From NCBI GenBank assembly GCA_019186945.1, contig JABAQJ010000007.1, positions 186,001 to 250,000 of the forward strand: 64,000 bases of DNA, given 5' to 3'. A program made the translations under genes and the position numbers. Numbering within the stretch: position 1 is the stretch's first letter; the number at the start of each line of letters is the position of its first letter. The DNA is from Gemmatimonadaceae bacterium (GTDB lineage Bacteria > Gemmatimonadota > Gemmatimonadetes > Gemmatimonadales > Gemmatimonadaceae). The notes under the pieces are model-generated. The model saw nothing but the letters and a program-made list of their open reading frames with translations, had not been told where the DNA came from and did not search any database. Shown piece after piece: positions 1-64,000 of this stretch.

Positions 1-378
1 GCCAAGCTGTTCATCAATGGCATCGAACAGCGGCAGGGCTATGGTGCGTCGTCAGAGCCCGGCGATCCGAACGAGACGAGTCCGCTTTTCGACTGGCAGA
101 AGCAGGTCGCACTGACGTCGTCTCGTTTCGGGCCCGCGCCCAGCCAACCGACGCACGACAATTGGGGGCCGCTGGTGATCCCGGCTGGTCACTACTTCAT
201 GATGGGCGACAACCGCTACCAGTCGAAGGACAGTCGTTACTGGGGCCTCGTGCCAAGGGAGAACATGCGAGGGCGTCCCACGTTCGTGTACTATAGCTGG
301 AACGCCGACGACAGCGACCGCCCGCTTCCGTTCCTGACGGACATACGCTGGTCACGCATCGGTCACTGGATCAAGTAG
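1..378 (+). CDS. lepB: Signal peptidase I, C-terminal part (5' end outside window)
   Basis: This is the last 125 residues of a type I (S26) signal peptidase, the membrane-bound enzyme that removes signal peptides from exported proteins. The frame is open from base 1, so the gene starts upstream of the window. The visible part has the conserved C-terminal box GDNRYQSKDSRYWGLVP (about 65-81 of the visible part), with the GDN and DSR residues that shape the catalytic site. The serine and lysine of the catalytic dyad would lie in the missing N-terminus. A segment before the box holds a typical variable beta-domain insertion. The symbol is assigned from family only. Confidence 0.88.
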   Translation, partial: AKLFINGIEQRQGYGASSEPGDPNETSPLFDWQKQVALTSSRFGPAPSQPTHDNWGPLVIPAGHYFMMGDNRYQSKDSRYWGLVPRENMRGRPTFVYYSWNADDSDRPLPFLTDIRWSRIGHWIK

Positions 379-486
379 GCATCGGTCGCCGCACGTGGTG
401 CGGCCCCTGTCGCTCGGCCCATTCCGACGGCACTGTATTGCCGTTCGACTGGCAGGAACGTGTACTCGTTGCCGAGGTTCGCTCAC

Positions 487-2967
487 ATGATTCGTCGACT
501 GGTACTGGGCGCCGTGACCATCGGCTCCGTTCTCGCGCCTTCCGAGTCGTCTGAAGACGCGTGGGCCCAGTCCGGCGCTGGGCCTGCCGTGACCGCTTCC
601 ATGAAGGCGCTCCCGGCGCCGGTGGCCGACCTAACGATTCCCGGTTTGCGCGAGTCGGTCGAAGTGCGCCGCGATCGGTGGGGGGTTCCGCACATCTACG
701 CTCGAAATCAGCACGACCTTTTCCTTGCGCAGGGTTTCGTCGCTGCGCAGGATCGCCTGTTCCAGATGGAGATGTGGCGCCGTCTCGGGGAGGGGCGTCT
801 GGCGGAGGTACTTGGCTCGGCGGCGGTCGAGCGCGACCGGCACGCTCGTTTGTTCAAGTATCGTGGCGACATGGCGCGTGAGTGGGCAGCCTACGGCAGC
901 GATACCCGACAGATTCTGACGTCGTTCGTAGCTGGTGTGAACGCGTACATCGCGATGGCCGGAGATTCGCTGCCTCCGGAGTTTGCGTTGCTGGGGTTCC
1001 GGCCGGAGCCCTGGACGCCGGAGGTGCCGTTGGCGCGAGTGACGGGATTGAGTGGCGTGTCGAACGCGAACAGCGAGGTCGTGCGTGCTGCCCTGGTGGA
1101 GAAGCTGGGAGCGGCACGAGTGGACGAGATCATGCCGGCCGATCCGCGGAGGGCGCTCGATCCCGCACCGGGTCTGGATCTCTCAGGTATCGGCGAGGGT
1201 TCGTTAGGCGGTCTTTCGGAAACGTTCGCGGATGTGGCCTATACCCGAATCGAAGGATCGAACAACTGGGTAGTGAGCGGTGCACGTACGAGGTCCGGCC
1301 GCCCGATCCTGGCGAACGACCCGCATCGCGTGATCACGAATCCGGCGGTCCGGTACATCACGCACCTGGTGGCGCCGGGGTGGAACGTGATCGGCTCCGG
1401 TGAGCCGGCGAGTCCGGGGGTGGCGATCGGTCACAATGACCGGATTGCGTTTGGGCTGACGGTAGTCGGGATGGACCAGCAGGACGTGTATGTCGAAGCG
1501 CTTGGCGGGTGCAACTCGCCGCCGCCGGCGAGCGCGGCGCGCGCGGGCCCCCCCCTCCAGCAACACGATACCGCTCTGGCCGCTACGGATCGTTACCAAT
1601 CCAGCGCCACTCGCGGCATCGTATCGCCGAGTGCGTTTGCCTGCTACTGGTACCAAGGTGGTTGGCGACCGATTACCACGATTGTGGAAACGGTGCGCGT
1701 GAAGGGTGAGCCGCCGCGCAGCGTGACGCTGCAGTACACGATCCACGGTCCTATCGTCAGCATCGATAGCGTTCGCGGCAGGGCGTTCGCCATACGCGGG
1801 GTACACAGCGAACCAGGTACGGCATCCTATCTGGCTTCGCTCGCACTCGGCCGTGCCCGGGACTGGCAGCAGTTTCAGGCCGCCATGGAACGGTGGCTCA
1901 TGCCGAGCGAGAACATGCTGTACGCCGATATCGACGGGAATATCGGATGGGTGGCTGGCGGCATCATGCCGCGCCGCAGCTGGTCGGGGTTGCTCCCGGT
2001 GCCAGGCGACGGATCATTCGAGTGGAGCGGCTTCATGGCGGGCAAGGATCTCCCGCGCGCCTACAACCCGCGGGAAGGATTCATCGCCACAGCCAACCAC
2101 AATATCCTTCCCGCTGGCTATACCATCCCGATCAGTTACGAGTGGGCTTCGCCTTATCGCATCGATCGGGTGAAACAGGTGTTGCGTCAGACCCGGAAGT
2201 TCGACATCGACGACTTCAAGCAACTTCAACACGATGACCTCTCGTTGCTGGCGCAGGCGCTCGTCCCGCGGCTGCTCGACGCCGCCAAGCGTTTGCGTCG
2301 CAGCGGGGACAGGGACATACAGGCCCTTGCGTCGTGGGACTTCCGGATGTCGCGCGATCAGGTGGCGCCGGCGATCTTCGCGGCATGGGCGCCGAGCGCG
2401 TACCGTAGTGCGCTCCAGGTTTCGTATGCGAGCGAGCCAATTGTCAGTAAGCTGCTGGGTGGGTTTCCCGATTACGAATGGTTGGAGAGGTATTTGTCGA
2501 CGGCAGGGGGTGACGCGCAGAGCGATTCGGTGCTTGTCGCCGCTTTGGATGATGGCGTTGCCGATCTGACCCGTCGCTTCGGGAGCGACCGCGCCAACTG
2601 GCAGTGGGGCAAGATCCATGTGGCGATCTTCCGTCATCCATTGTCGTCGAAATACGACTTGCCGCCGGCGTCACGCGGTGGCGATGGCAACACGGTCAAT
2701 GCGACTGGCGGTCGCGACTTCAGACAGCGCGCCGGCGCATCGTACCGCGAGATCATCGATCTGGACGACTTCGATCGCTCCGTGGTGACCAACGTACCTG
2801 GCCAGTCTGCCGATCCGCGCAGCCCGCACTACGGGGATCTTCTGCCGCTGTGGGCCTCGGATCAGTACTTCCCGCTGGTATTTTCCAGGGCCCGCGTCGA
2901 AGCGGAGACCGAAAGCACCTTGTGGCTGCGACCGGCGGCGCGTCCGCCGGCGAAGACGTCGCGTTAG
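487..2967 (+). CDS. Penicillin acylase family (S45) N-terminal nucleophile hydrolase, exported
   Basis: A precursor of 826 residues of the penicillin amidase/acyl-homoserine-lactone acylase family, which hydrolyses amide bonds of acylated substrates after self-cleavage into two chains. A signal peptide (MIRRLVLGAVTIG...) ends near a WAQ site. The family pattern RDRWGVPHIYA and AAQDRLFQMEMWRR follows. The presumed autocleavage site and nucleophile is the Ser of GSNNW near residue 258, heading the beta chain. A GTG at 460 is also in frame, but ATG 487 has a GAGG motif about 9 bases upstream and begins right at the signal peptide. The substrate cannot be told from sequence; it could be an antibiotic, a quorum signal or another acyl amide. 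Confidence 0.85.
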   Translation: MIRRLVLGAVTIGSVLAPSESSEDAWAQSGAGPAVTASMKALPAPVADLTIPGLRESVEVRRDRWGVPHIYARNQHDLFLAQGFVAAQDRLFQMEMWRRLGEGRLAEVLGSAAVERDRHARLFKYRGDMAREWAAYGSDTRQILTSFVAGVNAYIAMAGDSLPPEFALLGFRPEPWTPEVPLARVTGLSGVSNANSEVVRAALVEKLGAARVDEIMPADPRRALDPAPGLDLSGIGEGSLGGLSETFADVAYTRIEGSNNWVVSGARTRSGRPILANDPHRVITNPAVRYITHLVAPGWNVIGSGEPASPGVAIGHNDRIAFGLTVVGMDQQDVYVEALGGCNSPPPASAARAGPPLQQHDTALAATDRYQSSATRGIVSPSAFACYWYQGGWRPITTIVETVRVKGEPPRSVTLQYTIHGPIVSIDSVRGRAFAIRGVHSEPGTASYLASLALGRARDWQQFQAAMERWLMPSENMLYADIDGNIGWVAGGIMPRRSWSGLLPVPGDGSFEWSGFMAGKDLPRAYNPREGFIATANHNILPAGYTIPISYEWASPYRIDRVKQVLRQTRKFDIDDFKQLQHDDLSLLAQALVPRLLDAAKRLRRSGDRDIQALASWDFRMSRDQVAPAIFAAWAPSAYRSALQVSYASEPIVSKLLGGFPDYEWLERYLSTAGGDAQSDSVLVAALDDGVADLTRRFGSDRANWQWGKIHVAIFRHPLSSKYDLPPASRGGDGNTVNATGGRDFRQRAGASYREIIDLDDFDRSVVTNVPGQSADPRSPHYGDLLPLWASDQYFPLVFSRARVEAETESTLWLRPAARPPAKTSR

Positions 2968-3007
2968 CGCGTGAGCGACGCGGCAAGTCCCTTTCACCCT
3001 TTCAGCA

Positions 3008-3496
3008 ATGCGTCTTGCACTGACTCTGGCACCCATCGCCGCTTGCGGGCTCCTCGCCTGCGCGGGCCGTACGGCGACACAGACCGCTGTGTCCGGTCCC
3101 GCGTTCACGACGGAGAACGGCGTCACCTGGATCACGCCATACGGCCGACCGACGCGTCCCTTTTCGCCCGCCGTACGCGTCGGAAACATGTTGTATCTGG
3201 CGGGACAGATCGGGACCAGTGCCGATGGGAAAGGGGGGCTGGTGGAGGGTGGGATCAAGCCCGAGACGCGGCAGACCATGCTCAACATCAAGGACGTGCT
3301 GGAGAAGTCCGGGTCGTCGCTCGATCGCGTCGTCAAGTGCACGGTCTTCATGGCCGACATGCGCGAGTGGGATTCGATGAACGAGGTATACGCTACCTTC
3401 TTCCCGCGGAACAAGCCCGCGCGCAGCGCGTTCGGCGCCACCGGGTTGGCATTGGGCGCCCGGGTGGAGATCGAGTGTTTCGCTGCCGTCCCCTGA
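3008..3496 (+). CDS. RidA/YjgF/UK114-family lipoprotein
   Basis: A 162-residue protein with a lipobox (LLAC near residue 18) followed by a complete Rid domain. Cytosolic RidA deaminates reactive enamine/imine intermediates made by PLP enzymes. Here the substrate arginine in PARS and the downstream VEIE motif are kept, so the catalytic surface looks intact. The export signal is unusual, since most Rid proteins are cytosolic. It lies between two exported hydrolases on the same strand, 40 bases after the acylase and 11 before the esterase, so the three may form one transcript. The true substrate of an exported Rid protein is unknown. Confidence 0.82.
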   Translation: MRLALTLAPIAACGLLACAGRTATQTAVSGPAFTTENGVTWITPYGRPTRPFSPAVRVGNMLYLAGQIGTSADGKGGLVEGGIKPETRQTMLNIKDVLEKSGSSLDRVVKCTVFMADMREWDSMNEVYATFFPRNKPARSAFGATGLALGARVEIECFAAVP

Positions 3497-3507
3497 TCGG
3501 AGGTCTG

Positions 3508-4572
3508 GTGACCCTCACCGGTCGTCGCATTCGCCGGTCGGCAAGGTGCGCGTTGTTCGCATCGACGCTCGTGTTGAGCCAGGCTGCGCACGCATCGTCG
3601 CTCGTTTCCCGGCCGACGTCCGTCCAGCAATACGTCTGGCGGAGCGGCACAGCCGCGGCGCAGGGGACGATCGTCGCCGATTCGTTCTGGTCGCAGGCGT
3701 TAGGCATCCGGAAACATCTTCGTCTCTGGCTTCCGCCATCCTACGCAGCCGAGCCGATGCGCCGCTTCCCGGTGGCCTATTATCTCCACGGGGCGTGGGG
3801 GAGCGAGGCCGACTGGTCGACGCTGGGTGGGCTTCCCGCGACGTTCGACTCGCTCACCATCGCCGGCATGCCGGAGATGATCGTCGTCATGCCGGACGGC
3901 GACGATGGATGGTATACGACCTGGAACTTCCTCGGCGATTGGCCAGGCTGCCGCCGCAAACCGCCACGTGCTGGCGAGTCGCCCGAGCGCTACTGCGTCC
4001 CGTGGCCGCACTATGACGACTACATCGCGAGGGATCTCGTCAGCTACATCGACCGGACCTATCGAACGCGTGCCGATCGCGTCCACCGCGGGATCGCCGG
4101 CCTGAGCATGGGCGGGTACGGCGCCGTCAGCCTCTCACTCAGCTATCCCGACGTGTTCGCCGCGGCGTTCAGCCATTCGGGTGTGGTCGCGCCGCTGCTT
4201 GGCGAGGGTACGTCCGGCGAAGGCGACTACGCGCAGAATATCGAGGACCTGCGTGGGCGTTACTCGCCGGCCCTGTGGGCACTGATGAAACCGGCCTTCG
4301 GCAAGGACATCGCTGCCTGGGCAGCGCGCGATCCCGTTCGACTGCTGCGCGCGCTCCTCGATCGTCACGTGGCCGGAGCTCCGGCCATTGCGCTGGACTG
4401 CGGGAAGGACGACAGGTTCGTCGCGCAGAATCGTTACTTCGTCCGGGCGGCCGCACAGGCGGGGTTTCCTGTCACATACACCGAGTGGCCCGGCGCCCAT
4501 ACATGGGAGTACTGGCGCGCGCACCTCGCCGAGTCTGCACGCTGGCTCGCGTCCCACATCGGCACGGATTAG
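3508..4572 (+). CDS. Exported esterase of the esterase D/antigen 85 type
   Basis: A 354-residue alpha/beta hydrolase of the putative esterase family (PF00756-like). The start at GTG 3508 is chosen because GGAGG lies just upstream and a signal peptide with an AHA-S cleavage region follows directly; the frame is open further upstream without such signals. Visible are the oxyanion region YYLHGAWGSEADW, the nucleophile elbow GLSMGGYG, the acid Asp in ALDCGKDDRF and the His in WPGAHTWEYWR. Such enzymes act on short acyl esters or as acyl transferases. It follows the RidA lipoprotein by 11 bases. Confidence 0.82.
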   Translation: MTLTGRRIRRSARCALFASTLVLSQAAHASSLVSRPTSVQQYVWRSGTAAAQGTIVADSFWSQALGIRKHLRLWLPPSYAAEPMRRFPVAYYLHGAWGSEADWSTLGGLPATFDSLTIAGMPEMIVVMPDGDDGWYTTWNFLGDWPGCRRKPPRAGESPERYCVPWPHYDDYIARDLVSYIDRTYRTRADRVHRGIAGLSMGGYGAVSLSLSYPDVFAAAFSHSGVVAPLLGEGTSGEGDYAQNIEDLRGRYSPALWALMKPAFGKDIAAWAARDPVRLLRALLDRHVAGAPAIALDCGKDDRFVAQNRYFVRAAAQAGFPVTYTEWPGAHTWEYWRAHLAESARWLASHIGTD

Positions 4573-4660
4573 GCGTTGCCCGCAACGACAGCCGGACGTC
4601 GACGCGCGCCCGGGACGCTGGCCGCTGTCGGCATGACGGCGTGCCGCCTAACTTCCCGAC

Positions 4661-5227
4661 ATGCCAGGCTTCTTCCCCACGACTACCGGGAACTGGAAGC
4701 TCGAGGAGCCCGCCGCGTTCCGACGGCTCTCCATGTCGCTCGTCGAGATGGCGGCGATGACGGGCATCGTTATGCGTCTCTACCGAGCCGTCGCCCTCAC
4801 CAACGGCCCCACCGGCAACTGGTTCTACATCGCGACGGTGGTTGCCTGCGGCATCATACTGCTGCTCGGCATGACAACGCTGCACCTGGGCAACTATACG
4901 CTACGCCAATGGCTGTGGCGGGCGCCGATCTTCGGAACCCTCGAAGCCGCCGCCGAGGCCATCGTCAGCCTCGGACTCATTGCAATCCACCGCGAACCCC
5001 TGGGGGCAAGCTACGCCACGTACGGCGATTGGTGGGCGATCGCGGGTGCGCTGCTGTTCTGGCGCATCCTCGGCGTTTCCCTGTTCGCAACACTCCTCGC
5101 CGGAGTCGTGCAGCTGGTCCGCCGCTGGCTCCTCGCCCACGACCAGCGTGAACATACGCTGGAGACCGTGCATCACGAAGCTGACGAAATACGCCACCCG
5201 CGCCGAAGCGACAAGCATCCCTTCTGA
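4661..5227 (+). CDS. Hypothetical four-span membrane protein
   Basis: A 188-residue protein I do not recognise. Hydrophobic segments lie at about 28-45, 58-78, 95-112 and 128-152, so it is probably an inner-membrane protein with both ends in the cytoplasm. The last 30 residues are charged and His-rich (HEADEIRHPRRSDKHPF end). There are no obvious catalytic motifs. It stands 88 bases after the esterase and on the same strand. GC-rich third codon positions along the whole frame support coding. Confidence 0.65.
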   Translation: MPGFFPTTTGNWKLEEPAAFRRLSMSLVEMAAMTGIVMRLYRAVALTNGPTGNWFYIATVVACGIILLLGMTTLHLGNYTLRQWLWRAPIFGTLEAAAEAIVSLGLIAIHREPLGASYATYGDWWAIAGALLFWRILGVSLFATLLAGVVQLVRRWLLAHDQREHTLETVHHEADEIRHPRRSDKHPF

Positions 5228-5353
5228 TTCCGGCACGCTTGCGGTCAGTCCGCACCCGGCACAGCGTGAAGCGGAGGCCCCCGAACATGCACAGCCGACA
5301 TGGTCAACTGGTTTCTCTTCACTCGTCCTCCCACACTCACCCCCCGCGCTCCC

Positions 5354-6742
5354 ATGCCCGTCCGTCGCCTTGCCTTCATCGCGGTCCTCGCGCCGGCGTC
5401 TGTATTTGCCCAGGACCTCCGCGTCGTCCGCCCGTTCGGGACGGTTCGCGAACAGGCGGCCACGCAACAACAGTGGCTGAACGTTCGCATGCGCACCGTG
5501 CTTCCGCCGTTGATGCGAAAACACGGGATCGATATGTGGGTCGTCCCGATGCGAGAGTACAACGAGGATCCGGTGTTCTCTTCGATGACGGTACCGGAGA
5601 CCTTTTTCGCGCGGCGCCGCACGATCTACGTGTTCTTCGACAAATGCGCGGCCAGCGGCCGCGCCGATCCCGGTGACGGCTCGTGCGTCGAACGACTGGC
5701 GTTAGGTGGTTCGTCGCAGGGAGGAGTCTTCCAGGCAGTGCGTTCCACCAGGGCCGTCGATGCGGCGGTGGGAGGACCCCAGGCCGAACTGTGGGGCGAC
5801 CAGCAATGGCAGGTACTGAAGGACGTGATCGAGGCGCGGAACCCGAAGGTCATCGGCATCAACTCGTCGCGAGTCTTCGCGTTCTCGGACGGGCTTTCCT
5901 CCGGAGAACTGGAAGGAATGACCGAGGGGATAGGTCCGAAGTGGGCCGCTCGATTCCGGAAGGCCGAAGGTCTTCCACTCGAGTTCATTGCCGCGCGTAT
6001 CCCCCAGGAAGAAGCGTTCTATCACCAGCTGTCGCAGCTCGTCTGGAGCCTCATCAGCCGGATGTATTCGAACGAAGTCATCACGCCAGGCGTTACCAGG
6101 ACGTCGGACGTAGTCTGGTGGTGGAGGCAGCAGGTCAACGATCTCGGGCTCGGCACGTGGTTTCAGCCGTCGATCTCCGTGCAGCGACGAGGCGCCAATG
6201 ACGGGGCGCTGGGTGATGATCCGATCATCGAGCGCGGCGACCTCCTGCACTGCGATGTTGGTATCACCGCCATGCGGCTCAACACGGACACGCAGCACAT
6301 GGCCTACGTGCTCCGGGTTGGTGAAACCGATGCACCAGCCGGTCTCAAGCAGGCGCTGAAGAACGCCAACCGGTTTCAGGATATCCTGTTCGAAGAGGTC
6401 AAGGTCGGTCGCACCGGAAACGAGATCCTGGCTGCCACGCGCGCCAAGCTGCAAGTGGAGGGACTCGACGGCACCATGTACACGCACCCGATCGGGATGC
6501 ACGGTCACGGCGCCGGGCCGCTTATCGGACTCTGGGACTACCAGGATGGCGTGCCGGGGAGAGGGGATGCGAAAGTCATCCCGTCGATGTGGTTTTCCTC
6601 GGAGCTGCAGGTTACAACGAAAGTCCCGGAATGGGGCGGTCAGCCTGTACGTATGATGCTGGAAGAGGATTTCATTCTGGGTTCTGACGGCAAGCCTCGT
6701 TGGGCACACGCCCGTCAGGGAGATCTCTGGCTGGTTCGGTGA
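5354..6742 (+). CDS. Exported M24-family metallopeptidase (Xaa-Pro aminopeptidase-like)
   Basis: A 462-residue protein with a signal peptide (MPVRRLAFIAVLAPASVFAQ) and a C-terminal pita-bread domain. Metal-ligand positions of the family are recognisable: Asp in LLHCDVG, Asp in NTDTQHM, His in GMHGHGAG, Glu in MWFSSELQV and Glu in MMLEEDF. The N-terminal half resembles the creatinase-like domain. Family members cut N-terminal residues, often before proline, using two divalent metals. An in-frame ATG exists at 5300, but the signal peptide begins at 5354; neither start has a good ribosome-binding site. It is predicted to act in the periplasm or outside the cell. Confidence 0.8.
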   Translation: MPVRRLAFIAVLAPASVFAQDLRVVRPFGTVREQAATQQQWLNVRMRTVLPPLMRKHGIDMWVVPMREYNEDPVFSSMTVPETFFARRRTIYVFFDKCAASGRADPGDGSCVERLALGGSSQGGVFQAVRSTRAVDAAVGGPQAELWGDQQWQVLKDVIEARNPKVIGINSSRVFAFSDGLSSGELEGMTEGIGPKWAARFRKAEGLPLEFIAARIPQEEAFYHQLSQLVWSLISRMYSNEVITPGVTRTSDVVWWWRQQVNDLGLGTWFQPSISVQRRGANDGALGDDPIIERGDLLHCDVGITAMRLNTDTQHMAYVLRVGETDAPAGLKQALKNANRFQDILFEEVKVGRTGNEILAATRAKLQVEGLDGTMYTHPIGMHGHGAGPLIGLWDYQDGVPGRGDAKVIPSMWFSSELQVTTKVPEWGGQPVRMMLEEDFILGSDGKPRWAHARQGDLWLVR

Positions 6743-6786
6743 TATGCCCGCGCTGGATCTGTCCGGTGAAGTGATGGGTGAGCGTT

Positions 6787-6792
6787 TATACT
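6787..6792 (+). promoter_or_regulatory. Possible -10 box (TATACT) for the GroES-like operon
   Basis: TATACT lies in the 97-base gap before the GroES-like gene, about 48 bases ahead of its ATG, in an otherwise GC-rich stretch. No good -35 box is seen at the expected distance, so this is only a candidate. Confidence 0.3.
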
Positions 6793-6839
6793 TCACGACG
6801 AACCGATTTCGTTTGCAACATGTGTAGCGAGTCTTGACG

Positions 6840-7217
6840 ATGAGTGATCACAAGAAGCTGATCGTGGTTGGTGACCGCGTGCTGGTTCATGTGGAGGAGG
6901 GCGAGGAACGCAGCAAGGTGGGGCTGTACCTGCCGCCAACGGCGGTGGACAATCAGGCGGTACAGGGTGGTAACATCGTGGCGACTGGGCCGGGACTGCC
7001 GATGCCCGATCCGTCCGAAACGTCGGACGAACCATGGCGGACGGGGCCCCGGGAGACGCGGTTCGTCCCGATGCAGGCGCGAACCGGCGACTACGCATTG
7101 TTCTTCAGGAAGGCGGCGGTTGAGATCACGTTCGAAAACGAGCGGTATCTGGTGGTGCCGCAGAGCGCGATCCTGGCGCTGGTGCGCGAGGACCATAGCG
7201 AGGAGCAGTTCATATGA
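6840..7217 (+). CDS. GroES-like (Cpn10 fold) protein with an internal insertion
   Basis: A 125-residue protein that reads as a Cpn10 domain: the N-terminal VGDRVLVHVEEGEERSKVGL strand pair, GGNIVATGPG in the middle, and a C-terminal Y.LFF...VEITFENERYLVVPQSAILAL. Classical GroES is about 97 residues; the extra length is a loop of about 25 residues (PMPDPSETSDEPWRTGPRE) after the GxG turn. The N-terminal region that would be the mobile GroEL-binding loop is altered, and no groEL is adjacent, so it may not be a normal co-chaperonin. Its stop codon overlaps the bacilliredoxin start by 4 bases, so the two are translationally coupled. Confidence 0.72.
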   Translation: MSDHKKLIVVGDRVLVHVEEGEERSKVGLYLPPTAVDNQAVQGGNIVATGPGLPMPDPSETSDEPWRTGPRETRFVPMQARTGDYALFFRKAAVEITFENERYLVVPQSAILALVREDHSEEQFI

Positions 7218-7660
7218 ACGTTCAGATGTATGACGAGCGTTTCCTGACGCCGATGCGCCGTGAGTTGACGGAGCTGGGTTTCAGCGAGTGGAGAACGGCC
7301 GGCGACGTGGACGCCAACATTGCGCGGGATCATGGTACGACGGTGGTCGTCGTGAACTCCGTCTGCGGATGCTCGGCGCGAATGGCACGACCTGCCTTGC
7401 GCCGGGCGTTGGAGCTATCGGAACGGCGTCCGGCGCACATGGCGACAGTTTTCGCCGGGCAGGACGCGGAGGCGACGGCGCGCGCCAGGTCGTATTTCAC
7501 GGGCTATCCGCCATCATCGCCGTCGATCGCCCTGTTGAGGGACGGGAAACTCCTCTGGATGATGGAGCGCTGGCAGATCGAAGGCAGGCATCCAGACGAA
7601 ATCACGCTGGATCTTGTCGCCGCATTCAATCAGTACTGCGAGCCGACCCCGCCGGCCTGA
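7214..7660 (+). CDS. Bacilliredoxin, BrxA/BrxB (YphP/YqiW) family
   Basis: A 148-residue thioredoxin-fold protein of the DUF1094/bacilliredoxin family. The active-site motif is CGC in NSVCGCSARMARP (about residue 51-53), as in BrxA and BrxB, which remove bacillithiol from mixed disulfides on proteins. The TGYPPSSPSIALLRDGKLLWMMER stretch is characteristic. Bacilliredoxins outside Firmicutes are known, so the presence of bacillithiol in this organism is likely but not shown by this window. The ATG overlaps the TGA of the GroES-like gene (ATGA). Confidence 0.9.
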   Translation: MNVQMYDERFLTPMRRELTELGFSEWRTAGDVDANIARDHGTTVVVVNSVCGCSARMARPALRRALELSERRPAHMATVFAGQDAEATARARSYFTGYPPSSPSIALLRDGKLLWMMERWQIEGRHPDEITLDLVAAFNQYCEPTPPA

Positions 7661-7697
7661 CGGCGCGCGGCGGTCGGGCGCGGGGTATCGCACGCCG

Positions 7698-8249
7698 ATG
7701 GTCGTTGTCCTTTTCGCTGAGCGACATTCGGACGATATCGCCTGGCTGGCCGTTGGATTGGCGCACGGATTCGTGCAGACGGGCGGGAATCCGCGCGTCG
7801 CGCTTGCGCTGGACGATATGAGCGACCTGGTGGTGTCATCGTTAGTCCTGACAGTCGACATCGCGTCTCTTTCGCCCCGTGAGGCATCCCGGCGACTGCG
7901 GGAGCTGGCGGGGAAGGGCTATCAGGTAGTAAGCGCTTCGAGCGGCAGGAACGAACGCGCGCTGGCGTTCTTGGACGCTGCCGACCGGATCCTGCTCGTC
8001 GCCGACCTGAGCGTGCCGTCCGTACGCGGGCTGCAGCGGACGATCAAACTGGTCGATTCGTTAGGTCTTCCGCCCGATCGCACACCGGTCGTTTTGTACC
8101 GCTGCCGGGACGATGCGGCGCTGTCTCCCAGCGAAGTCGCCGGCGTCCTGTCGCGAGACGTATTCGCGCAGCTTCAATCCGGTGTGGACGGACCGGCCGA
8201 CGCGGCGGCCTGCGCCGCACTCGCCGACCGGCTGCTGCAGCTGACCTAG
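7698..8249 (+). CDS. CpaE/MinD-like protein lacking a P-loop
   Basis: A 183-residue protein whose layout follows the SIMIBI ATPases used in tad pilus and partition systems. An N-terminal strand-helix runs from MVVVLFAERHSDDIAWLAVGLAHGF, then RVALALDDMSD, and later DRILLVADLSVPSVRGLQRTIKLVDSLG with PVVLYRCR, which looks like the CpaE switch region. The Walker A lysine motif KGGxGKT is absent, so ATP binding is doubtful. The start at ATG 7698 is the first that begins with the hydrophobic strand; no strong ribosome-binding site is seen. It lies 37 bases after the bacilliredoxin. The identification is from pattern only and could be wrong. Confidence 0.5.
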   Translation: MVVVLFAERHSDDIAWLAVGLAHGFVQTGGNPRVALALDDMSDLVVSSLVLTVDIASLSPREASRRLRELAGKGYQVVSASSGRNERALAFLDAADRILLVADLSVPSVRGLQRTIKLVDSLGLPPDRTPVVLYRCRDDAALSPSEVAGVLSRDVFAQLQSGVDGPADAAACAALADRLLQLT

Positions 8250-9532
8250 CGCGACTGCCGGATCCAGCGTCCCAGTTCGGCCAGCGACGGCTTCTTTCCG
8301 TACATCAGGATGCCGACGCGGTAGATGCGCGCCGCCAGCCACACCGCGGCGACGCACGACAACGCCGAGCCGAACAGAACGAACCCGACCTCGAGTCGCG
8401 AAATCGAGATCAGGCTCAATCGTGCCGGCATTATGATGGGCGCGGAAAACGGCAGCCACGACACCACCTGCGCCAGCGGACCTGTCGGGTTCAGCATCAC
8501 CGGCTGCAGGAAGATGATCGAGAAGACCGCCAGCAGCATCACCGGCGTTGCGGCCTGTTGCGCGTCCTGGTCGTTCGTCACCATCGCGCCCACGGCCGCG
8601 AAAAGCGACGAATAGAACGTGAACCCCAGCACGAAGAACAATAGCAGAACCAGACCCGTCCCCAGCGTCATGCTCGGCATGGCGAACGGAACCACGGGCA
8701 TTCCCAGCCGCTCCATGAGCGGTTCACGAAACCGTAGCAGCAGCATGCTCGATGCCGCCCAGATGCCGACCTGCGTCAGGCCAACGCCGCCGACGCCAAT
8801 GACCTTGCCGCCCAGCATCGCGTCCGGAGACACACTGGCCACCACGACTTCCGCCACACGCGTCGTCTTCTCCTCGATCACTCCGCGCAGGATGGACTGA
8901 CCATAGAGCAGGATCGATGTATACAGGAGGAACGCGATGGTGAAGGCGAACGCGACGCTGAACCGCCCCGAGCCACCGCGGCCCGCATCCGTAATCCGTT
9001 CCGTTGCCAGCCTGATGCGCACGTCGGAGAGCGCTTTCACTCGCTCGGCGTCCAGTCCCGCGTTCTGCATGCGCATCATCAACACCGATTGCCGAACTGC
9101 TCCTTCGATGCGCTCCATGTCGGGCAGCGTGCTGGCGTTGCGCCCGGCATAGCGAGCGCCTCTTCCCTGCATGCTGGCGCTGTCCAGTACCAGGTACCCC
9201 TGGTACTTCCTTGACATGACGTCGTGCGTTGCAGTCGATTCCGCTTCCGCCAGTGCCTGGGCAGTGACGCTCCGGACGACGGCGACCGACGTGTCGTTCA
9301 TCGGACTCCCGATGATTTCGCTCATGACGCGCCGCCCGAGATCGGTTCCCGTGACATCCAGCACGATCACGTTGGAGGCTGTCTCTGCCGACTGGCTCCG
9401 GATAGCCAGATAGGCGGGGAGGATGATCACCGTCAATAGCAGCACCGGTCCCAGGAACGTCGAGAGGAGGAACCAGCGGGAGCGCACACGTTCGAGGTAC
9501 TCGCGCTTTGCAACGACAAGGATCTTACCCAT
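8246..9532 (-). CDS. ABC-2 type transporter permease (NatB-like)
   Basis: A 428-residue integral membrane subunit of an ABC exporter. One membrane span near the N-terminus (WFLLSTFLGPVLLLTVIILPAYLA) is followed by a large extracytoplasmic region and a C-terminal block of about five spans, the usual NatB/ABC-2 plan; NatB exports sodium, but other members export drugs or lipids. The ATG at 9532 overlaps the stop of the ATPase gene (ATGGGTAA), so the pair is coupled. It converges on the CpaE-like gene with a 4-base overlap of the ends. Confidence 0.85.
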   Translation of the reverse strand: MGKILVVAKREYLERVRSRWFLLSTFLGPVLLLTVIILPAYLAIRSQSAETASNVIVLDVTGTDLGRRVMSEIIGSPMNDTSVAVVRSVTAQALAEAESTATHDVMSRKYQGYLVLDSASMQGRGARYAGRNASTLPDMERIEGAVRQSVLMMRMQNAGLDAERVKALSDVRIRLATERITDAGRGGSGRFSVAFAFTIAFLLYTSILLYGQSILRGVIEEKTTRVAEVVVASVSPDAMLGGKVIGVGGVGLTQVGIWAASSMLLLRFREPLMERLGMPVVPFAMPSMTLGTGLVLLLFFVLGFTFYSSLFAAVGAMVTNDQDAQQAATPVMLLAVFSIIFLQPVMLNPTGPLAQVVSWLPFSAPIIMPARLSLISISRLEVGFVLFGSALSCVAAVWLAARIYRVGILMYGKKPSLAELGRWIRQSR

Positions 9533-10490
9533 GACCGGTAATTCCCTCCTCGATATCAGAAGCGCCAACGCGCTGCAGAAAGATCTGGTGCAGGGACGGT
9601 TGGACCAGCTCAAACCGCAGGACGCGCGCTCCACTGGCGACTACCTGCCGCAGCAGTTCCTGGGGATCTGCTCCGTCCGCCAGCTCCAGCTCGAAATACC
9701 GGTTCGAATCGTCCACGCGCTTGACGAGCTGGCCGGAGGCGAGCACGGAACCTAACGTGTCGGTATCGCCGGACTCGACCGCAAGGGCCACGTGGCGACC
9801 GCCGTGCTCCGCCTTCACCGTGGCGACGCGGCCGTCGAGTACCTTCTCGCCGCGCGCGATGATGCACACCGAATCGCACAGCCGCTCGGCGTTGTCCATG
9901 AGGTGCGTGCTGAAGATGATCGTTTTCCCGTCGCGCTTAAGCTCCACCACCGTGTCCTTCATCGCCTGCGCGTTGATAGGGTCCAGACCGCTGAACGGCT
10001 CGTCGAGAATCACCAGTTCCGGGTCATGAAGCAGCGTTCCGATGAACTGCACCTTCTGCTGCATGCCACGTGACAGTTCATCGATGCGCGCCTCGCCCCA
10101 ATCCTTCGCCGGGGTCTTGAGGTCCATTCGTTCGAGCCATCGATCGATCCGGTACGCAAGATCGCGCGACCGCACGCCCTTCAGTTCTCCAAGAAACCGG
10201 AGCAGGCGTTTCACCTGCATCTTCCTGTAGAGGCCGCGCTCCTCCGGCAGGTATCCGACGCGATCCAGTACGTCGCGTGCGGCGTTGTCCGAGTCCAGCA
10301 CCAGAATCGTTCCCTCGTCCGGCCGGATGATGTTCAGGAGCATTCGGATGGTCGTGGTTTTTCCGGCGCCGTTCGGGCCCAGCAGGCCGTACACGGCGCC
10401 ACGAGGCACGTCCAGCGATAGTGCGCGCACGGCGGTGTGCGAGGCGAAGCGCTTCGTTACCGACTTGATGCTGATGGCGAGATCGGCCAT
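9525..10490 (-). CDS. ABC transporter ATP-binding protein (NatA-like)
   Basis: A 321-residue ATPase with Walker A GPNGAGKTT (about residue 37), signature LSRGMQQKV, Walker B LVILDEPFSGLDP and the H-loop IIFSTHLM. The C-terminal 90 residues form the extra domain typical of NatA-type ATPases. It drives the permease encoded directly downstream. It is transcribed away from the molybdate-type ABC genes, with about 217 bases between the start codons, where both promoters should lie. Confidence 0.9.
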   Translation of the reverse strand: MADLAISIKSVTKRFASHTAVRALSLDVPRGAVYGLLGPNGAGKTTTIRMLLNIIRPDEGTILVLDSDNAARDVLDRVGYLPEERGLYRKMQVKRLLRFLGELKGVRSRDLAYRIDRWLERMDLKTPAKDWGEARIDELSRGMQQKVQFIGTLLHDPELVILDEPFSGLDPINAQAMKDTVVELKRDGKTIIFSTHLMDNAERLCDSVCIIARGEKVLDGRVATVKAEHGGRHVALAVESGDTDTLGSVLASGQLVKRVDDSNRYFELELADGADPQELLRQVVASGARVLRFELVQPSLHQIFLQRVGASDIEEGITGHG

Positions 10491-10707
10491 GTGGCGAAAG
10501 GGAGAGAGCGGCCGCGGAAGTATAGCCGTCGGAGCGCGCGAGTGCGGTGTCGCCTGACGCGACGCGCGCGTCGCGCCGCTCGACCGGTGGCAGTCCCGGC
10601 GATAACGTTGTGTTGCGCTGGCGCTGCCGATGCGGCACCGGACGCAAGCTCAGGACTCGCCTTCCCCAGTGCCTAACAACGACTCCCGACCCAGTGGAGA
10701 CCCATGG

Positions 10708-11499
10708 ATGCAGCGCGCCATGGCAACCGTGCTCGCCGCGCTGCTGGCGTCTCTGTTGCTGCTGTTTCTGGCGGCTCCGATCGTCGAGTTGATAGCGCGC
10801 GCTGGCGGCACCGGCATCGCCCGCCTGGGCAGCGACAAGGAACTGAGGGCGGCGCTGACAATGACCACGCTGTGTGCGCTGGTTGCGACCGCGCTTGGCG
10901 TCCTGGGCGGCACGCCTCTCGCCTGGCTCCTGTCGCGGCGCCGGTTCCGGGGACGAGCGATTCTCTCAGCGGTGCTCGATCTGCCGCTCCTGATCCCGCA
11001 TCCCGTCGCCGGCATCGCCCTGCTGCTCGTTTTCGGTCGCGACAGCGCCGCGGGACAGGCCGCCATCGCGTTCGGCCTCCGCGTCGTGGGAACACCGGTC
11101 GGTATCGTCCTCGCCATGCTGTTCGTGTCCGCGTCTCTTTTCATCAGCGGCGCCCGCGAAGCGTTCGCCAGGGTCGACCGACGCTACGAAGCGGTCGCCC
11201 GCACGTTAGGCGACAGTGCGTGGCGCGCCTTCAGACGCGTGACGCTTCCGCTTGCCGCTCGCGGTATCCTCGCTTCGGCGATCGTGATGTGGGCGCGCGC
11301 GGTGAGCGAGTTCGGCGCGATCGTCATTCTCACCTACAATCCGAAAACTGCCAGCGTTCTTAGCTACGATCGATTCACCGCGTTCGGACTGCCGGACGCA
11401 CTGCCGGTCGCCGCCGTCCTCGCGCTGCTCGCCCTGATTCCGCTTACGCTGCTGCGTGCGCTCCGTGTGGACGGCGCCGCCGCTGTCGAGCGCGCATGA
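10708..11499 (+). CDS. Molybdate/tungstate-type ABC permease
   Basis: A 263-residue binding-protein-dependent permease of the ModB/WtpB/CysW type with six predicted spans. The EAA loop that contacts the ATPase is visible as YEAVARTLGDSAWRAFRRVTLPLA. The SEFGAIVIL segment near residue 205 is typical of molybdate, tungstate and sulfate permeases. The start at ATG 10708 is preceded by GGAG at a good distance; the frame is open further upstream without support. No periplasmic binding protein is encoded nearby, so it must come from elsewhere or be absent. It overlaps the next gene by 4 bases (ATGA). Confidence 0.85.
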   Translation: MQRAMATVLAALLASLLLLFLAAPIVELIARAGGTGIARLGSDKELRAALTMTTLCALVATALGVLGGTPLAWLLSRRRFRGRAILSAVLDLPLLIPHPVAGIALLLVFGRDSAAGQAAIAFGLRVVGTPVGIVLAMLFVSASLFISGAREAFARVDRRYEAVARTLGDSAWRAFRRVTLPLAARGILASAIVMWARAVSEFGAIVILTYNPKTASVLSYDRFTAFGLPDALPVAAVLALLALIPLTLLRALRVDGAAAVERA

Positions 11500-12578
11500 T
11501 CGACGTGACCGGACTGAGCGCGCGCGCCGGCGACTTCTGGCTCCGCGACGTGACCTTCACCGTTCCCGCATCGGCGTACGGCGTGGTGATCGGCCCGGCC
11601 GGCTCGGGGAAAACCACCCTGCTCGAAACGATCGCCGGCATCGTTCCCGCGCACACGGGCAGACTCCGGTTAGGCTCGCGTGACGCGGGCGATCTGCCAC
11701 CGGAAGCGCGACAGGTAGCGCTGGCCTATCAGCACGCGTTCCTCTTCCCCCACCTCACGGTGCGCGAGAACGTCAGCTATGGCGCTGCCAGCGGCGCCGA
11801 GGCTGATGAAATGGCCCGCCGCTTCGACGTGGTCGACCTCCTCGATCGGAGCGTCCGCGGCTTGAGCGGCGGCGAACGCCAGCTGGTGTCGATCGCACGA
11901 ACGCTCGCGCGGGGCGCTCCGTACCTGCTGCTGGATGAACCATTCAGCGCGCTCGACCCTCGGCGCCGTGCCCGAACGCGTCGCGAGGTCCGGGCTCTCC
12001 ACAAAGAGCGCGGGCTGACGGTCCTTCAGGTAACGCACGATTTCACGGAGGCCGGCATGCTTGGCGACGTCGCCATCCTGCTGGACGGCGGGCGCGTTCT
12101 GCAATACGGGCCGCCAGAAGAAGTCTTCCGGAAGCCCGCCTCGCCCTACATCGCCGAGTTCCTGGGAGCGGAAAACGTCTATGCGGGGATCGCTCACGTC
12201 GTACAGGACCGTGCTCCGGACTGGGCCGAAGGCACCTCTGGGGAGCTGTCCCGCGCCCACCACGCGGTCGAGTTCAGATCCGGCTCGATGACGATCTACG
12301 CCGTGAGCGAAGTGATCCTCGAGGGACCGACTTACGCCGTAGTGCGGGGCGAGGACGTAGTACTGTCGTTGGTGCCGCACACGACGTCTGCCAGGAACAC
12401 GTACGAGGGCGTGATTTCGGAGGTGGTCACCACGGGCGCGTTGTCTCGCGTCACGTTGACTGCACATGACCTCCCGATCGTTGCTTCGCTCACCACGCGA
12501 TCGGTTCAGGAACTGGGACTGACTGTCGGGGTGCGCGCCCATGCGTCGTTCAAGGCACTGGCGGTGCACCTGTGCTAG
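11496..12578 (+). CDS. Molybdate/tungstate-type ABC ATP-binding protein
   Basis: A 360-residue ATPase coupled to the permease by an ATGA overlap. It has Walker A GPAGSGKTT, signature LSGGERQL, Walker B LLLDEPFSALD and the H-loop VTHDFTEA. The C-terminal 130 residues look like a TOBE/MOP oxyanion-binding region, as in ModC, WtpC and CysA. Tungstate or molybdate is the likely substrate, and a molybdenum hydroxylase is encoded about 20 kb downstream; sulfate cannot be excluded by sequence alone. Confidence 0.85.
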   Translation: MIDVTGLSARAGDFWLRDVTFTVPASAYGVVIGPAGSGKTTLLETIAGIVPAHTGRLRLGSRDAGDLPPEARQVALAYQHAFLFPHLTVRENVSYGAASGAEADEMARRFDVVDLLDRSVRGLSGGERQLVSIARTLARGAPYLLLDEPFSALDPRRRARTRREVRALHKERGLTVLQVTHDFTEAGMLGDVAILLDGGRVLQYGPPEEVFRKPASPYIAEFLGAENVYAGIAHVVQDRAPDWAEGTSGELSRAHHAVEFRSGSMTIYAVSEVILEGPTYAVVRGEDVVLSLVPHTTSARNTYEGVISEVVTTGALSRVTLTAHDLPIVASLTTRSVQELGLTVGVRAHASFKALAVHLC

Positions 12579-12714
12579 GTGATGGCGGCGCGTTCGGGCG
12601 GCCAGGGTTTGCCCGAGTGTCCGAGCCTGGGCCAGTGCACTAATTGTTCAGCCACGCTGGCCTTCCAGCAGGAATCCGAGCACTATTGCCGCCACAGACA
12701 ATCCAGGAGGAGCA

Positions 12715-13044
12715 GTGGCCGAACAAGACCGGGAGCACCCGATCGGTTGGGGTCAAGCACGCGAGCTGATCAACGCGCATCGATCCGCGGCGGGCGTTAC
12801 GGCCAGTACGTCTGAAGGAGGGTTTGGTGGCGCGTTCAAGAAGGCAGATGTGATCGCCCTGCTGTCCCAAGCCAACTGTCAGTTCCTGCGTATCTACTAC
12901 GCCAAGCGCGCGAACGGTTCACCCACCCTTGTGTTGATCGGTGTGGATGCCGATCGCAAGGACATGGTTGACGGTATCGTGTTGGACAACCACTACCCGT
13001 GCCCGCCCTGGTGCCCGCCCGGCGGTGCCGGCGAGAAGGCCTGA
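12715..13044 (+). CDS. Small protein with C-terminal PCPPWCPP motif, paralogue 1
   Basis: A 109-residue protein of unknown function. The GTG start has a strong AGGAGG four bases upstream. The core KADVIALLSQANCQFLRIYY ... LVLIGVDADRKDMV is predicted alpha/beta, and the end is LDNHYPCPPWCPPGG. The same core and tail recur in the next gene, so the pair arose by duplication. From memory, Bacteroidota have many uncharacterised proteins of about 130 residues with a PCPPxC tail and a similar ...VGIRIYYG...LVIVGVD core; I could not search. The tail Cys pair might bind metal, form a disulfide or be modified. It is first in an apparent operon ending in a two-component system. Confidence 0.72.
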   Translation: MAEQDREHPIGWGQARELINAHRSAAGVTASTSEGGFGGAFKKADVIALLSQANCQFLRIYYAKRANGSPTLVLIGVDADRKDMVDGIVLDNHYPCPPWCPPGGAGEKA

Positions 13045-13095
13045 ACGCCCAAGCAGTTCCTGACACCTCATCCATTCCCGTTCGGAGTAAGACGA

Positions 13096-13518
13096 ATGCC
13101 CCGTTCGTACGATCGGAAGCGCACGCTTCCTCCCCCGTCGAATCACCGCGTGACGTTGAAGCAGGCTGCCACCCTCACGCGTAACTATCGCGAATCGATT
13201 CCCGCCGCCGACAAGACCGGCTTCTTTCACGCACAGGCCGTACGCGACCTGCTCAAGCAGCCGGGTGTCGTAGGGGTGCGTTACTACCACGGCCTGGACA
13301 GCAAAGGATGCTACCATCTCGTTCTCGTCGGGGTCGACAAGGAAGGGCGCGACATCGTGGAGTCGAAGCGCAATAGACCGCGAGACGGCGCCAAGGCAAT
13401 CACGCAGGAATCCGCGGCCAAGGGCGCCCTTGCCATCGGCACAGGCTCGGCGGTGATCCTCGACAATCACTATCCGTGCCCGCCATGGTGTCCACCACCC
13501 GGACCACTCAACGCCTGA
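13096..13518 (+). CDS. Small protein with C-terminal PCPPWCPP motif, paralogue 2
   Basis: A 140-residue protein, longer at the N-terminus than its upstream paralogue (VTLKQAATLTRNYRESIPAA) and with a 20-residue insertion before the tail. The shared pattern is AQAVRDLLKQPGVVGVRYYHG...YHLVLVGVDKEGRDIV and then LDNHYPCPPWCPPPG. GGAG lies 8 bases before the ATG. The strict conservation of a 13-residue tail between two paralogues that otherwise differ suggests the tail is the functional part. The protein has no signal peptide or membrane span. It is 51 bases after paralogue 1 and 18 before the membrane-protein gene. Confidence 0.72.
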   Translation: MPRSYDRKRTLPPPSNHRVTLKQAATLTRNYRESIPAADKTGFFHAQAVRDLLKQPGVVGVRYYHGLDSKGCYHLVLVGVDKEGRDIVESKRNRPRDGAKAITQESAAKGALAIGTGSAVILDNHYPCPPWCPPPGPLNA

Positions 13519-13536
13519 CCGACCCGGCGCTTTCGA

Positions 13537-14208
13537 GTGGATACCCTCCCCTGGGAACTGCACGCGGCTACCGCCCTGGAGGGGTTGATTCCGTTGTTCG
13601 TCTGGTTGCGCTCGCGCCTCGCGAAAACGGAGATCAGCAGGCCGCGCCGCCTCGTCATGGCGTGGTTGCTCGTGCAGTTCACATCGGACCTGTTTCAGCT
13701 GTACACGATGAGTCGGGGCATCAGCAACCTCTGGGCACGGTACCTGATCAGCCCGACCAGCGATGTGCTGATGCTCTACGCCCTCTCGATGTGGCAGACA
13801 CACCCGCTGCGACGCATAGGCATTCGCGTCGCCATGCTGGTGCTGGTGCCGGTATGGTTCGGGTATGCTATCGCCGAAGGCGTTGGCGCTTTCGGGCGCT
13901 ACTCGGATCCGCTCCGCTCGATCGTGATCCTCGTAGCGACGCTGGTGACCCTGGTCGGTAACGGACTCACGACCACGACACGAATCTCCAGGCACGATTG
14001 GTTCTGGGTCGCCGCCGGTGTCGCCCTGTACTTCGCACTCGAGGCTGCATTGGGCCCGTTCCTCGAGTTCATCTTCGCCGATTCGCGCGACATCGCGTTG
14101 CGAGCCTTCTTGTTCAAGGCGAGATTCGATATCCTCGCCTATCTCCTCATCGCCGCAGGCCTGCTGTGTCCTCAGGAAACAGCGAGACCATCTGGAACCT
14201 CTATCTGA
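13537..14208 (+). CDS. Multi-span (about seven) membrane protein upstream of a histidine kinase
   Basis: A 223-residue integral membrane protein with about seven hydrophobic segments and no recognised domain. Segments include LEGLIPLFVWL, VMAWLLVQFTSDLF, MLVLVPVWFGYAI, IVILVATLVTLVGNGL, WFWVAAGVALYFALEAAL and FDILAYLLIAAGLLC. Its last 43 bases overlap the kinase gene, whose product has only one span and no sensory domain. I therefore infer that this protein is the sensory or membrane-anchoring partner of the kinase. The start is GTG 13537, which follows the stop of the PCPPWCPP gene by 18 bases; no strong ribosome-binding site is seen. Confidence 0.68.
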   Translation: MDTLPWELHAATALEGLIPLFVWLRSRLAKTEISRPRRLVMAWLLVQFTSDLFQLYTMSRGISNLWARYLISPTSDVLMLYALSMWQTHPLRRIGIRVAMLVLVPVWFGYAIAEGVGAFGRYSDPLRSIVILVATLVTLVGNGLTTTTRISRHDWFWVAAGVALYFALEAALGPFLEFIFADSRDIALRAFLFKARFDILAYLLIAAGLLCPQETARPSGTSI

Positions 14209-14957
14209 CGCTGGGCCTCGCCGCGGCCGTCATCCTGTTCGCGCTCATTTCGGCGCTTGTCATCTACCAGCGTCGCTTCGTCAAGCTTCATCGAACGTAC
14301 TCGAAAAACCTGTTGAGCGCGCAGGAGGAGGAGCGCGCCTGGGTGGCGCGTGAGGTGCATGACGACGCGCTCCAGCGCGTTGCCATGCTCGCGCATGAAC
14401 TCCACGAGGTTGCGGACGAACCGCCCGGCAACGTGGATCGGCAGAGACAGCGAATCGGCGCGATCGTGACGGAGGTAGAAGACCTTGGCGTGATGCTCCG
14501 GCGCGTTGCGCATCGGTTGCACCCCTCGTTGATTGACCAAGCGGGTCTTGTGCCGGCGCTGGAAGGGCTGGCCGGGGACGTTTCCCGCGCTCACGGCATC
14601 CAGGTGGACGTGGAAATCCCACCATCGAACGCCATTCCCGGCGTGCCGAGGGATGTCGCCCTGATACTCTATCGCATCGCTCAGGAGGGACTCCGCAACG
14701 TCGCGCGACATTCGGGTGTCAAGCGTGCATCGCTGCGGGTCGTGCCAACGCAGGACAACGAGTTGTCGCTCGAGATAGTCGATCGCGGGCGCGGGTTCGT
14801 TCACGACGACCACCCGAAGTCGCACAAGGGGCTCGGGCTCGTGAGCATGGCGGAGCGCGCGCGTCTCGCGGACGGTCGGCTCGAAGTATGGTCCGAGCCG
14901 GGCAAGGGAACGCGCCTCCGTGCGATCGTTCCCGCTCATCAGGGAGAGGTATCGTGA
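14166..14957 (+). CDS. Sensor histidine kinase, HisKA_3/HATPase_c type
   Basis: A 263-residue kinase of the NarL-partner class. One membrane span (residues about 10-32) is followed directly by the dimerisation and phosphoacceptor helix with the histidine in VAREVHDDALQ. The ATP-binding domain has an N-box (YRIAQEGLRNVARHS), G1 (DRGRGF) and GLGLVSMAERA. No PAS, GAF or periplasmic domain is present. GTG 14166 is the last plausible in-frame start before the span; the frame is open further upstream inside the membrane-protein gene. It overlaps that gene by 43 bases and the regulator gene by 4. Confidence 0.86.
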   Translation: MSSGNSETIWNLYLTLGLAAAVILFALISALVIYQRRFVKLHRTYSKNLLSAQEEERAWVAREVHDDALQRVAMLAHELHEVADEPPGNVDRQRQRIGAIVTEVEDLGVMLRRVAHRLHPSLIDQAGLVPALEGLAGDVSRAHGIQVDVEIPPSNAIPGVPRDVALILYRIAQEGLRNVARHSGVKRASLRVVPTQDNELSLEIVDRGRGFVHDDHPKSHKGLGLVSMAERARLADGRLEVWSEPGKGTRLRAIVPAHQGEVS

Positions 14958-15622
14958 TTCGCCGTGCGGCCGTAATGATCGCGGACGACCATCCGCTCGT
15001 CAGTCAGGGACTCAAGGCAGTCCTCAAGCCACAGTACAATGTGGTGGCCGTCGAGAGCGATGCGCGCGAAGTCGTGAACAGTGCGCTTCGACACCGGCCG
15101 GATGTGATCATCCTCGATCTCTCGATGCCGCATCGCAACGGACTCGAGTTGCTCCCGGAACTGATCGCTGCCGTTCCGCAGGCGAAGGTGATCGTGGTGA
15201 CGATGCACATCGATCGCACGCTGGCGGACCTGGCGATGCAATCCGGAGCGCACGGTTTCCTGCCCAAGGAGTCGTCGGCGGAGGAACTGAACAACGCGAT
15301 CGCCGAGGTTCTCGAAGGAAAGCGTTTCATCTCGCCGCGCGTACCCAAACGATCGTTCCGTGACGGGGCCGCGGTCGAACATCCGGAACTCGACCGCCTG
15401 ACGCCGCGGCATCTCGAGATCCTGCGCCTCATCGGCGATGGGAAGAGCAGCGGCGAGATCGCGGAGGAACTTGGGCTTAGTCCTCGCACCGTCGAGTTCC
15501 ACAGATCGAGCATTCGCAAGGCGCTTGGCGTCACGACGGAGATCGGCCTGGTGCGGTTCGCTGTCGTGCTTCGTGTCGGCAGCAATCGGTCGCAGGAATC
15601 GGAGGACACGTCCGAGGCCTGA
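14954..15622 (+). CDS. Response regulator, NarL/LuxR type
   Basis: A 222-residue two-domain regulator. The receiver has the acidic pair in IADDHPL, the phosphoacceptor Asp in VIILDLSMP and the conserved Lys in LPKESS. The C-terminal GerE-type helix-turn-helix is LTPRHLEILRLIGDGKSSGEIAEELGLSPRTVEFHRSSI. The GTG start at 14954 overlaps the kinase stop (GTGA) and has GGAGAGG upstream. It almost certainly receives the phosphate from the kinase just before it. Its targets are unknown; the promoter ahead of the PCPPWCPP genes is an obvious candidate. Confidence 0.92.
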   Translation: MIRRAAVMIADDHPLVSQGLKAVLKPQYNVVAVESDAREVVNSALRHRPDVIILDLSMPHRNGLELLPELIAAVPQAKVIVVTMHIDRTLADLAMQSGAHGFLPKESSAEELNNAIAEVLEGKRFISPRVPKRSFRDGAAVEHPELDRLTPRHLEILRLIGDGKSSGEIAEELGLSPRTVEFHRSSIRKALGVTTEIGLVRFAVVLRVGSNRSQESEDTSEA

Positions 15623-15715
15623 GCAGCATGCTCGGGCACGGCTGCACTCGCCGGCGGTCGTGCCTAGGAGTTGCCCGAGTATACAGACTTCCCGGACGGG
15701 CCTATCCTCCGTCCC

Positions 15716-16507
15716 ATGAAGAACTCACACTCTCTCCTCGTGCTGGAGCCTCCCTACGCCATGGTCCGCTGGCTGCGCGATGACGCGCCAGCGATGGGCT
15801 CCGTGCTGTTGGTCGATGCGGCGATTCGCGATGTCACGATGGCTGACCTCCGCGTGACGATGGATGTTACTCCGTGGTGCCCGGTCTGCGTCCTGTCGGC
15901 CAAACGACTCGGTGGCCGCGGGGTCAGGCGCATTCCCCGAAGCTGCCAGGTCGCCAGTCTGGACACCTTGGCGGATCCGGCAGCGGCGATCCTGCGGGCG
16001 GTCGACGATCGTCCGCGTCCTACACCCAGCACGCTGGTGGAATGGATCGTTAGGCGGGCACGGGCTCACGCCGTCGGCCGCACGCTTTCCGACCTGTTCT
16101 CCCGGCCACTGCTGAGCAGGACGGAGGCGTCGTTCCTCTCTTACCCGGTGCGCGAGCACCTCGCAACGCTTGGCACCTGGTCCGCCATCGACTGGCAGTA
16201 CGCGGCTCAGTTCGCCGAGTATGCGGCCGATAGAACGTCTCTCAACCGACTGTTGCTCGACCCCGTGGGATCGAGAGACACACTGCAACGCATGCAGGAA
16301 CTCCTTGGCATCGACGAACAGCAGTTCCGCGCGTCGCACGGATGGGAATGGGTGCTGGAAGCGTCATTGCGTCGTTCCGGTTTCTTCGAGACCCGAGTGC
16401 CCGACGTGCGGCGCTTGACGGATCGGCGTTCGGCTGTGGCTGCGATCGCCGCGGGGCAACCCGCGTTCGCCAGGCCGCGATACTCGGACCGTCGCCAGAT
16501 CGCATAG
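15716..16507 (+). CDS. Hypothetical protein, unknown function
   Basis: A 263-residue protein I do not recognise. The first 120 residues resemble a receiver or regulator-like alpha/beta fold only loosely (SLLVLEPPYAMVRWL...SVLLVDAAIRDVTMADLR). A CPVC motif lies near residue 57. The middle is helical, and the region PVREHLATLGTWSAIDWQYAAQFAEYA might be a helix-turn-helix domain as in AraC-like regulators. No ribosome-binding site precedes ATG 15716, but a -10-like TATCCT lies at 15703-15708, compatible with a leaderless message. The gene follows the two-component operon by 93 bases. Confidence 0.55.
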   Translation: MKNSHSLLVLEPPYAMVRWLRDDAPAMGSVLLVDAAIRDVTMADLRVTMDVTPWCPVCVLSAKRLGGRGVRRIPRSCQVASLDTLADPAAAILRAVDDRPRPTPSTLVEWIVRRARAHAVGRTLSDLFSRPLLSRTEASFLSYPVREHLATLGTWSAIDWQYAAQFAEYAADRTSLNRLLLDPVGSRDTLQRMQELLGIDEQQFRASHGWEWVLEASLRRSGFFETRVPDVRRLTDRRSAVAAIAAGQPAFARPRYSDRRQIA

Positions 16508-16767
16508 CAGATGCGTCCGGCGCCTGACGTGCTTCTGTTCGCGGGAACGGGTGGGGCAATGGCGCCGGAAACAAGCCGTCCGGAATCCGGGGTCCGGGCT
16601 TCTCCCGGCGCCAGCAGTCGAGCGAAGCGGAAAGGCGCGTCGCCGGAAGTCCATACCCCATTCCGGGACTGGACGTCGCGCGAGCCATGGCGCACTCGCG
16701 TTGCGGAGTTGATTCGAACCGGACAGCACGCATCGCCGTCCTTGACGGGACGAAGACGATCGTCGCG

Positions 16768-17079
16768 TTAGGGTGCCAGCGTCTCGGCAATCACTCGCCC
16801 GTCAGCCACACGCACCACGATCGACGTCAGACCGCGCATCGCGGGCCCGGCACGCAGTGCGCCCGTTGCCACGTCGAATCGGGCGCCATGCCACGCGCAT
16901 TGCAGCTCGCATCGGTCCAGGATTTCGCCCTCGGCCAGCGACATCCCGGCGTGAGGACACTCGTCGACAAACGCCGTTACCCGCTCTCCCACCCGGACGA
17001 GACAGATGGCGCGCCCGCCGGCATCGACGCGGAGGACGCCCGGATCCGGAATCGCGTCTATCGCTGCCAGGTCGATCAT
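16768..17079 (-). CDS. Rieske-type [2Fe-2S] ferredoxin
   Basis: A 103-residue soluble protein consisting of one Rieske domain. Cluster ligands are seen in CPHAGMSLAEGEI and CAWHGARFD (C-x-H ... C-x2-H). Single-domain proteins of this kind pass electrons to oxygenases or appear in suf operons. It lies 34 bases downstream of sufU on the same strand as the last gene of the suf operon. There is no twin-arginine or other signal peptide. The stop codon TAA falls in a copy of the recurrent CCCTAACGC sequence. Confidence 0.87.
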   Translation of the reverse strand: MIDLAAIDAIPDPGVLRVDAGGRAICLVRVGERVTAFVDECPHAGMSLAEGEILDRCELQCAWHGARFDVATGALRAGPAMRGLTSIVVRVADGRVIAETLAP

Positions 17080-17113
17080 GCGACGAACGGGCGTCCGCGT
17101 ACCGCCACGAGCG

Positions 17114-17578
17114 CTATCTTGCGTCAGTTGGCGGAGAGGGATTGGGCGCCGACTCCTGCAGCGCTTCGTGCAGCGCGTGCCACGCGAGGCTGGCGCATTT
17201 GACCCGCATGGGAAGGCGGGCCACCCCGGAAAACACCTGTAACCGGCCTAACGATTTCTGCGACTCGGCATCGCCAGTGCCAGTCACCAGGGCGTGGAAC
17301 CGCTCGAACAGTGCCTCGGCTTCCGCGCGCGACTTCCCCTTGATTGCTTGCGTCATCATCGACGCCGATGCCTTGGAAATCGCGCATCCTTCGCCAACGA
17401 AAGACACGTCGGCCACCCGGTCGCCATCGAACCTGACGAACAGCTCCAATCGGTCGCCGCACAACGGATTGTGCCCCTTCACGTGCGCCGACGCGTCCGC
17501 GAGCGGTCCCCAGTTCCGGGGCGAGCGATTGTGGTCCAGGATGATCTCCTGGTAGAGCTCGCCGGTGTCCGTGCTCAT
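17114..17578 (-). CDS. sufU: SufU-type iron-sulfur assembly / zinc sulfur-transfer protein
   Basis: A 154-residue IscU-fold protein. Three conserved Cys positions are visible: NPLCGD (about 43), EGCAISKAS and VKCASLAWH. The spacing and the insertion between the last two match SufU rather than IscU. SufU is a zinc protein that accepts persulfide sulfur from SufS. The ATG overlaps the sufS stop codon (ATGA), so the two are made together, which fits their known partnership. Confidence 0.93.
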   Translation of the reverse strand: MSTDTGELYQEIILDHNRSPRNWGPLADASAHVKGHNPLCGDRLELFVRFDGDRVADVSFVGEGCAISKASASMMTQAIKGKSRAEAEALFERFHALVTGTGDAESQKSLGRLQVFSGVARLPMRVKCASLAWHALHEALQESAPNPSPPTDAR

Positions 17579-18843
17579 CCGAACACCCGCCGTACGACGT
17601 GAAGGGCGTCGATCATGGCGTCCACATCTTCCCGGGTCGTGTACACGTAGAACGACGCTCGTGCCGTCGATGGAACGCCAAACCGTCGCATCAAAGGCTG
17701 GGCACAGTGATGGCCGGCGCGCACCGCCACTCCCTCGCCGTCTAGGATCGTCCCGATGTCGTGAGGATGCACGCCCTCCATCGTGAAACTGAGCACACCG
17801 GCCTTGTGCCGCGCCGTGCCGATCACGCGCGTGCCGCGTACTTCGGCAAGGCGCTCGGTAGCGTACGCGAGGATGTCGCGTTCGTGCGACGCCACGGCTT
17901 CCATGCCAAGCCGTTGCAGGTAGCCGATCGCGGGAGCGAACGCGACGACCGCGGCGATGTCCGGCGTCCCCGCTTCGAACTTCGACGGCAGTGGAGCGAA
18001 TGTGGTACCCTGCTCGGACACCGTGTCGATCATGTCGCCGCCGCCCTGATATGGCGGCATCCGGTCGAGCCACGAGGTTCTGCCGTACAACACGCCCACG
18101 CCCGTCGGCCCGAGCATCTTGTGGCCAGAGAACGCGTAGAAGTCGCAGTCCAGCGACTGGACGTCCACCTCCATGTGCGGTGCGGCTTGGGCGCCGTCCA
18201 GCAATACGGCCGCGCCCACCTCATGCGCAGCGTCGGAGATCTCGCGCGCCGGGTTGATCGTGCCTAACGCGTTCGAAACGTGACCGAGCGCTACCAGTCG
18301 CGTCCGCGGCGAGAGCAGCCGCCGGTAGGCGTCCATGTCCAGTTCGCCCGTGTCCTGCACGGGAACGAACCGCAGTACGGCGCCAGCTCGATCGGCCAGC
18401 AGTTGCCACGGAACCAGGTTCGAGTGGTGCTCGAGCTGCGATACGACGATTTCGTCGCCGGCGCGCACGAACGCCTGCCCGAACGACGTCGCCACCAGGT
18501 TGATCGACTCCGTCGTCCCGCGCGTGAAAACGACTTCATGCACGTGCGGTGCGTTGATGAATCGCCGAACCGTCTCCCGCGATGCGTCGTACAGCGTCGT
18601 CGCACGCTCGGACAGGTAGTGGACCGCGCGGTGGATGTTGCCGTTCGACGTTGAGTAGTAGTCGCAGAGCGCATCGATGACGACTCGAGGCTTCTGGCTC
18701 GTCGCCGCGCTGTCCAGGTATACCAGTCGCTTACCGCGCGCGCTGACGCCGAGGATCGGGAAATCCGCGCGTACCGCGTGGGGGTCCAGGCGCGGCACCC
18801 CCGTCCCCATCGTTATCCCGGTCGGTGCGACGATCGAACTCAT
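17575..18843 (-). CDS. sufS: Cysteine desulfurase SufS
   Basis: A 422-residue PLP-dependent group II cysteine desulfurase. PLP is held on the Lys of AFSGHKMLGPTG; EHHSNLVPW and DGAQAAPH are the other cofactor-contact motifs. The catalytic Cys lies in RAGHHCAQPLM near residue 373, on the short loop typical of SufS. It converts cysteine to alanine and passes sulfur to SufU for Fe-S cluster building on SufBCD. Its ATG overlaps the sufD stop and its stop overlaps the sufU start. Confidence 0.95.
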   Translation of the reverse strand: MSSIVAPTGITMGTGVPRLDPHAVRADFPILGVSARGKRLVYLDSAATSQKPRVVIDALCDYYSTSNGNIHRAVHYLSERATTLYDASRETVRRFINAPHVHEVVFTRGTTESINLVATSFGQAFVRAGDEIVVSQLEHHSNLVPWQLLADRAGAVLRFVPVQDTGELDMDAYRRLLSPRTRLVALGHVSNALGTINPAREISDAAHEVGAAVLLDGAQAAPHMEVDVQSLDCDFYAFSGHKMLGPTGVGVLYGRTSWLDRMPPYQGGGDMIDTVSEQGTTFAPLPSKFEAGTPDIAAVVAFAPAIGYLQRLGMEAVASHERDILAYATERLAEVRGTRVIGTARHKAGVLSFTMEGVHPHDIGTILDGEGVAVRAGHHCAQPLMRRFGVPSTARASFYVYTTREDVDAMIDALHVVRRVFG

Positions 18844-20134
18844 TCGCCTGCGTATCGTGCGAGCGTCAGCGCTTCGAGCGCGGTCCGAAGCGGTTCCAGC
18901 TCGATCGTCTCGAGCACCTCGGCGGCGAACGCGTAGGTCAGGAGCCGCCGGGTCGTCGCTGCGGTGATGCCACGGCTCCGCATGTAGAACGCGCTGAGCG
19001 CGTCGAGTCGTCCAACTGTCGCTCCATGCGTGCACTTCACGTCGTCGGCGAATATCTCCAGCTGCGGCTTCGTGTCGATGCGGGCACGCTCGGACAGGAG
19101 CAACGTGTTGTTCGTCTGCTTGCCGTCGGTCTTCTGCGCCTCGGCGTGGACATACACCTTGCCGTTGAAAACGCCGTGGGATGCTCCGTCGAGGATCCCC
19201 TTGTACAGTTCGCGGGAGTAACAGTTGGGTCGGGCATGCTCGATCCGCGTCTGGTGATCGCAGTGCTGAACGTCGTCTAGCATGTACAGGCCGTTCAGCG
19301 TCGCCCCGGATCCTTCGCCTCCCAGCGTCGCGTAGATGTTGATCCGTGAAAGTTCCGCTCCCGTGGCGAACGAGAACGAATGGTAATGGGCGTCGCGTGC
19401 CAGCCGAGCGTCGACGTGGCCGGTGTGGAAGGCCCGCATGTTCTCGCGCTGCAGTCGGTAGTGGCGCAACGTGGCGCCATCATCGAGCACCGCCTCGGTG
19501 ACGGCGTTCGTCAGCGAGCGTCCGCCAGCCAGCGACGCGTACTGTTCGATCAGGCTGACTTCCGCGTTGCGGTCGACGACGACAAGGTTACGCGGGTGCG
19601 TGACGCCGCCGTCGGCGGCGTCATCCGTAAGAAACAGCATGTGCAACGGACGAGACACCCGCGTGTCCCGCGCCACATGAATGACGCTCCCGTCGCGCAT
19701 CAGTGCGGTGTTCAGTGCGACGAAGGCAAAGGCCTGCTCGTTGAAGCTGGCCACCCTGCCCAGATATCGTTCTACCAGCGTAGGCTCTTCCAGCAGGGCA
19801 CTGGCGAGGCTCATCGCGCGCACGCCGACCGGGAGCGACGCCGTCGACGACAGCGACGGCGCGAACCGGCCGTTCACGAAGACCAGCAGCGGCCACTCGT
19901 CGGATCCCGCCATCCACGGCGCGATCGCCGACCGGTCGATGGGTGCCGCCATCGGCCGCATCGGCTCGAACGAAGACTCGACGATCGGCGCCGGCGAAGT
20001 GAAATGCCAATCCTCGTTACGGGGCGTGGGGAACCCATGGGCGGTGAATCGCGCGAGCGCGTCACGCCGCATCGCGGCAAGGAACGACGGCCCCTCCTGC
20101 GGCAGTGCAGCGAAGTGCTCCAGGAAGGCCGTGT

Positions 20135-20138
<4 letters not shown>
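18840..20138 (-). CDS. sufD: Fe-S cluster scaffold subunit SufD
   Basis: A 432-residue SufBD-family protein. The helical N-terminus (FPTPRNEDWHFTS) and the long right-handed beta-helix core are recognisable, and the end carries the conserved CTHGATVGRLDALSAFYMRSRGI block. SufD pairs with SufB and two SufC ATPases to build clusters and take in iron. It starts with GTG, overlapping the sufC stop (GTGA), and ends overlapping the sufS start (ATGA). Confidence 0.94.
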
Positions 20139-20902
<764 letters not shown>

Positions 20903-20922
20903 TGGCTTCCTGTCCTGTTGTG

Positions 20923-22356
20923 TTAACCGACGCTGCCTTCGAGCGTGATGCCCAACAGTTGCTGGGCCTCCAGCGCAAACTCCATCGGCAGTTCCTTGAA
21001 GACCTCGCGGCAGAAACCGCTCACGATCATCGACACCGCCTGCTCGGCCGACAACCCGCGCTGCTTGAGGTAGAAAATCTGGTCCTCGCCGATCTTCGAA
21101 GTGCTCGCCTCGTGCTCGATGATCGCCGTGTTGTTCTGGGCCTCGATGTACGGGAACGTGTGCGCCCCGCAACGATTGCCGATCAGCATCGAATCGCACT
21201 GCGTGTAGTTCCGCGCTCCCGATGCCTTCGGCACGACCTTCACCTGACCACGATACGAGTTCTGACCATGGCCGGCAGAGATTCCCTTCGAGACGATGTT
21301 CGACTTCGTGTTCCTCCCGATATGGATCATCTTCGTCCCGGTGTCCGCCTGCTGCCGGTTGTTTACCACCGCCACCGAGTAGAACTCGCCAGTCGAGTTG
21401 TCTCCCTGCAGGATCACGCTGGGATACTTCCATGTGATCGCCGAACCGGTCTCAACCTGCGTCCACGAAATCTTCGCATTCCGCAGCGCCTTGCCACGCT
21501 TGGTGACAAAATTGTAAATCCCGCCACGCCCGTCCTCATCGCCCGCATACCAGTTTTGTACGGTCGAGTACTTGACGGTGGCATTGTCCAGCGCCACCAG
21601 TTCCACGACCGCCGCGTGCAACTGGTTCGCCGAGCGTTTCGGCGCCGTGCACCCTTCCAGGTAGCTCACGTAGGCACCTTCGTCGGCGACGATCAGCGTC
21701 CTCTCGAACTGCCCTGTGCCCTCGGCGTTGATACGGAAGTATGTCGATAGCTCCATCGGGCAACGCACGCCTTTCGGCACATAGACGAACGATCCGTCGC
21801 TGAACACCGCAGCATTCAATGCGGCGAAAAAGTTGTCGCTGTAGGGCACGACGGAGCCAAGGTACTGCTCGACGAGACCCGGATGCTCCTGCACCGCCTC
21901 GCCGAAGGAGCAGAAAACGATCCCGTGCTTCTTCAGTTCCTCCTTGTACGTCGTTCCCACCGACACCGAGTCGAAAACGGCGTCCACAGCCACGCCTGCG
22001 AGCAGCTTCTGCTCGTGCAGCGGTATCCCGAGCTTGTCGTATGTCTCGCGGATCTTCGGGTCCAGTTCGTCCAGACTGCCTAACGGCTTCGCTGTCTTCG
22101 GCGCCGAGTAGTAGCTGATCGCCTGGTAGTCCAGCGGAGGATACGTGACGTTCGACCAGTGCGGTTCCGTCAAGGTCTGCCAGCGGCGGAACGCCTTGAG
22201 CCGCCACTCGAGCATGAATGCCGGCTCGCGCTTCCTTCGCGAAATCGCACGGACTACATCCTCGTTCAGCCCCGGCGGAAGCGTGTCCGCCTCGATGTCC
22301 GTGGTGAAGCCGTACTGATATTCCTTCCCGACGAGGGATTCGATCGACGAACTCAT
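20923..22356 (-). CDS. sufB: Fe-S cluster scaffold subunit SufB
   Basis: A 477-residue scaffold protein of about the usual SufB length. Characteristic blocks are [35 protein letters not shown] and [20 protein letters not shown]. The conserved Cys of [10 protein letters not shown] and the Glu/His region of [17 protein letters not shown] correspond to positions implicated in cluster assembly. The ATG overlaps the sufR-like stop codon (ATGA), so repressor and scaffold are co-translated. Confidence 0.96.
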
Positions 22357-23069
22357 TCCGACTCCTGCCAGAGTACCGGCTGCCCCGACTGCGTCGACGC
22401 GACCGAAGCCAGGTCCGGCGTGGGACTGGCGTGTATGCAGTACGCACAGCAACTCGCGCCCTTTGCCATGTGGGCCTGACGCGTCACTTCCGTGCCTAAC
22501 ACCTCTTCGATGAACTGCTCCTCCGCCTCGCACACCTCCGGATACTGCTGCGCAACGAGGCGGATCGCGCAGTTGTGCTCCGTCAGCGTCTGCGTCGCGC
22601 TTCCTCCGTCGCCCTCGGCTTCCGCCATGTAGCCTAACGAAGTGAGCAGCGCCGCCAGCCGATGCGCACGCTCGGCCACCGGCAGGCGCGACAGTTCCGG
22701 CTTCGCCGAAGCCGCAATCGCCTCCCAGCGATCCCGAAACAGCCGCACCACGCCAGCTGTCCCCTCGCGCGCATGCACGTGCTCCAGCGCCTGCACGAGC
22801 GCGGACTCGTACGCGTTCGGAAAAAGCGCCTGGCCAGCGCCCGTCAGCGAATAAGCGAAACTCGGACCGCCCACACCGCGAATCTCCCGCCGATACTCGA
22901 CCAACCCCTCCGACTCCAACTCCTTCAAATGCCGACGAAGCGCGTTCGGAGTCACCCCGAAACGATCGGCAAGTGCCTTCGCCGTAAGAGCTTGAGCCTT
23001 CTTCAGCGCGACAAGGATCTCACCGCGCAACCCACGAAAGCCGACTGGCCCCACCCACGGGTTTGCCAT
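22353..23069 (-). CDS. sufR: SufR-like Fe-S cluster-sensing transcriptional regulator
   Basis: A 238-residue regulator. The N-terminal winged helix contains [31 protein letters not shown]. The C-terminus carries the cysteine set expected for an Fe-S sensor: [18 protein letters not shown], then CCAYC about 30 residues later. SufR binds a [4Fe-4S] cluster and represses suf genes when clusters are plentiful. Being the first gene of the operon, it probably controls its own promoter. ATG 23069 starts the helix-turn-helix domain; the frame is open upstream without support. No ribosome-binding site is seen. Confidence 0.86.
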
Positions 23070-23071
23070 GT

Positions 23072-23086
23072 CGACCAAGCTAGTCG
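23072..23086. promoter_or_regulatory. Imperfect dyad overlapping the suf -10 region, possible SufR operator
   Basis: CGACCA and TAGTCG form arms matching at five of six positions around a three-base centre. The dyad covers the candidate -10 box and ends 3 bases before the sufR start, where an autorepressor would be expected to bind. One such dyad can arise by chance. Confidence 0.28.
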
Positions 23087-23105
23087 GCTTTTTCCAATTG
23101 TTCAA
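23077..23105 (-). promoter_or_regulatory. Candidate promoter of the suf operon
   Basis: Read on the minus strand, TTGAAC (23105-23100) and TAGCTT (23082-23077) stand 17 bases apart in a locally AT-rich stretch. Transcription would begin near 23070, directly at the sufR start codon, so the message may be leaderless, in line with the missing ribosome-binding site. The -10 match is modest. Confidence 0.35.
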
Positions 23106-23306
23106 CAAAAATGTTCGAGAATTACGCCCAAGGGCCAGCACGAACACTACCGGTAGTTGCCCGAGTGTACTGCCTGCGCCGAGCGACCGACCTTGGTACA
23201 GGACAACGAACGGCGTGGCGGGAGCACCGTAGTCGGGGTGCGGGGCCAGGGGCGGGACGCGAGGGGGTCGAGGTCGACGGCGTTTGCGGTACTCCCGCGC
23301 GCCGGT

Positions 23307-24359
23307 ATGGAAGAATCGGAGTCGAAAAGCGCTTGTGACGTACCTGCGGCCCCACGGCCAGTCCGGAGACAGCGGATGCTCGATCCAAATCCCTCTGAAT
23401 CCCCACTCGCTCATCTACGCGGCGACGCTCGGAATACGGCGTCGGCTTCGTCGACCGTTTCAGATGAGCCTCTTCCTCACGAGGCCGATATCCACGGCGA
23501 GCCGGCCGCTCTGTTCGGGGGAACACTCCAGCTCTATGGGAACGTTCGCCTACCCGGGGCGCGCTTCTACCGCGTCCTGCGCGACGCCGGCCAGGAAACC
23601 GTCCCCTTCACCGGCCTCGGCTGGCCACTCTATCGGGTACGGAACGGCCGCCTCCAGGAGAACTGGGTCGCCTCGGACCAGGATGGATGGTACGCGATTC
23701 AGCCTCCAGGCGATCACTGGTATCCGGACACGTTGCTTCTCGAGTGGCAGCCTGAGTCGGAGGGACGACACTGCCTCCGCGTGGAGTGCGCCGATGCATA
23801 CCGGAATCCGATCGGCGAGGTTTCGACGCGGGTGATGCGTGTGGACAACGCCAACGCCATCGTCACCTATCTCCAACTCTCGTGGAAGTTCGGGTCGGAG
23901 CCGGATGCGATGTTACATGCGGCATCGCGAAGCCTGCTGCACCCATTCCCGGCGATAAGGCGCGGTCCCGCGGCCGAGGCTGTGCAGGTGATGTTTCGCG
24001 CTCGCGTTTCCGCGGCACGCTTCCGATACGCGTCGATCGGCACCAGCGGGTGCGGGGCGACCGACTTCGCACTAGTCGCCGATGCGGCCAATCACGCTTC
24101 ACACTGGTTCTCGAACGCGGACGATGGTGCGGCCACTCTGCAGGGCCGATTCGAGCTGCGAGCGGGTGCACCCGAGGGCGCATACGCCTTCAACGTGTAC
24201 GCGTCGCAACGCATCGCAGACGAGGACGCAGACCCGCTGGGCGCTGTATCCAGCGACTGCCTCCCGCTGCACATTTCACCGACTGTTCCAGTGGCAGTCG
24301 TCGATCGGCCGCCGGACGATATCGCACGAACAATGACGCGGACTGGCACGCGCCGCTGA
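23307..24359 (+). CDS. Hypothetical protein, predicted mostly beta
   Basis: A 350-residue protein I do not recognise. The first 70 residues are polar and low in order. From about residue 75 it reads as beta-rich (ALFGGTLQLYGNVRLPGARFYRVLRDAG, then WYAIQPPGDHWYPDTLLLEWQPESEGRHCLRVECADAYRNPIGE), resembling carbohydrate-binding or immunoglobulin-like folds. There is no clear signal peptide. The start is uncertain: ATG 23307 and ATG 23376 are both possible, and the frame is open back to 23157. It is divergent from the suf operon. Confidence 0.55.
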   Translation: MEESESKSACDVPAAPRPVRRQRMLDPNPSESPLAHLRGDARNTASASSTVSDEPLPHEADIHGEPAALFGGTLQLYGNVRLPGARFYRVLRDAGQETVPFTGLGWPLYRVRNGRLQENWVASDQDGWYAIQPPGDHWYPDTLLLEWQPESEGRHCLRVECADAYRNPIGEVSTRVMRVDNANAIVTYLQLSWKFGSEPDAMLHAASRSLLHPFPAIRRGPAAEAVQVMFRARVSAARFRYASIGTSGCGATDFALVADAANHASHWFSNADDGAATLQGRFELRAGAPEGAYAFNVYASQRIADEDADPLGAVSSDCLPLHISPTVPVAVVDRPPDDIARTMTRTGTRR

Positions 24360-24412
24360 GTTCACCATCTGCGAGCGGGAGAAGCCGACGCCGGCTGCAC
24401 GATCACGGCGGA

Positions 24413-25381
24413 TCAGCGGAGGTGCTGCACGAGGAAGTTCGCGACCCGCCGGTTGATGCTGGTGTCCGCGAAGATATCGTGTGCGGCACCGACGACCACG
24501 TGACGCTCCACGATCGCAGAAGGATTCGACGCGCGAATCGCCTGCTCCATTCTCTGCATCTGCTGCCAGGCTACGGTGCAGTCGCGGTCCCCGTTCCAGA
24601 GCTGAATGGGTGGCGTGCGACGCACAGAGGCTGCCGGAGATGCAGACGGGAGTCGCGCCGTATCGGCTGGCGACGCAACGCTGGCGATGCCCAGAAGGCG
24701 GAAGAGGTTCGCCACGTTTGCCGGGTCCAGAGCACATCCGTTCGCTGCATTGTCCTGCGGAATCGCCAGGAAGTCGGTTGGCCCCGACAGCGATGCCACC
24801 ACGGTCGCATCGCTCCCCTCGCGTGAGCACCCCAACCCCAGTCCAAGAAGCGCACTGTCGGGCGAGGCAACACCCGCCATCAGTGTCATTTGCGCTCCGG
24901 CGCTCACGCCGACGATGGCCACGCGAGAGGTGTCGGCCCGAATTCGCTGGGCCTCCTTTCGCAAGCAGCGCACCGCGGTGAACAGGTCGTGCATCTGTGC
25001 CGGCCAGACACTGTCCGTCGAGAGTCGGTAGTCGACGGACGCGAGCACCGCGCCGCGACGCAGGATTTCCGCGCACACGCTATTGGGTCCGAACGACCGG
25101 CTCCCGGATACCCAGGATCCTCCGTGCACGCAGAGAACGAGGGGAAGCCGTCGTTTCAGCCCTGAAGTACGGAACACGTCCATGACCTGACGCGGGTGCG
25201 CGACGCCGGGAACGTACGGAATGCCTAACGCCAGGGTGTCGATCGTGTTTGCCCCGGTCGCCTCGATCGTCGCGGTAGCGCGCCGAGCCGCCGCCAAGGA
25301 GCCATCGGCGTTGCAAGCCACGAACGTTGCAGATGCCACGCCAAGAACAGCGTGTACGCCGTAACGCAGATGGAATCGCAT
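24413..25381 (-). CDS. Carboxylesterase-like lipoprotein (alpha/beta hydrolase)
   Basis: A 322-residue exported hydrolase. The start ATG 25381 has GGGGAGGAA just upstream and opens a signal sequence ending in a lipobox-like FVAC. The oxyanion motif is CVHGGSW, the nucleophile elbow GVSAGAQ, the acid Asp lies in LWNGDRDCTV and the His in VGAAHDIF. This HGG pattern is that of the hormone-sensitive-lipase/BD-FAE group, which cuts acyl or feruloyl esters. It ends 53 bases from the convergent hypothetical gene. Confidence 0.8.
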   Translation of the reverse strand: MRFHLRYGVHAVLGVASATFVACNADGSLAAARRATATIEATGANTIDTLALGIPYVPGVAHPRQVMDVFRTSGLKRRLPLVLCVHGGSWVSGSRSFGPNSVCAEILRRGAVLASVDYRLSTDSVWPAQMHDLFTAVRCLRKEAQRIRADTSRVAIVGVSAGAQMTLMAGVASPDSALLGLGLGCSREGSDATVVASLSGPTDFLAIPQDNAANGCALDPANVANLFRLLGIASVASPADTARLPSASPAASVRRTPPIQLWNGDRDCTVAWQQMQRMEQAIRASNPSAIVERHVVVGAAHDIFADTSINRRVANFLVQHLR

Positions 25382-25588
25382 CCGTTCCTCCCCCGAATTG
25401 GTGTTGCCCCCCGCCCTGCGGCCCGGAACATACCGCGTTCGCGTCATTGGCGCGCCACCGGCCCGCACCCGGAGGCGATCGACCGGTAATGACCATCCGG
25501 GTGCGTCGGCAGGAGGAATCGGGGTTGCGCGCCCCTGCCCGACAGACGCAGACCATCCGCGCGGTTCGCCAGCGCTCCCGGCCGGTGT

Positions 25589-26686
25589 CTAACCGTTAGG
25601 CACTATCAGAGCCTTGGTCACTGTTCGCTCCTCGACAGCGCGCAACGCGGATGCCGCTCCGTCCAGGCCGTAACGCCCGCCAATCATTTCTCTCCACGGT
25701 ACGCGCGACCCGAACCTGACCGCGGCGTTGACGGCGCCATAGAAATGCGAGAAGTCGCACCCCCACACGCCCCGAACTTCCACGTGTTTCCGGTTGATGT
25801 GCCAGTGCGGGTGAATTCGCACATCACCGTTATCCGTGTAGTGCCCGCAGATCACGATCCGGCCGCCATCCCGCACGAGATCGAATGCCTGTGCCACTGC
25901 GTCGGGCGCTCCCGAAGCCTCGATCACCACATCGACGCCGTGCCCGCCAGTGATGCCGCGCACGTGCTCTACCCGATCGCGTGGATCGACTGTCAGCCCC
26001 AGCACGTCCGTTGCCCCCATGCGCATCGCGAACTCCAGTCGCGATGCGGGAGCGCCGATCGCCACGACCCGATCGGCGCCGGACAAGGCTGCCAGCGCCA
26101 CCGCCGACTGCCCGACGGGCCCCACCCCGAGCACCGCCACGCGCTGCCCGAATCGCAGTTCGGCGCGCTCGATCGCGTGCATCGAGGTGACGAGGCCGCA
26201 CCCGCCGCCGATGAAACACTCGGGGTCCATACCATCCGGCAGCCGCAACATGTGCACACCGGGCTTGAGCCAAAGCGCTTGTGCCCAGCCGCCGAGCAGG
26301 CCGTCGTTGGCGCTCAACGTGATACCGTACACCCGCCGGTGCGGACAGCGCGTCGTCTGTTTCGATACGAGGCAGTGGTAGCACCGGCCGCACGTGCCGT
26401 GCACGTCGAGGAACGTGACCGTATCCCCGACGCGGAACGGCCGCCCGGCAATGTCGTCGATCGGCGCCGCCAGCTCGGCGATGGTCCCAACCGATACGTG
26501 CCCCGGAACGATCGGGTAAGGCACACCCGACAGCTTCCCGTGATGCAGGTGAACGTCGGTACCGCAGACCTCCGAGAATCGTACCTCCAGCAACACCCCT
26601 CCGTCCTTCGGTTCCGGTGCCGGGATGTCCCGCAGTTCGAGGGGCGCGTGAGGCGCCGGCATGACCACGGCGCGATATGTCGTCAT
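25589..26686 (-). CDS. Zinc-dependent medium-chain alcohol dehydrogenase
   Basis: A 365-residue NAD(P)-dependent dehydrogenase. The catalytic zinc ligand Cys is in EVCGTDVH and the His in VPGHVSVG; the Glu that usually follows this His (GHE) is Val here. A structural-zinc-like cysteine set is CGRCYHCLVSKQTTRC. The Rossmann motif is VAVLGVGPVGQSAVALA. The start ATG 26686 begins the family domain; an in-frame GTG at 26722 is possible. It lies 66 bases downstream of the molybdenum hydroxylase FAD subunit, on the same strand, and may act on a related alcohol/aldehyde pathway. Confidence 0.85.
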   Translation of the reverse strand: MTTYRAVVMPAPHAPLELRDIPAPEPKDGGVLLEVRFSEVCGTDVHLHHGKLSGVPYPIVPGHVSVGTIAELAAPIDDIAGRPFRVGDTVTFLDVHGTCGRCYHCLVSKQTTRCPHRRVYGITLSANDGLLGGWAQALWLKPGVHMLRLPDGMDPECFIGGGCGLVTSMHAIERAELRFGQRVAVLGVGPVGQSAVALAALSGADRVVAIGAPASRLEFAMRMGATDVLGLTVDPRDRVEHVRGITGGHGVDVVIEASGAPDAVAQAFDLVRDGGRIVICGHYTDNGDVRIHPHWHINRKHVEVRGVWGCDFSHFYGAVNAAVRFGSRVPWREMIGGRYGLDGAASALRAVEERTVTKALIVPNG

Positions 26687-26752
26687 ATCGGGTGCGAGCG
26701 AGGTGAGGAAAAAGGCCCGCAACCCACCGAGCGAGCCTTCGGTGGCGTTCGG

Positions 26753-27766
26753 CTACGGGGAATTGAGGTCGACGATCGCGCGACGGAGAAGCGCGCCCGC
26801 GAGATCCACCTTGTATCCATTCTTCGCCAGCGGTCTGGCATCGTGTAGCGCCCGCTCGGCAAGCGTGTCGACATCGTCCTCGCCCAGCGTTCCGGACGCT
26901 ACGTCTTCCTCGATCGACGTCGTCACGCGCCAGGGGATGGGCGCCACGCCGCCCAGGACGAGCCGTACGGACCCGTCGGTGCGTCGTGCCCACGCAACCG
27001 ACACCACGGCGAAGTCCCACGCCCCACGCTGCGTTACCTTGTCGAACGCCTGCCGCTTGCCTGACGACAACGCCGGCAGCTCAACTGCGCGGATCGCCTC
27101 GCCGTCGGTCAGGACGTTCTCCGAGTCGATTCGGCGAGCGGGAAGCACGAAGAAGTCCTCGATCGCGATCGCACGCTCTCCCGTCCGCTGTCCAGTCACG
27201 TGCAACGTCGCGCCAAGCGCCATCAGCGCGACCGCGGTATCCGAAGGATGCACGATGAAGCAGGGCCCCCCGCCAAGGATCGCGTGATGCTCGTTCTCGC
27301 CATGGTACGCATAGCAGTGAGAACCGCCGTGCTTGTGGCACGGGAGCCGCTGGCGGAAGTACCAGCATCGTGGCCGCTGGCACAGGTTGCCGCCTAACGT
27401 GCCCATGTTTCGTAACGCCGGACTGCCGACCAGTTCGCACGCCCGGACAACCGCCGGGAACGCCGTCCGCATTCGCCCATCGCTTGCGATGGCGGCAAGC
27501 GTGGTCGCCGCGCCAATCAGCGCCGATCCATCCTCGCGCCAGGCGATTCCCCTCAGGTCGGAGATCCGGGCCAGGTCGACCAGCGCACGCGGTCGAACCA
27601 GCCGCTCCCGGATGGAAGGAACGAGATCCGTTCCACCACCCAGCGGAACGGCGCCAGGGGCATCGAGCAGCGCTCTCGCCTGTGCCAGATCGCCGGCAGG
27701 GACGTACGAAGGGTCGCCTGCCCCGGACGACTCCGTTGAGCCCTCTGTTCCTGACGGTAAGTTCAT
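26753..27766 (-). CDS. FAD-binding subunit of molybdenum hydroxylase (PaoB/YagS-like)
   Basis: A 337-residue FAD-binding middle subunit. FAD motifs are VPLGGGTDLVP and GTLGGNLCQRPRCWYFR. The cysteines in QRPRCWYFRQRLPCHKHG and GSHCYAYHGENEHH match the additional [4Fe-4S] cluster of PaoB, the FAD subunit of the E. coli periplasmic aldehyde oxidoreductase. It passes electrons from the 2Fe-2S subunit to an acceptor. Its partners are encoded 2.7 kb upstream, separated by four unrelated genes. Its ATG overlaps the divergent lipoprotein start by two bases (CATG). Confidence 0.88.
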   Translation of the reverse strand: MNLPSGTEGSTESSGAGDPSYVPAGDLAQARALLDAPGAVPLGGGTDLVPSIRERLVRPRALVDLARISDLRGIAWREDGSALIGAATTLAAIASDGRMRTAFPAVVRACELVGSPALRNMGTLGGNLCQRPRCWYFRQRLPCHKHGGSHCYAYHGENEHHAILGGGPCFIVHPSDTAVALMALGATLHVTGQRTGERAIAIEDFFVLPARRIDSENVLTDGEAIRAVELPALSSGKRQAFDKVTQRGAWDFAVVSVAWARRTDGSVRLVLGGVAPIPWRVTTSIEEDVASGTLGEDDVDTLAERALHDARPLAKNGYKVDLAGALLRRAIVDLNSP

Positions 27767-28880
27767 GCTCGTGATTCTACGCTCTTGCCGGCACCGGGCC
27801 AATCGATCCCACCTCTGGCGCGCAACCATCGCCGCGATTCCGCCGGCGGTGTTGCTCGCCGGTTCGGGGTGCGACCGGAGAGCTGGCGTGAAAGAAGTGG
27901 CGATCAGAACAGCCAACTCCGCTGCATATAGTGCCCGGCTGGATTCCACAGTCTCTCAGGCTTCCAAAGGCACGCCGCGTGGCCTCGCGCCACTCGCAGA
28001 CACGATCGCAGGCTTCCTGGTCTTTGCGCCAGCGACGCAATCGAGCTTTGTAGTCGCCATCCAGGGAGACCGTCTCCTGATGGACGTTGGACGCGTCGAT
28101 ACCAAGGTGACCTCGTCACCCGAGCGAACGAAAGCGTATCGCCTCGCCGTTGAGGCGCGTTCACCGGTAGCGAGAGGAGGATTCGTGCGTGTGCGCGGCC
28201 CTTGGGGGCCTCCCGCGAACGCTTCGATCGATTCCTTCGATGTGGCAAACGGCCGCGTCGTGGCGGTACTCGGAACAGTGCCGGCACGGGAGTCCGTTCC
28301 GAAATCGTCGAAGCCTCTCGTCGGACTGGCGGAGCTGGTGCGTCCCGCGGGCACAGGCCAGCTATCGGAGACAATGCCTTCGTTGGACAGTGCCGTTCGC
28401 TCGACGCCGCCAGAAGGAGACCGGATCGGGCGCGACTCGACTGCCTGCACCCGCGAATGGAACGACGCTACGCGCGTGCGGGCGGCGGCAGTACGCGACT
28501 CGCTGGAACTCGCACTCAGGACGGGAGAGCAGCCGGTATACGCTCGCCTGCGGTCGTCACTACGCGTTCGACGTTCGATGATCCCCGGTTGCTTTCGCGA
28601 CGGGTCGGCGGTGATCGCGGTCGCACTTTATGGCGGCGACTACGAATGGACGCGCGAGAAGGTCGTCCTGCTGACGCGCACCGGTGGGGCACGACTGCTT
28701 TCGGTCCGCGACTTCCGCTTGCGCGCGCACGAATTGCTGGACGCGTTCGATGCGGACGACGACGGTTTCGACGACATCGCCGCCCGCGGCTTCACCACGC
28801 GAGCGGGCGCGCAAGTCGTGCTACGCTTCACCGGGCAGCGGCTTGAACGGATCGCCGCCGGGTTCGCGTGGGAGCGATAG
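27765..28880 (+). CDS. Hypothetical lipoprotein
   Basis: A 371-residue exported protein. A signal sequence with a lipobox-like LLAGSGC near residue 32 precedes a polar domain. Near the C-terminus lies a repeat-poor acidic segment, DAFDADDDGFDDIAARGF, which resembles a calcium-binding or FG-GAP-like loop. I recognise no family. The ATG sits in the same CATG as the divergent FAD-subunit start; GTG 27771 is an alternative. It lies inside the interruption of the molybdenum hydroxylase operon. Confidence 0.6.
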   Translation: MLVILRSCRHRANRSHLWRATIAAIPPAVLLAGSGCDRRAGVKEVAIRTANSAAYSARLDSTVSQASKGTPRGLAPLADTIAGFLVFAPATQSSFVVAIQGDRLLMDVGRVDTKVTSSPERTKAYRLAVEARSPVARGGFVRVRGPWGPPANASIDSFDVANGRVVAVLGTVPARESVPKSSKPLVGLAELVRPAGTGQLSETMPSLDSAVRSTPPEGDRIGRDSTACTREWNDATRVRAAAVRDSLELALRTGEQPVYARLRSSLRVRRSMIPGCFRDGSAVIAVALYGGDYEWTREKVVLLTRTGGARLLSVRDFRLRAHELLDAFDADDDGFDDIAARGFTTRAGAQVVLRFTGQRLERIAAGFAWER

Positions 28881-28927
28881 GATCGCGGCGCACGGCGCGC
28901 GCATCCCGCACGGAAGCAAGTCCGCGC

Positions 28928-29407
28928 CTAACGCTGCACTGGCGTAAAGGACAAGACCTTGAATCCTCGCTCCTCGTCCACGGCATTCCGGTCGTAGTCG
29001 ATGAACACGTCAGCCGGATATCCCGTGGCCGGATCGTACACGGCACGTATCGACGCGGCCTTGGCGTCAATAGCGGCGCGGATCAGCTGAAACTGGCCGG
29101 GCACGTCACGATAGTACGCGGCCCGCTCGCCGCTCAGCGGCTGGCCGCTGCCCGCATCCACGACGCCGACGATCGCATTGTCGCGCACGCTGACGACAAC
29201 CGGCACGCCGCCAACGATGCAGAAACACTGATTCGAGACTACGTAGTCGTAGCTGGCGAAACCATGATCGTGCCAGCGGCTCATGTTCTCTGTCAGCTCG
29301 CGCTGGGACTCGAGCACGTCGAATGGCCCCGTCGTCAATCCGCATCCCGCGAGCAACAACTGGAACAGGCAAGCCAGCCGTGCGCCTGACGCCGGTCGGT
29401 TAGTCAT
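28928..29407 (-). CDS. Small lipoprotein, DUF6174-like
   Basis: A 159-residue exported protein with a lipobox LLAGC. The body (SRWHDHGFASYDYVVSNQCF ... GVPVVVSVRDNAIV ... YPADVFIDYDRNAVDEERGF) has the W..SYDYV..Q.CFC pattern that I associate with DUF6174, whose function is not known. It converges on the hypothetical lipoprotein gene, with 47 bases between stops. The start shares a CATG with the divergent M23 peptidase gene. The stop codon TAG lies in a CGTTAGGC copy. Confidence 0.66.
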   Translation of the reverse strand: MTNRPASGARLACLFQLLLAGCGLTTGPFDVLESQRELTENMSRWHDHGFASYDYVVSNQCFCIVGGVPVVVSVRDNAIVGVVDAGSGQPLSGERAAYYRDVPGQFQLIRAAIDAKAASIRAVYDPATGYPADVFIDYDRNAVDEERGFKVLSFTPVQR

Positions 29408-30098
29408 GTCGGATGTTCGCGGTTGTCGCGTTCACAGCCTGCCTCCACGGCACGGGCTTGATCTTCCCGAACCGTCCTGTGCTGTCACTCCGAAAAAGTA
29501 CGAACTATACGGGGCCGCCGTCCGCCGCTCATGGGCCACCTCAGTGCTGGCCGTGTCTGTTGCGTGTGCCCAACCCTCCGTCGGCGTGACGCTGCCCGCC
29601 CCTGCTCCCGCAACACCTGAGGAGACAACCCCGGTGTCCATTGCTGAGATCCTCGCCCGAAAGGCGCTGATGGTCCCCATTGATGGCATGACACCGGAGC
29701 AGGTGACTGACACCTACGGCGCTCGACGTGCCGGTGGACCGCATCGAGCTCTCGACCTTCTCGCGCCGCGCGGTACGCCGGTCCTCTCCGCCGATGCGGG
29801 ACGTGTCCTGAGTCTCCGAACCAACCGGAACGGTGGCACCACCGTATACGCCATCGATACGGATCGTCGCTTCATCTACTACTACGCGCATCTCTCCGGT
29901 TATCGGCGAGGACTCGAGGCGGGCATGCCTCTCCAGGCCGGTGACGTGATCGGCTATGTTGGCACCACCGGGAATGCACCACCGGACCTCCCGCACTTGC
30001 ATTTCCAGGTCATGCACTATCGGCCGGACAAGTACTGGGATGGCGAGCCGGTCAATCCATTTCCTTTCCTGATGAGGAGCGGAAAGAGGCGCGAATGA
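29406..30098 (+). CDS. M23 (LytM-type) zinc peptidase, exported
   Basis: A 230-residue protein with a C-terminal peptidase M23 domain. The first metal ligands are the His and Asp of GPHRALDLLAPRGTPV, and the second motif is HLHFQV. The active-site-side YYAHLSGY and GDVIGYVG blocks are normal for the family, which cuts peptidoglycan cross-bridges or activates amidases. A hydrophobic segment RRSWATSVLAVSVAC around residues 38-52 may be a late signal or lipobox, so the true start could lie downstream of ATG 29406. It overlaps the YhbY-like gene by 4 bases. Confidence 0.8.
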   Translation: MSDVRGCRVHSLPPRHGLDLPEPSCAVTPKKYELYGAAVRRSWATSVLAVSVACAQPSVGVTLPAPAPATPEETTPVSIAEILARKALMVPIDGMTPEQVTDTYGARRAGGPHRALDLLAPRGTPVLSADAGRVLSLRTNRNGGTTVYAIDTDRRFIYYYAHLSGYRRGLEAGMPLQAGDVIGYVGTTGNAPPDLPHLHFQVMHYRPDKYWDGEPVNPFPFLMRSGKRRE

Positions 30099-30400
30099 AA
30101 GGTCGAGAACGGGCCGAACTCAGGGCCGAAGCACACCACCTGACGGTGGCGCTGCACATCGGACGTCACGGCCTGACAGATGCCGTGGTCAGCTCGCTGG
30201 ACGAAGTGTTGCGCACGCACGAGCTGGTAAAGTGCCAAGTCGCGAGAGACGGTGCGCTCAAGGCAAGAGAAGCGGCTCAGGCCCTTGCTCCTCGAGTCGA
30301 AGCCGAGGTCGTGCAGGTGATCGGACGCACGTTTACGGTCTATAGACGCAATCCCGCACTGCATGCGAAGCCCGATGCGCTGCCTCCCTGGCGGCGCTGA
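30095..30400 (+). CDS. YhbY-like CRM-domain RNA-binding protein
   Basis: A 101-residue protein made of one CRM domain. LRAEAHHLTVALHIGRHGLTDAVVSSLDEVLRTHELVKCQV matches the family, although the usual GxxG is GRHG. YhbY associates with pre-50S ribosomal subunits. The ATG overlaps the stop of the M23 peptidase gene (ATGA). The C-terminus reads QVIGRTFTVYRRNP, the typical last strand. Confidence 0.86.
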   Translation: MKGRERAELRAEAHHLTVALHIGRHGLTDAVVSSLDEVLRTHELVKCQVARDGALKAREAAQALAPRVEAEVVQVIGRTFTVYRRNPALHAKPDALPPWRR

Positions 30401-30429
30401 TCGGGGCCACAGCCGCATCGCGAACGGCG

Positions 30430-32844
30430 TCAGGCGTACGTACTTCGAATCGCGTGCAACACGCGCCGCGGTGTGAGCGGGAGCTCGTCCACCGCGGCAC
30501 CCGTTGCGTTGGCGACAGCATTGGCGATTGCCGGCGCTGTGGGGATGATCGGCGGCTCGGCCAAGCCGCGAGCCCCGATATGGTTTGCCTGTGGATCCGT
30601 CACGGGAAGGCACGTCGCGTCGATCATCGGTACATCTTTCGAGGTAGGAACCTTGTAGTCGTGCATGCCGGGGTTCAGAGGGACGCCGGTTGCCCGGTCG
30701 ATTATCCGTTCCTCGAAAAGCGCTAACCCCAGTCCCTGGATGATGCCTCCCTCGAGCTGGCTCTGAGCGAGGAGCGGGTTGATGATGCGGCCCGCATCGT
30801 GTACGGCAACGATCCGGATGACGCGCACCTGTCCAGTCTCGGCGTCCACCTCGACCTCGGCGAATTGCGCGCCAGCAGTGACGAGCCCCACGTCGCGTCG
30901 GTTCGGCCCACGGCTCCCGTGGCCCATGATCATCACGTTCCCGAGTTTCCCGGTCACGTCTGCGAACGTCAGATGGCGCGTACCGTCGCGTGTGCTGATG
31001 ACGCTCCCTCGGGCCGAAAGGTCGCCCGGACGACATTCGAGCATTTCCGCGGCGGCCTCGCACAAGCGCCGTCGGACCTCCTCGCCGGCCATTCGCACCG
31101 CTGGACCGACGGACGCAATGGTCATGGAGCCCCAAGAGTTCCCGGCGTACGGCGTGCGCTCGGTGTCTCCCAGCACCACCCGCACGTCCTCGAACCGCGA
31201 GCCTAACGACTCGGCGGCGATCTGCGCAAGCACGGTGCGGGTGCCGGTGCCAAGATCCTGCGTGCCGGACAGAACGTCCGCGGTTCCGTCCGAATTCAGT
31301 TTGATCGTGGCATACGCGGGCGGCCCCCCGCCGGCACCCCAGACCTGAGCGGCCATCCCGATGCCCCTCAGTCGCCGGCCCCCCCCCGCTTCAACAATAC
31401 CTCCTCCCGCAACGACCTCCCTCACCATTCCATCGCCGACCGCATCGCCAGCGCGCATCTCCGAATCCTGAAGTCCAGCCGGCGCCTCCCACCCCGGCCA
31501 CCCGAACCGCCGCGCCCCTTCCACCAGACACTCACGCAGCCGATCGCTCGAGTACGGACGGCCCTTCTCCTGGTCCCGCCCGGGCACATTCGACAAGCGC
31601 AGCCGCAACGGATCGATGCTCAACGCTCTTGCCAGCGTGTCCATCCCCCTCTCCAGCGCGAACGCCCCCTCCACATGCCCAGGCGCACGGAATGAATCCA
31701 TCGCCTGCGAGTGCACCCACGCATACACGTCCGTCGTCTTCACATTCTCGCACCCGTATAGTTCATGCATGATTGCAGTCGGCGACGCCTCCCATCCACC
31801 GACACCCATCGTGACCTGAGAGTCGGCAACGATCGCCGTCAACGTTCCGTCACGCCGCGCGCCCAGCGTGAGATGGATGCGTGACTCCGGACGGTGCCCA
31901 GTGTCCACCTGCTCTCCATACCGGTCCACGACACAGCGCACCGCACGACCCGTACGGCGCGCCAGGATCGCAGCGATGAACGTGTGCGCGCCCGCGCTGT
32001 TCTTAGCGCCAAAACCGCCCCCCATGTGCTCCTTGATCACTCGCACGCGAGAGCGGGACAGCCCCAACCCCGTCGCCACTTCGTCACGAACTCGGAACAC
32101 GCCCTGCGTCGACTCCCAAAGCGTCAGCCGATCGCCAACGCCCTCCCATTCGGCAACCGCGCCGTGCGGCTCCATCGCCGTGTGCAGCGCAGGTGGAGTA
32201 CGATATGCCCCGCGAACGATGACGTCCGCTTCGGACAAACCGCGCTCGACGTTCCCGCGCTCCATGATTGACGGGGAGGATCGAGACACGTTGCCGGATC
32301 TCCTCACCAGCGGCGCGTCGGCAGCGATCGCGTCTGCGAAGGTTGCCACGTGTGCAGCGCGCTCGATCGTCACACGGACGATTTCCGCCGCAGCCAACGC
32401 AGCCTGCCACGTCTCCGCACACACCGCTGCCACTGGCTGCCCGACATACTTCACGGTGCGGTCGAAGAGGGTGTTCCCGTCTATCCTGATTCTCGGGATG
32501 TCCTCCAGTGTGATCGCATCGACGACGCCAGGCGCGGCCATTGCCCCAGTGACATCGATCTCTGAAATCGTGCCGGCCGGGATGGTCGCTCGGACTATCG
32601 CAGCGTGTAACATGCGCGGGCGTACGATGTCCGCGGTGTAGCGCGCCCGACCAGTCACTTTCTCGGCGGCGTCGACCCGTGGGATCGGCCTGCCCACCAC
32701 GGTGAGTCTGGCATCTTCCCCCCATGGCTCCGGCTCGGAGACGGGAAGCTCCACGACCTTCGTCTCTTCACGTCCTTCGACTTCCACGACTGTCGTGACG
32801 AATCTCCGATGTCCGTCAGATTCCCTGGGTGCCTCAGCGGTCAT
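30430..32844 (-). CDS. Molybdenum cofactor-binding subunit of molybdenum hydroxylase (xanthine dehydrogenase family)
   Basis: An 804-residue large subunit of the PaoC/CoxL/XdhB type. The N-terminal MGR-like segment reads GRARYTADIVRPRMLHAAIVRATIP. Cofactor-contact regions are HMGGGFGAKN-like (KEHMGGGFGAKNSAG), SFRAPGHVEGAFALE and the C-terminal AEPPIIPTAPAIANA, whose Glu is the catalytic base position. It hydroxylates aldehydes or heterocycles using water; the substrate cannot be fixed here. It overlaps the 2Fe-2S subunit gene by 11 bases. Two poly-C tracts occur at about 31325 and 31380. Confidence 0.92.
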   Translation of the reverse strand: MTAEAPRESDGHRRFVTTVVEVEGREETKVVELPVSEPEPWGEDARLTVVGRPIPRVDAAEKVTGRARYTADIVRPRMLHAAIVRATIPAGTISEIDVTGAMAAPGVVDAITLEDIPRIRIDGNTLFDRTVKYVGQPVAAVCAETWQAALAAAEIVRVTIERAAHVATFADAIAADAPLVRRSGNVSRSSPSIMERGNVERGLSEADVIVRGAYRTPPALHTAMEPHGAVAEWEGVGDRLTLWESTQGVFRVRDEVATGLGLSRSRVRVIKEHMGGGFGAKNSAGAHTFIAAILARRTGRAVRCVVDRYGEQVDTGHRPESRIHLTLGARRDGTLTAIVADSQVTMGVGGWEASPTAIMHELYGCENVKTTDVYAWVHSQAMDSFRAPGHVEGAFALERGMDTLARALSIDPLRLRLSNVPGRDQEKGRPYSSDRLRECLVEGARRFGWPGWEAPAGLQDSEMRAGDAVGDGMVREVVAGGGIVEAGGGRRLRGIGMAAQVWGAGGGPPAYATIKLNSDGTADVLSGTQDLGTGTRTVLAQIAAESLGSRFEDVRVVLGDTERTPYAGNSWGSMTIASVGPAVRMAGEEVRRRLCEAAAEMLECRPGDLSARGSVISTRDGTRHLTFADVTGKLGNVMIMGHGSRGPNRRDVGLVTAGAQFAEVEVDAETGQVRVIRIVAVHDAGRIINPLLAQSQLEGGIIQGLGLALFEERIIDRATGVPLNPGMHDYKVPTSKDVPMIDATCLPVTDPQANHIGARGLAEPPIIPTAPAIANAVANATGAAVDELPLTPRRVLHAIRSTYA

Positions 32845-33307
32845 CGTTCGCCTCGACGGCGGCCGCGGCGACCGACTTCACCGCCGCGTGGATCTTCGGG
32901 TAGCACCCGCAACGACACAGATTCCCACTCATCGAGCGCCTGATCTCGTCGTCGCTTGGCAAGGCGTGCTGTTCCAGAAGCGCAATCGCGCTCATCACCT
33001 GACCGGGAGTGCAGTAACCGCACTGGACTGCGTCATGTGTGACAAAAGCCCGTTGAACCGGGTGTAATTCGTTGGCGGTCGCTACTCCCTCGATAGTTCG
33101 GATGCGGCGCCCTTCGCACGAACGCGTGAGGACGAGGCACGAGTAAACCGGGACATCGTCCAGGAGCACGGTGCAGGTACCGCACTCTCCCCGGTCGCAC
33201 CCGACCTTCGTCCCAAGCATTTGCAGACGCTCGCGGAGTGTCGACGCGAGCGACTCGAACGGCTCGACATGGACGTCGTGTGGGCGGCCGTTGATCGTCA
33301 AGAGCAT
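32834..33307 (-). CDS. [2Fe-2S] subunit of molybdenum hydroxylase
   Basis: A 157-residue small subunit with two cluster domains. The plant-type ferredoxin motif is GCDRGECGTCTVLLDDVPVYSC, and the second, helical domain has QCGYCTPGQV and CRCGCYP. It relays electrons from the molybdenum centre to the FAD subunit. Unlike E. coli PaoA there is no twin-arginine signal in the chosen start, so it appears cytosolic; the frame is open 60 bases further upstream. It is first in the operon, divergent from the ferredoxin gene. Confidence 0.92.
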   Translation of the reverse strand: MLLTINGRPHDVHVEPFESLASTLRERLQMLGTKVGCDRGECGTCTVLLDDVPVYSCLVLTRSCEGRRIRTIEGVATANELHPVQRAFVTHDAVQCGYCTPGQVMSAIALLEQHALPSDDEIRRSMSGNLCRCGCYPKIHAAVKSVAAAAVEANDDR

Positions 33308-33422
33308 GCAGAATCTCCGTTCGGGACACACGATGTCCACCGGTATCCTCACTCCTTTTTCCCCCACACCTCAGCAAGTATCTTGTGAGCGTGCACGTTC
33401 GTCCGACCTCAACAACCTCATC

Positions 33423-33686
33423 ATGCCGTACGTCATCACGGAAGCCTGCATCGGCGTCAAGGACAGGTCGTGCGTCGACGTCTGCCCAGTCGACTGTATC
33501 TACGAAGGCGAGCAGCAGCTCTACATTCACCCGGATGAGTGTATCGACTGCGGCGCATGCGAGCCGGAATGCCCGGTGACCGCAATCTTTCCGGAGGAAG
33601 ATGTGCCCGGCAACCTTCGGCAGTACATCCAGATCAACCGCGACGTCTTCAAGGAGACGCCGCCGCCCGGCCGACCGGCTCGCTAG
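33423..33686 (+). CDS. fdxA: 7Fe-type ferredoxin
   Basis: An 87-residue ferredoxin starting MPYVITEACIGVKDRSC, the classical N-terminus of bacterial 7Fe ferredoxins. Ligands are in CIGVKDRSCVDVCPVDC and CIDCGACEPECPVTAIF, giving one [3Fe-4S] and one [4Fe-4S] cluster by family. It is a small cytosolic electron carrier. No ribosome-binding site is visible, but the start is fixed by family conservation. It is followed by a strong hairpin. Confidence 0.92.
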   Translation: MPYVITEACIGVKDRSCVDVCPVDCIYEGEQQLYIHPDECIDCGACEPECPVTAIFPEEDVPGNLRQYIQINRDVFKETPPPGRPAR

Positions 33687-33709
33687 CAGGCAAGGACTGT
33701 TGTGAGGAT

Positions 33710-33734
33710 GCGGCCGCATTCGAAATGCGGCCGC
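33710..33734. terminator. Perfect 11-bp hairpin between convergent genes
   Basis: GCGGCCGCATT and AATGCGGCCGC are perfect arms around a three-base CGA loop, 23 bases after the ferredoxin stop and 21 bases before the end of the convergent hydrolase gene. There is no long T-run on either side, so it may be a weak intrinsic or a bidirectional terminator. Confidence 0.7.
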
Positions 33735-33755
33735 TATTCGTTGCCAAGGGTAGCA

Positions 33756-34550
33756 TCACTCCAGCGTCAGCTTGGCGAGAAACTCGCTCAGGACATGGTT
33801 GAACGCGGCTGGCCGCTCCACGTTGCTGACATGACCGGCTCCCGAGAGCACCTCCAGCGAACTGCCTCGTACTGCGCTGTGCAGGACTCTTGCTTCTGAA
33901 ACGGGGGTAATCACGTCCTCCTCTCCCACCACGACCAGCGTCGGCACGTCGATCGTAGCCAGAGTGGAATGAGAATCGGCCCGCTCCCTGAGTGCCTCGA
34001 GCGCGCCAATCACGCCCTCGACCGGGGCGGAAGCGAGCAGGCGGTGGACTTCATCGACGACATGCGGTGACCGCTCGCGGGTTCCGCGGCCGACCATGCC
34101 GACAATCATCGCGTCCGCGACCGCAGCGCTGCCCTTCTCTCTGGCAAGAGCGATCATCTCGTTGCGCCTGGTGCGAGCCTCTTCCGTGTCAGCGCCTGCG
34201 CGGGTGTCGGCGAGGACAAGAGCACGCACCCTATCGCGATGACGGCGCCAAAAGGAGAAGGCCACGTAGCCGCCCATCGATAGTCCGACGATCACGGCCC
34301 GCTCGATCCTCACGAGGTCCAGGAGCGATGCCACGTCGTCAGCGTACTGGTCCATCGAGAACGGCCCGGCCGCGGTGGTCTCGCCGAAGCCGCGAAGATC
34401 CGGTGCGAGACAGCGTGCTCGATCCAACAGCCCGTGAAGCTGCGGAGTCCAGAGCGACCGGTTGTGCGGGAAGCCGTGGAGGAAGCACACGGGGATACCC
34501 GTGCCCATGTCCTCGTAGCCGATTTCGATTCCCGTGCTCAACGCGATCAT
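33756..34550 (-). CDS. Alpha/beta hydrolase
   Basis: A 264-residue cytosolic hydrolase. The oxyanion motif is FLHGFPHNRSLW, the nucleophile elbow VGLSMGGYVAF, the acid Asp is in VVGEEDVITP and the His in LSGAGHVSNVERP. The cap is short. Family members include esterases, haloperoxidase-like and 3-oxoadipate enol-lactone hydrolases; the substrate is unknown. The start ATG 34550 begins the domain; upstream in-frame sequence looks non-coding. Confidence 0.82.
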   Translation of the reverse strand: MIALSTGIEIGYEDMGTGIPVCFLHGFPHNRSLWTPQLHGLLDRARCLAPDLRGFGETTAAGPFSMDQYADDVASLLDLVRIERAVIVGLSMGGYVAFSFWRRHRDRVRALVLADTRAGADTEEARTRRNEMIALAREKGSAAVADAMIVGMVGRGTRERSPHVVDEVHRLLASAPVEGVIGALEALRERADSHSTLATIDVPTLVVVGEEDVITPVSEARVLHSAVRGSSLEVLSGAGHVSNVERPAAFNHVLSEFLAKLTLE

Positions 34551-34751
34551 GTGTAGCGAGTGCGAGTGCCTAACAACAGACGGCGCTACGACCGGAGCGG
34601 TCGGGCGCCCGGCGGAGCGTCGCCAGCGAGGGTGCAAACATGCGAAGGCCGGTGCACGCGCGTCGAGGGCCAGCACACTAGATTACAGGCGTCGTCGCCC
34701 CCAACCGATACCGGTGAATACAGGGGCGGCGCCACTCCCAGTCCACTTGCC

Positions 34752-36035
34752 GTGCCGGCCCCAAGCCGATCTGCCCCGACGCTCTACATCGACTCCGACG
34801 CTGACGCCCAGGCGTTCGCGGAGAGCATTCGCGCAACCAGGTCGATCGCCGTGGACACGGAGGGCGCGTCGTTCCATCGCTATGTCGACCGCATCTATCT
34901 CCTGCAACTGTCGACCAGCTCTCAGCATGCGATCATCGATCCCCTCCGAGTGGATCCTCCTCACGGGCTTCGCGAACTGCTGCAGTCGCCCGAGGTAGAG
35001 GTGGTATTTCACGATGCCGATTACGATCTCCGTCTGATCCAGCAGGATTACGGCATCCGCGTGACCAGGATTTTCGACACCCGTGTGGCGGCGCAACTGC
35101 TGGGCGTGAAGGCATTTGGACTGGCGGCGTTGCTCGAGGCGCACTTCGGCGTCAAACTGGACAAGAAGCATCAACGCGCCGATTGGTCGATGAGGCCGCT
35201 CACCAGGGATATGCTCGACTACGCCGCCCAGGACACGAAGCATCTGCACGCGCTCCGCGATGCCCTGCTGGAGCAGTTGCAGCGGAAGGGGCGGTGGTCG
35301 TGGGCGGCCGAGGAATTCGCGCGGCTGGAGGGAACGCGGTGGGAAACCGAGGATTCCGAGACGGCCTTCCTGCGGTTGAAGGGAGCGCGCGACCTGACGC
35401 GTCGCGAACTCGCGCTGTTGCGCGAGCTGGTGGCGTGGCGCGATCGCGTGGCGCGCGAGCGGGACCGCAGCACATTTCGGGTCGCAGGGAACGACGTGTT
35501 GTTCGAGCTGGCCAGATCGGCGCCGCGGACGGCGGAAGCGCTGGGCGCCACCAAGGGACTCTCTCGCGCCATCCTCGAGAACGAGACCGAGGCAATCCTC
35601 GTGGCAATTGGGCGCGGTCTTGCGGTACCCGAACACGAGCTTCCCCGGTTCCCGCGAGGACCGCGCTGGGACCGTGATCCGGACTTCGATGAGCGCGTGG
35701 TTCGGCTCAAGGCGGTCCGGGATCGCGTGGCTGCCCAGTTGGAGCTGGACCCGGGAGTCCTCTGCGGGCGCGAACGGCTGGAGTCGATCGCGCGGCGACG
35801 TCCGGATTCCGTCGAGTCGCTCGCGGACGTACCGGAACTGCGCCGCTGGCAAATCGAATTGTTAGGCGCCGACTTCGTGGAGGCACTGCGACGCGCCGGA
35901 ACAGGGGGAGGGGGATCTGCCACCGGCCGCAACGGCCGTGGCGATGCCACGCACGGACCCGCAGGCAACGACGACACGACCGAGCGGGGCACGGCGCCTC
36001 GCGACGCCGAGTCCTCGCCATACCGCGACGGGTGA
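34752..36035 (+). CDS. rnd: Ribonuclease D-like 3'-5' exonuclease with HRDC domain
   Basis: A 427-residue DEDDy exonuclease. The catalytic acids are in AVDTEGASF, FHDADYDLRL and the Tyr/Asp of YAAQDTKHL. One HRDC domain follows at about 210-290, and a second region around 320-390 (LKAVRDRVAAQLELDPGVLC...) looks like another HRDC. It trims tRNA 3' ends and other structured RNA. The start is uncertain: GTG 34752 is close to the domain, while the frame is open to 34560. The last 35 residues are Gly/Asp-rich and probably disordered. Confidence 0.87.
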   Translation: MPAPSRSAPTLYIDSDADAQAFAESIRATRSIAVDTEGASFHRYVDRIYLLQLSTSSQHAIIDPLRVDPPHGLRELLQSPEVEVVFHDADYDLRLIQQDYGIRVTRIFDTRVAAQLLGVKAFGLAALLEAHFGVKLDKKHQRADWSMRPLTRDMLDYAAQDTKHLHALRDALLEQLQRKGRWSWAAEEFARLEGTRWETEDSETAFLRLKGARDLTRRELALLRELVAWRDRVARERDRSTFRVAGNDVLFELARSAPRTAEALGATKGLSRAILENETEAILVAIGRGLAVPEHELPRFPRGPRWDRDPDFDERVVRLKAVRDRVAAQLELDPGVLCGRERLESIARRRPDSVESLADVPELRRWQIELLGADFVEALRRAGTGGGGSATGRNGRGDATHGPAGNDDTTERGTAPRDAESSPYRDG

Positions 36036-36036
36036 G

Positions 36037-37650
36037 ATGACCGCCGGCCGCGCTCTGAGGGCTCTTGCCGCAGCCGGTTTCGTCGGCAGCGTGCCGGCAG
36101 TGCATGCACAGCCTTCGCCGGAACCGCATTTCGTCAGTGTGGCCGCGCCGGAATCGGATACCGTACCGCCAGCCATGGCGCGCGAGTTTCGCGGCGTCTG
36201 GATCGCGACCGTCGACAACATCGACTGGCCTTCGCGTCCTGGCTTGCCGGTGGACTCGCAGCAGACCGAGCTGCTGGCGCTGCTCGACCGCGCGGCCGCG
36301 CTCAGGCTCAACGCCGTCATCTTCCAGGTAAGACCGTCCGCCGATGCGATGTACGCGTCGTCGCTGGAGCCGTGGTCGTACTTTCTTACCGGCCAGCAGG
36401 GGAGAGCGCCGCAACCGGCCTGGGATCCCCTGGCGTTCGCTGTCGACGAAGCTCACAAGCGGTCGTTGGAGCTGCACGCGTGGTTCAATCCCTATCGCGC
36501 GCGCCATCCGGCAGAGAAAGGCACCGTAAGCCCGCGGCACGTGTCGCGGGCGCGACCCGGTGTCGTAAGACGCTACGGGAAGTACTTGTGGATGGATCCG
36601 GGCGAGCCCTGGGTGCGCACACGGACGACGCAAGTGATCCTCGACGTCGTACGCCGCTACGATGTCGACGGCGTACACATCGATGATTACTTCTATCCGT
36701 ACCCCGAGGTCACTCGCCGCCGGCGCGAGATCCCGTTCCCCGACGCGTCCTCGTACAAGCGATACCGCGACCGCGGCGGCAAGGAGAGCCGCGACGACTG
36801 GCGTCGCGACAACGTCAATCGCCTCGTCGACACGCTCTACCGCGAAATCAAGAAGCAAAAACCGTGGGTGAAGTTCGGCGTCAGCCCGTTCGGGATCTGG
36901 CGACCGGGATACCCGGCATCGGTGCGCGGCTTCGACGCCTACCAGCGGCTGTACGCTGATTCCAGGCTATGGATCAACAAGGGCTGGATGGACTACCTGA
37001 CGCCACAGCTGTACTGGCAGCTCTCGGCGCCCGAGCAATCGTATGGGGAGTTGCTGGCGTGGTGGCGTAACGAAAATACCGTGGCGCGTCATATCTGGCC
37101 CGGTAACTACACGAGCCGCGTGGCTGGCGAGGGTGGAAAGACGTGGGCGCCACGCGAGATCGTGGAACAGGTGCGCATAACGAGGGAAGGCGCGTCAGCT
37201 CCCGGAAACGTGCATTTCAGCATGCGCGCGTTCATGGTGGATAGCGGCGGCGTGGCCGAGCGGCTTGCCGAGGGGCCATACCGCGAGCCGGCACTGGTTC
37301 CGGCGTCGCCATGGCTGTCGCCCGACCTGCCGCTCCCGCCGACGGTGGCGTTGGCGTCGCAAGGCGATCGGGCACGCCTCACCATCGTGTCGGTGGACAG
37401 CCCGATGGAGGAAGCGATCGCGCGTGGCCAGTCGCCAGTTGCAAGGATACCGGCGACGTCGCGGTCGCCACGGTGGTGGACGGTGCGCGTCATGGTGGAT
37501 GGCGGGTGGCGCATGGCGATCGTGGACGCACGCCAGCGAGAACTCGCGCTGCCCACGGGGACCGACGGCGCCGGGCCGACGCGCGTGCTCGTGAGCGCCG
37601 TGGATCGCGTCGGAAACGAGTCTCCCGCGGTATCCCTACGGATCGAGTGA
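36037..37650 (+). CDS. Exported glycosidase, GHL10/DUF187 type
   Basis: A 537-residue exported protein. After a signal peptide (ending near VHAQ), the family pattern EFRGVWIATVDNIDWPSRPG, VIFQVRPSADAMY, ELHAWFNPYRARH and VDGVHIDDYFYPYPE marks a glycoside-hydrolase-like family 10 (PF02638) barrel. Related proteins cut denuded peptidoglycan glycan or other polysaccharides. The C-terminal 130 residues look like an extra beta domain. It starts one base after the RNase D stop and ends overlapping the convergent SRPBCC gene by 15 bases. Confidence 0.86.
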   Translation: MTAGRALRALAAAGFVGSVPAVHAQPSPEPHFVSVAAPESDTVPPAMAREFRGVWIATVDNIDWPSRPGLPVDSQQTELLALLDRAAALRLNAVIFQVRPSADAMYASSLEPWSYFLTGQQGRAPQPAWDPLAFAVDEAHKRSLELHAWFNPYRARHPAEKGTVSPRHVSRARPGVVRRYGKYLWMDPGEPWVRTRTTQVILDVVRRYDVDGVHIDDYFYPYPEVTRRRREIPFPDASSYKRYRDRGGKESRDDWRRDNVNRLVDTLYREIKKQKPWVKFGVSPFGIWRPGYPASVRGFDAYQRLYADSRLWINKGWMDYLTPQLYWQLSAPEQSYGELLAWWRNENTVARHIWPGNYTSRVAGEGGKTWAPREIVEQVRITREGASAPGNVHFSMRAFMVDSGGVAERLAEGPYREPALVPASPWLSPDLPLPPTVALASQGDRARLTIVSVDSPMEEAIARGQSPVARIPATSRSPRWWTVRVMVDGGWRMAIVDARQRELALPTGTDGAGPTRVLVSAVDRVGNESPAVSLRIE

Positions 37651-38151
37651 CGCCCGCTCGCCGAAGTGGCGCGCAAGGGCAACGAGATACGACTCTATCG
37701 TTGCAGCCTGGTTCAGGAACATGTGACCGATGAAACGGAAGATCGGGTTGTAGACCTCGCCTTCCTCCGTAATCGTCAGTCGCGTCCCATTCCCGACGGC
37801 CTCCAGCTCGTACACCCATCGCCCTCCGAACGCCAAGTTCGTGTCCGCGATCGATCGCACCAATCTCGCAGGCGGGCGCCATTCGGTCGTGCGGTAGGAA
37901 AGAGTATTGCGCCCCGCCTCGCGCCAGACTGCCCCGTCAGGTCCACCGCCCACCAACTCGACTCTCGTCACATCCGTTCGCCACGATGGCTGCGCAGCGA
38001 AATCCGATATTGCGGCCCAAACGGCTTCGGGCGTCTGCCGCAACACGATCGACCGCCGCGCGGTATGCGCCCTGGGCAGGAGACTCCCCACTATTGCCAC
38101 GAGCGCCAGCAGCGCGACCACTGCACCCAGCATGGTCAGGAAGACCTTCAT
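37636..38151 (-). CDS. Membrane-anchored SRPBCC-family protein
   Basis: A 171-residue protein with one N-terminal membrane helix (VFLTMLGAVVALLALVAIVGSLLP) and a START/Bet v1-like SRPBCC domain (TPEAVWAAISDFAAQPSWRTDVTRVELVGG ... GGRWVYELEAVGNGTRLTITEEGEV). Such domains bind hydrophobic ligands in a deep pocket. No catalytic residues are expected. The gene end overlaps that of the convergent glycosidase. Confidence 0.8.
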   Translation of the reverse strand: MKVFLTMLGAVVALLALVAIVGSLLPRAHTARRSIVLRQTPEAVWAAISDFAAQPSWRTDVTRVELVGGGPDGAVWREAGRNTLSYRTTEWRPPARLVRSIADTNLAFGGRWVYELEAVGNGTRLTITEEGEVYNPIFRFIGHMFLNQAATIESYLVALARHFGERASLDP

Positions 38152-38296
38152 GCGACCCGTTCGCTCCGGATTGATGCGTCAGAATATGACGCACATCACT
38201 TCACCGATGCCGCAGTAGCGGAATCCTGCACGCCCGCAGTGTTGTCCGTCCAGAACAGCCTGCGCTGTCGCACGCGACCCGATCCAGGCAGGACGC

Positions 38297-38710
38297 CTAG
38301 AAACCCAAGTAGGCGCGAACCCGCGGCTCGATCCTGTCCGGCGTCCATGGCGGTGACCAGACCAACTTCACCTCGACATGCCCGATGCCGGGAATGCTCC
38401 GAAGCTGCTCCTCCGCGTCGTACATGATTTCGTTTCCGGAGGGGCAGCCCGGAGATGTGAGGCTCATCTCGACACGAACATCGACGCCTTCGACGGCGAT
38501 CCCGTAGACCAACCCCATGTCCACGATGTTCATGTTGATCTCGGGATCTTTCACACGGCGCAAGGCCAAGCGCACCATGTCATCGCTGATCGTCGGACCC
38601 TCGGGGTTCAGCCGGGCATCGGGTTCAGCCGGCGAATCGTCGGCCCCGGGGCGAATACTGTCGAATTCGGTCACGCCGGTAAGATCGGATGAACGCGCAC
38701 GGCGCGGCAA
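38297..38710 (-). CDS. MIP18/SufT-like (DUF59) Fe-S assembly factor
   Basis: A 137-residue protein with a DUF59 domain: ALRRVKDPEINMNIVDMGLVYGI and MSLTSPGCPSGNEI, with the conserved Cys of SPGCP. The family includes SufT and PaaD, which help maturation of Fe-S proteins. This suits a chromosome region with a full suf operon 15 kb away. The start is uncertain: TTG 38710 or GTG 38674. The first 35 residues are poorly ordered. Confidence 0.84.
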   Translation of the reverse strand: MPRRARSSDLTGVTEFDSIRPGADDSPAEPDARLNPEGPTISDDMVRLALRRVKDPEINMNIVDMGLVYGIAVEGVDVRVEMSLTSPGCPSGNEIMYDAEEQLRSIPGIGHVEVKLVWSPPWTPDRIEPRVRAYLGF

Positions 38711-38731
38711 GCATGGCGCGCCAAAGTGTGC

Positions 38732-40162
38732 CTACGATCGCTTGGCTGACGTACTCTTCCGTTTGGCGGAGGCTGAACTACTTGCCTTCGTCTTTCCACT
38801 GCCGGACGACGCTTTCGAGCGCGGGGCGGTCGCCTTGCCCCGTGGGTTGGCCGGCGCGGCCTCAGCGCGCTTCGGTGACCTAGGCTTGGTCACGGCGCTG
38901 GAGGAAGTCGACGTATGGGCACGCGATCGGCCCCGTCGCTGTACAACACGGCGGTTCCATCCGTCGGCACGATCGGCACGAAAGACCGCCGGCATGCTGA
39001 GCGCAAGATCCGGATCGTCCGTTACCGCAACCGCAGCCACATCGGCCAAGTCGGCCCGCACGTCTGCTATTACCTTGCTCGGCCGGCGTGCGCGAGCCGC
39101 GTGAACACGATTGGTCAGAAGGATCACGAACATCTCGCGATCGGGATCGATCCACATCGACGTGCCGGTATACCCGGTGTGGCCGAAGGCGCGTTCGCTC
39201 AGGTAACTGCCGGAACTGCCTTCACCGTCCGCCGTGTCCCAGCCGAGTGCCCGCGTTCCGGCAGTTCGCCTCGTAAACAGTTCGATGGTGGAGTCGCTGA
39301 TCAAGCGCACCCCGTCGTACCTGCCCTTGTTGAGCAGCATCTGGGCGAAGACCGAGAGGTCGTTCGCCGTCGAGAACAGTCCGGCATGGCCGGCGACTCC
39401 GCCAAGCGCGTAAGCGTTCTCGTCATGCACCTCTCCACGCAGCGGATACCCGCGTGGTGGCGTGACTTCCGTGGGAGCGATCCGATACTCGAGCGAGTCC
39501 GAAGGGCGGAAGAACGTGTCGCTCATGCCTAACGGCTGGAAGACACGCTCGCGCAGGAACGCGTCGAGTCCCTGGCCCGCGATCGCCTCTATGACCCAAC
39601 CCATGACGTCGGCCCCGAGATCCGAGTAGATGAAGCAACGTCCGGGTTTACAGGCGAGCGGTGTGGCAAGCACCATTGCCCTTGCCTGATCCGATGTCCT
39701 CGTCAGGCGCCAGAGGTTGCGACCTGCCGGGAGCCCGGAGTGATGTGTCAGAAGGTCGCGAACGGTGACGGAGTCCTTGAGGCCGCCGGAGAAGGTGGGG
39801 AGGTACCGCGACACCGGTGCACCCAGGTCCAGTCGACCTTCATCGTACAGAATCATCGCCGCTGTCGTCGTCCCGACCACTTTCGTGAGCGATGCCAAGT
39901 CGTAGATCGTGCGCTCAGGGACGACATCCGGACTCCCAGGAGTCCAGCCCAAATGCCCGAACCCCTTCTGAAAGACCGAGAAACCACGCCGCCCCACCAC
40001 GACCGCAGCGCCAGGATAACCGCCAGCTTTCACGCCACGCATGACAACACGATCGATCGCCGCTAGCCGGTCGGCGGACATCCCCACCAGTCGGGGCTCA
40101 CGAGCGGGCAACCCTTCCCCTGACAGGGTAACGAGGAGAGCTGCAACGACGGGACCGATCAC
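38732..40162 (-). CDS. Beta-lactamase-family serine hydrolase with a histone-H1-like tail
   Basis: A 476-residue class C-like serine hydrolase. The nucleophile motif is SLTK, the second motif YSD and the third GHTG. A signal peptide-like start (MIGPVVAALLVTLSG) is preceded by GGAGAAG, supporting GTG 40162. The enzyme domain ends near residue 360. The last 65 residues are almost only Lys, Arg, Ser, Ala, Thr and Pro (PRSKASSGSGKTKASSSASA), like histone H1 tails. Relatives act as esterases or on peptidoglycan peptides. The tail could bind anionic polymers in the envelope. Confidence 0.82.
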   Translation of the reverse strand: MIGPVVAALLVTLSGEGLPAREPRLVGMSADRLAAIDRVVMRGVKAGGYPGAAVVVGRRGFSVFQKGFGHLGWTPGSPDVVPERTIYDLASLTKVVGTTTAAMILYDEGRLDLGAPVSRYLPTFSGGLKDSVTVRDLLTHHSGLPAGRNLWRLTRTSDQARAMVLATPLACKPGRCFIYSDLGADVMGWVIEAIAGQGLDAFLRERVFQPLGMSDTFFRPSDSLEYRIAPTEVTPPRGYPLRGEVHDENAYALGGVAGHAGLFSTANDLSVFAQMLLNKGRYDGVRLISDSTIELFTRRTAGTRALGWDTADGEGSSGSYLSERAFGHTGYTGTSMWIDPDREMFVILLTNRVHAARARRPSKVIADVRADLADVAAVAVTDDPDLALSMPAVFRADRADGWNRRVVQRRGRSRAHTSTSSSAVTKPRSPKRAEAAPANPRGKATAPRSKASSGSGKTKASSSASAKRKSTSAKRS

Positions 40163-40581
40163 GTCATTCTTCTCCCAGCAAGGACTTCGTGCGCGCTACA
40201 ATCCGGTGGAATTCACACGGCAAGGACTACGCCGCACGAACACGGAGCGATCAAGAACGAACGTCTCTAGACGGTATTTCGTTGTAATGATGAAGCTTGG
40301 ACCCCGACACCTCAAGTGCTGCGTTGCCTCACTATCGTCTCCAATCGTGGTCCTGGTGTCCGCCGAAGCGCCGGAAAGCTCGCAGAGCTCGCCTCGGCCG
40401 TCCGGCGGGAGGGCTGAAAGTTCAGACGATCACGAGTGGCGCTGCGCTACAGTACCGGCAGGGCGAGGTTCGGTCGGCCCCATTGGGCTGTGCGATCGCT
40501 CGGTGACTGGTGAACCCTGAAGAAACGACGCGTGTCGAACAGACCATGCAAGCCAAGCGAGTTGGGTCGCAAGGGGAAACG
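40163..40581. other. 419-base intergenic region ahead of the sigma operon
   Basis: This stretch separates the divergent serine hydrolase and sigma-factor genes. It should hold both promoters. It also contains a short open frame (40316-40417, plus strand) that reads LTIVSNRGPGVRR, similar to the start of trehalose-phosphate synthases, but it ends after 33 codons. I see no RNA gene. The sigma promoter candidate is listed separately. Confidence 0.5.
40511..40539 (+). promoter_or_regulatory. Candidate ECF-type promoter of the sigma/anti-sigma operon
   Basis: TGAACCC (40511-40517) and GTCGAA (40534-40539) stand 16 bases apart. The pattern resembles the GGAACTT/GTCTAA consensus of sigma-E-type promoters. 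Transcription would begin near 40546, which leaves a leader with AAGGGG just ahead of ATG 40582, and would exclude the upstream in-frame GTG 40510. Autoregulation is inferred. Confidence 0.4.
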
Positions 40582-41196
40582 ATGGGCGACGGCAGAGTGA
40601 CGAACCTGTCGAGTCGCATGACGGGAACCGATCAGCAGACTATACAGCGCGCCATCGACGGCGATGAACGGGCGATGCGAGCGCTATGGTCGCTCCACGC
40701 TCCGCACATCGATGCTGTCGTGAGGCGTCTTGTTGGCGACGCTGAGACTGCGGCTGACATCGCCCAGGAAGTCTGGATTCAGATCTTTCGGGCCTTGCCC
40801 ACCTACAGGGGCGAGTCTCAGTTCGGAACGTGGGCTCATCGCATCGCGGTCAACCGAACGCTGAATGCGTTGCGCCGTACCAGAAGGTTGGCGAAGATCG
40901 AGACCGACATCGACGAGGATACCGCATCGGTGGAGCACGGGAGTGACCGGTCGATGCTCATGGCATCGATCGAGGCGGCGACGGCGAAGTTGTCTCCCGG
41001 CGCGAGGGTCGTGTTCGTGATGCACGATGTGGAGGGCTACACGCACGAGGAAATTGCTGCCGAACTGGGGATCACGGCGGGTGGGTCGAAATCACAGCTT
41101 TTCAAGGCGCGCGCGAAACTGCGGAAGTTGCTCGCGCCGCTGATCGATCGATACGAATCGCATTCCCAGGGCGAACATGGAACATCTAGAAACTGA
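40582..41196 (+). CDS. ECF-family RNA polymerase sigma factor
   Basis: A 204-residue group 4 sigma factor with region 2 (AMRALWSLHAPHIDAVVRRLVGDAETAADIAQEVWIQ) and region 4 (LSPGARVVFVMHDVEGYTHEEIAAELGITAGGSKSQLFKARAKL). The YTHEEIAAELGI helix-turn-helix recognises the -35 element. ATG 40582 is preferred because AAGGGG lies just upstream and an ECF-type promoter candidate ends 40 bases before; in-frame starts at 40510 and 40546 are less likely. It overlaps the anti-sigma gene by 20 bases. Confidence 0.9.
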   Translation: MGDGRVTNLSSRMTGTDQQTIQRAIDGDERAMRALWSLHAPHIDAVVRRLVGDAETAADIAQEVWIQIFRALPTYRGESQFGTWAHRIAVNRTLNALRRTRRLAKIETDIDEDTASVEHGSDRSMLMASIEAATAKLSPGARVVFVMHDVEGYTHEEIAAELGITAGGSKSQLFKARAKLRKLLAPLIDRYESHSQGEHGTSRN

Positions 41197-41902
41197 ACGA
41201 TTGGCGGATCTGGTTGACGGTCCAGGAACGGCAGCGGACCGCGATCATTTGGCTTCCTGTGCTGTGTGTGCCGCTGAACTGGCGTCATACAGGCGCGTAG
41301 TGAGTATGGCGGCAGATGAGCGCCGTCGCATCGCCCCGCCGCTAACGAACTGGGACACACTCGCCAACCGCGTCCGTGAAGAAGGACTCGTCGCCACCAA
41401 GCCGGTCGCCCGCCGCCGCTCAAGCGTCGCGCTCCTCGCTCGTCGAGCCGCGGCAATAGTCGTTTTCACGGGGACTGGTGTTGTGATGGGCCGGATGTCT
41501 ACGGGCCTCTCGGTTGCTCAGGCGGTTGTCTCTGGATGGCGTGTGGGTGGCAGTCCCGCCGACGCGTCGGGCATTGGCGTTGCGCCCGTTCCCGGCTCAG
41601 CCGTGTTTTCATCCGCACAAGATGCCCTCGCCGAGCTCGAGCGAGCTCAGACCCGGTACGAACGTGCCGCGGCTTATCTCGCCACGCACGATACGAGTAC
41701 TGCGGAAGCAGCTGCCGACGAATATCGCACGCGGCTCGCCGCACTCGACCGTAACGCGGCGACCCTGATCCAGGCTCTGAACGAATCACCGCAGGATCCC
41801 GTCATCAACCAGATCTACCTCGCCACGCTCGGCGCCCGCGAAGCGACGCTCAACAAGCTCGGGTCCACGCTTCCAGTGGGCGTGCGGCTCGCTCGGTTCT
41901 AG
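41177..41902 (+). CDS. Zinc-finger transmembrane anti-sigma factor
   Basis: A 241-residue membrane protein. The N-terminal ZAS motif is HLASCAVCA (H24, C28, C31), as in RsrA/ChrR-like and RskA-like anti-sigma factors. One membrane helix runs about 90-108 (RAAAIVVFTGTGVVMGRM). The extracytoplasmic part is a helical, Ala/Glu-rich region (DALAELERAQTRYERAAAYLATHD) suited to coiled-coil contact. It should hold the preceding sigma factor at the membrane until a signal releases it. Confidence 0.85.
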   Translation: MEHLETERLADLVDGPGTAADRDHLASCAVCAAELASYRRVVSMAADERRRIAPPLTNWDTLANRVREEGLVATKPVARRRSSVALLARRAAAIVVFTGTGVVMGRMSTGLSVAQAVVSGWRVGGSPADASGIGVAPVPGSAVFSSAQDALAELERAQTRYERAAAYLATHDTSTAEAAADEYRTRLAALDRNAATLIQALNESPQDPVINQIYLATLGAREATLNKLGSTLPVGVRLARF

Positions 41903-41962
41903 TCGAGCGGCGCAATGGGTTCGCAGACTGCCGGCGTCGGCTGTGGAGATCGGAAGAACCTC

Positions 41963-43126
41963 ATGAGACAGGTGTTGAAAGGCTGGAGGTTTGTCCGCTG
42001 GTCGGCCGCAGCCGGTGGCGCCCTGATGATCGTGGCGGCTCCAGCGCGCGCACAGCGTGACAGCCTGGTGTTGCGCGCCACCGCGCTCGAGGCAGAAGTG
42101 GCGCGGGTTGCCCGGGAGCTGGTAGAGAAGAAGCGTCTCCAAGTCACATTGATGCGCGCTCTGAACGACTTGGCGTTACAGCTTCAGTTGTCGAGCAGTG
42201 ACCTGGAGCGCGGTCGTGTGGAGCAGGAGATTCGTACGGTGCGCCTGCGCCTCACCACGACAGGGGCTGAGGGGACGGAGTTGCGGCGCAAGCTCGGTTC
42301 GCTCTGCAATGACGAGCGGAAGCCCCAGGGTTGGCTTGGCGTCAACCTGCAGGGTGACCTGGAGCTTCAGAAGGGTGTCGATGGCGAACTGAGCTCTCGA
42401 TATCTCGATTATCCGACGATCATCTCTGTCGAGCCCGGATCGCCGGCGGCCAAGGGCGGTCTGCAAGCCGGCGACCGTCTTCTTGTTCTCGATGGGCGTG
42501 ACATCCGGGGTGTGGATGTGGACATCAGCGCCATGTTGCAGCCTGGAGCGCGTTTGAACATTCGGGTGCGCCGCGGCGTCGAGTCGAAATCCCTGACGGT
42601 TCTTGTCGAGCGACGTCCGGAGAGTTTCCAACCCCCGTGCCGCTGGATCGATCAATCGGTTGCCGGCGCGTTGCGGGAAGTGCCCACGGAGATGACGTTC
42701 GTGATTCCGGTTCCGCCGAATGTTTCCGACGCAGCCATTCCGACCGGGATTCGCTCGCCACGACTGGCGCCGAACGCACCCAATCCGGTGCGTGTGCCGG
42801 CACCGCCTGAAGGCTGGGGTCCACTGGTCTACTCCTACGGTCCGAGTGGAACAGGCACGATCGCGGGCGCCCAAGTGACCGCCATGACGCCAGGACTCGG
42901 CGAAATTGTCGGTGTCGATCGAGGCCTTCTGGTTCTTCGTGTGCTATCGGGAACCCCCGCAGAACAGTCAGGCTTGCGCGGTGGCGATGTGATCGTCTCA
43001 GCGAGTGGTTCCGCCACGACCGAACCGTTGGCTCTGCACCGCGCGATCAACAACGCCTCGTCGCGCGAGTTGATGCTCACGGTGGTACGGCGCAGGAAAA
43101 CGCTAACGATCCCTCTGCGCTGGTAG
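41963..43126 (+). CDS. Exported two-PDZ protein without a protease domain
   Basis: A 387-residue protein. After a signal peptide (AAPARAQ) comes a coiled-coil region (residues about 20-95). The first PDZ domain is at about 105-215 (GWLGVNLQG ... SVEPGSPAAKGGLQAGDRLLVLDG) and the second at about 285-385 (LVLRVLSGTPAEQSGLRGGDVIVSASG). A trypsin-like GNSGG motif is absent, so it is not a DegS-type protease. Being third in the sigma/anti-sigma operon, it may sense peptides or regulate proteolysis of the anti-sigma factor. ATG 41963 has GGAAGA upstream. Confidence 0.82.
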   Translation: MRQVLKGWRFVRWSAAAGGALMIVAAPARAQRDSLVLRATALEAEVARVARELVEKKRLQVTLMRALNDLALQLQLSSSDLERGRVEQEIRTVRLRLTTTGAEGTELRRKLGSLCNDERKPQGWLGVNLQGDLELQKGVDGELSSRYLDYPTIISVEPGSPAAKGGLQAGDRLLVLDGRDIRGVDVDISAMLQPGARLNIRVRRGVESKSLTVLVERRPESFQPPCRWIDQSVAGALREVPTEMTFVIPVPPNVSDAAIPTGIRSPRLAPNAPNPVRVPAPPEGWGPLVYSYGPSGTGTIAGAQVTAMTPGLGEIVGVDRGLLVLRVLSGTPAEQSGLRGGDVIVSASGSATTEPLALHRAINNASSRELMLTVVRRRKTLTIPLRW

Positions 43127-43927
43127 TCCGGACTGCAGCCGGATCGAACCCGGTTCGACCGAGTAGAGAAGCTGTGCCGTCGCCCTGTCCGCGTCCGAGA
43201 GCTCCCGAGTGTGCACGCGTGGGGCCATGATCGATGTCGTGTCCGACGTGTGATCGAGACCGACCAGGTGCCCGACTTCGTGCAACGCGATGGCGCGAAT
43301 CGCCCATGGCTCGAGCTTTGCCCCCGTGCGATGGTGCAGCGCGAGCAGGATCTCGGCTCCGACGATCCACCATCGCTCGTCGTGCGTCCACAGCGTCTTG
43401 CCGCTGATCTGCTCGGTGAAGCGATCCACCCACGTCACGTGGACATCGGCAGCGGTGGAATCGAGGACGAATGTGAAGTTGATCGGGATGCCAGCGTCAG
43501 ACCAGGCGATGAATGCGTCACGCACCAAGGCTACGTTGTCCGGGTTCCATCCGTCGATGTCCGGTTGGTCCTGCACCCAGACTTTGAGCGGCGCGCCACG
43601 GCGATCCTGCCAGCGTGCGACGGCGGAATCGCGTGCCGCGAGTATGTCCGCGATGTAGGTGCCGGCACCGTATTGTTGTAGCCGCCGGCGGGTATCCGCA
43701 ACATCGGCCGCGGTGCGCGTTGCTGCGGAGTCGGTGCGCGACATCGGGCGCGCGACGGTGGGTGCATGCGGCAACTGCGGTCTGATGGAGTTCTCGGAAC
43801 TGCCGAAGCTGGCCGCCGATACCTCGACACGAGCCGCTTGGGGGACTCGCGCGCGTAGCGCCTGCATGCTGACAAACCCGCCGATCGCCAGAACCGAGGC
43901 ACCCACAACGATGTCGGATCGATTCAT
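43103..43927 (-). CDS. Matrixin-like zinc metalloprotease (M10), membrane-anchored
   Basis: A 274-residue protein with an N-terminal hydrophobic signal or anchor (IVVGASVLAIGGFVSM) and a zincin domain. The zinc motif is HEVGHLVGLDH (HExxHxxGxxH), followed by a Met-turn in TTSIMAP, as in matrixins. PLKVWVQDQPDIDGWNPDNVALVRDAFIAWSDAGIPINF is the usual N-terminal part of the domain. No inhibitory propeptide Cys is obvious. The gene converges on the PDZ gene with 24 bases of overlap. Confidence 0.84.
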   Translation of the reverse strand: MNRSDIVVGASVLAIGGFVSMQALRARVPQAARVEVSAASFGSSENSIRPQLPHAPTVARPMSRTDSAATRTAADVADTRRRLQQYGAGTYIADILAARDSAVARWQDRRGAPLKVWVQDQPDIDGWNPDNVALVRDAFIAWSDAGIPINFTFVLDSTAADVHVTWVDRFTEQISGKTLWTHDERWWIVGAEILLALHHRTGAKLEPWAIRAIALHEVGHLVGLDHTSDTTSIMAPRVHTRELSDADRATAQLLYSVEPGSIRLQSGLPAQRDR

Positions 43928-43946
43928 GGCGTTCGTGCGACGGAGA

Positions 43947-44852
43947 TCAGGGCGCTGCGTTCAGGAACGTATCTACTGCCTCGAAGAACTCGGACGGTGC
44001 TTCCCAGAACGGCATGTGCCCCGATGGCAAGATCGCCAGCCGTGATCCTGCACACAGGGCGACGAGTTCGTGCGCCACACGCACGGGAAGCAGGTCGTGC
44101 ACTCCGTGAATGACGAGCGTTTTGACTGAAACGCCACGAATCAGGGCCGTCCAGTCATACCCATCCCTACGCAAGCGACTTGCCACGGCGGCGCCCGTGG
44201 CGCTGGTGCTGCGGGGTGGGGCGAACATGGACGCGAGATCGCGATCGGCAAACCACGCCGGATAGATCGCTCGTGAGTAGGCGCTGTGAACGGCGGCGTC
44301 GTCCAGCTTCAGGGCCTCCGGCGAGAGCTGGCCGAGCACGGCGCGATCGGCTGGCGCGAGTCGCTCGAGCGCGTCCGCGTGCAGCGATGCGAGCCAGTCG
44401 CTGCGCGGCCCCACCGCGTCTACCAGCACGAGTCGTCGCACGCCGGCGCGATCCCGTTCGGCACCCAGCAGCGCAATGCCACCGCCCCACGAATGGCCGA
44501 GTACGTCCCACATCCGAATGCCTAACGCTTCCCGCAGCGCGCGAAGATCGTCGGCATCGTGTTCGATGCGTGCGGCGCGGGTTCCGGGCGGCGCCTGGCT
44601 GGCGCCGCGCCCGCGCTGGTCGTAAAGGATGAGCTGGCGGTGGGAGGCAAGGGGGGAAAGCGCGGGCCACAGCAGCTTGTGGTCGAATAGCAGTCCGCCG
44701 TTAACGCACACGAGCGGGGTGGCGTCGCTCACGGCCGGCGTAAGGAACACGGCCAGATCCAGTCCGCGGACCCGTACGGTGGCGCGCGCGAGCACGGGTG
44801 CGCGCGGAAGCGAACGGCGGAAGGCGATGAAACGCTCCCGTGCCGATTGCAT
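43947..44852 (-). CDS. Alpha/beta hydrolase, proline-iminopeptidase-like
   Basis: A 301-residue hydrolase. The oxyanion motif is VCVNGGLLFDH, the nucleophile elbow is VLGHSWGGGIAL, the acid Asp lies in VIHGVHDLLPV and the His in LPSGHMPFWE. The DQRGRGAS motif and GHSWGG are typical of the S33 proline iminopeptidase and related groups. The start ATG 44852 is used; an in-frame GTG at 44882 is possible. It ends 19 bases from the matrixin start. Confidence 0.82.
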   Translation of the reverse strand: MQSARERFIAFRRSLPRAPVLARATVRVRGLDLAVFLTPAVSDATPLVCVNGGLLFDHKLLWPALSPLASHRQLILYDQRGRGASQAPPGTRAARIEHDADDLRALREALGIRMWDVLGHSWGGGIALLGAERDRAGVRRLVLVDAVGPRSDWLASLHADALERLAPADRAVLGQLSPEALKLDDAAVHSAYSRAIYPAWFADRDLASMFAPPRSTSATGAAVASRLRRDGYDWTALIRGVSVKTLVIHGVHDLLPVRVAHELVALCAGSRLAILPSGHMPFWEAPSEFFEAVDTFLNAAP

Positions 44853-45101
44853 TCCGGGAACGCGACTACTCGAAGGCTCCACGGCTGTCGATGCCAGGGG
44901 AAGGGCAGAGGACGATACGACGCAACGTCACACGATTGCTCGGAACCTCATTGTCCGATCCTCAGATGGCCGGTGCGATGGCAATGGCGCTCGCACGGGT
45001 CGGCGAGGAAACGATCCGGAAGCTACACGGCTGGCCTCGGGCGGCGAGGTGACCCGTGATTCCGGAACCGCGGCCGTCGACTCGCCGGGGACTCATCGCG
45101 T

Positions 45102-46105
45102 TTACGCTGGACGAGCGACAGCCACCGGTGTGCCGCCGCTGCGCGCCGATGAATGGAGTGCATCGATCGCCGTCATATTGGCTTCCGCCTCGGTGGCGTC
45201 GTAGCGCAGGGACGCCAGTCCCAGCGCGCAATCGGCGAAATGCTCGACCATCAGTCGGTAAGCGTCGGCACCGGGCACAGCGTGCGCCGTGACCGTGCCG
45301 CCATGCCGCTCCGCCAGCTCAACCGGACCGTCACCGGCGACGAACGCCGATTCCATCGTGGCACTCCCAGCTGTACCCCCACTTCCACGACCTCGCGTCG
45401 ATCTCCGGTGAGGGAGCAGTCGAAGTGCGATACCAGGCCGCCCGGGAATACCAGCATCCCAGTCAGCTCCATGTCCACTCCCGTCGGACCCCACGTGGCC
45501 ACGGCCTGCACCGACAAGGGTTCGCAGCCGGCAATCGTGCGGCTGGCATTCACGCAGTAGCACCCCACATCCATGAGCGCGCCGCCCCCGAGTTCCGGCA
45601 CGAGACGAATGTTGCCCGGACGGGTGAGCTGGAAGGTGAACGCGCTTCGAATTGCTCGCAGCTCGCCTAACGCTCCCGACCGCGCAATGTGTACGAGTCG
45701 TTCCGATCGGGGATGGAACCGATACATGAAGGCCTCCATCAGCAGCGTTCCGTTGCTACTGGCGGCCACCCGCATTTCCCGGCATTCGGCGGCATTCAGT
45801 GCGAGGGGCTTCTCGCACAGAACGTGCTTTCCATGTTCCGCGGCGCGCCGGCTCCAGTCCCGGTGCATGCTGTTGGGGAGCGGTATGTACACCGCGTCGA
45901 TGTCGGTATCGGCAAGAAGGGCATCGTAGCTCCCGTAGTGCCGGGGAATCCTCATGTCCCTCGCGAAGTCGCGAGCGCGTCCCGCGTCGCGGCTGGCAAC
46001 GGCGCACAGCGTCCCATTCCTCGAGCTCTGAATCGCGGGGTTCACGCGGTGTCGGCCGATGTTCGCGGTACTGAGCACACCCCAACGTATCTGGCGTTCG
46101 GTCAT
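45102..46105 (-). pseudogene. Gfo/Idh/MocA-family oxidoreductase, frameshifted
   Basis: The first 245 residues (46105 to about 45381) are a normal NAD(P)-dependent oxidoreductase: IRWGVLSTANIGRHRVNPAI, the CEKPLALN motif and the domain up to GDRREVVEV. The frame then runs into sequence unlike the family and stops at 45251. In the adjacent frame the expected continuation is present from TAGSATMESAFVAGDG to NMTAIDALHSSARSGG, ending at 45102. The switch point is the C5 run (G5 in the gene) at 45376-45380; one extra base there would restore 334 residues, the usual length. It is either a real recent mutation or a sequencing error. Confidence 0.82.
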
Positions 46106-46323
46106 CGTTTCCCAAGGCTACCTGAGGAGTCGTAGTGCAGAAGCTTACGATGGAATCGGCGACTCGGAAGCCGCGCATTCCGTCGCTTGCGCCGCCACGG
46201 TGCACGTGTCGATGTTCACCTCTCTCAATCGCTCATGGATCTCGCCAACGTCCGGTTCCCGAATCACGCGGTGGTAGCGCCCCGACCCGGCGTTGGCCAG
46301 CCGTCGCATCACCGACGTTGGCC

Positions 46324-48495
46324 GTGAGCGCAAACCGGACGATCGCGAGAGTCGCGAGCGGGCTGGGCGCGTTGGCTCTACTGCATCTCGCGTTCGCTAC
46401 TCCGACGTACCAGCGTCCGGACGGCCTCCCCATCGGGGCGGCCGCCTTGCCGATCGCAGCCTCGATTGCGCTGGCGATCGCCGGCTGTGCGTGGAGGACC
46501 GCGTTCCAACGGCCCGCGTCCTGGCTGGCGCTCCTGATCCTCGGTCAGGCGGCGTCGCTACAGATCGTCGACGCCGGGACGCGCCTGCACTACCAGCATT
46601 ACCGGCCATGGGCGACGCTCCCTCTGTATCCCCTGCCCGCCGCCATCCTCGTGATGCAGCTGGCGCTGGTACTGGGCGGTCTGCGATCGAAATTGCGCGT
46701 GGTGCGCGAGTGGATCGCGAACGAACTCGGAACGGGACGCGCGATCGCGCTTGCCGCCGCACTCGTACTGCTGAGCGCGACGCTCAGCGAGAACGTGGCT
46801 GCATACCGGCAGGAACTCGTGACGGCGACGCTCGTGCAGCTGACCGCGCTTGGGAACGTGGTCGTGCTGGCGCTCTCGGCTCAGGGCACCGCCGTGGATG
46901 CGCTATCTAAGTGGTTCGAACGCCTGACCGGACCGGACGACGCGACGAATCACGCCGGCATGGACCGCTTCGCCTGGTGGTGCGGAGGTGTGGCTACTGT
47001 GCTCTCGGCGATCCTCGCCGTCACGGTCTACGAGCGCCACCCGCATGTACAGGATGAAGTGAAATACCTGCTGCAGGCGCGGTACTTTGCCAACGGCATG
47101 CTGGCGATGCCGGCGCCACCCGTCCCCGATGCGTTCCGGTTGTACCTGATCGACGTCGGACCGCGAGGATGGTACTCCGTGGTCACGCCCGGATGGCCGA
47201 TGATCCTTGCGATCGGCGAGTTCCTGCGCGTGCCGTGGCTGGTGAACCCGGTGCTCACGGGCGTCAATGTGATCCTCCTGTACTTGCTGGCGCGGTCGCT
47301 GTACGATCGCCGGACGGCGCGCGTCGCTGCGTTGCTGCTCCTGTGTTCGCCCATGCACATCTTCCTTGGCATGACGTACATGGCGCAGCCGGCAACGCTG
47401 ACCTGTGCACTGCTCGCCGCCGTGCTCGTGCAGCGAACACGTGAAACGGATGGCGTGTTGACGGCGTGGCTCGCCGGAATCGTCGTTGGTTTCTGCAGCA
47501 TCGTCAGGCAACTGGACGCGCTCGTCCTCGCGGGGCTGCTCGGCCTCTGGGCGATCGGCCTGGGCGGCACGCGCCTGCGAGTCCGTGCCATCGGCGGCCT
47601 GGTGCTCGGCACCGCGTTGACGGCGGCGGCCATCTTGCCGTACAACGCCTGGTTCACAGGGAAGGGGACGGCCTTCCCGATCATGGAGTATCATGATCGT
47701 CTGTTCGCCCCGAACGCCAATGCATATGGTTTCGGGCCGGACCGTGGCATGGGGTGGGAACTAGACCCGAATGTCGGGCACGGGCCCATCGACGCGACGA
47801 TCAACGCCAACCTCAACGCCACTGCAATGAACGTGGAGTTGCTGGGCTGGAGCATTGGCTCGCTACTGGTGGCCATTGCGTTTGTGCTGGCGGGCCGCCA
47901 CGGTCGCACCGATCGTGCGATGCTGGTCACGATCGTGGCCGTGTTCCTTGCCTACTTCTTCAACTACTTCAGCGGAGGCCCGGATTTCGGGGCACGCTAC
48001 TGGGATCTGATGACCGTCCCGCTGCTCGTCTTCTCGGCACGAGGACTCCTGACGATGGGCAACCGATCGCCCACGGCATCGCACTCGATCGCGCGGACGC
48101 GGTTCCTGACTGCGGCGTCGGCACTGACGATCGCCATGCTGGCCGCCTTCCTGCCGTGGCGATCGCTCGACAAGTACTACCGTTACCTCGACATGCGGCC
48201 AGTCCTGCGTGACATCGAGCAGCAGCAGTCGTTCGGACGAAGCCTGCTCATCGTGCGAGGGCCGGAATACCCCGACTACGCCTCCGCATCCGTGAGCAAC
48301 CCGCTGGACCTGCACGCGAATGTCCCCGTGTTCGCGCACGATACCACACTGGCAGCACGTAAGGCGCTGGTCCGCGCTTACAGCGACCGCCCGATCTGGA
48401 TCGTGGACGGCCCCACGCGGACGGGCGATGGATACCGTGTGGTCGCCGGACCGCTGACCGCTGACGAGGTTCTGTCCGGCACATGGCCGCGATGA
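46324..48495 (+). CDS. Multi-span membrane glycosyltransferase (GT-C type, GT39/GT83-like)
   Basis: A 723-residue membrane protein with about 12-14 spans. After the fifth span lies VYERHPHVQDEVKYLLQARYFANG, whose His/Asp/Glu pattern is that of the first lumenal loop of GT-C enzymes using polyprenyl-phosphate sugars. No signal peptide. The C-terminal 90 residues form a soluble domain. It probably adds a sugar to an envelope lipid, glycan or protein. The GTG at 46324 starts the hydrophobic part; the frame is open upstream with poor coding character. Confidence 0.76.
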   Translation: MSANRTIARVASGLGALALLHLAFATPTYQRPDGLPIGAAALPIAASIALAIAGCAWRTAFQRPASWLALLILGQAASLQIVDAGTRLHYQHYRPWATLPLYPLPAAILVMQLALVLGGLRSKLRVVREWIANELGTGRAIALAAALVLLSATLSENVAAYRQELVTATLVQLTALGNVVVLALSAQGTAVDALSKWFERLTGPDDATNHAGMDRFAWWCGGVATVLSAILAVTVYERHPHVQDEVKYLLQARYFANGMLAMPAPPVPDAFRLYLIDVGPRGWYSVVTPGWPMILAIGEFLRVPWLVNPVLTGVNVILLYLLARSLYDRRTARVAALLLLCSPMHIFLGMTYMAQPATLTCALLAAVLVQRTRETDGVLTAWLAGIVVGFCSIVRQLDALVLAGLLGLWAIGLGGTRLRVRAIGGLVLGTALTAAAILPYNAWFTGKGTAFPIMEYHDRLFAPNANAYGFGPDRGMGWELDPNVGHGPIDATINANLNATAMNVELLGWSIGSLLVAIAFVLAGRHGRTDRAMLVTIVAVFLAYFFNYFSGGPDFGARYWDLMTVPLLVFSARGLLTMGNRSPTASHSIARTRFLTAASALTIAMLAAFLPWRSLDKYYRYLDMRPVLRDIEQQQSFGRSLLIVRGPEYPDYASASVSNPLDLHANVPVFAHDTTLAARKALVRAYSDRPIWIVDGPTRTGDGYRVVAGPLTADEVLSGTWPR

Positions 48496-48633
48496 TCGGC
48501 AGTCGCTCCTCCTCGATCCCTCGAACGCAAAGCGCCAGATCGCTCGCGACCACAACGCTGGCCATACGCCCGGGGATCGTCGGAAGGGCATTCGATGACG
48601 GCACCTTGCCGAAGCGGCCGATAATTTCAATAC

Positions 48634-49401
48634 ATGATTTCCATTGTCGTCGCCGCGATCATTGCGGCTCCCTTCGGTTGCACCTGTCAGAGCCCGGACT
48701 CGTTCCGGGTCCCGATCCTCGTCTACCATAACATCCAGTCCGCGGAGGACGGGAAGAACGTGAAGCGCTCTGACCTCTCCATGCGACCGGAGGTCTTCGC
48801 TGAGCAGATGCAGTACCTGAAGGATCGTCAAATCCCGGTCGTGTCCCTCCTGTCCCTGGTCGAGGCGCTGGAGGGCAAGTGCGAACTTCCGCAGCACGCT
48901 GTCGTCCTCACGTTCGACGACGGTCGCGTTGACCAGTACGCGAACGCGTTTCCCGTGCTCAAGCGGCTGGGTTTCACCGCGACGTTCTTTCCATTCACGC
49001 ATGCCATGGATCGCAATCCGCGTTACTTCACATGGGCCCAGTTGCGTGAGATGCAGAACGCCGGAATGACCATCGGCTCTCACACGAACCTGCACGTCAG
49101 GCTCGACAAGGTGAAAGACCCCAAAGTGATGCGAACGGAGGTCGTCGACAGCCGGACGCTGCTCCGCGAGAAGCTGGGGAGCGATGTGGATCTGTTCTCC
49201 TATCCGTTCGGGGCGATCTCCGCCGGTGCGGAAGCAGCCGTGCGTGCTGCGGGCTATCGCGCTGCCCGCGCCTATGTGGGTGGCCCGTGGAACAGCGCTC
49301 GCGATCTGATGCGTTTGCGCGCCATCCCGATGACGGAGGACATGGTGCGTTTTCGACGTATCGTGGATCCGCCTCCAATCCGAGCCGAGCGACGCCCGTA
49401 G
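48634..49401 (+). CDS. Polysaccharide deacetylase (NodB-type, CE4) lipoprotein
   Basis: A 255-residue exported enzyme with a short signal and a lipobox-like APFGC. Catalytic motifs are TFDDGRVDQY (first Asp as base, second as metal ligand) and SHTNLHVRL, the H-x3-H metal motif in altered spacing. SYPFGAISAGAEAAVRAAGY is the third motif region. It removes acetyl groups from envelope or exported polysaccharide. There is no ribosome-binding site; GATAAT at 48620-48625 lies just ahead of the ATG, so the message may be leaderless. Confidence 0.84.
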   Translation: MISIVVAAIIAAPFGCTCQSPDSFRVPILVYHNIQSAEDGKNVKRSDLSMRPEVFAEQMQYLKDRQIPVVSLLSLVEALEGKCELPQHAVVLTFDDGRVDQYANAFPVLKRLGFTATFFPFTHAMDRNPRYFTWAQLREMQNAGMTIGSHTNLHVRLDKVKDPKVMRTEVVDSRTLLREKLGSDVDLFSYPFGAISAGAEAAVRAAGYRAARAYVGGPWNSARDLMRLRAIPMTEDMVRFRRIVDPPPIRAERRP

Positions 49402-49410
49402 CGACCTCTG

Positions 49411-50475
49411 TCAGCCGCCGAGCTGTTGCATAGCCCACTTGGCGTGTTCGTGCACCAGCGGTTCCGGATCGTCGAGTGCGTCAGTGAGGACATCCGCATC
49501 CGCTGGCGTCCCGACATTGCCTATCACGACCGTCGCGTTTCTCTTCAACCCGCGGAACGTCGCGCGTTTCATGGCCGAGCCACGGAACGTGCGGAGGTAG
49601 TCGTCATGCGACATCGTGAGTATCAGGCGCGCCATGGTGCGCGCATCCCGGTCTGCCAGCGCTTCCCTGGGCGCATAGGGGGAGTCCTCCGGGAGCGCGG
49701 CGGAGAACTTCGCGTTCCAGGGGCAGACCTCCTGACAGATGTCGCAGCCGTAGAGCAGTCCGCCGATCGCCGGTCGCAGCGCCAGCGGGATCGGTCCGCG
49801 CAACTCGATCGTCAGGTACGACACACACCGTCGCGCATCCAGTTCGTTGGGCGCTACGATGGCCTCCGTCGGGCAGGCGTCGATGCACCGCCGGCAGCTG
49901 CCACAGTGGTCCTCCGGGAACGGTTCGTCCGGCTCCAGTTCCAGGTCGACGAACAGCGAGCCGAGAAAGACGAACGATCCCAGGCGGGGATGTATGAGGT
50001 TCGTGTTCTTGCCGATCCACCCCAATCCCGCCTGGCGAGCGAGGTCGCGTTCGAGGATCGGCGCGGTGTCGACGTACGGGCGCGCGCCGATGGCGTGGCC
50101 AACTTCTCCCTCGATCCACGCTTGCAACGCCCGCAAGCGGTCGCGCATCGTGTCGTGATAATCGTCTCCTCGTGCATAACGAGCCACGGGGCTCGCCGGT
50201 TCCTGTCCGCCATAGCTCATGGCGACGACGATCGCGCAGGTTGCGCCAGGATGCACGCGGCGCGTATCCGCGCGGATGTCGCGGTTTCGCGCCATGTAGG
50301 CCATCTCTCCGGCACGTCCAGCGTCCACCCACGCTTCGTAGTGCGCCGCGCTCGCTGGCCGCCCCAGCCGCGTGATGCCGCACAGATCGAACCCGAGCGC
50401 GTACGCCCGTGCCTTGATTGCCTGCTCGATCGATGGACCGACCGAATCGGCCCCTACGCCTGTCGCCTCAACCAC
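49411..50475 (-). CDS. queG: Epoxyqueuosine reductase QueG
   Basis: A 354-residue cobalamin-dependent iron-sulfur enzyme that makes queuosine in tRNA wobble positions from epoxyqueuosine. The two cluster motifs are CGSCRRCIDACPTEAI and CDICQEVCPWN. RYARGDDYHDTMRDRL and VDTAPILERDLARQAGLGWIGKNTNLI belong to the cobalamin and substrate region. The HEAT-like end (EPLVHEHAKWAMQQL) is present. The GTG at 50475 is chosen because it is close to the family start; upstream in-frame sequence is the neighbouring gene in another frame. Confidence 0.94.
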   Translation of the reverse strand: MVEATGVGADSVGPSIEQAIKARAYALGFDLCGITRLGRPASAAHYEAWVDAGRAGEMAYMARNRDIRADTRRVHPGATCAIVVAMSYGGQEPASPVARYARGDDYHDTMRDRLRALQAWIEGEVGHAIGARPYVDTAPILERDLARQAGLGWIGKNTNLIHPRLGSFVFLGSLFVDLELEPDEPFPEDHCGSCRRCIDACPTEAIVAPNELDARRCVSYLTIELRGPIPLALRPAIGGLLYGCDICQEVCPWNAKFSAALPEDSPYAPREALADRDARTMARLILTMSHDDYLRTFRGSAMKRATFRGLKRNATVVIGNVGTPADADVLTDALDDPEPLVHEHAKWAMQQLGG

Positions 50476-50729
50476 CGCGCGTAGCGAATCACGTCCTCGA
50501 TCGGTGGCACGGCGTCGTGCGAGCCGTAGGCGGTGTGCATGCGCCACTCCACATAGGCCCGATCCGGGACGGGGAGGAACGGCGGTCGCGCGTACCAGCG
50601 TCGTCGCCGGAAACGCCACGCGACGCGCAGCAGGTCCGCAGCCAACAGCGGATTGACGATGGCGCGACCGGCCAGAGCGAGCGACACTCGTCCCCATCCC
50701 ATGGCGCGCAATATAGTCGCACCAGCCAT
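50454..50729 (-). CDS. Small hypothetical protein upstream of queG
   Basis: A 91-residue protein. A hydrophobic N-terminal part (GRVSLALAGRAIVNPLLAADLLRVAWRFRRRRWY) may associate with the membrane, and the C-terminal part (VEWRMHTAYGSHDAVPPIEDVIRYARWLRR) is charged and well composed. It overlaps the queG start by 22 bases, so it is likely co-transcribed. I recall small proteins with this ending next to queG in other genomes, without known function. Confidence 0.62.
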   Translation of the reverse strand: MAGATILRAMGWGRVSLALAGRAIVNPLLAADLLRVAWRFRRRRWYARPPFLPVPDRAYVEWRMHTAYGSHDAVPPIEDVIRYARWLRRQA

Positions 50730-50741
50730 GGCGTCGTGTCG

Positions 50742-52754
50742 CTAGTTCCTCCCGGATACCTGGACGCTGTCACGAGTTGCGGTACCGAACCGATACGCCC
50801 CCGAGCGATAGAGCCGGTCCGCGGCACTGTAATAGGCGATCGCGTCACGGATCGCTTCGGTGGCAGTCGAATCCGGGACGGCCACTCGGGTAAGGCCGCT
50901 GTCCGATTTCGAGTAGCGGTAGACGGACGTGGATCCGCGCAGGCCGAGTACGGCGACGTAGTCGCCGCGCATCATCGCGATCGAGTTGTTATGCGTCATC
51001 AGAGCCCGGCCCTCCTTTTCGGGAATGGCGAACGCATCCAATCCGACGAACCTGGATTCGTACGACATGCCGAGGTAAGCGAGGATCGTCGCCGGCAGAT
51101 CCATCGACGACAGCAGCGTCGGGATGCGCTTTCCGGCCGGGACGATTCCCGGCTGATAGAACAGTACCGGGATCTCGTAACTCCTGAGTGGGATTTCCGC
51201 CGCGCCGTAGACACGCGCGCCGTGGTCTCCCATGAGCACGAACAGCGTACTGTCGAACCAGGCGTGAGTGCGCGCCTGCCGCATGAACCTGCCTAACGCA
51301 TAGTCGGCGTACTGGACTGCGTTCGTGCGCCAGTGCTTGTCCGGATCCGCCGCGATGCGCCCGCGAGGATAGGTATAGGGTTTGTGGTTGGATACGCTCA
51401 GTATGAGGTTGAAGAACGGCTTCCCGCTCTTCGCCTGGGCGTCCATTTCCACCAGGGCGCGGTCGAAGATCAACTCGTCCGCCACGCCCCATGCCGTCGT
51501 GAAAGAAGTGTCCGGGAAGTCCTTCTGCTCGATCACGCGCTCCATGCCGTTGTTGCGCATATACGAGCCCATCCCGTCGAAGAGCGCACGTCCGCCATAG
51601 ATGAACGTCGTCGAGTAGCCTTTGCTCCGCAGGACGGAAGGGAGGGTGAACAGGTCGCGCGAGGCCGGGCGCCGGACAATCGAGATGCCGGGAAGCGGCG
51701 GGATGCCGGCCGTGGTCGCCTCCAGCGCTCGCACTGTCCGATTCCCGGTCGAGTACACGTTCGACAGTAACGTTCCCTCTGCGATCAGCGAATCGTAATG
51801 CGGCGTGAGCGACGTGTCGCGCGGGTGCAGCGCACCAACCAGCAGCGATCCCAGGCTTTCCTCGAGCACGACGACGACGTTGAACCGGCGCTCCGGACGC
51901 GTGGCGACGATGCGCCGGAGCGTCGTGCCGTCACGCAGCGATGCCGTGTCCAGTTGCGGTTCCCGCAGCAGAGTCCGCAGCCGCGTTGCCTGTTCCGTCA
52001 GGCTCGCCGACGCGTACCACCCGTCGTACGGTGCGTCCTGGCCCATGAAAGCCAGCCACCAAGTGTAGTAGCCGTTGAGAGCGACCTCGTTCAGTTCGCG
52101 ATCCTCGGAAACACGCGCCCATTCCGGCCTGACCGTCAGCGTGAGCGCGCCCAGCGCGGTCGCGTAGACGAGAAGCGCTCTCCCGCGACGGCCGGGCGTT
52201 GTCGTTGCCGTCAGGATGCGGTCGAGCGGGCGCTGCAGTACCCGGACCACGAGCGCCGCCATCAGCGCTACGCCCACCAGTACCGGGAACAGCGGATAGC
52301 TCTCCGCGATGTTGTTCACGACTTCGGTGGGGAAGATCAGGTAGTCGACCGCAACGAAGTTGAAGCGTCCCGTGAATTCGTCGAAGAAAAAGTACTCGGC
52401 AGCCGCAACGAACACCGCGACCGCCGCAGCCACGAAGAACCCGACTTCGAGAAAGCGCCTGTTGATCCGTCGTCGGTACCAGCGATCCGTGACTGCCGTC
52501 AGATACACCATCAGCGGCGCCAGCAACCACAGTGCTGCAAGAAGATCGTACACTTCGCCGATTGCCAGCGCGTGAAGCACCTGCCCGGCAGTCGACGACG
52601 ACGGGGACCGGGCGAACCACAGGATTGCCAGGCGGGTCAGGAGCGCGATCGCCATCCAGCCCCAGAGCGAGAGGCCGATGATCGCGAAGCGGGAAGGTGC
52701 CGGGCGAGCGGCCGGCGATCCGGGACGTGGAGCGGCAGTCGGCAAGGAAGTCAC
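50742..52754 (-). CDS. LtaS-like phosphoglycerol transferase / sulfatase-family membrane enzyme
   Basis: A 670-residue enzyme with five N-terminal membrane spans (to about residue 220) and an extracytoplasmic alkaline-phosphatase-superfamily domain. Key residues are the Glu of VVVVLEESLGSL, the presumed Thr nucleophile in YSTGNRTVRALEAT and the metal-binding MGDHGAR. This is the plan of lipoteichoic acid synthase and of Gram-negative OpgB/EptA relatives. It probably transfers phosphoglycerol or phosphoethanolamine to an envelope glycan. It lies 12 bases ahead of the small gene upstream of queG. Confidence 0.83.
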   Translation of the reverse strand: MTSLPTAAPRPGSPAARPAPSRFAIIGLSLWGWMAIALLTRLAILWFARSPSSSTAGQVLHALAIGEVYDLLAALWLLAPLMVYLTAVTDRWYRRRINRRFLEVGFFVAAAVAVFVAAAEYFFFDEFTGRFNFVAVDYLIFPTEVVNNIAESYPLFPVLVGVALMAALVVRVLQRPLDRILTATTTPGRRGRALLVYATALGALTLTVRPEWARVSEDRELNEVALNGYYTWWLAFMGQDAPYDGWYASASLTEQATRLRTLLREPQLDTASLRDGTTLRRIVATRPERRFNVVVVLEESLGSLLVGALHPRDTSLTPHYDSLIAEGTLLSNVYSTGNRTVRALEATTAGIPPLPGISIVRRPASRDLFTLPSVLRSKGYSTTFIYGGRALFDGMGSYMRNNGMERVIEQKDFPDTSFTTAWGVADELIFDRALVEMDAQAKSGKPFFNLILSVSNHKPYTYPRGRIAADPDKHWRTNAVQYADYALGRFMRQARTHAWFDSTLFVLMGDHGARVYGAAEIPLRSYEIPVLFYQPGIVPAGKRIPTLLSSMDLPATILAYLGMSYESRFVGLDAFAIPEKEGRALMTHNNSIAMMRGDYVAVLGLRGSTSVYRYSKSDSGLTRVAVPDSTATEAIRDAIAYYSAADRLYRSGAYRFGTATRDSVQVSGRN

Positions 52755-52803
52755 GTGGAGAGACGCAAGTGCAGGAACGCGCGAAAACTACGCTGCATTC
52801 CGG

Positions 52804-53289
52804 TCAGCCGTGCTCAGGCGGTCGCGTCGCTGCCGGCGCGCCGCGAGCGAGGGCAATGTAGTCGGTGGGTGCCGGCACTCCGCCGCTCTCGCGCATGAAG
52901 ATGGACACCTGCCCGCGGTGGTACGCCCCGTGGAGCGCCACATGGAGGAGGATGTCCTCCACTGTCGACGAAAACGCCGTTCCCGCCGAGTTCGTGTAGC
53001 GGACTTCACGCTCCATCGCAGAGGCGTTCGCGTCGGCCACCAGGCCCGCGTAGGCAGCTGAGTGCTCGACGACGTACGCCGCACATTCGTCCAGCGTCAA
53101 TGCTGGCCAGACAGAGAGCCGCGGCTGCGCTCCCTGGATTCGTGCCAGCCAGACGTGTTCCGCGGCGAGGATGTGCGCGAAGCGGGAGATTGCGCGTGGT
53201 TCCGTGTCCGGGCTGGCCCGGAGCGCCGCGAGTACGTGCTCGTCCGCCCATCGCATGTGCCGAAAGAGCTTCTGGAGTTGAGTAGACAT
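52804..53289 (-). CDS. DinB-family protein
   Basis: A 161-residue four-helix DinB/YfiT protein. The metal-binding histidines are in FAHILAAEHVWLARIQG and LLHVALHGAYHRGQVS, the usual spacing. Many family members are thiol-dependent S-transferases, including bacillithiol transferases, which would pair with the bacilliredoxin at 7.2 kb; this is a family-level guess. The start ATG 53289 opens the domain. Confidence 0.88.
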   Translation of the reverse strand: MSTQLQKLFRHMRWADEHVLAALRASPDTEPRAISRFAHILAAEHVWLARIQGAQPRLSVWPALTLDECAAYVVEHSAAYAGLVADANASAMEREVRYTNSAGTAFSSTVEDILLHVALHGAYHRGQVSIFMRESGGVPAPTDYIALARGAPAATRPPEHG

Positions 53290-53433
53290 GTTCACACCTG
53301 TTGGATACGGGCCAGTGCCCGGTGACGAGCACAAGGTAGCGTAGTATCCGTACCGGTCGTGGACGTCTCGAGTCGCTGGCTGGAGCCGGTCCACCGATGC
53401 GCGGTCGTCGAGCGCGCGGTACTATTGGCCCCC

Positions 53434-55386
53434 ATGCAAACACGCGAACTGACACTCCGCGGGCTGATTCTCGGCGCCCTGATCACGACCGTTTTCACGG
53501 CCGCCAACGTGTACCTCGGGCTCAAGGTTGGCCTCACCTTCGCGTCGTCGATTCCGGCGGCGGTGATCTCGATGGCGATTCTTGCGGCGGTGAAGGATTC
53601 GTCGATCCTCGAGAACAACATCGTGCAGACCGTGGCATCGGCTGCGGGAACGCTGTCGGCGATCATCTTCGTCCTGCCCGGACTGGTGATCGTCGGATGG
53701 TGGACGCAGTTCCCGTTCTGGCAGTCGTTCCTGATCTGCGTGAGCGGCGGCGTCCTGGGAGTGGTGTTCACGATTCCTCTCCGGCGTGCGCTCGTCACCA
53801 CGTCCGACCTGCCGTATCCGGAGGGTGTTGCAGCAGCGGAGGTGCTCAAGGTCGGATCGGGGACGAGGGGGGAGACCCGGGACGAATCCGGTGAAGCGCG
53901 TGAAGGCTTGAGAGCCGTGATCCTTGGCTCCGTGATGTCCGCGGGGCTGGCGATCGTTGCTGCGACACGGCTCATCGGTGCCGAACTCAATGGGTTCATC
54001 CGGCTGGGAGCGACGGCTTCAACAGGCTACAACATCGCCTGGTCCCTGGCGCTGCTTGGTGCCGGGCACCTCGTCGGGCTGTCCGTCGGGATGGCGATGC
54101 TCGTGGGGCAGGTGATCTCGTGGGTGATCGCGGTGCCCATCCTAACGTCGATGCAGCCGGCCGCCGATGGCGTGAGCCTGGCGGCGCACACGAGCGCGAT
54201 CTGGCGCACGCAGGTCCGGTTCATCGGTGCGGGGACGATTGCCGTGGCTGCCATCTACACCCTTGCAAAGCTCGCCAAACCGGTGGTGAGCGGGCTGGTA
54301 TCCACTCTCAAGGCATCGCAGGCGCAGGCGACTGGCGACGATCGAGATCGCGACCTGTCGCCCTCATGGATACTGGCACTGACCGTTATCTGTCTGGCGA
54401 TCTCCGCCTGGCTGGCGTACACGTTCGCGAAGTCGACAGTGCTGGCGCCTCACGCCGGCGTGCTCACGGCCATCGCCGTACCGTTCGTCCTGCTCGCCGG
54501 CTTTCTGATCGCCGGTGTGTGCGGATACATGGCCGGGCTGATCGGCGCCTCGAACAGTCCAATCTCGGGTGTTGGCATCCTGTCGATCGTGCTGTGCGCT
54601 TCCGTCCTGGTGCTGGCCGTCGCGCCGACCGACGAGACACGACCGGCACTGGTGGCGTTTGCGCTGTTCGTGACGGCGATCGTGTTCGCCTGTGCCACGA
54701 TATCGAACGACAATCTGCAGGATCTCAAGACCGGGCAGCTTGTTGGCGCATCGCCCATGCGGCAGCAGATCGCACTGATCGTCGGCGTTGGGGCTGGGGC
54801 GGCGGTGATCCCGTCGGTGCTCAACCTGCTGGCCAGGGCGTACGGTTTCGCCGGCGCCGCGAACGTTGGTGTCGTGGCGCCCAATCCGCTTCCGGCGCCG
54901 CAGGCGACGCTGATCGCGGCACTGGCGCAGGGTGTCATCGGTGGTGCGCTCGAATGGAAGATGATCGGCATCGGCTTGCTCGTTGGCGTGGTCCTGATCC
55001 TGCTGGACGGGGCGCTAGGCGCCATGAAGAAACTGCGGATCCCGCCGCTGGCCGTGGGTATCGGCATTTACCTGCCGATGTCGGCGACGTTTGCCGTGAT
55101 CGTGGGAGCGGTAATCTCCCGGTGGTACGACGGGCGTATCCGCACGATGCCGAACCCGGAGCGTGCGGATCGGCTGGGCACCCTGGTGGCATCCGGCCTG
55201 ATCGTGGGTGAGAGCATCTGGGGCGTGATCAATGCCGGGCTGATCGTCGGGCTATCGACCGACGCGCCGATCGCGATAATGCCGGAGGGTTTTGCGCTGG
55301 CGCCGATTCTTGGAGCGGCCGGCTTCGTCGCGGCTGTGGTGTGGCTCTACGGCTGGATGCTGCGTCGTTCGAGAGCCGTGCGGTAG
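53434..55386 (+). CDS. OPT-family oligopeptide transporter
   Basis: A 650-residue membrane transporter with about 14-16 spans. The N-terminus ELTLRGLILGALITTVFTAANVYLGLKVGLTFASSIPAAVISMAI and the DLPYPEGVAAAEVLKVG block are hallmarks of the OPT superfamily, EspB/YgiE-like branch. It should import small peptides or metal-chelate complexes using protons. The start ATG 53434 opens the first span. It is divergent from dinB and converges on the cysteine-rich gene with 15 bases between stops. Confidence 0.9.
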   Translation: MQTRELTLRGLILGALITTVFTAANVYLGLKVGLTFASSIPAAVISMAILAAVKDSSILENNIVQTVASAAGTLSAIIFVLPGLVIVGWWTQFPFWQSFLICVSGGVLGVVFTIPLRRALVTTSDLPYPEGVAAAEVLKVGSGTRGETRDESGEAREGLRAVILGSVMSAGLAIVAATRLIGAELNGFIRLGATASTGYNIAWSLALLGAGHLVGLSVGMAMLVGQVISWVIAVPILTSMQPAADGVSLAAHTSAIWRTQVRFIGAGTIAVAAIYTLAKLAKPVVSGLVSTLKASQAQATGDDRDRDLSPSWILALTVICLAISAWLAYTFAKSTVLAPHAGVLTAIAVPFVLLAGFLIAGVCGYMAGLIGASNSPISGVGILSIVLCASVLVLAVAPTDETRPALVAFALFVTAIVFACATISNDNLQDLKTGQLVGASPMRQQIALIVGVGAGAAVIPSVLNLLARAYGFAGAANVGVVAPNPLPAPQATLIAALAQGVIGGALEWKMIGIGLLVGVVLILLDGALGAMKKLRIPPLAVGIGIYLPMSATFAVIVGAVISRWYDGRIRTMPNPERADRLGTLVASGLIVGESIWGVINAGLIVGLSTDAPIAIMPEGFALAPILGAAGFVAAVVWLYGWMLRRSRAVR

Positions 55387-55401
55387 ATCGGAAGTTCCGG
55401 T

Positions 55402-57423
55402 TCAGCCGCGCCGGACGCGGCGGCCAAGAATGGAGTGTGACACGATCGCTTCCGGTCGACCGCCGCCATGCGGCACGGCCAGCACGATTCTGCGCGTCCA
55501 GCGGAGGCCGAGTTCGACGATTGCGTGCCTGGCATCGCGTGCAGCACGCCATCGCTTCACCTTGCTTGCCCTATCGCCGATCGTGTGGCTGATGGCTGCA
55601 AGAATTGCGTTAGGGAGATCGTCGACTTCGACCAGGCGGCTGCACGTCGCGCATACTGGCGCACCCGGACGGTAGTCCGCGATGCAGATGCCGCGGCCGC
55701 AATTCGCGCATTCGCGTCGGTGATCCTTGCAGTGCAGCCTGCCGCACGAGGGGCAGGCTTCGGTTCCCTGAAGCGTGAAGACACCTCCGTCGACGTGGCA
55801 CACGCTCCGGTGTGGCTCGCACGCAAGCGCGCCTCTTACGTCGCGCACCGGCGCCAGGTGATGATGACAATGGACTGCGTTGTCCACTATGCAGCTGGCG
55901 GAATGAGCGACGCAGACGTTGTTCGCGCAGGTGACGCAGCCGGAAACTTCATCCGAGGCCAGGACTGCGTTTGGTTCGTGGACGCACGCCCCCCGGTGTT
56001 TCTCGCAAGTCAACCGACGTGACCTGTCGGTACGCCTCAGGTGCCTGGAGCAGTGCACCATATTGTCCACGTCGCAGTGCGACTGATGCCGCTCGCAGAC
56101 GTCGCGCCGGCAACTCGCGCAGCCCGTTACCTCGTCAGGGCCAACGACCTCGTTCCTGCCGCCCTCGCATGTGCGAACGCAGTCGCCGCAAAGCCGTCGT
56201 GAGCCCCGAGGGGCGTCCGGATGGGAAAGCGTTGCGTGCTGGTCGCAGATGACCCGTGCGCAATGCGCACAGGGACTCAAACAGGCCGAACAGGCGGCGT
56301 GACCGCTCTCGTCACACACGCCCTCGTGGCGCGAACAATGCCGCTGTCCACAGCACAAACAACTGCGGGCGTGAGCGGAGCATGCCGGCGCATTGTCGAC
56401 ATGGCAGCTCGAAATCCCGTGCTCTCGACAACACGCGTCGGCGCACACGCTGCATGTCCTGGAGCAGTTGGGACAGGCCACATGATCGTGGAGACACACG
56501 AGCAAGGCTGATGGTGCCGCTCCACACGTCGGGCAGCTGACAGTCCATGCTTCGCTTCCCGCCAGCATCCGCTGTGCAGTGAAGGAACCGCGATGTCCGG
56601 TTGTGCTTTCTATTGCCCAATCGGCTCGTTGGACCGCCACCTCCCACTCTGCCAACTGCACAGGATGTACCGTGGCACGCACCTGGTGGCGTTCCGTCTC
56701 CTCTCGGGCGCGACGTTGATGCTCGGCCTCAATCGCCCGCCGTGTTGCGTTATCCGGAACCTGCGTCCCTCGGCTACCGGCGTCGTCCAGCAACGTTGTG
56801 TAGTAGCGCTCGATGCGGCCGAGTTCGTGCCTGAGCGCGTTCTGTGACCTCATCCCAAGGTCGTCGATAGCCGGCCGAAGTTGCTGCTCCAGGCTGGAAA
56901 GCATCAACTGGACCAGTTCTGCAGCAGGGCGCATCGGCGCAAGCACCAGTCGATGCCAGCCTGCCGAAGGATCCCCAGCCACGTCGTCCAGGGAGTCAAG
57001 AGCGCGAATCAACTCGCTTCCCAGCGCTGTACCTGTGGACAGATCGAACACCTCGCTCTCGGCCAGGTGTTCCTTCACTTCGGCACCGGCGCGAATCACT
57101 ACGCGCGCCGTCAGGCGCCCTACGCGATGACGCTTCACCACGACATGGGCTGGCAGCGCCCGGCCATTTTCAACCGGGAGCGGAACAGGAGGCGAGAGGT
57201 CGTTGAGGTTGGCGGCGCAGCCCACGCGGCCACGCATCAGCCGTGTCCCACGGCGACGGATCGCAGCGATAAGCTGGCTAACGAACGGACTCCCCACGAT
57301 GGCCAATTCCGCGTTCGCGTCTTCACGCGCGGCCTCCACGGAGAACGCAAGCCGAACAGCCGAACGCCGCGCGAACGCCGAATAGGGTGACACAGAGACA
57401 GCGGACTGCCCGCGTACCGGCAC
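55402..57423 (-). CDS. Giant cysteine/histidine zinc-finger array protein
   Basis: A 673-residue protein I cannot assign. Residues 1-270 are soluble and helical; the first part (AELAIVGSPFVSQLIAAIRRRG) and RHELGRIERYYTTLLDD recall the C-terminal region of SNF2-type helicases, but only loosely. From about 297 to 600 lie some 46 cysteines and many histidines arranged as repeats of C-x2-C-x4-C-x2-H, then C-x-VDN-x3-C-x2-H (clear at CADACCREHGISSCHVDN, CRRDVCERHQSHCDVDN and CANNVCVAHSASCIVDN). These look like cross-braced zinc knuckles. The last 60 residues contain KRWRAARDARHAIVELGL. The start GTG 57423 is the first available. Confidence 0.72.
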   Translation of the reverse strand: MPVRGQSAVSVSPYSAFARRSAVRLAFSVEAAREDANAELAIVGSPFVSQLIAAIRRRGTRLMRGRVGCAANLNDLSPPVPLPVENGRALPAHVVVKRHRVGRLTARVVIRAGAEVKEHLAESEVFDLSTGTALGSELIRALDSLDDVAGDPSAGWHRLVLAPMRPAAELVQLMLSSLEQQLRPAIDDLGMRSQNALRHELGRIERYYTTLLDDAGSRGTQVPDNATRRAIEAEHQRRAREETERHQVRATVHPVQLAEWEVAVQRADWAIESTTGHRGSFTAQRMLAGSEAWTVSCPTCGAAPSALLVCLHDHVACPNCSRTCSVCADACCREHGISSCHVDNAPACSAHARSCLCCGQRHCSRHEGVCDESGHAACSACLSPCAHCARVICDQHATLSHPDAPRGSRRLCGDCVRTCEGGRNEVVGPDEVTGCASCRRDVCERHQSHCDVDNMVHCSRHLRRTDRSRRLTCEKHRGACVHEPNAVLASDEVSGCVTCANNVCVAHSASCIVDNAVHCHHHLAPVRDVRGALACEPHRSVCHVDGGVFTLQGTEACPSCGRLHCKDHRRECANCGRGICIADYRPGAPVCATCSRLVEVDDLPNAILAAISHTIGDRASKVKRWRAARDARHAIVELGLRWTRRIVLAVPHGGGRPEAIVSHSILGRRVRRG

Positions 57424-57532
57424 CGAGAAAGCGGCTCCGATAACCCGGAGTGCCGGCGCAGCCAGCCCGGATTCGGGGCTGCGCGCGGCTCGATCTCCGT
57501 GTCCGTCCGCCGCCGGGCGCTCCCGCCGCGAA

Positions 57533-60223
57533 TCAATCGCTCCGGATCGCCACCAGGGGAGACACCCGGGATGCCCGCCGCGCCGGCAGATACGCCGACA
57601 GCGACGCCGCCACCAGCATCCCTACACTGACAGTGATGAAGCTGACGGCATCCGCCCGTGTCACTCCGTACAGAAGCGTGCCCAGGAGACGCGACAGCGC
57701 CCATGCACCCACCGCTCCGATGCCGACACCGATCGCACCCAGCGTCAGACCCGACCGAACGACGAGACCAGTCACCGTTCCGCGGCCCGCACCCAGCGCC
57801 ACCCGAATCCCGATCTCTTTCGTCCGCTGCGCCACGAGGTAGCTGACCACGCCGTGCACCCCGATCAATGCCAGCAGGACGGTCACCCCCGAGAAGACCC
57901 CCAGGACGATCATAGCGAACCGGCTGGCGCTTACCGACCTCAAGATGGTGCGAGACATCGGTTCCACTCCGTACACGGCCAGTTGAGGATCCACGCTCCA
58001 GATCGTGCGTTGCAGTTCGCCAGCCATGCTCTCCGCCGGTCGCTCGGTTCGAACCAGCAACACGCCGCTGTTTAGCGGCGCCTGCGCGAGCGGGACGTAG
58101 ATCGCTGCCGGGACCGGCTCGCGAAGCCCCTTGATCCGCTCGTCGCGAATGATCCCCACGATGGTCCTGGGCGCACACCAGAACGCAATTTGCGCCCCAA
58201 GCGCCTCGCGATTGGCGAAGTAGCGCTTTGCCGCGGTCTCGTTGATCATGGCGACTAGCGGCGCATGGCCATCGTCCGCGTCGCTCAGTTCGCGCCCGCG
58301 GGCGAGTGCGCTACCGACAGTCTCCACATACCTCGGCGAGACGATTCGAACGGAGATCTCGGGATACGTCGACGCCTCGCCTTCGCGCCCCACGATCAGC
58401 CACGAATTGGTGAACCCCGGATCGAGCGGGTGCGCCCCCGCGATCGCCGCGCTCTGTACGCCCGGAATGCTCGCGGCACGCTCCAGCAGAGTATTGTTGA
58501 AGTTGACGATCTCCGGCTGGTTGGGCCACTTGGCGAAGTCGCGCGGATAGCGCGCTAGCGGCAGCTGGTATTCCGCCTTGACCACGGTTGCGGTACTGAA
58601 GCCGGGATCGGTGCTCATCAGATTCCGGAAGCTGCGCACGAGCAGCGCCGCGCTCACCGATAGCATCACCGAGAGAGCGACGGCCGCCACGACGAACAGT
58701 TCGCGAGGGGTCCGCCTCCGTCCACCGCCGGTCGCGACTGCTTCTCCCTTGAGCGCATGTACCACGTCCACGCGGCGCGCCTGCCACATGGGCACGGAAC
58801 CGAACGCCACGCCGATCGCCAGCGACGCAGCCACAGCGGCCCACGCCAGTCGCGCGTCGATCCGCACTTCGTTCAGGCGCGGAATGTCGGCCGGGGCCAG
58901 CGACAACAGCGACTGGAGCAACAGCACGGCGCAGCCGATCCCGATCGCTCCTCCCACGATGCCCAGCGTCAGCGATTCCACGAGCAACTGCCTCCCCACA
59001 CGTCGCGTGGTCGCGCCGAGGGCGCTGCGGATCGCGATCTCGCGCATCCGTGTGGTGCCGCGCGCAAGCAGCAGGTTGGCCACATTCACCACGGCCACCA
59101 GCATCAACAATCCGACTGCGCACAGCAACAGATACAGCAACGGACGGCTGGCACCGAAAACCACGTCGCCGAGGGGCTCGACGAAGACTCCGCGATCGGC
59201 GTTGTCGTTCCGGTACGTTCGCTCGAGATCCGCGGCAATCCCCGTCAGCTCCGACTGCGCCGATGGCACGGTCGACGCCGACGCCAGCCGGCCGAGTACC
59301 AGGAACGGATGGTTGGAGCGCGGGAACTGCTCGGCAGAAGCCTGCAGCGGAATCCACACGCCCACCTCGCCCTCGCCCGAGTACGGCGCGTGGTATGCCG
59401 CGCGCTCGTTGATCTGGTCGATGCCGAAGTCTCCGTCCGAAGGGACCACTCCGATCACCTCGTAGCGCACGTCGTCCACATCGATCGTCTGGCCGATCGC
59501 ATCCGGCGATCCCGCAAACCGCGATCGCCATAGCCACTCGGCAAGCACGGCGACCCTGGGTCCGCCCGCGTTCGACTCGGCAGCCGAAAACGTCCGCCCG
59601 ATCAAGGGACGGAGGCCCGTCAGCTGAAAGTACTTGTCCGACGTCGCGACGCCGGCGAGTCTCAACGGCTGATCATCCGGAAATGCGAGAGACATGTCGG
59701 TCGCCACGAACTCGGCTATCGTGGACAGGGCGCGGGAGCGTTCGCGGAAATCGACCACGTCCGGATAGGACGACGGCTCTCGTGCGGTCTGACTCTTTCG
59801 ATCCGTCTCCCAGACCACAACGAGCCGGTCGGCGTCCCTGAAGGGCAGCGGCCGCAACAACACGCGGTCGACGACACTGTAGATCGCCGTGCTGGCGCCG
59901 ATCCCGAGCGCCAGCGTGGCCACTACCGTCAGGGCAAACCCGGGTGCACGCCGCATCTGGCGGAATGCGTACGCCACGTCTCCACGCAACTCGTCGAACG
60001 TGGCCGCGCCACGCGCCTCGCGCACGCCCTCGCGTACGTCGTCGTCGTTACCGAACGCCAGGCGCGCGCGCCTGAGTGCCTCCGGATGCGGCACGCCCGC
60101 GCGCTCGAGCTGCGCCGCTTCCATTTCCAGGTGAAACCGCATCTCCTCGGCCGTCTCGCGATCCCGGCGGGCGCGGTTCAGGATCCCGTCCAGACGACCG
60201 CGAATGTCAGTCCACAGGCTCAT
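57533..60223 (-). CDS. ADOP-type FtsX/MacB-like ABC permease
   Basis: An 896-residue permease of the duplicated orphan-permease group. The N-terminal 80 residues carry the helical segment with EEMRFHLEMEAAQLERAGVP that marks this group. Then come two MacB/FtsX-like units, each with a periplasmic domain and spans: LTVVATLALGIGASTAIYSVVDRV starts the first. The C-terminal end has RTKEIGIRVALGAGRGTV and GLTLGAIGVGIGA. There is no ATPase gene adjacent. It follows padR by one base, the usual pairing; PadR probably controls it. Confidence 0.9.
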   Translation of the reverse strand: MSLWTDIRGRLDGILNRARRDRETAEEMRFHLEMEAAQLERAGVPHPEALRRARLAFGNDDDVREGVREARGAATFDELRGDVAYAFRQMRRAPGFALTVVATLALGIGASTAIYSVVDRVLLRPLPFRDADRLVVVWETDRKSQTAREPSSYPDVVDFRERSRALSTIAEFVATDMSLAFPDDQPLRLAGVATSDKYFQLTGLRPLIGRTFSAAESNAGGPRVAVLAEWLWRSRFAGSPDAIGQTIDVDDVRYEVIGVVPSDGDFGIDQINERAAYHAPYSGEGEVGVWIPLQASAEQFPRSNHPFLVLGRLASASTVPSAQSELTGIAADLERTYRNDNADRGVFVEPLGDVVFGASRPLLYLLLCAVGLLMLVAVVNVANLLLARGTTRMREIAIRSALGATTRRVGRQLLVESLTLGIVGGAIGIGCAVLLLQSLLSLAPADIPRLNEVRIDARLAWAAVAASLAIGVAFGSVPMWQARRVDVVHALKGEAVATGGGRRRTPRELFVVAAVALSVMLSVSAALLVRSFRNLMSTDPGFSTATVVKAEYQLPLARYPRDFAKWPNQPEIVNFNNTLLERAASIPGVQSAAIAGAHPLDPGFTNSWLIVGREGEASTYPEISVRIVSPRYVETVGSALARGRELSDADDGHAPLVAMINETAAKRYFANREALGAQIAFWCAPRTIVGIIRDERIKGLREPVPAAIYVPLAQAPLNSGVLLVRTERPAESMAGELQRTIWSVDPQLAVYGVEPMSRTILRSVSASRFAMIVLGVFSGVTVLLALIGVHGVVSYLVAQRTKEIGIRVALGAGRGTVTGLVVRSGLTLGAIGVGIGAVGAWALSRLLGTLLYGVTRADAVSFITVSVGMLVAASLSAYLPARRASRVSPLVAIRSD

Positions 60224-60224
60224 G

Positions 60225-60560
60225 TCACGCCCCCGAGGACTCGAGAATCCAGTTCACTGCTCTGGAACTCCGCTCCCACGCGGCACGCTCCGCGTCCAGT
60301 TCACGGCGACCGGCAGCGGTCAACTCGTAGTAGCGGGCACGCCGAGCGTTCTCCGTCATTCGCCACTCCGACCGAATCCAGCCTTTCCGCTTGAGACGTT
60401 CGAGCGCCGGATAGAGCGATCCCTGATTGACCCGGAGAACGTCACGCGAGAGCTGCTGAATGCGCTGCGTTATCCCCCATCCGTGCATGGGAGCCAGGGA
60501 AAGGGTCTTGAGCACCAGCAGTTCGAGCGTCCCCTGCAGCAAGTCTCCTCGTTCGGACAC
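60225..60560 (-). CDS. PadR-family transcriptional regulator
   Basis: A 111-residue winged-helix protein: LLQGTLELLVLKTLSLAPMHGWGITQRIQQLSRDVLRVNQGSLYPALERLKRKGWI followed by RRARYYELTAAGRRELDAE. Short PadR proteins of this kind regulate the adjacent permease gene. GTG 60560 is chosen because GAGGAG lies about 10 bases upstream and the family domain starts directly; the frame is open upstream to 60872. A perfect palindrome overlaps the leader. Confidence 0.9.
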   Translation of the reverse strand: MSERGDLLQGTLELLVLKTLSLAPMHGWGITQRIQQLSRDVLRVNQGSLYPALERLKRKGWIRSEWRMTENARRARYYELTAAGRRELDAERAAWERSSRAVNWILESSGA

Positions 60561-60870
60561 GAACGCATCTCCTCTCGACGGTCGAGAGCAAGCTGTCACC
60601 CTTCCACTAGATTGGCAAGAGGAATCGAAGACGGAACTGCCGGACGGCGTGCGAATCGTGTGGAACCACTCGGCAGCGCAGGGCGAGCGCGACCTTGAAA
60701 AAAGGCACGGCCCGCGCAGATTGGCGCCGACGAAACCGATGTTACGGCCAAACGGCGCCATCCACCTCGTGTCTTGCATCGCACGTGGCCGGCGTCCGGC
60801 TCTATCCGCGGAACCCGCGGCCATCGCGTCGCTTGAAGGGAACAACCCCCTGGCAGGAGCTGCAACAGTC
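60561..60870. other. 310-base divergent region between padR and the LVIVD gene
   Basis: Besides the palindrome, I see no convincing promoter pair: TTGAAA near 60695 has only a weak partner downstream. The plus-strand frame is open through this region but has poor coding character. No RNA gene is apparent. Confidence 0.4.
60572..60588. promoter_or_regulatory. Perfect 17-bp palindrome upstream of padR
   Basis: CTCTCGAC and GTCGAGAG are perfect 8-base arms around one base, 12 bases ahead of the padR start. On the padR strand the second arm runs into the ribosome-binding site (GAGAGGAG). A repressor bound here, or the RNA hairpin itself, could limit padR expression. Confidence 0.45.
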
Positions 60871-62877
60871 ATGTCGAGACTCTATCTGGTGCTTTCCCTG
60901 GTGTTGCAGCAGGCGACAGCGGGTGCGCAGTCGCCGGTAGCGCGGATCGTCGTCACGCCCTCGAAGCCGGTAGTGAGCACGGGAGACACGCTGCGCCTCA
61001 CGGCACAGGCTGTGGACGCCAGCGGTCAGCCGGTTCCGAACGCACGTGTGCGGTTCAATGCTCAAGGGGCGCGATTCGAGGGAACCGTCGACTCGCTGGG
61101 ACTCGTCACCGCGGGCGCAACCGGGACGATTCCGGTTGCCGTCGTTGCGCTGGTTCCCGGTTCGCGTCCCGTCGTGCAGCGCATAGACGTACAGATGGTT
61201 CCGGGGCCGGCCGCCCGCATCGAACTCTCCCATGCCACCGTGCGTCTCGCGCTCGGTCAGCGCTTCCGACTTGGATCGCGTGTTCTTTCGTCAGGGAATG
61301 ACGAACGCCCGGAGGACCGCGTCTCGTGGCGCTCCTCGTCGCCGCGCGTGGCACGCATAGACAGCGATGGCATGGTGACGGCAGCCAGCGCCGGCCGTAC
61401 CACGCTTGCGGCGAGCGTGGGAGCGGTGGTCGCCACAGCCACGGTCGAGGTTGCACCGACTGCCGTCACGGCGTTGGAGCTTTCTCCGTCGCGGCAGGAA
61501 GCGCGTCAGGGCGATCTTGTCCGATTCAAGGCGGTAGCGCGCGATGCCCGTGGGCGCTCGATCGAGGGACTCACCACCGCGTGGTCGTTCGCGCCCGGAG
61601 AGGGGATGATCGAGCAGGATGGATCGTTCGTCGGCTACGCGCCCGGCGAATACGTGGTAACCGCTACGCAGGGGACACGTGTTGCCCAAGCCGTGGTGCG
61701 CCTCGTGGACCGCGACGTGCGCCGTCCCATGCAGGTCGTCGGGCGACTGCCTCGATCGCGATTCACCACAGAGGAAGTCTGGGTCCACCCTGACGGCAAG
61801 CACGCGTACCTGGGCTCGGGCGGTGGCGGAGACGTGATGTACGCACTCAACATCGCCGACCCGGCGAAGCCCGTGGTGACCGATTCGATCGTCGCCAACA
61901 CTCGTCGCGTGAACGACGTCATGACGACGCCGGATGGCAAGTACCTGGTCTTCACGCGCGAGGGTGCATCGGACCGCAAGAACGGGATTGTCATCGCCTC
62001 GCTCGAGGATCCTGCGCACCCGAAGGTCATCTCCGAGTTCACCGAGGGCGTCACGTCCGGCGTTCACTCGGCCTTCATTTTCAGGCAGGAGAAGTACGGA
62101 ACGCACATCTATTTGACGAACGACGGAACGGGCGCACTTCACGTCATCGATATCAATGACCCGTACCATCCGAAGGAAGTCGCCCAGTGGAAGACGCCCA
62201 AGTCCTTCGGGGACGTCGGTCGCACGCTGCATGACATCGACGTGCAGGACGGGCTGCTCTACGGGTCGTGGTGGAACGATGGACTCGTTGTCCTCGATAT
62301 CGGAAACGGCGTGAAAGGTGGCTCGCCTTCCGATCCGAAGTTCGTGTCGCAGTACAAGTACGACTTGAACGCGCTCTACAAGGACGTCGAGCAGACCGGT
62401 GGTGCGGGTTTCATTCGTGGCACGCACACCGCCTGGCGCCACAAGAACTACGTGTTCATCGCCGACGAGGTCTTCCCGGCCGGCGGCGTGAAGGGCGCGA
62501 AGGACGCGGCTGCGGGACGTGCGTATGGCCGGCTCCAGGTGCTCGACGTCACCGACATCGAGAAGCCGCGTTCGATTGCCTACTACGAGCCGGAATACGG
62601 AGGCGTGCACAACGTATGGGTTGCCGGCGACACCCTCTACATGGGCGCTTACAACGCCGGCTTCCGTGCCTTCGACATCAGCGGCGAGTTGCTGGGGGAT
62701 CTGCGTGCCCAGGGCCGGGAGATCGGCCACGTGAACACCGCGGACATGGATGGTCGCGTGCAGAACACCGCCATGACGTGGGGGGTTGTGGTCAAGAACG
62801 GCCTCGCCTACGTCAACGACATGTACAACGGCCTCTGGATCGTAAGGATCGAACCGAAGCCCGCTGTCGTCCCCTGA
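60871..62877 (+). CDS. Exported protein with Ig-like (BIG2) and LVIVD/beta-propeller repeats
   Basis: A 668-residue secreted protein. After a signal peptide (ATAGAQ) come three or so Ig-like modules, of which VSWRSSSPRVARIDSDGMVTAASAGRTTLAASVG is a textbook BIG2 unit. From about residue 285 a propeller-like region follows with LVIVD-type repeats (MYALNIADPAKPVVTDSIV, LHVIDINDPYHPKEVAQW, LQVLDVTDIEKPRSIAYYE, FRAFDISGELLGDL). The function of such proteins is not known; adhesion or substrate display is a guess. AGGAG precedes the ATG by about 12 bases. Confidence 0.85.
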   Translation: MSRLYLVLSLVLQQATAGAQSPVARIVVTPSKPVVSTGDTLRLTAQAVDASGQPVPNARVRFNAQGARFEGTVDSLGLVTAGATGTIPVAVVALVPGSRPVVQRIDVQMVPGPAARIELSHATVRLALGQRFRLGSRVLSSGNDERPEDRVSWRSSSPRVARIDSDGMVTAASAGRTTLAASVGAVVATATVEVAPTAVTALELSPSRQEARQGDLVRFKAVARDARGRSIEGLTTAWSFAPGEGMIEQDGSFVGYAPGEYVVTATQGTRVAQAVVRLVDRDVRRPMQVVGRLPRSRFTTEEVWVHPDGKHAYLGSGGGGDVMYALNIADPAKPVVTDSIVANTRRVNDVMTTPDGKYLVFTREGASDRKNGIVIASLEDPAHPKVISEFTEGVTSGVHSAFIFRQEKYGTHIYLTNDGTGALHVIDINDPYHPKEVAQWKTPKSFGDVGRTLHDIDVQDGLLYGSWWNDGLVVLDIGNGVKGGSPSDPKFVSQYKYDLNALYKDVEQTGGAGFIRGTHTAWRHKNYVFIADEVFPAGGVKGAKDAAAGRAYGRLQVLDVTDIEKPRSIAYYEPEYGGVHNVWVAGDTLYMGAYNAGFRAFDISGELLGDLRAQGREIGHVNTADMDGRVQNTAMTWGVVVKNGLAYVNDMYNGLWIVRIEPKPAVVP

Positions 62878-62901
62878 CTTCTGGACGTCCAGGATCCGCT
62901 G

Positions 62902-62946
62902 AACGACGCCGGCCGCGTGCGTATCGCGCACGCGGCCGGCGTCGTT
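62902..62946. terminator. Perfect 20-bp stem between convergent genes
   Basis: Two perfect 20-base arms (62902-62921 and 62927-62946) flank a five-base TATCG loop. The outer ends are AA and TT, so a short T-run follows on one strand. It lies 24 bases after the LVIVD stop and 12 bases before the end of the convergent gene, where a bidirectional terminator is expected. Confidence 0.82.
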
Positions 62947-62958
62947 TCACGTTTGCAC

Positions 62959-63354
62959 CTACTTCTTGGTGATGACCTGGATAACGCCTTCGGTATGACC
63001 GGTCCCCCATTTCGTCGTTGCGTCTGACGGACTGTAATACCGGATCTCCTTGATGCTCGTGGCCACGATCGAGTTGAGCTGGTCGGGATATCCGTACTTC
63101 GCCTCGTCGAGGTACACGACGATCTCTCCGGCGCTGCCTTCGTCCGTCGACGACCCCACGCGCCGCTGCAGCATGCGCGGACGCAAACGCTTGATCGCAT
63201 CGTAGGCCGTGCCCACGTTGGCGTATTCGATCTCCGCCTGCGTGATCAGGTTCGCTCCGCCGGACTTGGGCTTCTCCTTCTTGACCGGATCCTGTGCCTG
63301 TGCCGATCCCGCAAGCAGCAACATGCTGCCGAGGACAAAGAACCATCGCCTCAT
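62959..63354 (-). CDS. Small exported TonB-plug-like protein, paralogue 1
   Basis: A 131-residue protein with a signal peptide (LLLAGSAQAQ). The body reads GTAYDAIKRLRPRMLQRR ... IVVYLDEAKYGYPDQLNSIVATSIKEIRYYSPSDATTKWGTGHTEGVIQVITKK. The last part matches the end of a TonB-dependent receptor plug (..I..I.....A...WG....GVI.I.TK), but no barrel follows. It may interact with an outer-membrane receptor, or be a free-standing regulatory domain. It is related to the next gene. Confidence 0.66.
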   Translation of the reverse strand: MRRWFFVLGSMLLLAGSAQAQDPVKKEKPKSGGANLITQAEIEYANVGTAYDAIKRLRPRMLQRRVGSSTDEGSAGEIVVYLDEAKYGYPDQLNSIVATSIKEIRYYSPSDATTKWGTGHTEGVIQVITKK

Positions 63355-63471
63355 GCGTTCCTCCTTGGTTGATCGCCCCGCTCGCCATCGCCGTCGATTC
63401 CGCGATGGATCCCCCGCTCAATGATAGCATCGGGCCGTCAGCCGCATGTGGCGTCGGCTGGCCCGCGTCGG

Positions 63472-63909
63472 TTACCGTTTCGTGTAGACGAGTATGGCGC
63501 CGCTGGCATGGTTCGTCCCCCATCGCGTCGTTGCTTCGCGCGCGTTCACATAACGGATCTCGCGCACGGTAACGGCCGGTATTTCGGCCAACCGGCTGGC
63601 GTCGCCAACGCGCACATCGTCCACGTACGCGACAACCGGGACCCGTGCGTCCGAAGCGCTCGTCGCCATCCGGTTACCGGTGCCACCCTGACGCAACGTC
63701 AACGCCCGCTGCCGCAGCATGTTCGGACGCAACGATTCCACGGCCTGGAGCGCAGTCCGGAAGTTGCCGCGCTCGATCTCGGCCAAAGTGATAAGGTCGC
63801 TCGACACTCCACTCGACGGACTCGCTGGCGGAGCGTTCGCGGACGCGCAAGCCAGCGATGCCACCAGCAGTAACCCGGTCGCGAGTCCTCGCCACGTTTC
63901 GTTTACCAT
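63472..63909 (-). CDS. Small exported TonB-plug-like lipoprotein, paralogue 2
   Basis: A 145-residue protein with a lipobox-like SLAC. The core ALQAVESLRPNMLRQRAL ... PVVAYVDDVRVGDASRLAEIPAVTVREIRYVNAREATTRWGTNHASGAILVYTKR is clearly paralogous to the gene 117 bases downstream (shared LRPxML, VxEIRY and TxWGTxHxxGxI). GGAGAAT precedes the ATG. The two probably form one transcript. Confidence 0.66.
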   Translation of the reverse strand: MVNETWRGLATGLLLVASLACASANAPPASPSSGVSSDLITLAEIERGNFRTALQAVESLRPNMLRQRALTLRQGGTGNRMATSASDARVPVVAYVDDVRVGDASRLAEIPAVTVREIRYVNAREATTRWGTNHASGAILVYTKR

Positions 63910-64000
63910 CTGTATTCTCCTGCGCTTCCCGATTTCAACGCATTGAGGGTCTACACGAACGAGTAGCCGTCCAACATTGGCGGAAGAGCGACGTCCAGCG

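Follow-up and report, generated by a model that had tools for sequence, protein, structure and literature searches.

In the UhpC-UhpB-UhpA system of enterobacteria, a separate multi-span sensor, the transporter homologue UhpC, feeds a HisKA_3 kinase and a LuxR-type regulator, and the ComQXPA system of Bacillus comprises a small first protein, a HisKA_3 kinase and a LuxR-type regulator. In LiaFSR-LiaX, a membrane accessory protein, a kinase and a regulator are encoded in one operon and a further protein tunes the membrane pair; LiaF carries PF09922, LiaX carries PF13349, and it has been suggested that the whole may be a four-component system (PMC10269926). The locus analyzed here lies in a stretch of 64,000 nucleotides from a Gemmatimonadaceae bacterium (the window, meaning this whole stretch) and has the following features:

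12601 to 12618, no strand assigned: candidate operator before SP1, GCCAGGGTTTGCCCGAGT, a weak, degenerate copy of the dyad ACTRGGG-N4-CCCYAGT
12715 to 13044, plus strand: SP1, small soluble protein of 109 aa with the tail LDNHYPCPPWCPP
13096 to 13518, plus strand: SP2, SP1 paralogue of 140 aa with an insert of about 28 residues ahead of the same tail LDNHYPCPPWCPP
13537 to 14208, plus strand: 7TM, predicted seven-helix membrane protein of GPCR/rhodopsin-like arrangement, N-out/C-in by its positive charges
14166 to 14957, plus strand: histidine kinase with one TM span, HisKA_3 and HATPase_c, no sensor domain
14954 to 15622, plus strand: NarL/LuxR-type response regulator, Response_reg and GerE
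15671 to 16507, plus strand: protein of unknown family, 278 aa, with a conserved WCPxC stretch; possible clade-specific sixth member

The coordinates, spacing and single strand given for the five genes in the original prediction were all exact on recheck, with gaps of 51 bases between SP1 and SP2 and 18 bases between SP2 and 7TM, followed by overlaps of 43 bases (7TM/kinase) and 4 bases (kinase/regulator). The start codon of SP1 is GTG, with AGGAGG just upstream. Both HisKA_3 and HATPase_c of the kinase and Response_reg and GerE of the regulator scored above the Pfam cut-off, in agreement with the single-span, sensor-less kinase and LuxR-type regulator proposed earlier, and the kinase adjoins the receiver-GerE regulator, as in a two-component system of the HisKA_3/NarL type. 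For SP1, SP2 and 7TM no Pfam family was found, with only scattered sub-threshold matches when 82 small-protein and 72 7TM homologues were included; no NCBIfam family came near its cut-off, and neither the small proteins nor 7TM had a sequence relative in the PDB. The membrane protein had been put forward as lacking a known domain, which these searches bear out, and the small-protein and 7TM families are both undescribed. A literature search of limited reach, on the tail motif and on such cassettes, returned nothing relevant. An antisense ORF of 358 aa (12919-13995, minus strand) was rejected for its wrong codon-position GC (0.77/0.50/0.62), whereas the plus-strand proteins are kept across phyla. 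A defence-system reading of the gene row was also rejected, since the PADLOC models of known anti-phage systems gave only generic receiver/HTH overlaps, and these in the regulator only.

The 13-residue tail LDNHYPCPPWCPP is identical in SP1 and SP2, whereas outside the tail the two proteins align at 26% identity (BLASTP E 5e-6), as expected of the paralogues with a shared C-terminus that had been postulated. Over the 13 codons compared (the residue preceding the tail and the first 12 tail residues), six differ synonymously and one changes the amino acid; because of the six synonymous differences, the tail identity appears to be kept by selection and not to stem from a recent copy. The window genome (3.95 Mb, 100% complete) contains no further convincing copy of the small protein. 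In the family, the tail follows a core of the form ...LxQPGCxGIRxYxxxxxxGxxxLVxVGVDxxGxD.... The SP1 model (pLDDT 85.9) consists of a helix, a helix and a beta hairpin, and its fold search gave nothing above noise (best Foldseek E 0.13, best Z 3.2), therefore no functional hint was obtained from it.

Small-protein relatives were found in 39 of the 395 Gemmatimonadota genomes sampled and in 44 of 395 from the phylum that contains Niastella, and further ones in Ignavibacteriae and Zixibacteriota records. Linkage was counted on stop-to-stop ORFs, with iterated profiles for 7TM, kinase and regulator and with duplicates removed. The small protein was followed by 7TM, a HisKA_3 kinase and a regulator for 129 of the 148 distinct genes with at least 3 kb downstream, that is, 35/40 in Gemmatimonadota, 60/66 in a profile scan of genome contigs (seven sequences; the scan selects for the motif [LI]L[ANS]Q[PA][GR]C) and 34/42 in a Bacteroidota sample chosen without regard to neighbours. 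Among small-protein genes whose downstream sequence extended for 0.9 kb or more, 146 of 157 had a 7TM gene directly next, and in several of the linkage failures the 7TM was kept next to a different output gene. Both families were present together in 36 Gemmatimonadota genomes, where 39 and 38 carriers among 395 lead to an expectation of 3.8 (P 4e-45, uncorrected for phylogeny). Five genomes did not match: in G354 a contig end interrupts the sequence, in G158 and G169 the 7TM beside the small protein has diverged, G088 has no recognisable small protein and G362 lies on short contigs. The homologues are thus not scattered, and the set of small protein, 7TM, kinase and regulator, as judged from profile matches, recurs in many soil and water bacteria. 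The sensory unit supposed for this locus, as far as such matches go, extends far past one genome. A separate promoter ahead of the membrane-protein gene had been named as an argument against a single system; no sigma-70-like promoter or terminator pattern was seen within the gene row, a weak indication given that the promoters of this phylum may differ.

The 7TM model comprises seven helices (pLDDT 92.5, pTM 0.88). Loops 1, 3 and 5 carry positive charges throughout the family, which argues for an N-out/C-in orientation. Its best structural matches were class C GPCRs and rhodopsins (Z 12-13, maximum 13.2; rmsd 3.9), aligned over about 205 of 223 residues at a sequence identity of about 5-16%. 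Since the Foldseek E-values were all 0.035 or higher and such Z scores can reflect a common helical arrangement, the predicted likeness would be one of arrangement and not of proven kinship. No conserved Lys column was present in helix 7 among 72 7TM sequences, and a retinal-binding, microbial-rhodopsin reading was rejected for this reason. A Rosetta stone search found no 7TM-kinase or 7TM-small-protein fusions.

The output genes behind the pair are exchanged in several relatives. Small protein and 7TM are followed by a PAS-HisKA-HATPase kinase in L082 and L086, by a PAS-HisKA-HATPase-receiver hybrid kinase in L198, by a PAS-HisKA_3 kinase in L203 and by larger HATPase kinases in L042, L043 and L062, while the sequence of L083 breaks off behind the PAS domain of the kinase. 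In Zixibacteriota L087 (4245-5395), a TM-PAS-GerE (LuxR-type) regulator follows them with no kinase; this may be a one-component version. The pair also duplicates as a unit, in the order SP-7TM-SP-7TM-kinase-regulator, in Larkinella (L124, L139, L144, L151) and in L202, and in Larkinella L124, L139 and L144 the tails of the first and second copies stay distinct across species (CPQxC versus CPPxC). To judge from these gene orders, the small protein and 7TM are the constant part when the output varies. Because the output is swapped and the pair duplicates together, it is most likely an input module, in which the small protein would be the dedicated partner of 7TM and not an output. The 7TM model and the swapped outputs support the sensor role proposed for the membrane protein. 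The small protein had been cast as output, ligand or effector; as it stays with 7TM when the kinase is replaced, the output and effector parts of that proposal have become less likely.

Taken together, we assign a probability of about 0.62 to the reading that SP1/SP2 and 7TM act as the module that supplies sensory input to a multi-component signalling system, with the small protein as soluble partner. In such a system, 7TM would serve as receptor for the kinase, which has no sensor of its own, and the small protein would be the dedicated soluble partner of 7TM, either ligand or co-sensor, probably docking on 7TM through the C-terminal Pro/Cys tail and the core. A change in this complex would switch the single-span kinase, which would phosphorylate the LuxR-type regulator, and the latter would probably feed back on the operon. 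The single gene row, the linkage, the co-occurrence, the paired duplication, the exchanged outputs and the upstream dyad of relatives are read in the DNA itself, and from there we infer physical contact, tail docking, the direction of signalling and autoregulation. Exceptions to the pair count against the reading: two lipoproteins of Hymenobacter elongatus (L084, 4863-7110), each with two small-protein domains, have no neighbouring 7TM or kinase, and 7TM-kinase-regulator sets occur without a recognisable small protein in L255 (2778-5025) and in L257 (2085-4820), the latter with two consecutive 7TM genes.

Upstream of the row, sister genomes have exact or near copies of the dyad at the position aligned with 12601-12618. 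In relatives, the dyad ACTGGGGTTACCCCYAGT lies about 100 bases ahead of the first small-protein gene, and in other Gemmatimonadota genera ACTAGGGAAAACCCTAGT or a similar sequence is found similarly far ahead of it, in some cases between divergent genes. Autoregulation of the operon is plausible. A regulon search with the dyad gave few extra sites, several of them at the 3' end of a conserved gene of about 480 aa, and the dyad is therefore too unspecific to name targets. The same GGGG/CCCC kind of dyad was seen near base 1500 in L243, L244 and L248, at the 3' end of the gene of about 480 aa.

Homologues of the 15671-16507 protein are found behind the regulator only in the clade with tandem small proteins (L034-L037, L058); the bases directly preceding its likely ATG are conserved too, which points to a promoter of its own or a start further upstream. 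Directly upstream of the row, an ABC permease and a TOBE-domain ATPase (10708-12578) are kept beside the cassette in L034-L037 and L058, with only the ATPase matched in L037, and in some sister genomes a GAF-PAS-HisKA-receiver hybrid kinase lies between the ABC genes and the cassette. On the minus strand, 16768-20138 contains Rieske, NifU-like, class V aminotransferase and SufBD-core genes and resembles a SUF-type iron-sulphur cluster set.

The small protein might instead be the main output, induced by the regulator and acting elsewhere as an envelope protein, a chaperone or an effector, in which case 7TM would anchor or export it. It is indeed the first gene behind the candidate operator, and export or lipid anchoring is indicated for several relatives: at least nine, from several lineages, have a signal peptide or lipobox (L082, L083, L086, L103, L084, L194, L198, L203, L225), including the standalone lipoproteins of Hymenobacter. 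However, the pair is retained where another type of kinase follows or none at all, its members duplicate together and co-occur strictly, and among the Pfam matches of the 72 7TM homologues no transporter or peptidase family recurred consistently, so that we regard this explanation as unlikely. SP1 and SP2, like most members, have neither signal peptide nor lipobox, and the cassette type of L217 and L225 combines one unsignalled with one lipoprotein small protein; the topology of 7TM looks alike with or without an export signal on its partner, which also weighs against the input-module reading. As dedicated partners of 7TM, the unsignalled small proteins would either act at the cytoplasmic face or leave the cell by another route.

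The 166 distinct family members fall into 76 with CPPxC, 26 with CPxxC, 12 with PxPP without the second Cys, 7 with another CP motif and 45 without CP; a few have PSPP or PVPP. The CP tail, in the sequences compared, is a frequent but not universal feature. A metal site or redox switch had been suggested for the Cys pair; stress would then be sensed by the small protein itself and relayed by 7TM. Although CPPxC or CPxxC is present in 102 of the 166 members and the Cys pair is kept in both SP1 and SP2, this is very unlikely: the members lacking CP or the second Cys lie in cassettes that do not otherwise differ, the core Cys is lost in SP2, and a Cys pair that is not universal makes a general metal or redox role improbable. 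Docking of the tail on 7TM, as we would propose, fits better. Across 63 non-redundant cassettes, small-protein distances were related to those of 7TM when controlling for the kinase (0.26, p 0.001), weakly to those of the kinase when controlling for 7TM (0.10, p 0.02) and not to those of the regulator (-0.09), although within one operon such correlations do not count as independent evidence of contact. In the tandem clade, with two small proteins and one 7TM (six genomes, the window and five relatives), the two tails differ by a mean of 1.5 residues within a genome, versus 3.2 and 2.4 amino-acid changes between orthologues, a match reached by 2 of 720 permutations, and 3-6 of the 13 codons differ synonymously. 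Selection by a shared partner would explain this matching, and old gene conversion could also have produced it.

In a further reading, along the lines of ComQXPA or Agr quorum sensing, the tail would give rise to a modified peptide pheromone that is exported and then sensed by 7TM and the kinase. This is highly improbable, because despite a conserved Cys/Pro-rich C-terminus, a HisKA_3 kinase with a LuxR-type regulator and tails that vary together inside a genome, the core, strongly conserved and folded, is a domain and not a leader, no modifying enzyme, peptidase or exporter was seen in the row, and the tails stay conserved from one species to another, where pheromones would diversify, and are quite different in many relatives.

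If the pair is an input module, two undescribed families would recur jointly as the front end of signalling systems while the kinase is exchanged. In Bacteroidota and Gemmatimonadota, kinases without a sensor would then have a receptor, bacterial signalling would gain a seven-helix receptor with a protein partner, and culturable genera such as Spirosoma, Larkinella and Niastella would offer a testable pair. More speculatively, and with little probability in our view, it may be a portable receptor module, a GPCR-like 7TM with its own protein ligand plugged into different kinases or a membrane-bound transcription factor for cell-cell or self-monitoring signalling in the two phyla.

Compared with known receptors, the predicted 7TM bundle aligns with the GPCR/rhodopsin fold over nearly its full length but lacks the conserved helix-7 retinal Lys of rhodopsins. 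The locus shares with ComQXPA a small first protein, a HisKA_3 kinase and a LuxR-type regulator; however, its row has no prenyltransferase-like gene, its small protein is a folded conserved domain and its membrane part is a separate protein. As in Uhp, a multi-span membrane sensor would be separate from the HisKA_3 kinase, and the window kinase resembles UhpB (E 2.5e-21, far below cut-off), whereas 7TM has no transporter match and Uhp is not known to have a small soluble partner. PF09922, the LiaF C-terminal domain, was absent from the window 7TM and from the matches of 72 homologues, as was PF13349 of LiaX from SP1/SP2 and the matches of 82 homologues; LiaX is a larger surface protein than the partner of about 100-140 aa found here, and the seven-helix bundle is unlike LiaF. 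Although no family is common to the accessory parts, LiaFSR-LiaX of Enterococcus and Bacillus is the nearest working analogue, with an accessory membrane protein, a regulator, a further protein and a kinase, LiaS, which the window kinase resembles (E 5.7e-13, far below cut-off).

What the first reader, a model, noticed from the sequence alone, without database searches (positions are those of the whole stretch)
55402..57423. Unassigned protein with about 46 cysteines in a 300-residue zinc-knuckle array
Repeats of C-x2-C-x4-C-x2-H alternating with C-x-VDN-x3-C-x2-H run through the C-terminal half. The density and regularity far exceed usual bacterial zinc proteins. The periodic VDN between ligand pairs suggests a specific tandem fold. 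The N-terminal region loosely recalls SNF2-helicase C-terminal parts, so a nucleic-acid or protein-scaffold role is possible. It sits alone between an OPT transporter and a permease.
Basis: partly seen in the sequence, partly recalled or inferred. Interest (0 to 1): 0.65.

Follow-up and report, generated by a model that had tools for sequence, protein, structure and literature searches.

The report
Orphaned zinc-array partner of SNF2 motor
This gene encodes a protein that in its relatives is made together with a DNA-motor enzyme and carries a long row of small zinc-binding repeats; here the motor gene is gone, and the two-gene pair, which also occurs in salt-loving archaea next to a DNA-cutting enzyme, may belong to an undescribed defence machine.

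Summary
The 673-residue minus-strand ORF at 55402-57423 has 46 cysteines within residues 297-600 and ten units of C-x2-[C/D]-x4-C-x2-[C/H/D] (0.38 expected after shuffling). It matches no Pfam, NCBIfam or PADLOC family, but it is a real family: 27 of 395 phylum genomes searched carry it. In 26 of 26 non-duplicate relatives with upstream sequence, an SNF2 helicase gene lies directly in front. The N-terminal half models as the C-terminal arm of the SNF2 ATPase RapA, so the pair looks like a split RapA/HmaA-type helicase whose arm gained a zinc array. Haloarchaeal plasmids carry the same pair; all three with an array have 8-35 units in a 15-residue period and an Mrr-like nuclease gene downstream. 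The window copy has lost the helicase and about 40 N-terminal residues, yet keeps 89 of 89 invariant positions. Best reading: an orphaned subunit of a two-part SNF2 motor, probably for defence. Defence is inferred: most Gemmatimonadota copies do not sit among defence genes.

The parts
55402..57423 (-). ORF of the array protein, 673 aa, GTG start; about 40 residues shorter at the N-terminus than relatives
56605..57402 (-). N-terminal half (residues about 8-273): RapA-type post-helicase arm, an alpha+beta domain followed by a sheet with two long helices inserted
   Evidence: AlphaFold2 model; Foldseek; VIA-align 2; description of the RapA/BrxHII layout in PMC12839542 section 27
55642..56535 (-). 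zinc-ligand array (residues 297-594); motif units start at residues 324, 340, 355, 385, 435, 450, 496, 511, 557 and 572
   Evidence: 44 of 44 Cys/His positions invariant in the other rows are kept; pLDDT about 90 over most of it
55405..55626 (-). small beta-rich C-terminal tail (residues 600-673)
   Evidence: weak profile match to the haloarchaeal tail
57424..57532 (.). interval holding the break: homology to relatives stops at about 57420, and no helicase or N-terminal remnant is found upstream
   Evidence: tblastn of 5 helicases and 26 partner N-termini against the window
57533..60223 (-). MacB/FtsX-like permease now occupying the upstream side, same strand (neighbour, not part of the module)
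53359..55386 (+). OPT transporter, convergent neighbour (not part of the module)

Best explanation
The protein is the second subunit of a two-gene SNF2 machine. Its N-terminal half is the accessory arm that in single-chain RapA/HmaA/BrxHII-type helicases follows the ATPase core; here it is a separate polypeptide that has gained a tandem array of short zinc-binding units. The likely mechanism is that the arm docks on the SNF2 motor made from the gene in front, and the array forms an elongated zinc-stabilised rod that grips nucleic acid or a protein partner while the motor translocates on double-stranded DNA. The module most likely acts against foreign DNA, calling a nuclease (an adjacent Mrr-like enzyme in haloarchaea) when triggered. 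In this genome the motor gene and the first ~40 residues of the arm have been deleted or displaced, leaving an orphaned but still intact array protein. Shown by computation: family, ORF, operon partner in relatives, conservation of ligand positions, loss of the partner here. Supported by modelling: the RapA-type arm. Inferred: zinc binding, physical docking, the DNA-gripping role and the defence role.
For: SNF2 helicase directly upstream in 26 of 26 non-duplicate loci with upstream sequence, 21 of them with the nearest start codon overlapping the helicase stop by 4 bases (starts were chosen as nearest to the helicase end, which favours short offsets). The helicase has SNF2 and Helicase_C domains and is closest to DrmD, BrxH, DpdE, HmaA and RapA. 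Foldseek of the window model: ranks 1-4 are RapA, best E 1e-3. VIA-align 2: RapA first for both models, Z 7.5 over 237 residues (model 6-306 to RapA 697-967) and Z 7.6 over 131 residues (model 41-262 to RapA 795-968). Haloarchaeal relatives: N-half profile match E 1.3e-8 over 228 columns, outside the array; SNF2 upstream; Mrr_cat gene downstream in 3 of 3 array-bearing loci. Type III restriction-modification genes directly upstream in G012 and G028. Window copy: 89 of 89 invariant positions kept; terminal branch no longer than its neighbours (0.446 against 0.429 and 0.498); partner not found in its genome, where the best SNF2 match is a distant HmaA.
Against: Plain Foldseek with the full-length L018 model did not list RapA in its top 50, and all VIA Z values are below 8, with an unrelated OspA row at Z 7.3 next to RapA for the window model. 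Sequence profiles of either N-half do not find RapA in PDB sequences. RapA_C gave 0 of 9 genomes. The profile comparison with the single-chain HmaA of this genome is collinear with its post-helicase region but not significant (P 0.083). In Gemmatimonadota, defence genes flank few copies: of 141 neighbours scanned, the Type III RM families matched two members each, and GajB-like UvrD helicases two. DUF499, the hallmark of Hma/BR systems, is in 1 of 27 array-bearing genomes, and that one is the window's own.
Confidence: 0.6

Rival explanations
1. The pair is a split RapA in function as well as in form: it remodels or recycles RNA polymerase, and the zinc array binds the transcription machinery.
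For: RapA is the nearest solved relative of both the helicase and the arm. RapA_C was found in 0 of 9 genomes searched, so a RapA-like job could be vacant. Most Gemmatimonadota copies lie among ordinary genes.
Against: Patchy occurrence, 27 of 395, is unusual for a transcription housekeeping factor; plasmid carriage with an Mrr-like nuclease in haloarchaea; helicase scores against the RapA model are far below its curated cut-off (about 180-201 against 576).
Confidence: 0.15
2. The window copy is simply a decaying remnant: recently truncated and with no function left.
For: Partner gene and N-terminal part of the arm are missing; none of the 26 relatives with upstream sequence has lost the helicase.
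Against: 673 codons open; 89 of 89 invariant positions and 44 of 44 Cys/His kept; no long branch. This only shows that any decay is recent or absent. No genome of the same genus was available to date the loss.
Confidence: 0.3
3. The orphan works without its own motor, for example by docking on another SNF2 protein such as the HmaA of this genome's complete Hma system, or as a free DNA- or protein-binding zinc rod.
For: Array conserved despite loss of the motor; a complete HmaA/B/C set lies on the same contig about 108 kb away.
Against: Part of the presumed docking arm is missing; HmaA already has its own post-helicase region of some 500 residues (one search aligns the helicase core only to residue 656 of 1198); no genomic link between the two loci.
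Confidence: 0.1

Closest known systems
RapA (E. coli SNF2 ATPase that recycles RNA polymerase)
   Same: SNF2 core followed by a two-domain alpha+beta arm; RapA is the top structural match of the arm and the top solved relative of the partner helicase
   Different: One chain in RapA, two genes here; RapA has no zinc array in the region matched; no RapA_C family match
Hma / DUF499-centred BREX-related (BR) systems and BrxHII helicase
   Same: Helicase scores highly against HmaA, BrxH and DrmD models; PMC12839542 section 27 describes an inactive nuclease-like domain plus a sheet with two long helices between strands 4 and 5, which fits the model; array-less haloarchaeal partners sit near DUF499 or DUF1156 genes in 5 of 8 loci looked at
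   Different: The published helicases are described as single chains; array-bearing genomes lack DUF499 except the window's own; no methyltransferase in the two-gene unit
Cross-brace/treble-clef zinc domains (FYVE, PHD, LIM)
   Same: Repeated C-x2-C and C-x2-H ligand pairs; weak second-look matches, Z 2.3-4.0
   Different: One continuous chain of short units with a 15-residue period and 7 to 35 units, not separate 50-60-residue domains
Mrr-type restriction systems
   Same: Mrr_cat gene directly downstream in 3 of 3 array-bearing haloarchaeal loci
   Different: No Mrr family among the listed top families of the Gemmatimonadota neighbours

Membership tests
RapA | SNF2 ATPase core in the functional unit | tested here: met
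   Partner helicases: SNF2-rel_dom E 3.6e-34 and 7.2e-37, Helicase_C. Absent in the window's own locus
RapA | RapA_C sequence family (PF12137) | tested here: not met
   No Pfam match to the window protein up to E 10; 0 of 9 genomes, while the control E. coli is positive
RapA | Layout of the post-helicase arm | tested here: met
   RapA first, collinear; scores are modest (Z below 8) and one search did not list RapA in its top 50
RapA | Binding of RNA polymerase | not testable with these tools
   needs biochemistry
Hma / BR system | Linked DUF499 ATPase | tested here: not met
   1 of 27 array-bearing genomes, and there about 108 kb away
Hma / BR system | Single-chain helicase with post-helicase region | tested here: not met
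   Helicase of about 700 aa followed by the separate array gene
DISARM DrmD | Curated score of NF038318 / NF038317 | tested here: not met
   Partner helicases score 232-234 against 950 and 187-206 against 610
CCHC zinc knuckle | C-x2-C-x4-H-x4-C (recalled) | tested here: not met
   Ligand order is C-x2-[CD]-x4-C-x2-[CHD]; no Pfam match
FYVE/PHD/LIM type zinc domains | Cross-brace zinc fold | tested here: inconclusive
   Second-look Z 2.3-4.0; zinc sites were not placed in the model
Type III restriction-modification | mod and res genes linked to the pair | tested here: not met
   Present beside G012 and G028 only; no part of the unit elsewhere

The most novel reading that the evidence does not exclude
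A two-subunit SNF2 defence machine, shared by Gemmatimonadota and haloarchaeal plasmids, in which an expandable 15-residue zinc repeat (7 to 35 units) serves as the part that recognises or grips the invader, its length and sequence varying as in other repeat-based recognition proteins.
Probability: 0.2. Interest if true: 0.8.

Novelty: new variant of a known kind. Interest (0 to 1): 0.5.

Why it matters
SNF2 motors with RapA-like arms drive several defence systems, and the arm is thought to sense or bind (PMC12839542, section 27). A natural split, in which the arm is a separate protein fused to a length-variable zinc array, offers a way to test what the arm does: motor and arm can be expressed, swapped and shortened independently. 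The same design in a soil bacterial phylum and in haloarchaeal plasmids, in the latter beside a nuclease, suggests an undescribed defence module. No family in Pfam, NCBIfam or PADLOC covers the array protein.

Tried and rejected
Family libraries gave nothing for the array protein. Sequence profiles against PDB sequences gave only chance RING/ribosomal hits for the array and coiled-coil or chance hits for the N-halves. Viral contigs and phage records hold no relative at the sensitivity used. The hhalign match of the whole family profile to the Halocatena protein covers mainly Cys-rich columns and could be composition-driven, so I relied on the N-half comparison instead. The C-terminal tails match only weakly (prob 30, P 5e-4). 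Pfam and PADLOC tallies of neighbours used 141 of 300 neighbour ORFs listed (215 within 4.5 kb): small ORFs were left out, and four long proteins and one short one were dropped to meet the residue cap. The subtilase gene seen near 8 loci was considered as a third partner and set aside because it is absent elsewhere and changes side. Base composition does not mark the gene as foreign: a lower GC3 than its partner gene is shared by the array genes of L008 and L009. Papers: search listings showed no description of a split SNF2 helicase with a zinc-array partner; PMC12839542 was read in section 27 and in passages (outline), PMC8501970 in passages. Other papers were seen as listings only.

Full report
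What is there. Forty-six of its 47 cysteines fall in residues 297-600. The unit C-x2-[CD]-x4-C-x2-[CHD] occurs ten times against 0.38 expected in shuffles of the same residues. No Pfam, NCBIfam or PADLOC model matches up to E 10, and PDB sequences give nothing significant.

It is a real family. Whole-genome searches found it in 6 of 59 relatives (own genome included), 16 of 295 class members and 27 of 395 phylum members. The scan of genome contigs returned 21 loci: 18 titled Gemmatimonadetes or Gemmatimonadaceae, two Betaproteobacteria and one Rokubacteria. The last three are metagenome bins, and I did not test for misbinning. No relative was found in viral contigs. In a 27-row alignment most invariant columns of the array are Cys or His. 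Array length varies by whole stretches: one group lacks a segment of about 60 residues and has 38-39 instead of 44-47 cysteines; units number 7-11 over all 27 rows.

It has a partner. In all 26 non-duplicate loci with upstream sequence, an SNF2 helicase gene precedes the array gene (in a few the contig holds only the helicase's end). In 21 of 26 the nearest start codon overlaps the helicase stop by 4 bases; starts were picked by closeness to the helicase end. Twelve aligned helicases of about 700 residues share 82% mean column identity and keep the ATPase motifs (ADEVGLGKT, DEAH, motif names recalled). Helicase models of DISARM, BREX, Dpd, Hma and RapA all match, far below curated NCBIfam cut-offs.

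The window copy has lost the partner. The array protein starts about 40 residues inside its relatives. tblastn of five helicases and of 26 relatives' N-termini finds homology only from about 57420 downward and no helicase remnant in the window. In the rest of the genome the best matches to the partner are partial; the strongest lies in a large ORF that proved to be HmaA of a complete Hma system at C2:120.5-133 kb. Even so, 89 of 89 positions invariant in the other rows, 44 of them Cys or His, are kept. The terminal branch (0.446) is like those of its neighbours L008 (0.429) and L009 (0.498). The loss is therefore recent, or the protein still does something; no genome of the same genus was available.

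Structure. AlphaFold2 models: window protein, mean pLDDT 80, about 90 over most of the array, pTM 0.46; full-length relative L018, mean pLDDT 82, pTM 0.46. The array is predicted as a row of short strand-turn-strand units. Foldseek with the window model put four RapA entries first (E 1e-3 to 1.1e-2). With the L018 model plain Foldseek did not show RapA in its top 50, but re-alignment of its 1000 best chains put RapA first: Z 7.5, rmsd 8.8, 237 residues, model 6-306 onto RapA 697-967. For the window model RapA was again first (Z 7.6, rmsd 7.2, 131 residues, 41-262 onto 795-968), with an unrelated OspA row close behind (Z 7.3) on the C-terminal tail. These scores alone are modest; together with the SNF2 gene in front they make the RapA-type arm the best reading. 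[quoted passage not shown] The models show such a pair of long helices between strands (residues 167-217 and 225-245 in the window protein). A profile comparison with this genome's single-chain HmaA aligned collinearly with its post-helicase region but was not significant (P 0.083).

Archaeal relatives. tblastn against plasmids found two haloarchaeal plasmids from a Gemmatimonadota query and five from the Halocatena protein. The N-halves of the two groups match outside the array (E 1.3e-8, 228 columns). Halocatena, Haloferax and Halorhabdus carry SNF2, array protein and an Mrr_cat gene in that order; in Haloferax the array frame is not in the PLSDB table and was read from the DNA. Their arrays have 8, 35 and 28 units with a dominant spacing of 15 residues, the spacing also seen within the Gemmatimonadota arrays. 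By eye, the Mrr active-site residues look intact in Halocatena and eroded in the other two. Halorientalis and Natrinema have the arm without the array. Relatives of the array-less partner lie on 17 plasmids, three of them the array-bearing ones. Of eight further loci looked at, seven list SNF2 upstream, five have DUF499 or DUF1156 genes within 4 kb, and none lists a restriction endonuclease directly downstream; hypothetical proteins there were not examined.

Is it defence? For: the haloarchaeal nuclease, the DUF499/DUF1156 company of the array-less form, and Type III restriction-modification genes beside two Gemmatimonadota copies. Against: among 141 neighbours scanned, defence models matched few and the commonest Pfam families were response regulators and subtilases; DUF499 is in 1 of 27 array-bearing genomes. 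I put the defence role at somewhat under one half and the split-motor reading at about 0.85; the combined statement gets 0.6.

Verdict. This is an orphaned copy of an otherwise operon-bound subunit, a new variant of the RapA/HmaA kind of SNF2 machine with an expandable zinc array.

Noticed in passing
L116 3531-15948 (G000:C2:120530-132947, outside the window): The window's genome carries a complete Hma (BREX-related) set: HmaA, HmaB and HmaC match their PADLOC models over most of their length, with two PDC-S01 proteins between them.
   Followed up: partly
L088 7991-11725 and L090 8998-12282: Haloarchaeal array proteins with 35 and 28 zinc units (146 and 115 Cys), far longer than the bacterial ones, with similar repeats that suggest duplication.
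   Followed up: partly
L008 292-5776 and L009 351-5729: Type III methyltransferase, RhuM-like protein and Type III restriction enzyme directly upstream of the SNF2/array pair in two genomes.
   Followed up: partly
L012 7409-8767, L021 2827-4203, L026 2937-4265 and others: A subtilase gene lies near the pair in 8 loci, on either side; shared synteny or a functional link is open.
   Followed up: no
L099 and L100 (G173:C11:234783 and 259852): One genome of another family holds two copies of the pair about 25 kb apart.
   Followed up: no
L022, L023, L025: Copies in metagenome bins titled Betaproteobacteria and Rokubacteria; transfer or misbinning not tested.
   Followed up: no
L088 11728-12681 and L090 12552-13304: Mrr-like genes downstream of the array look eroded at the active site by eye, unlike the Halocatena one.
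   Followed up: no
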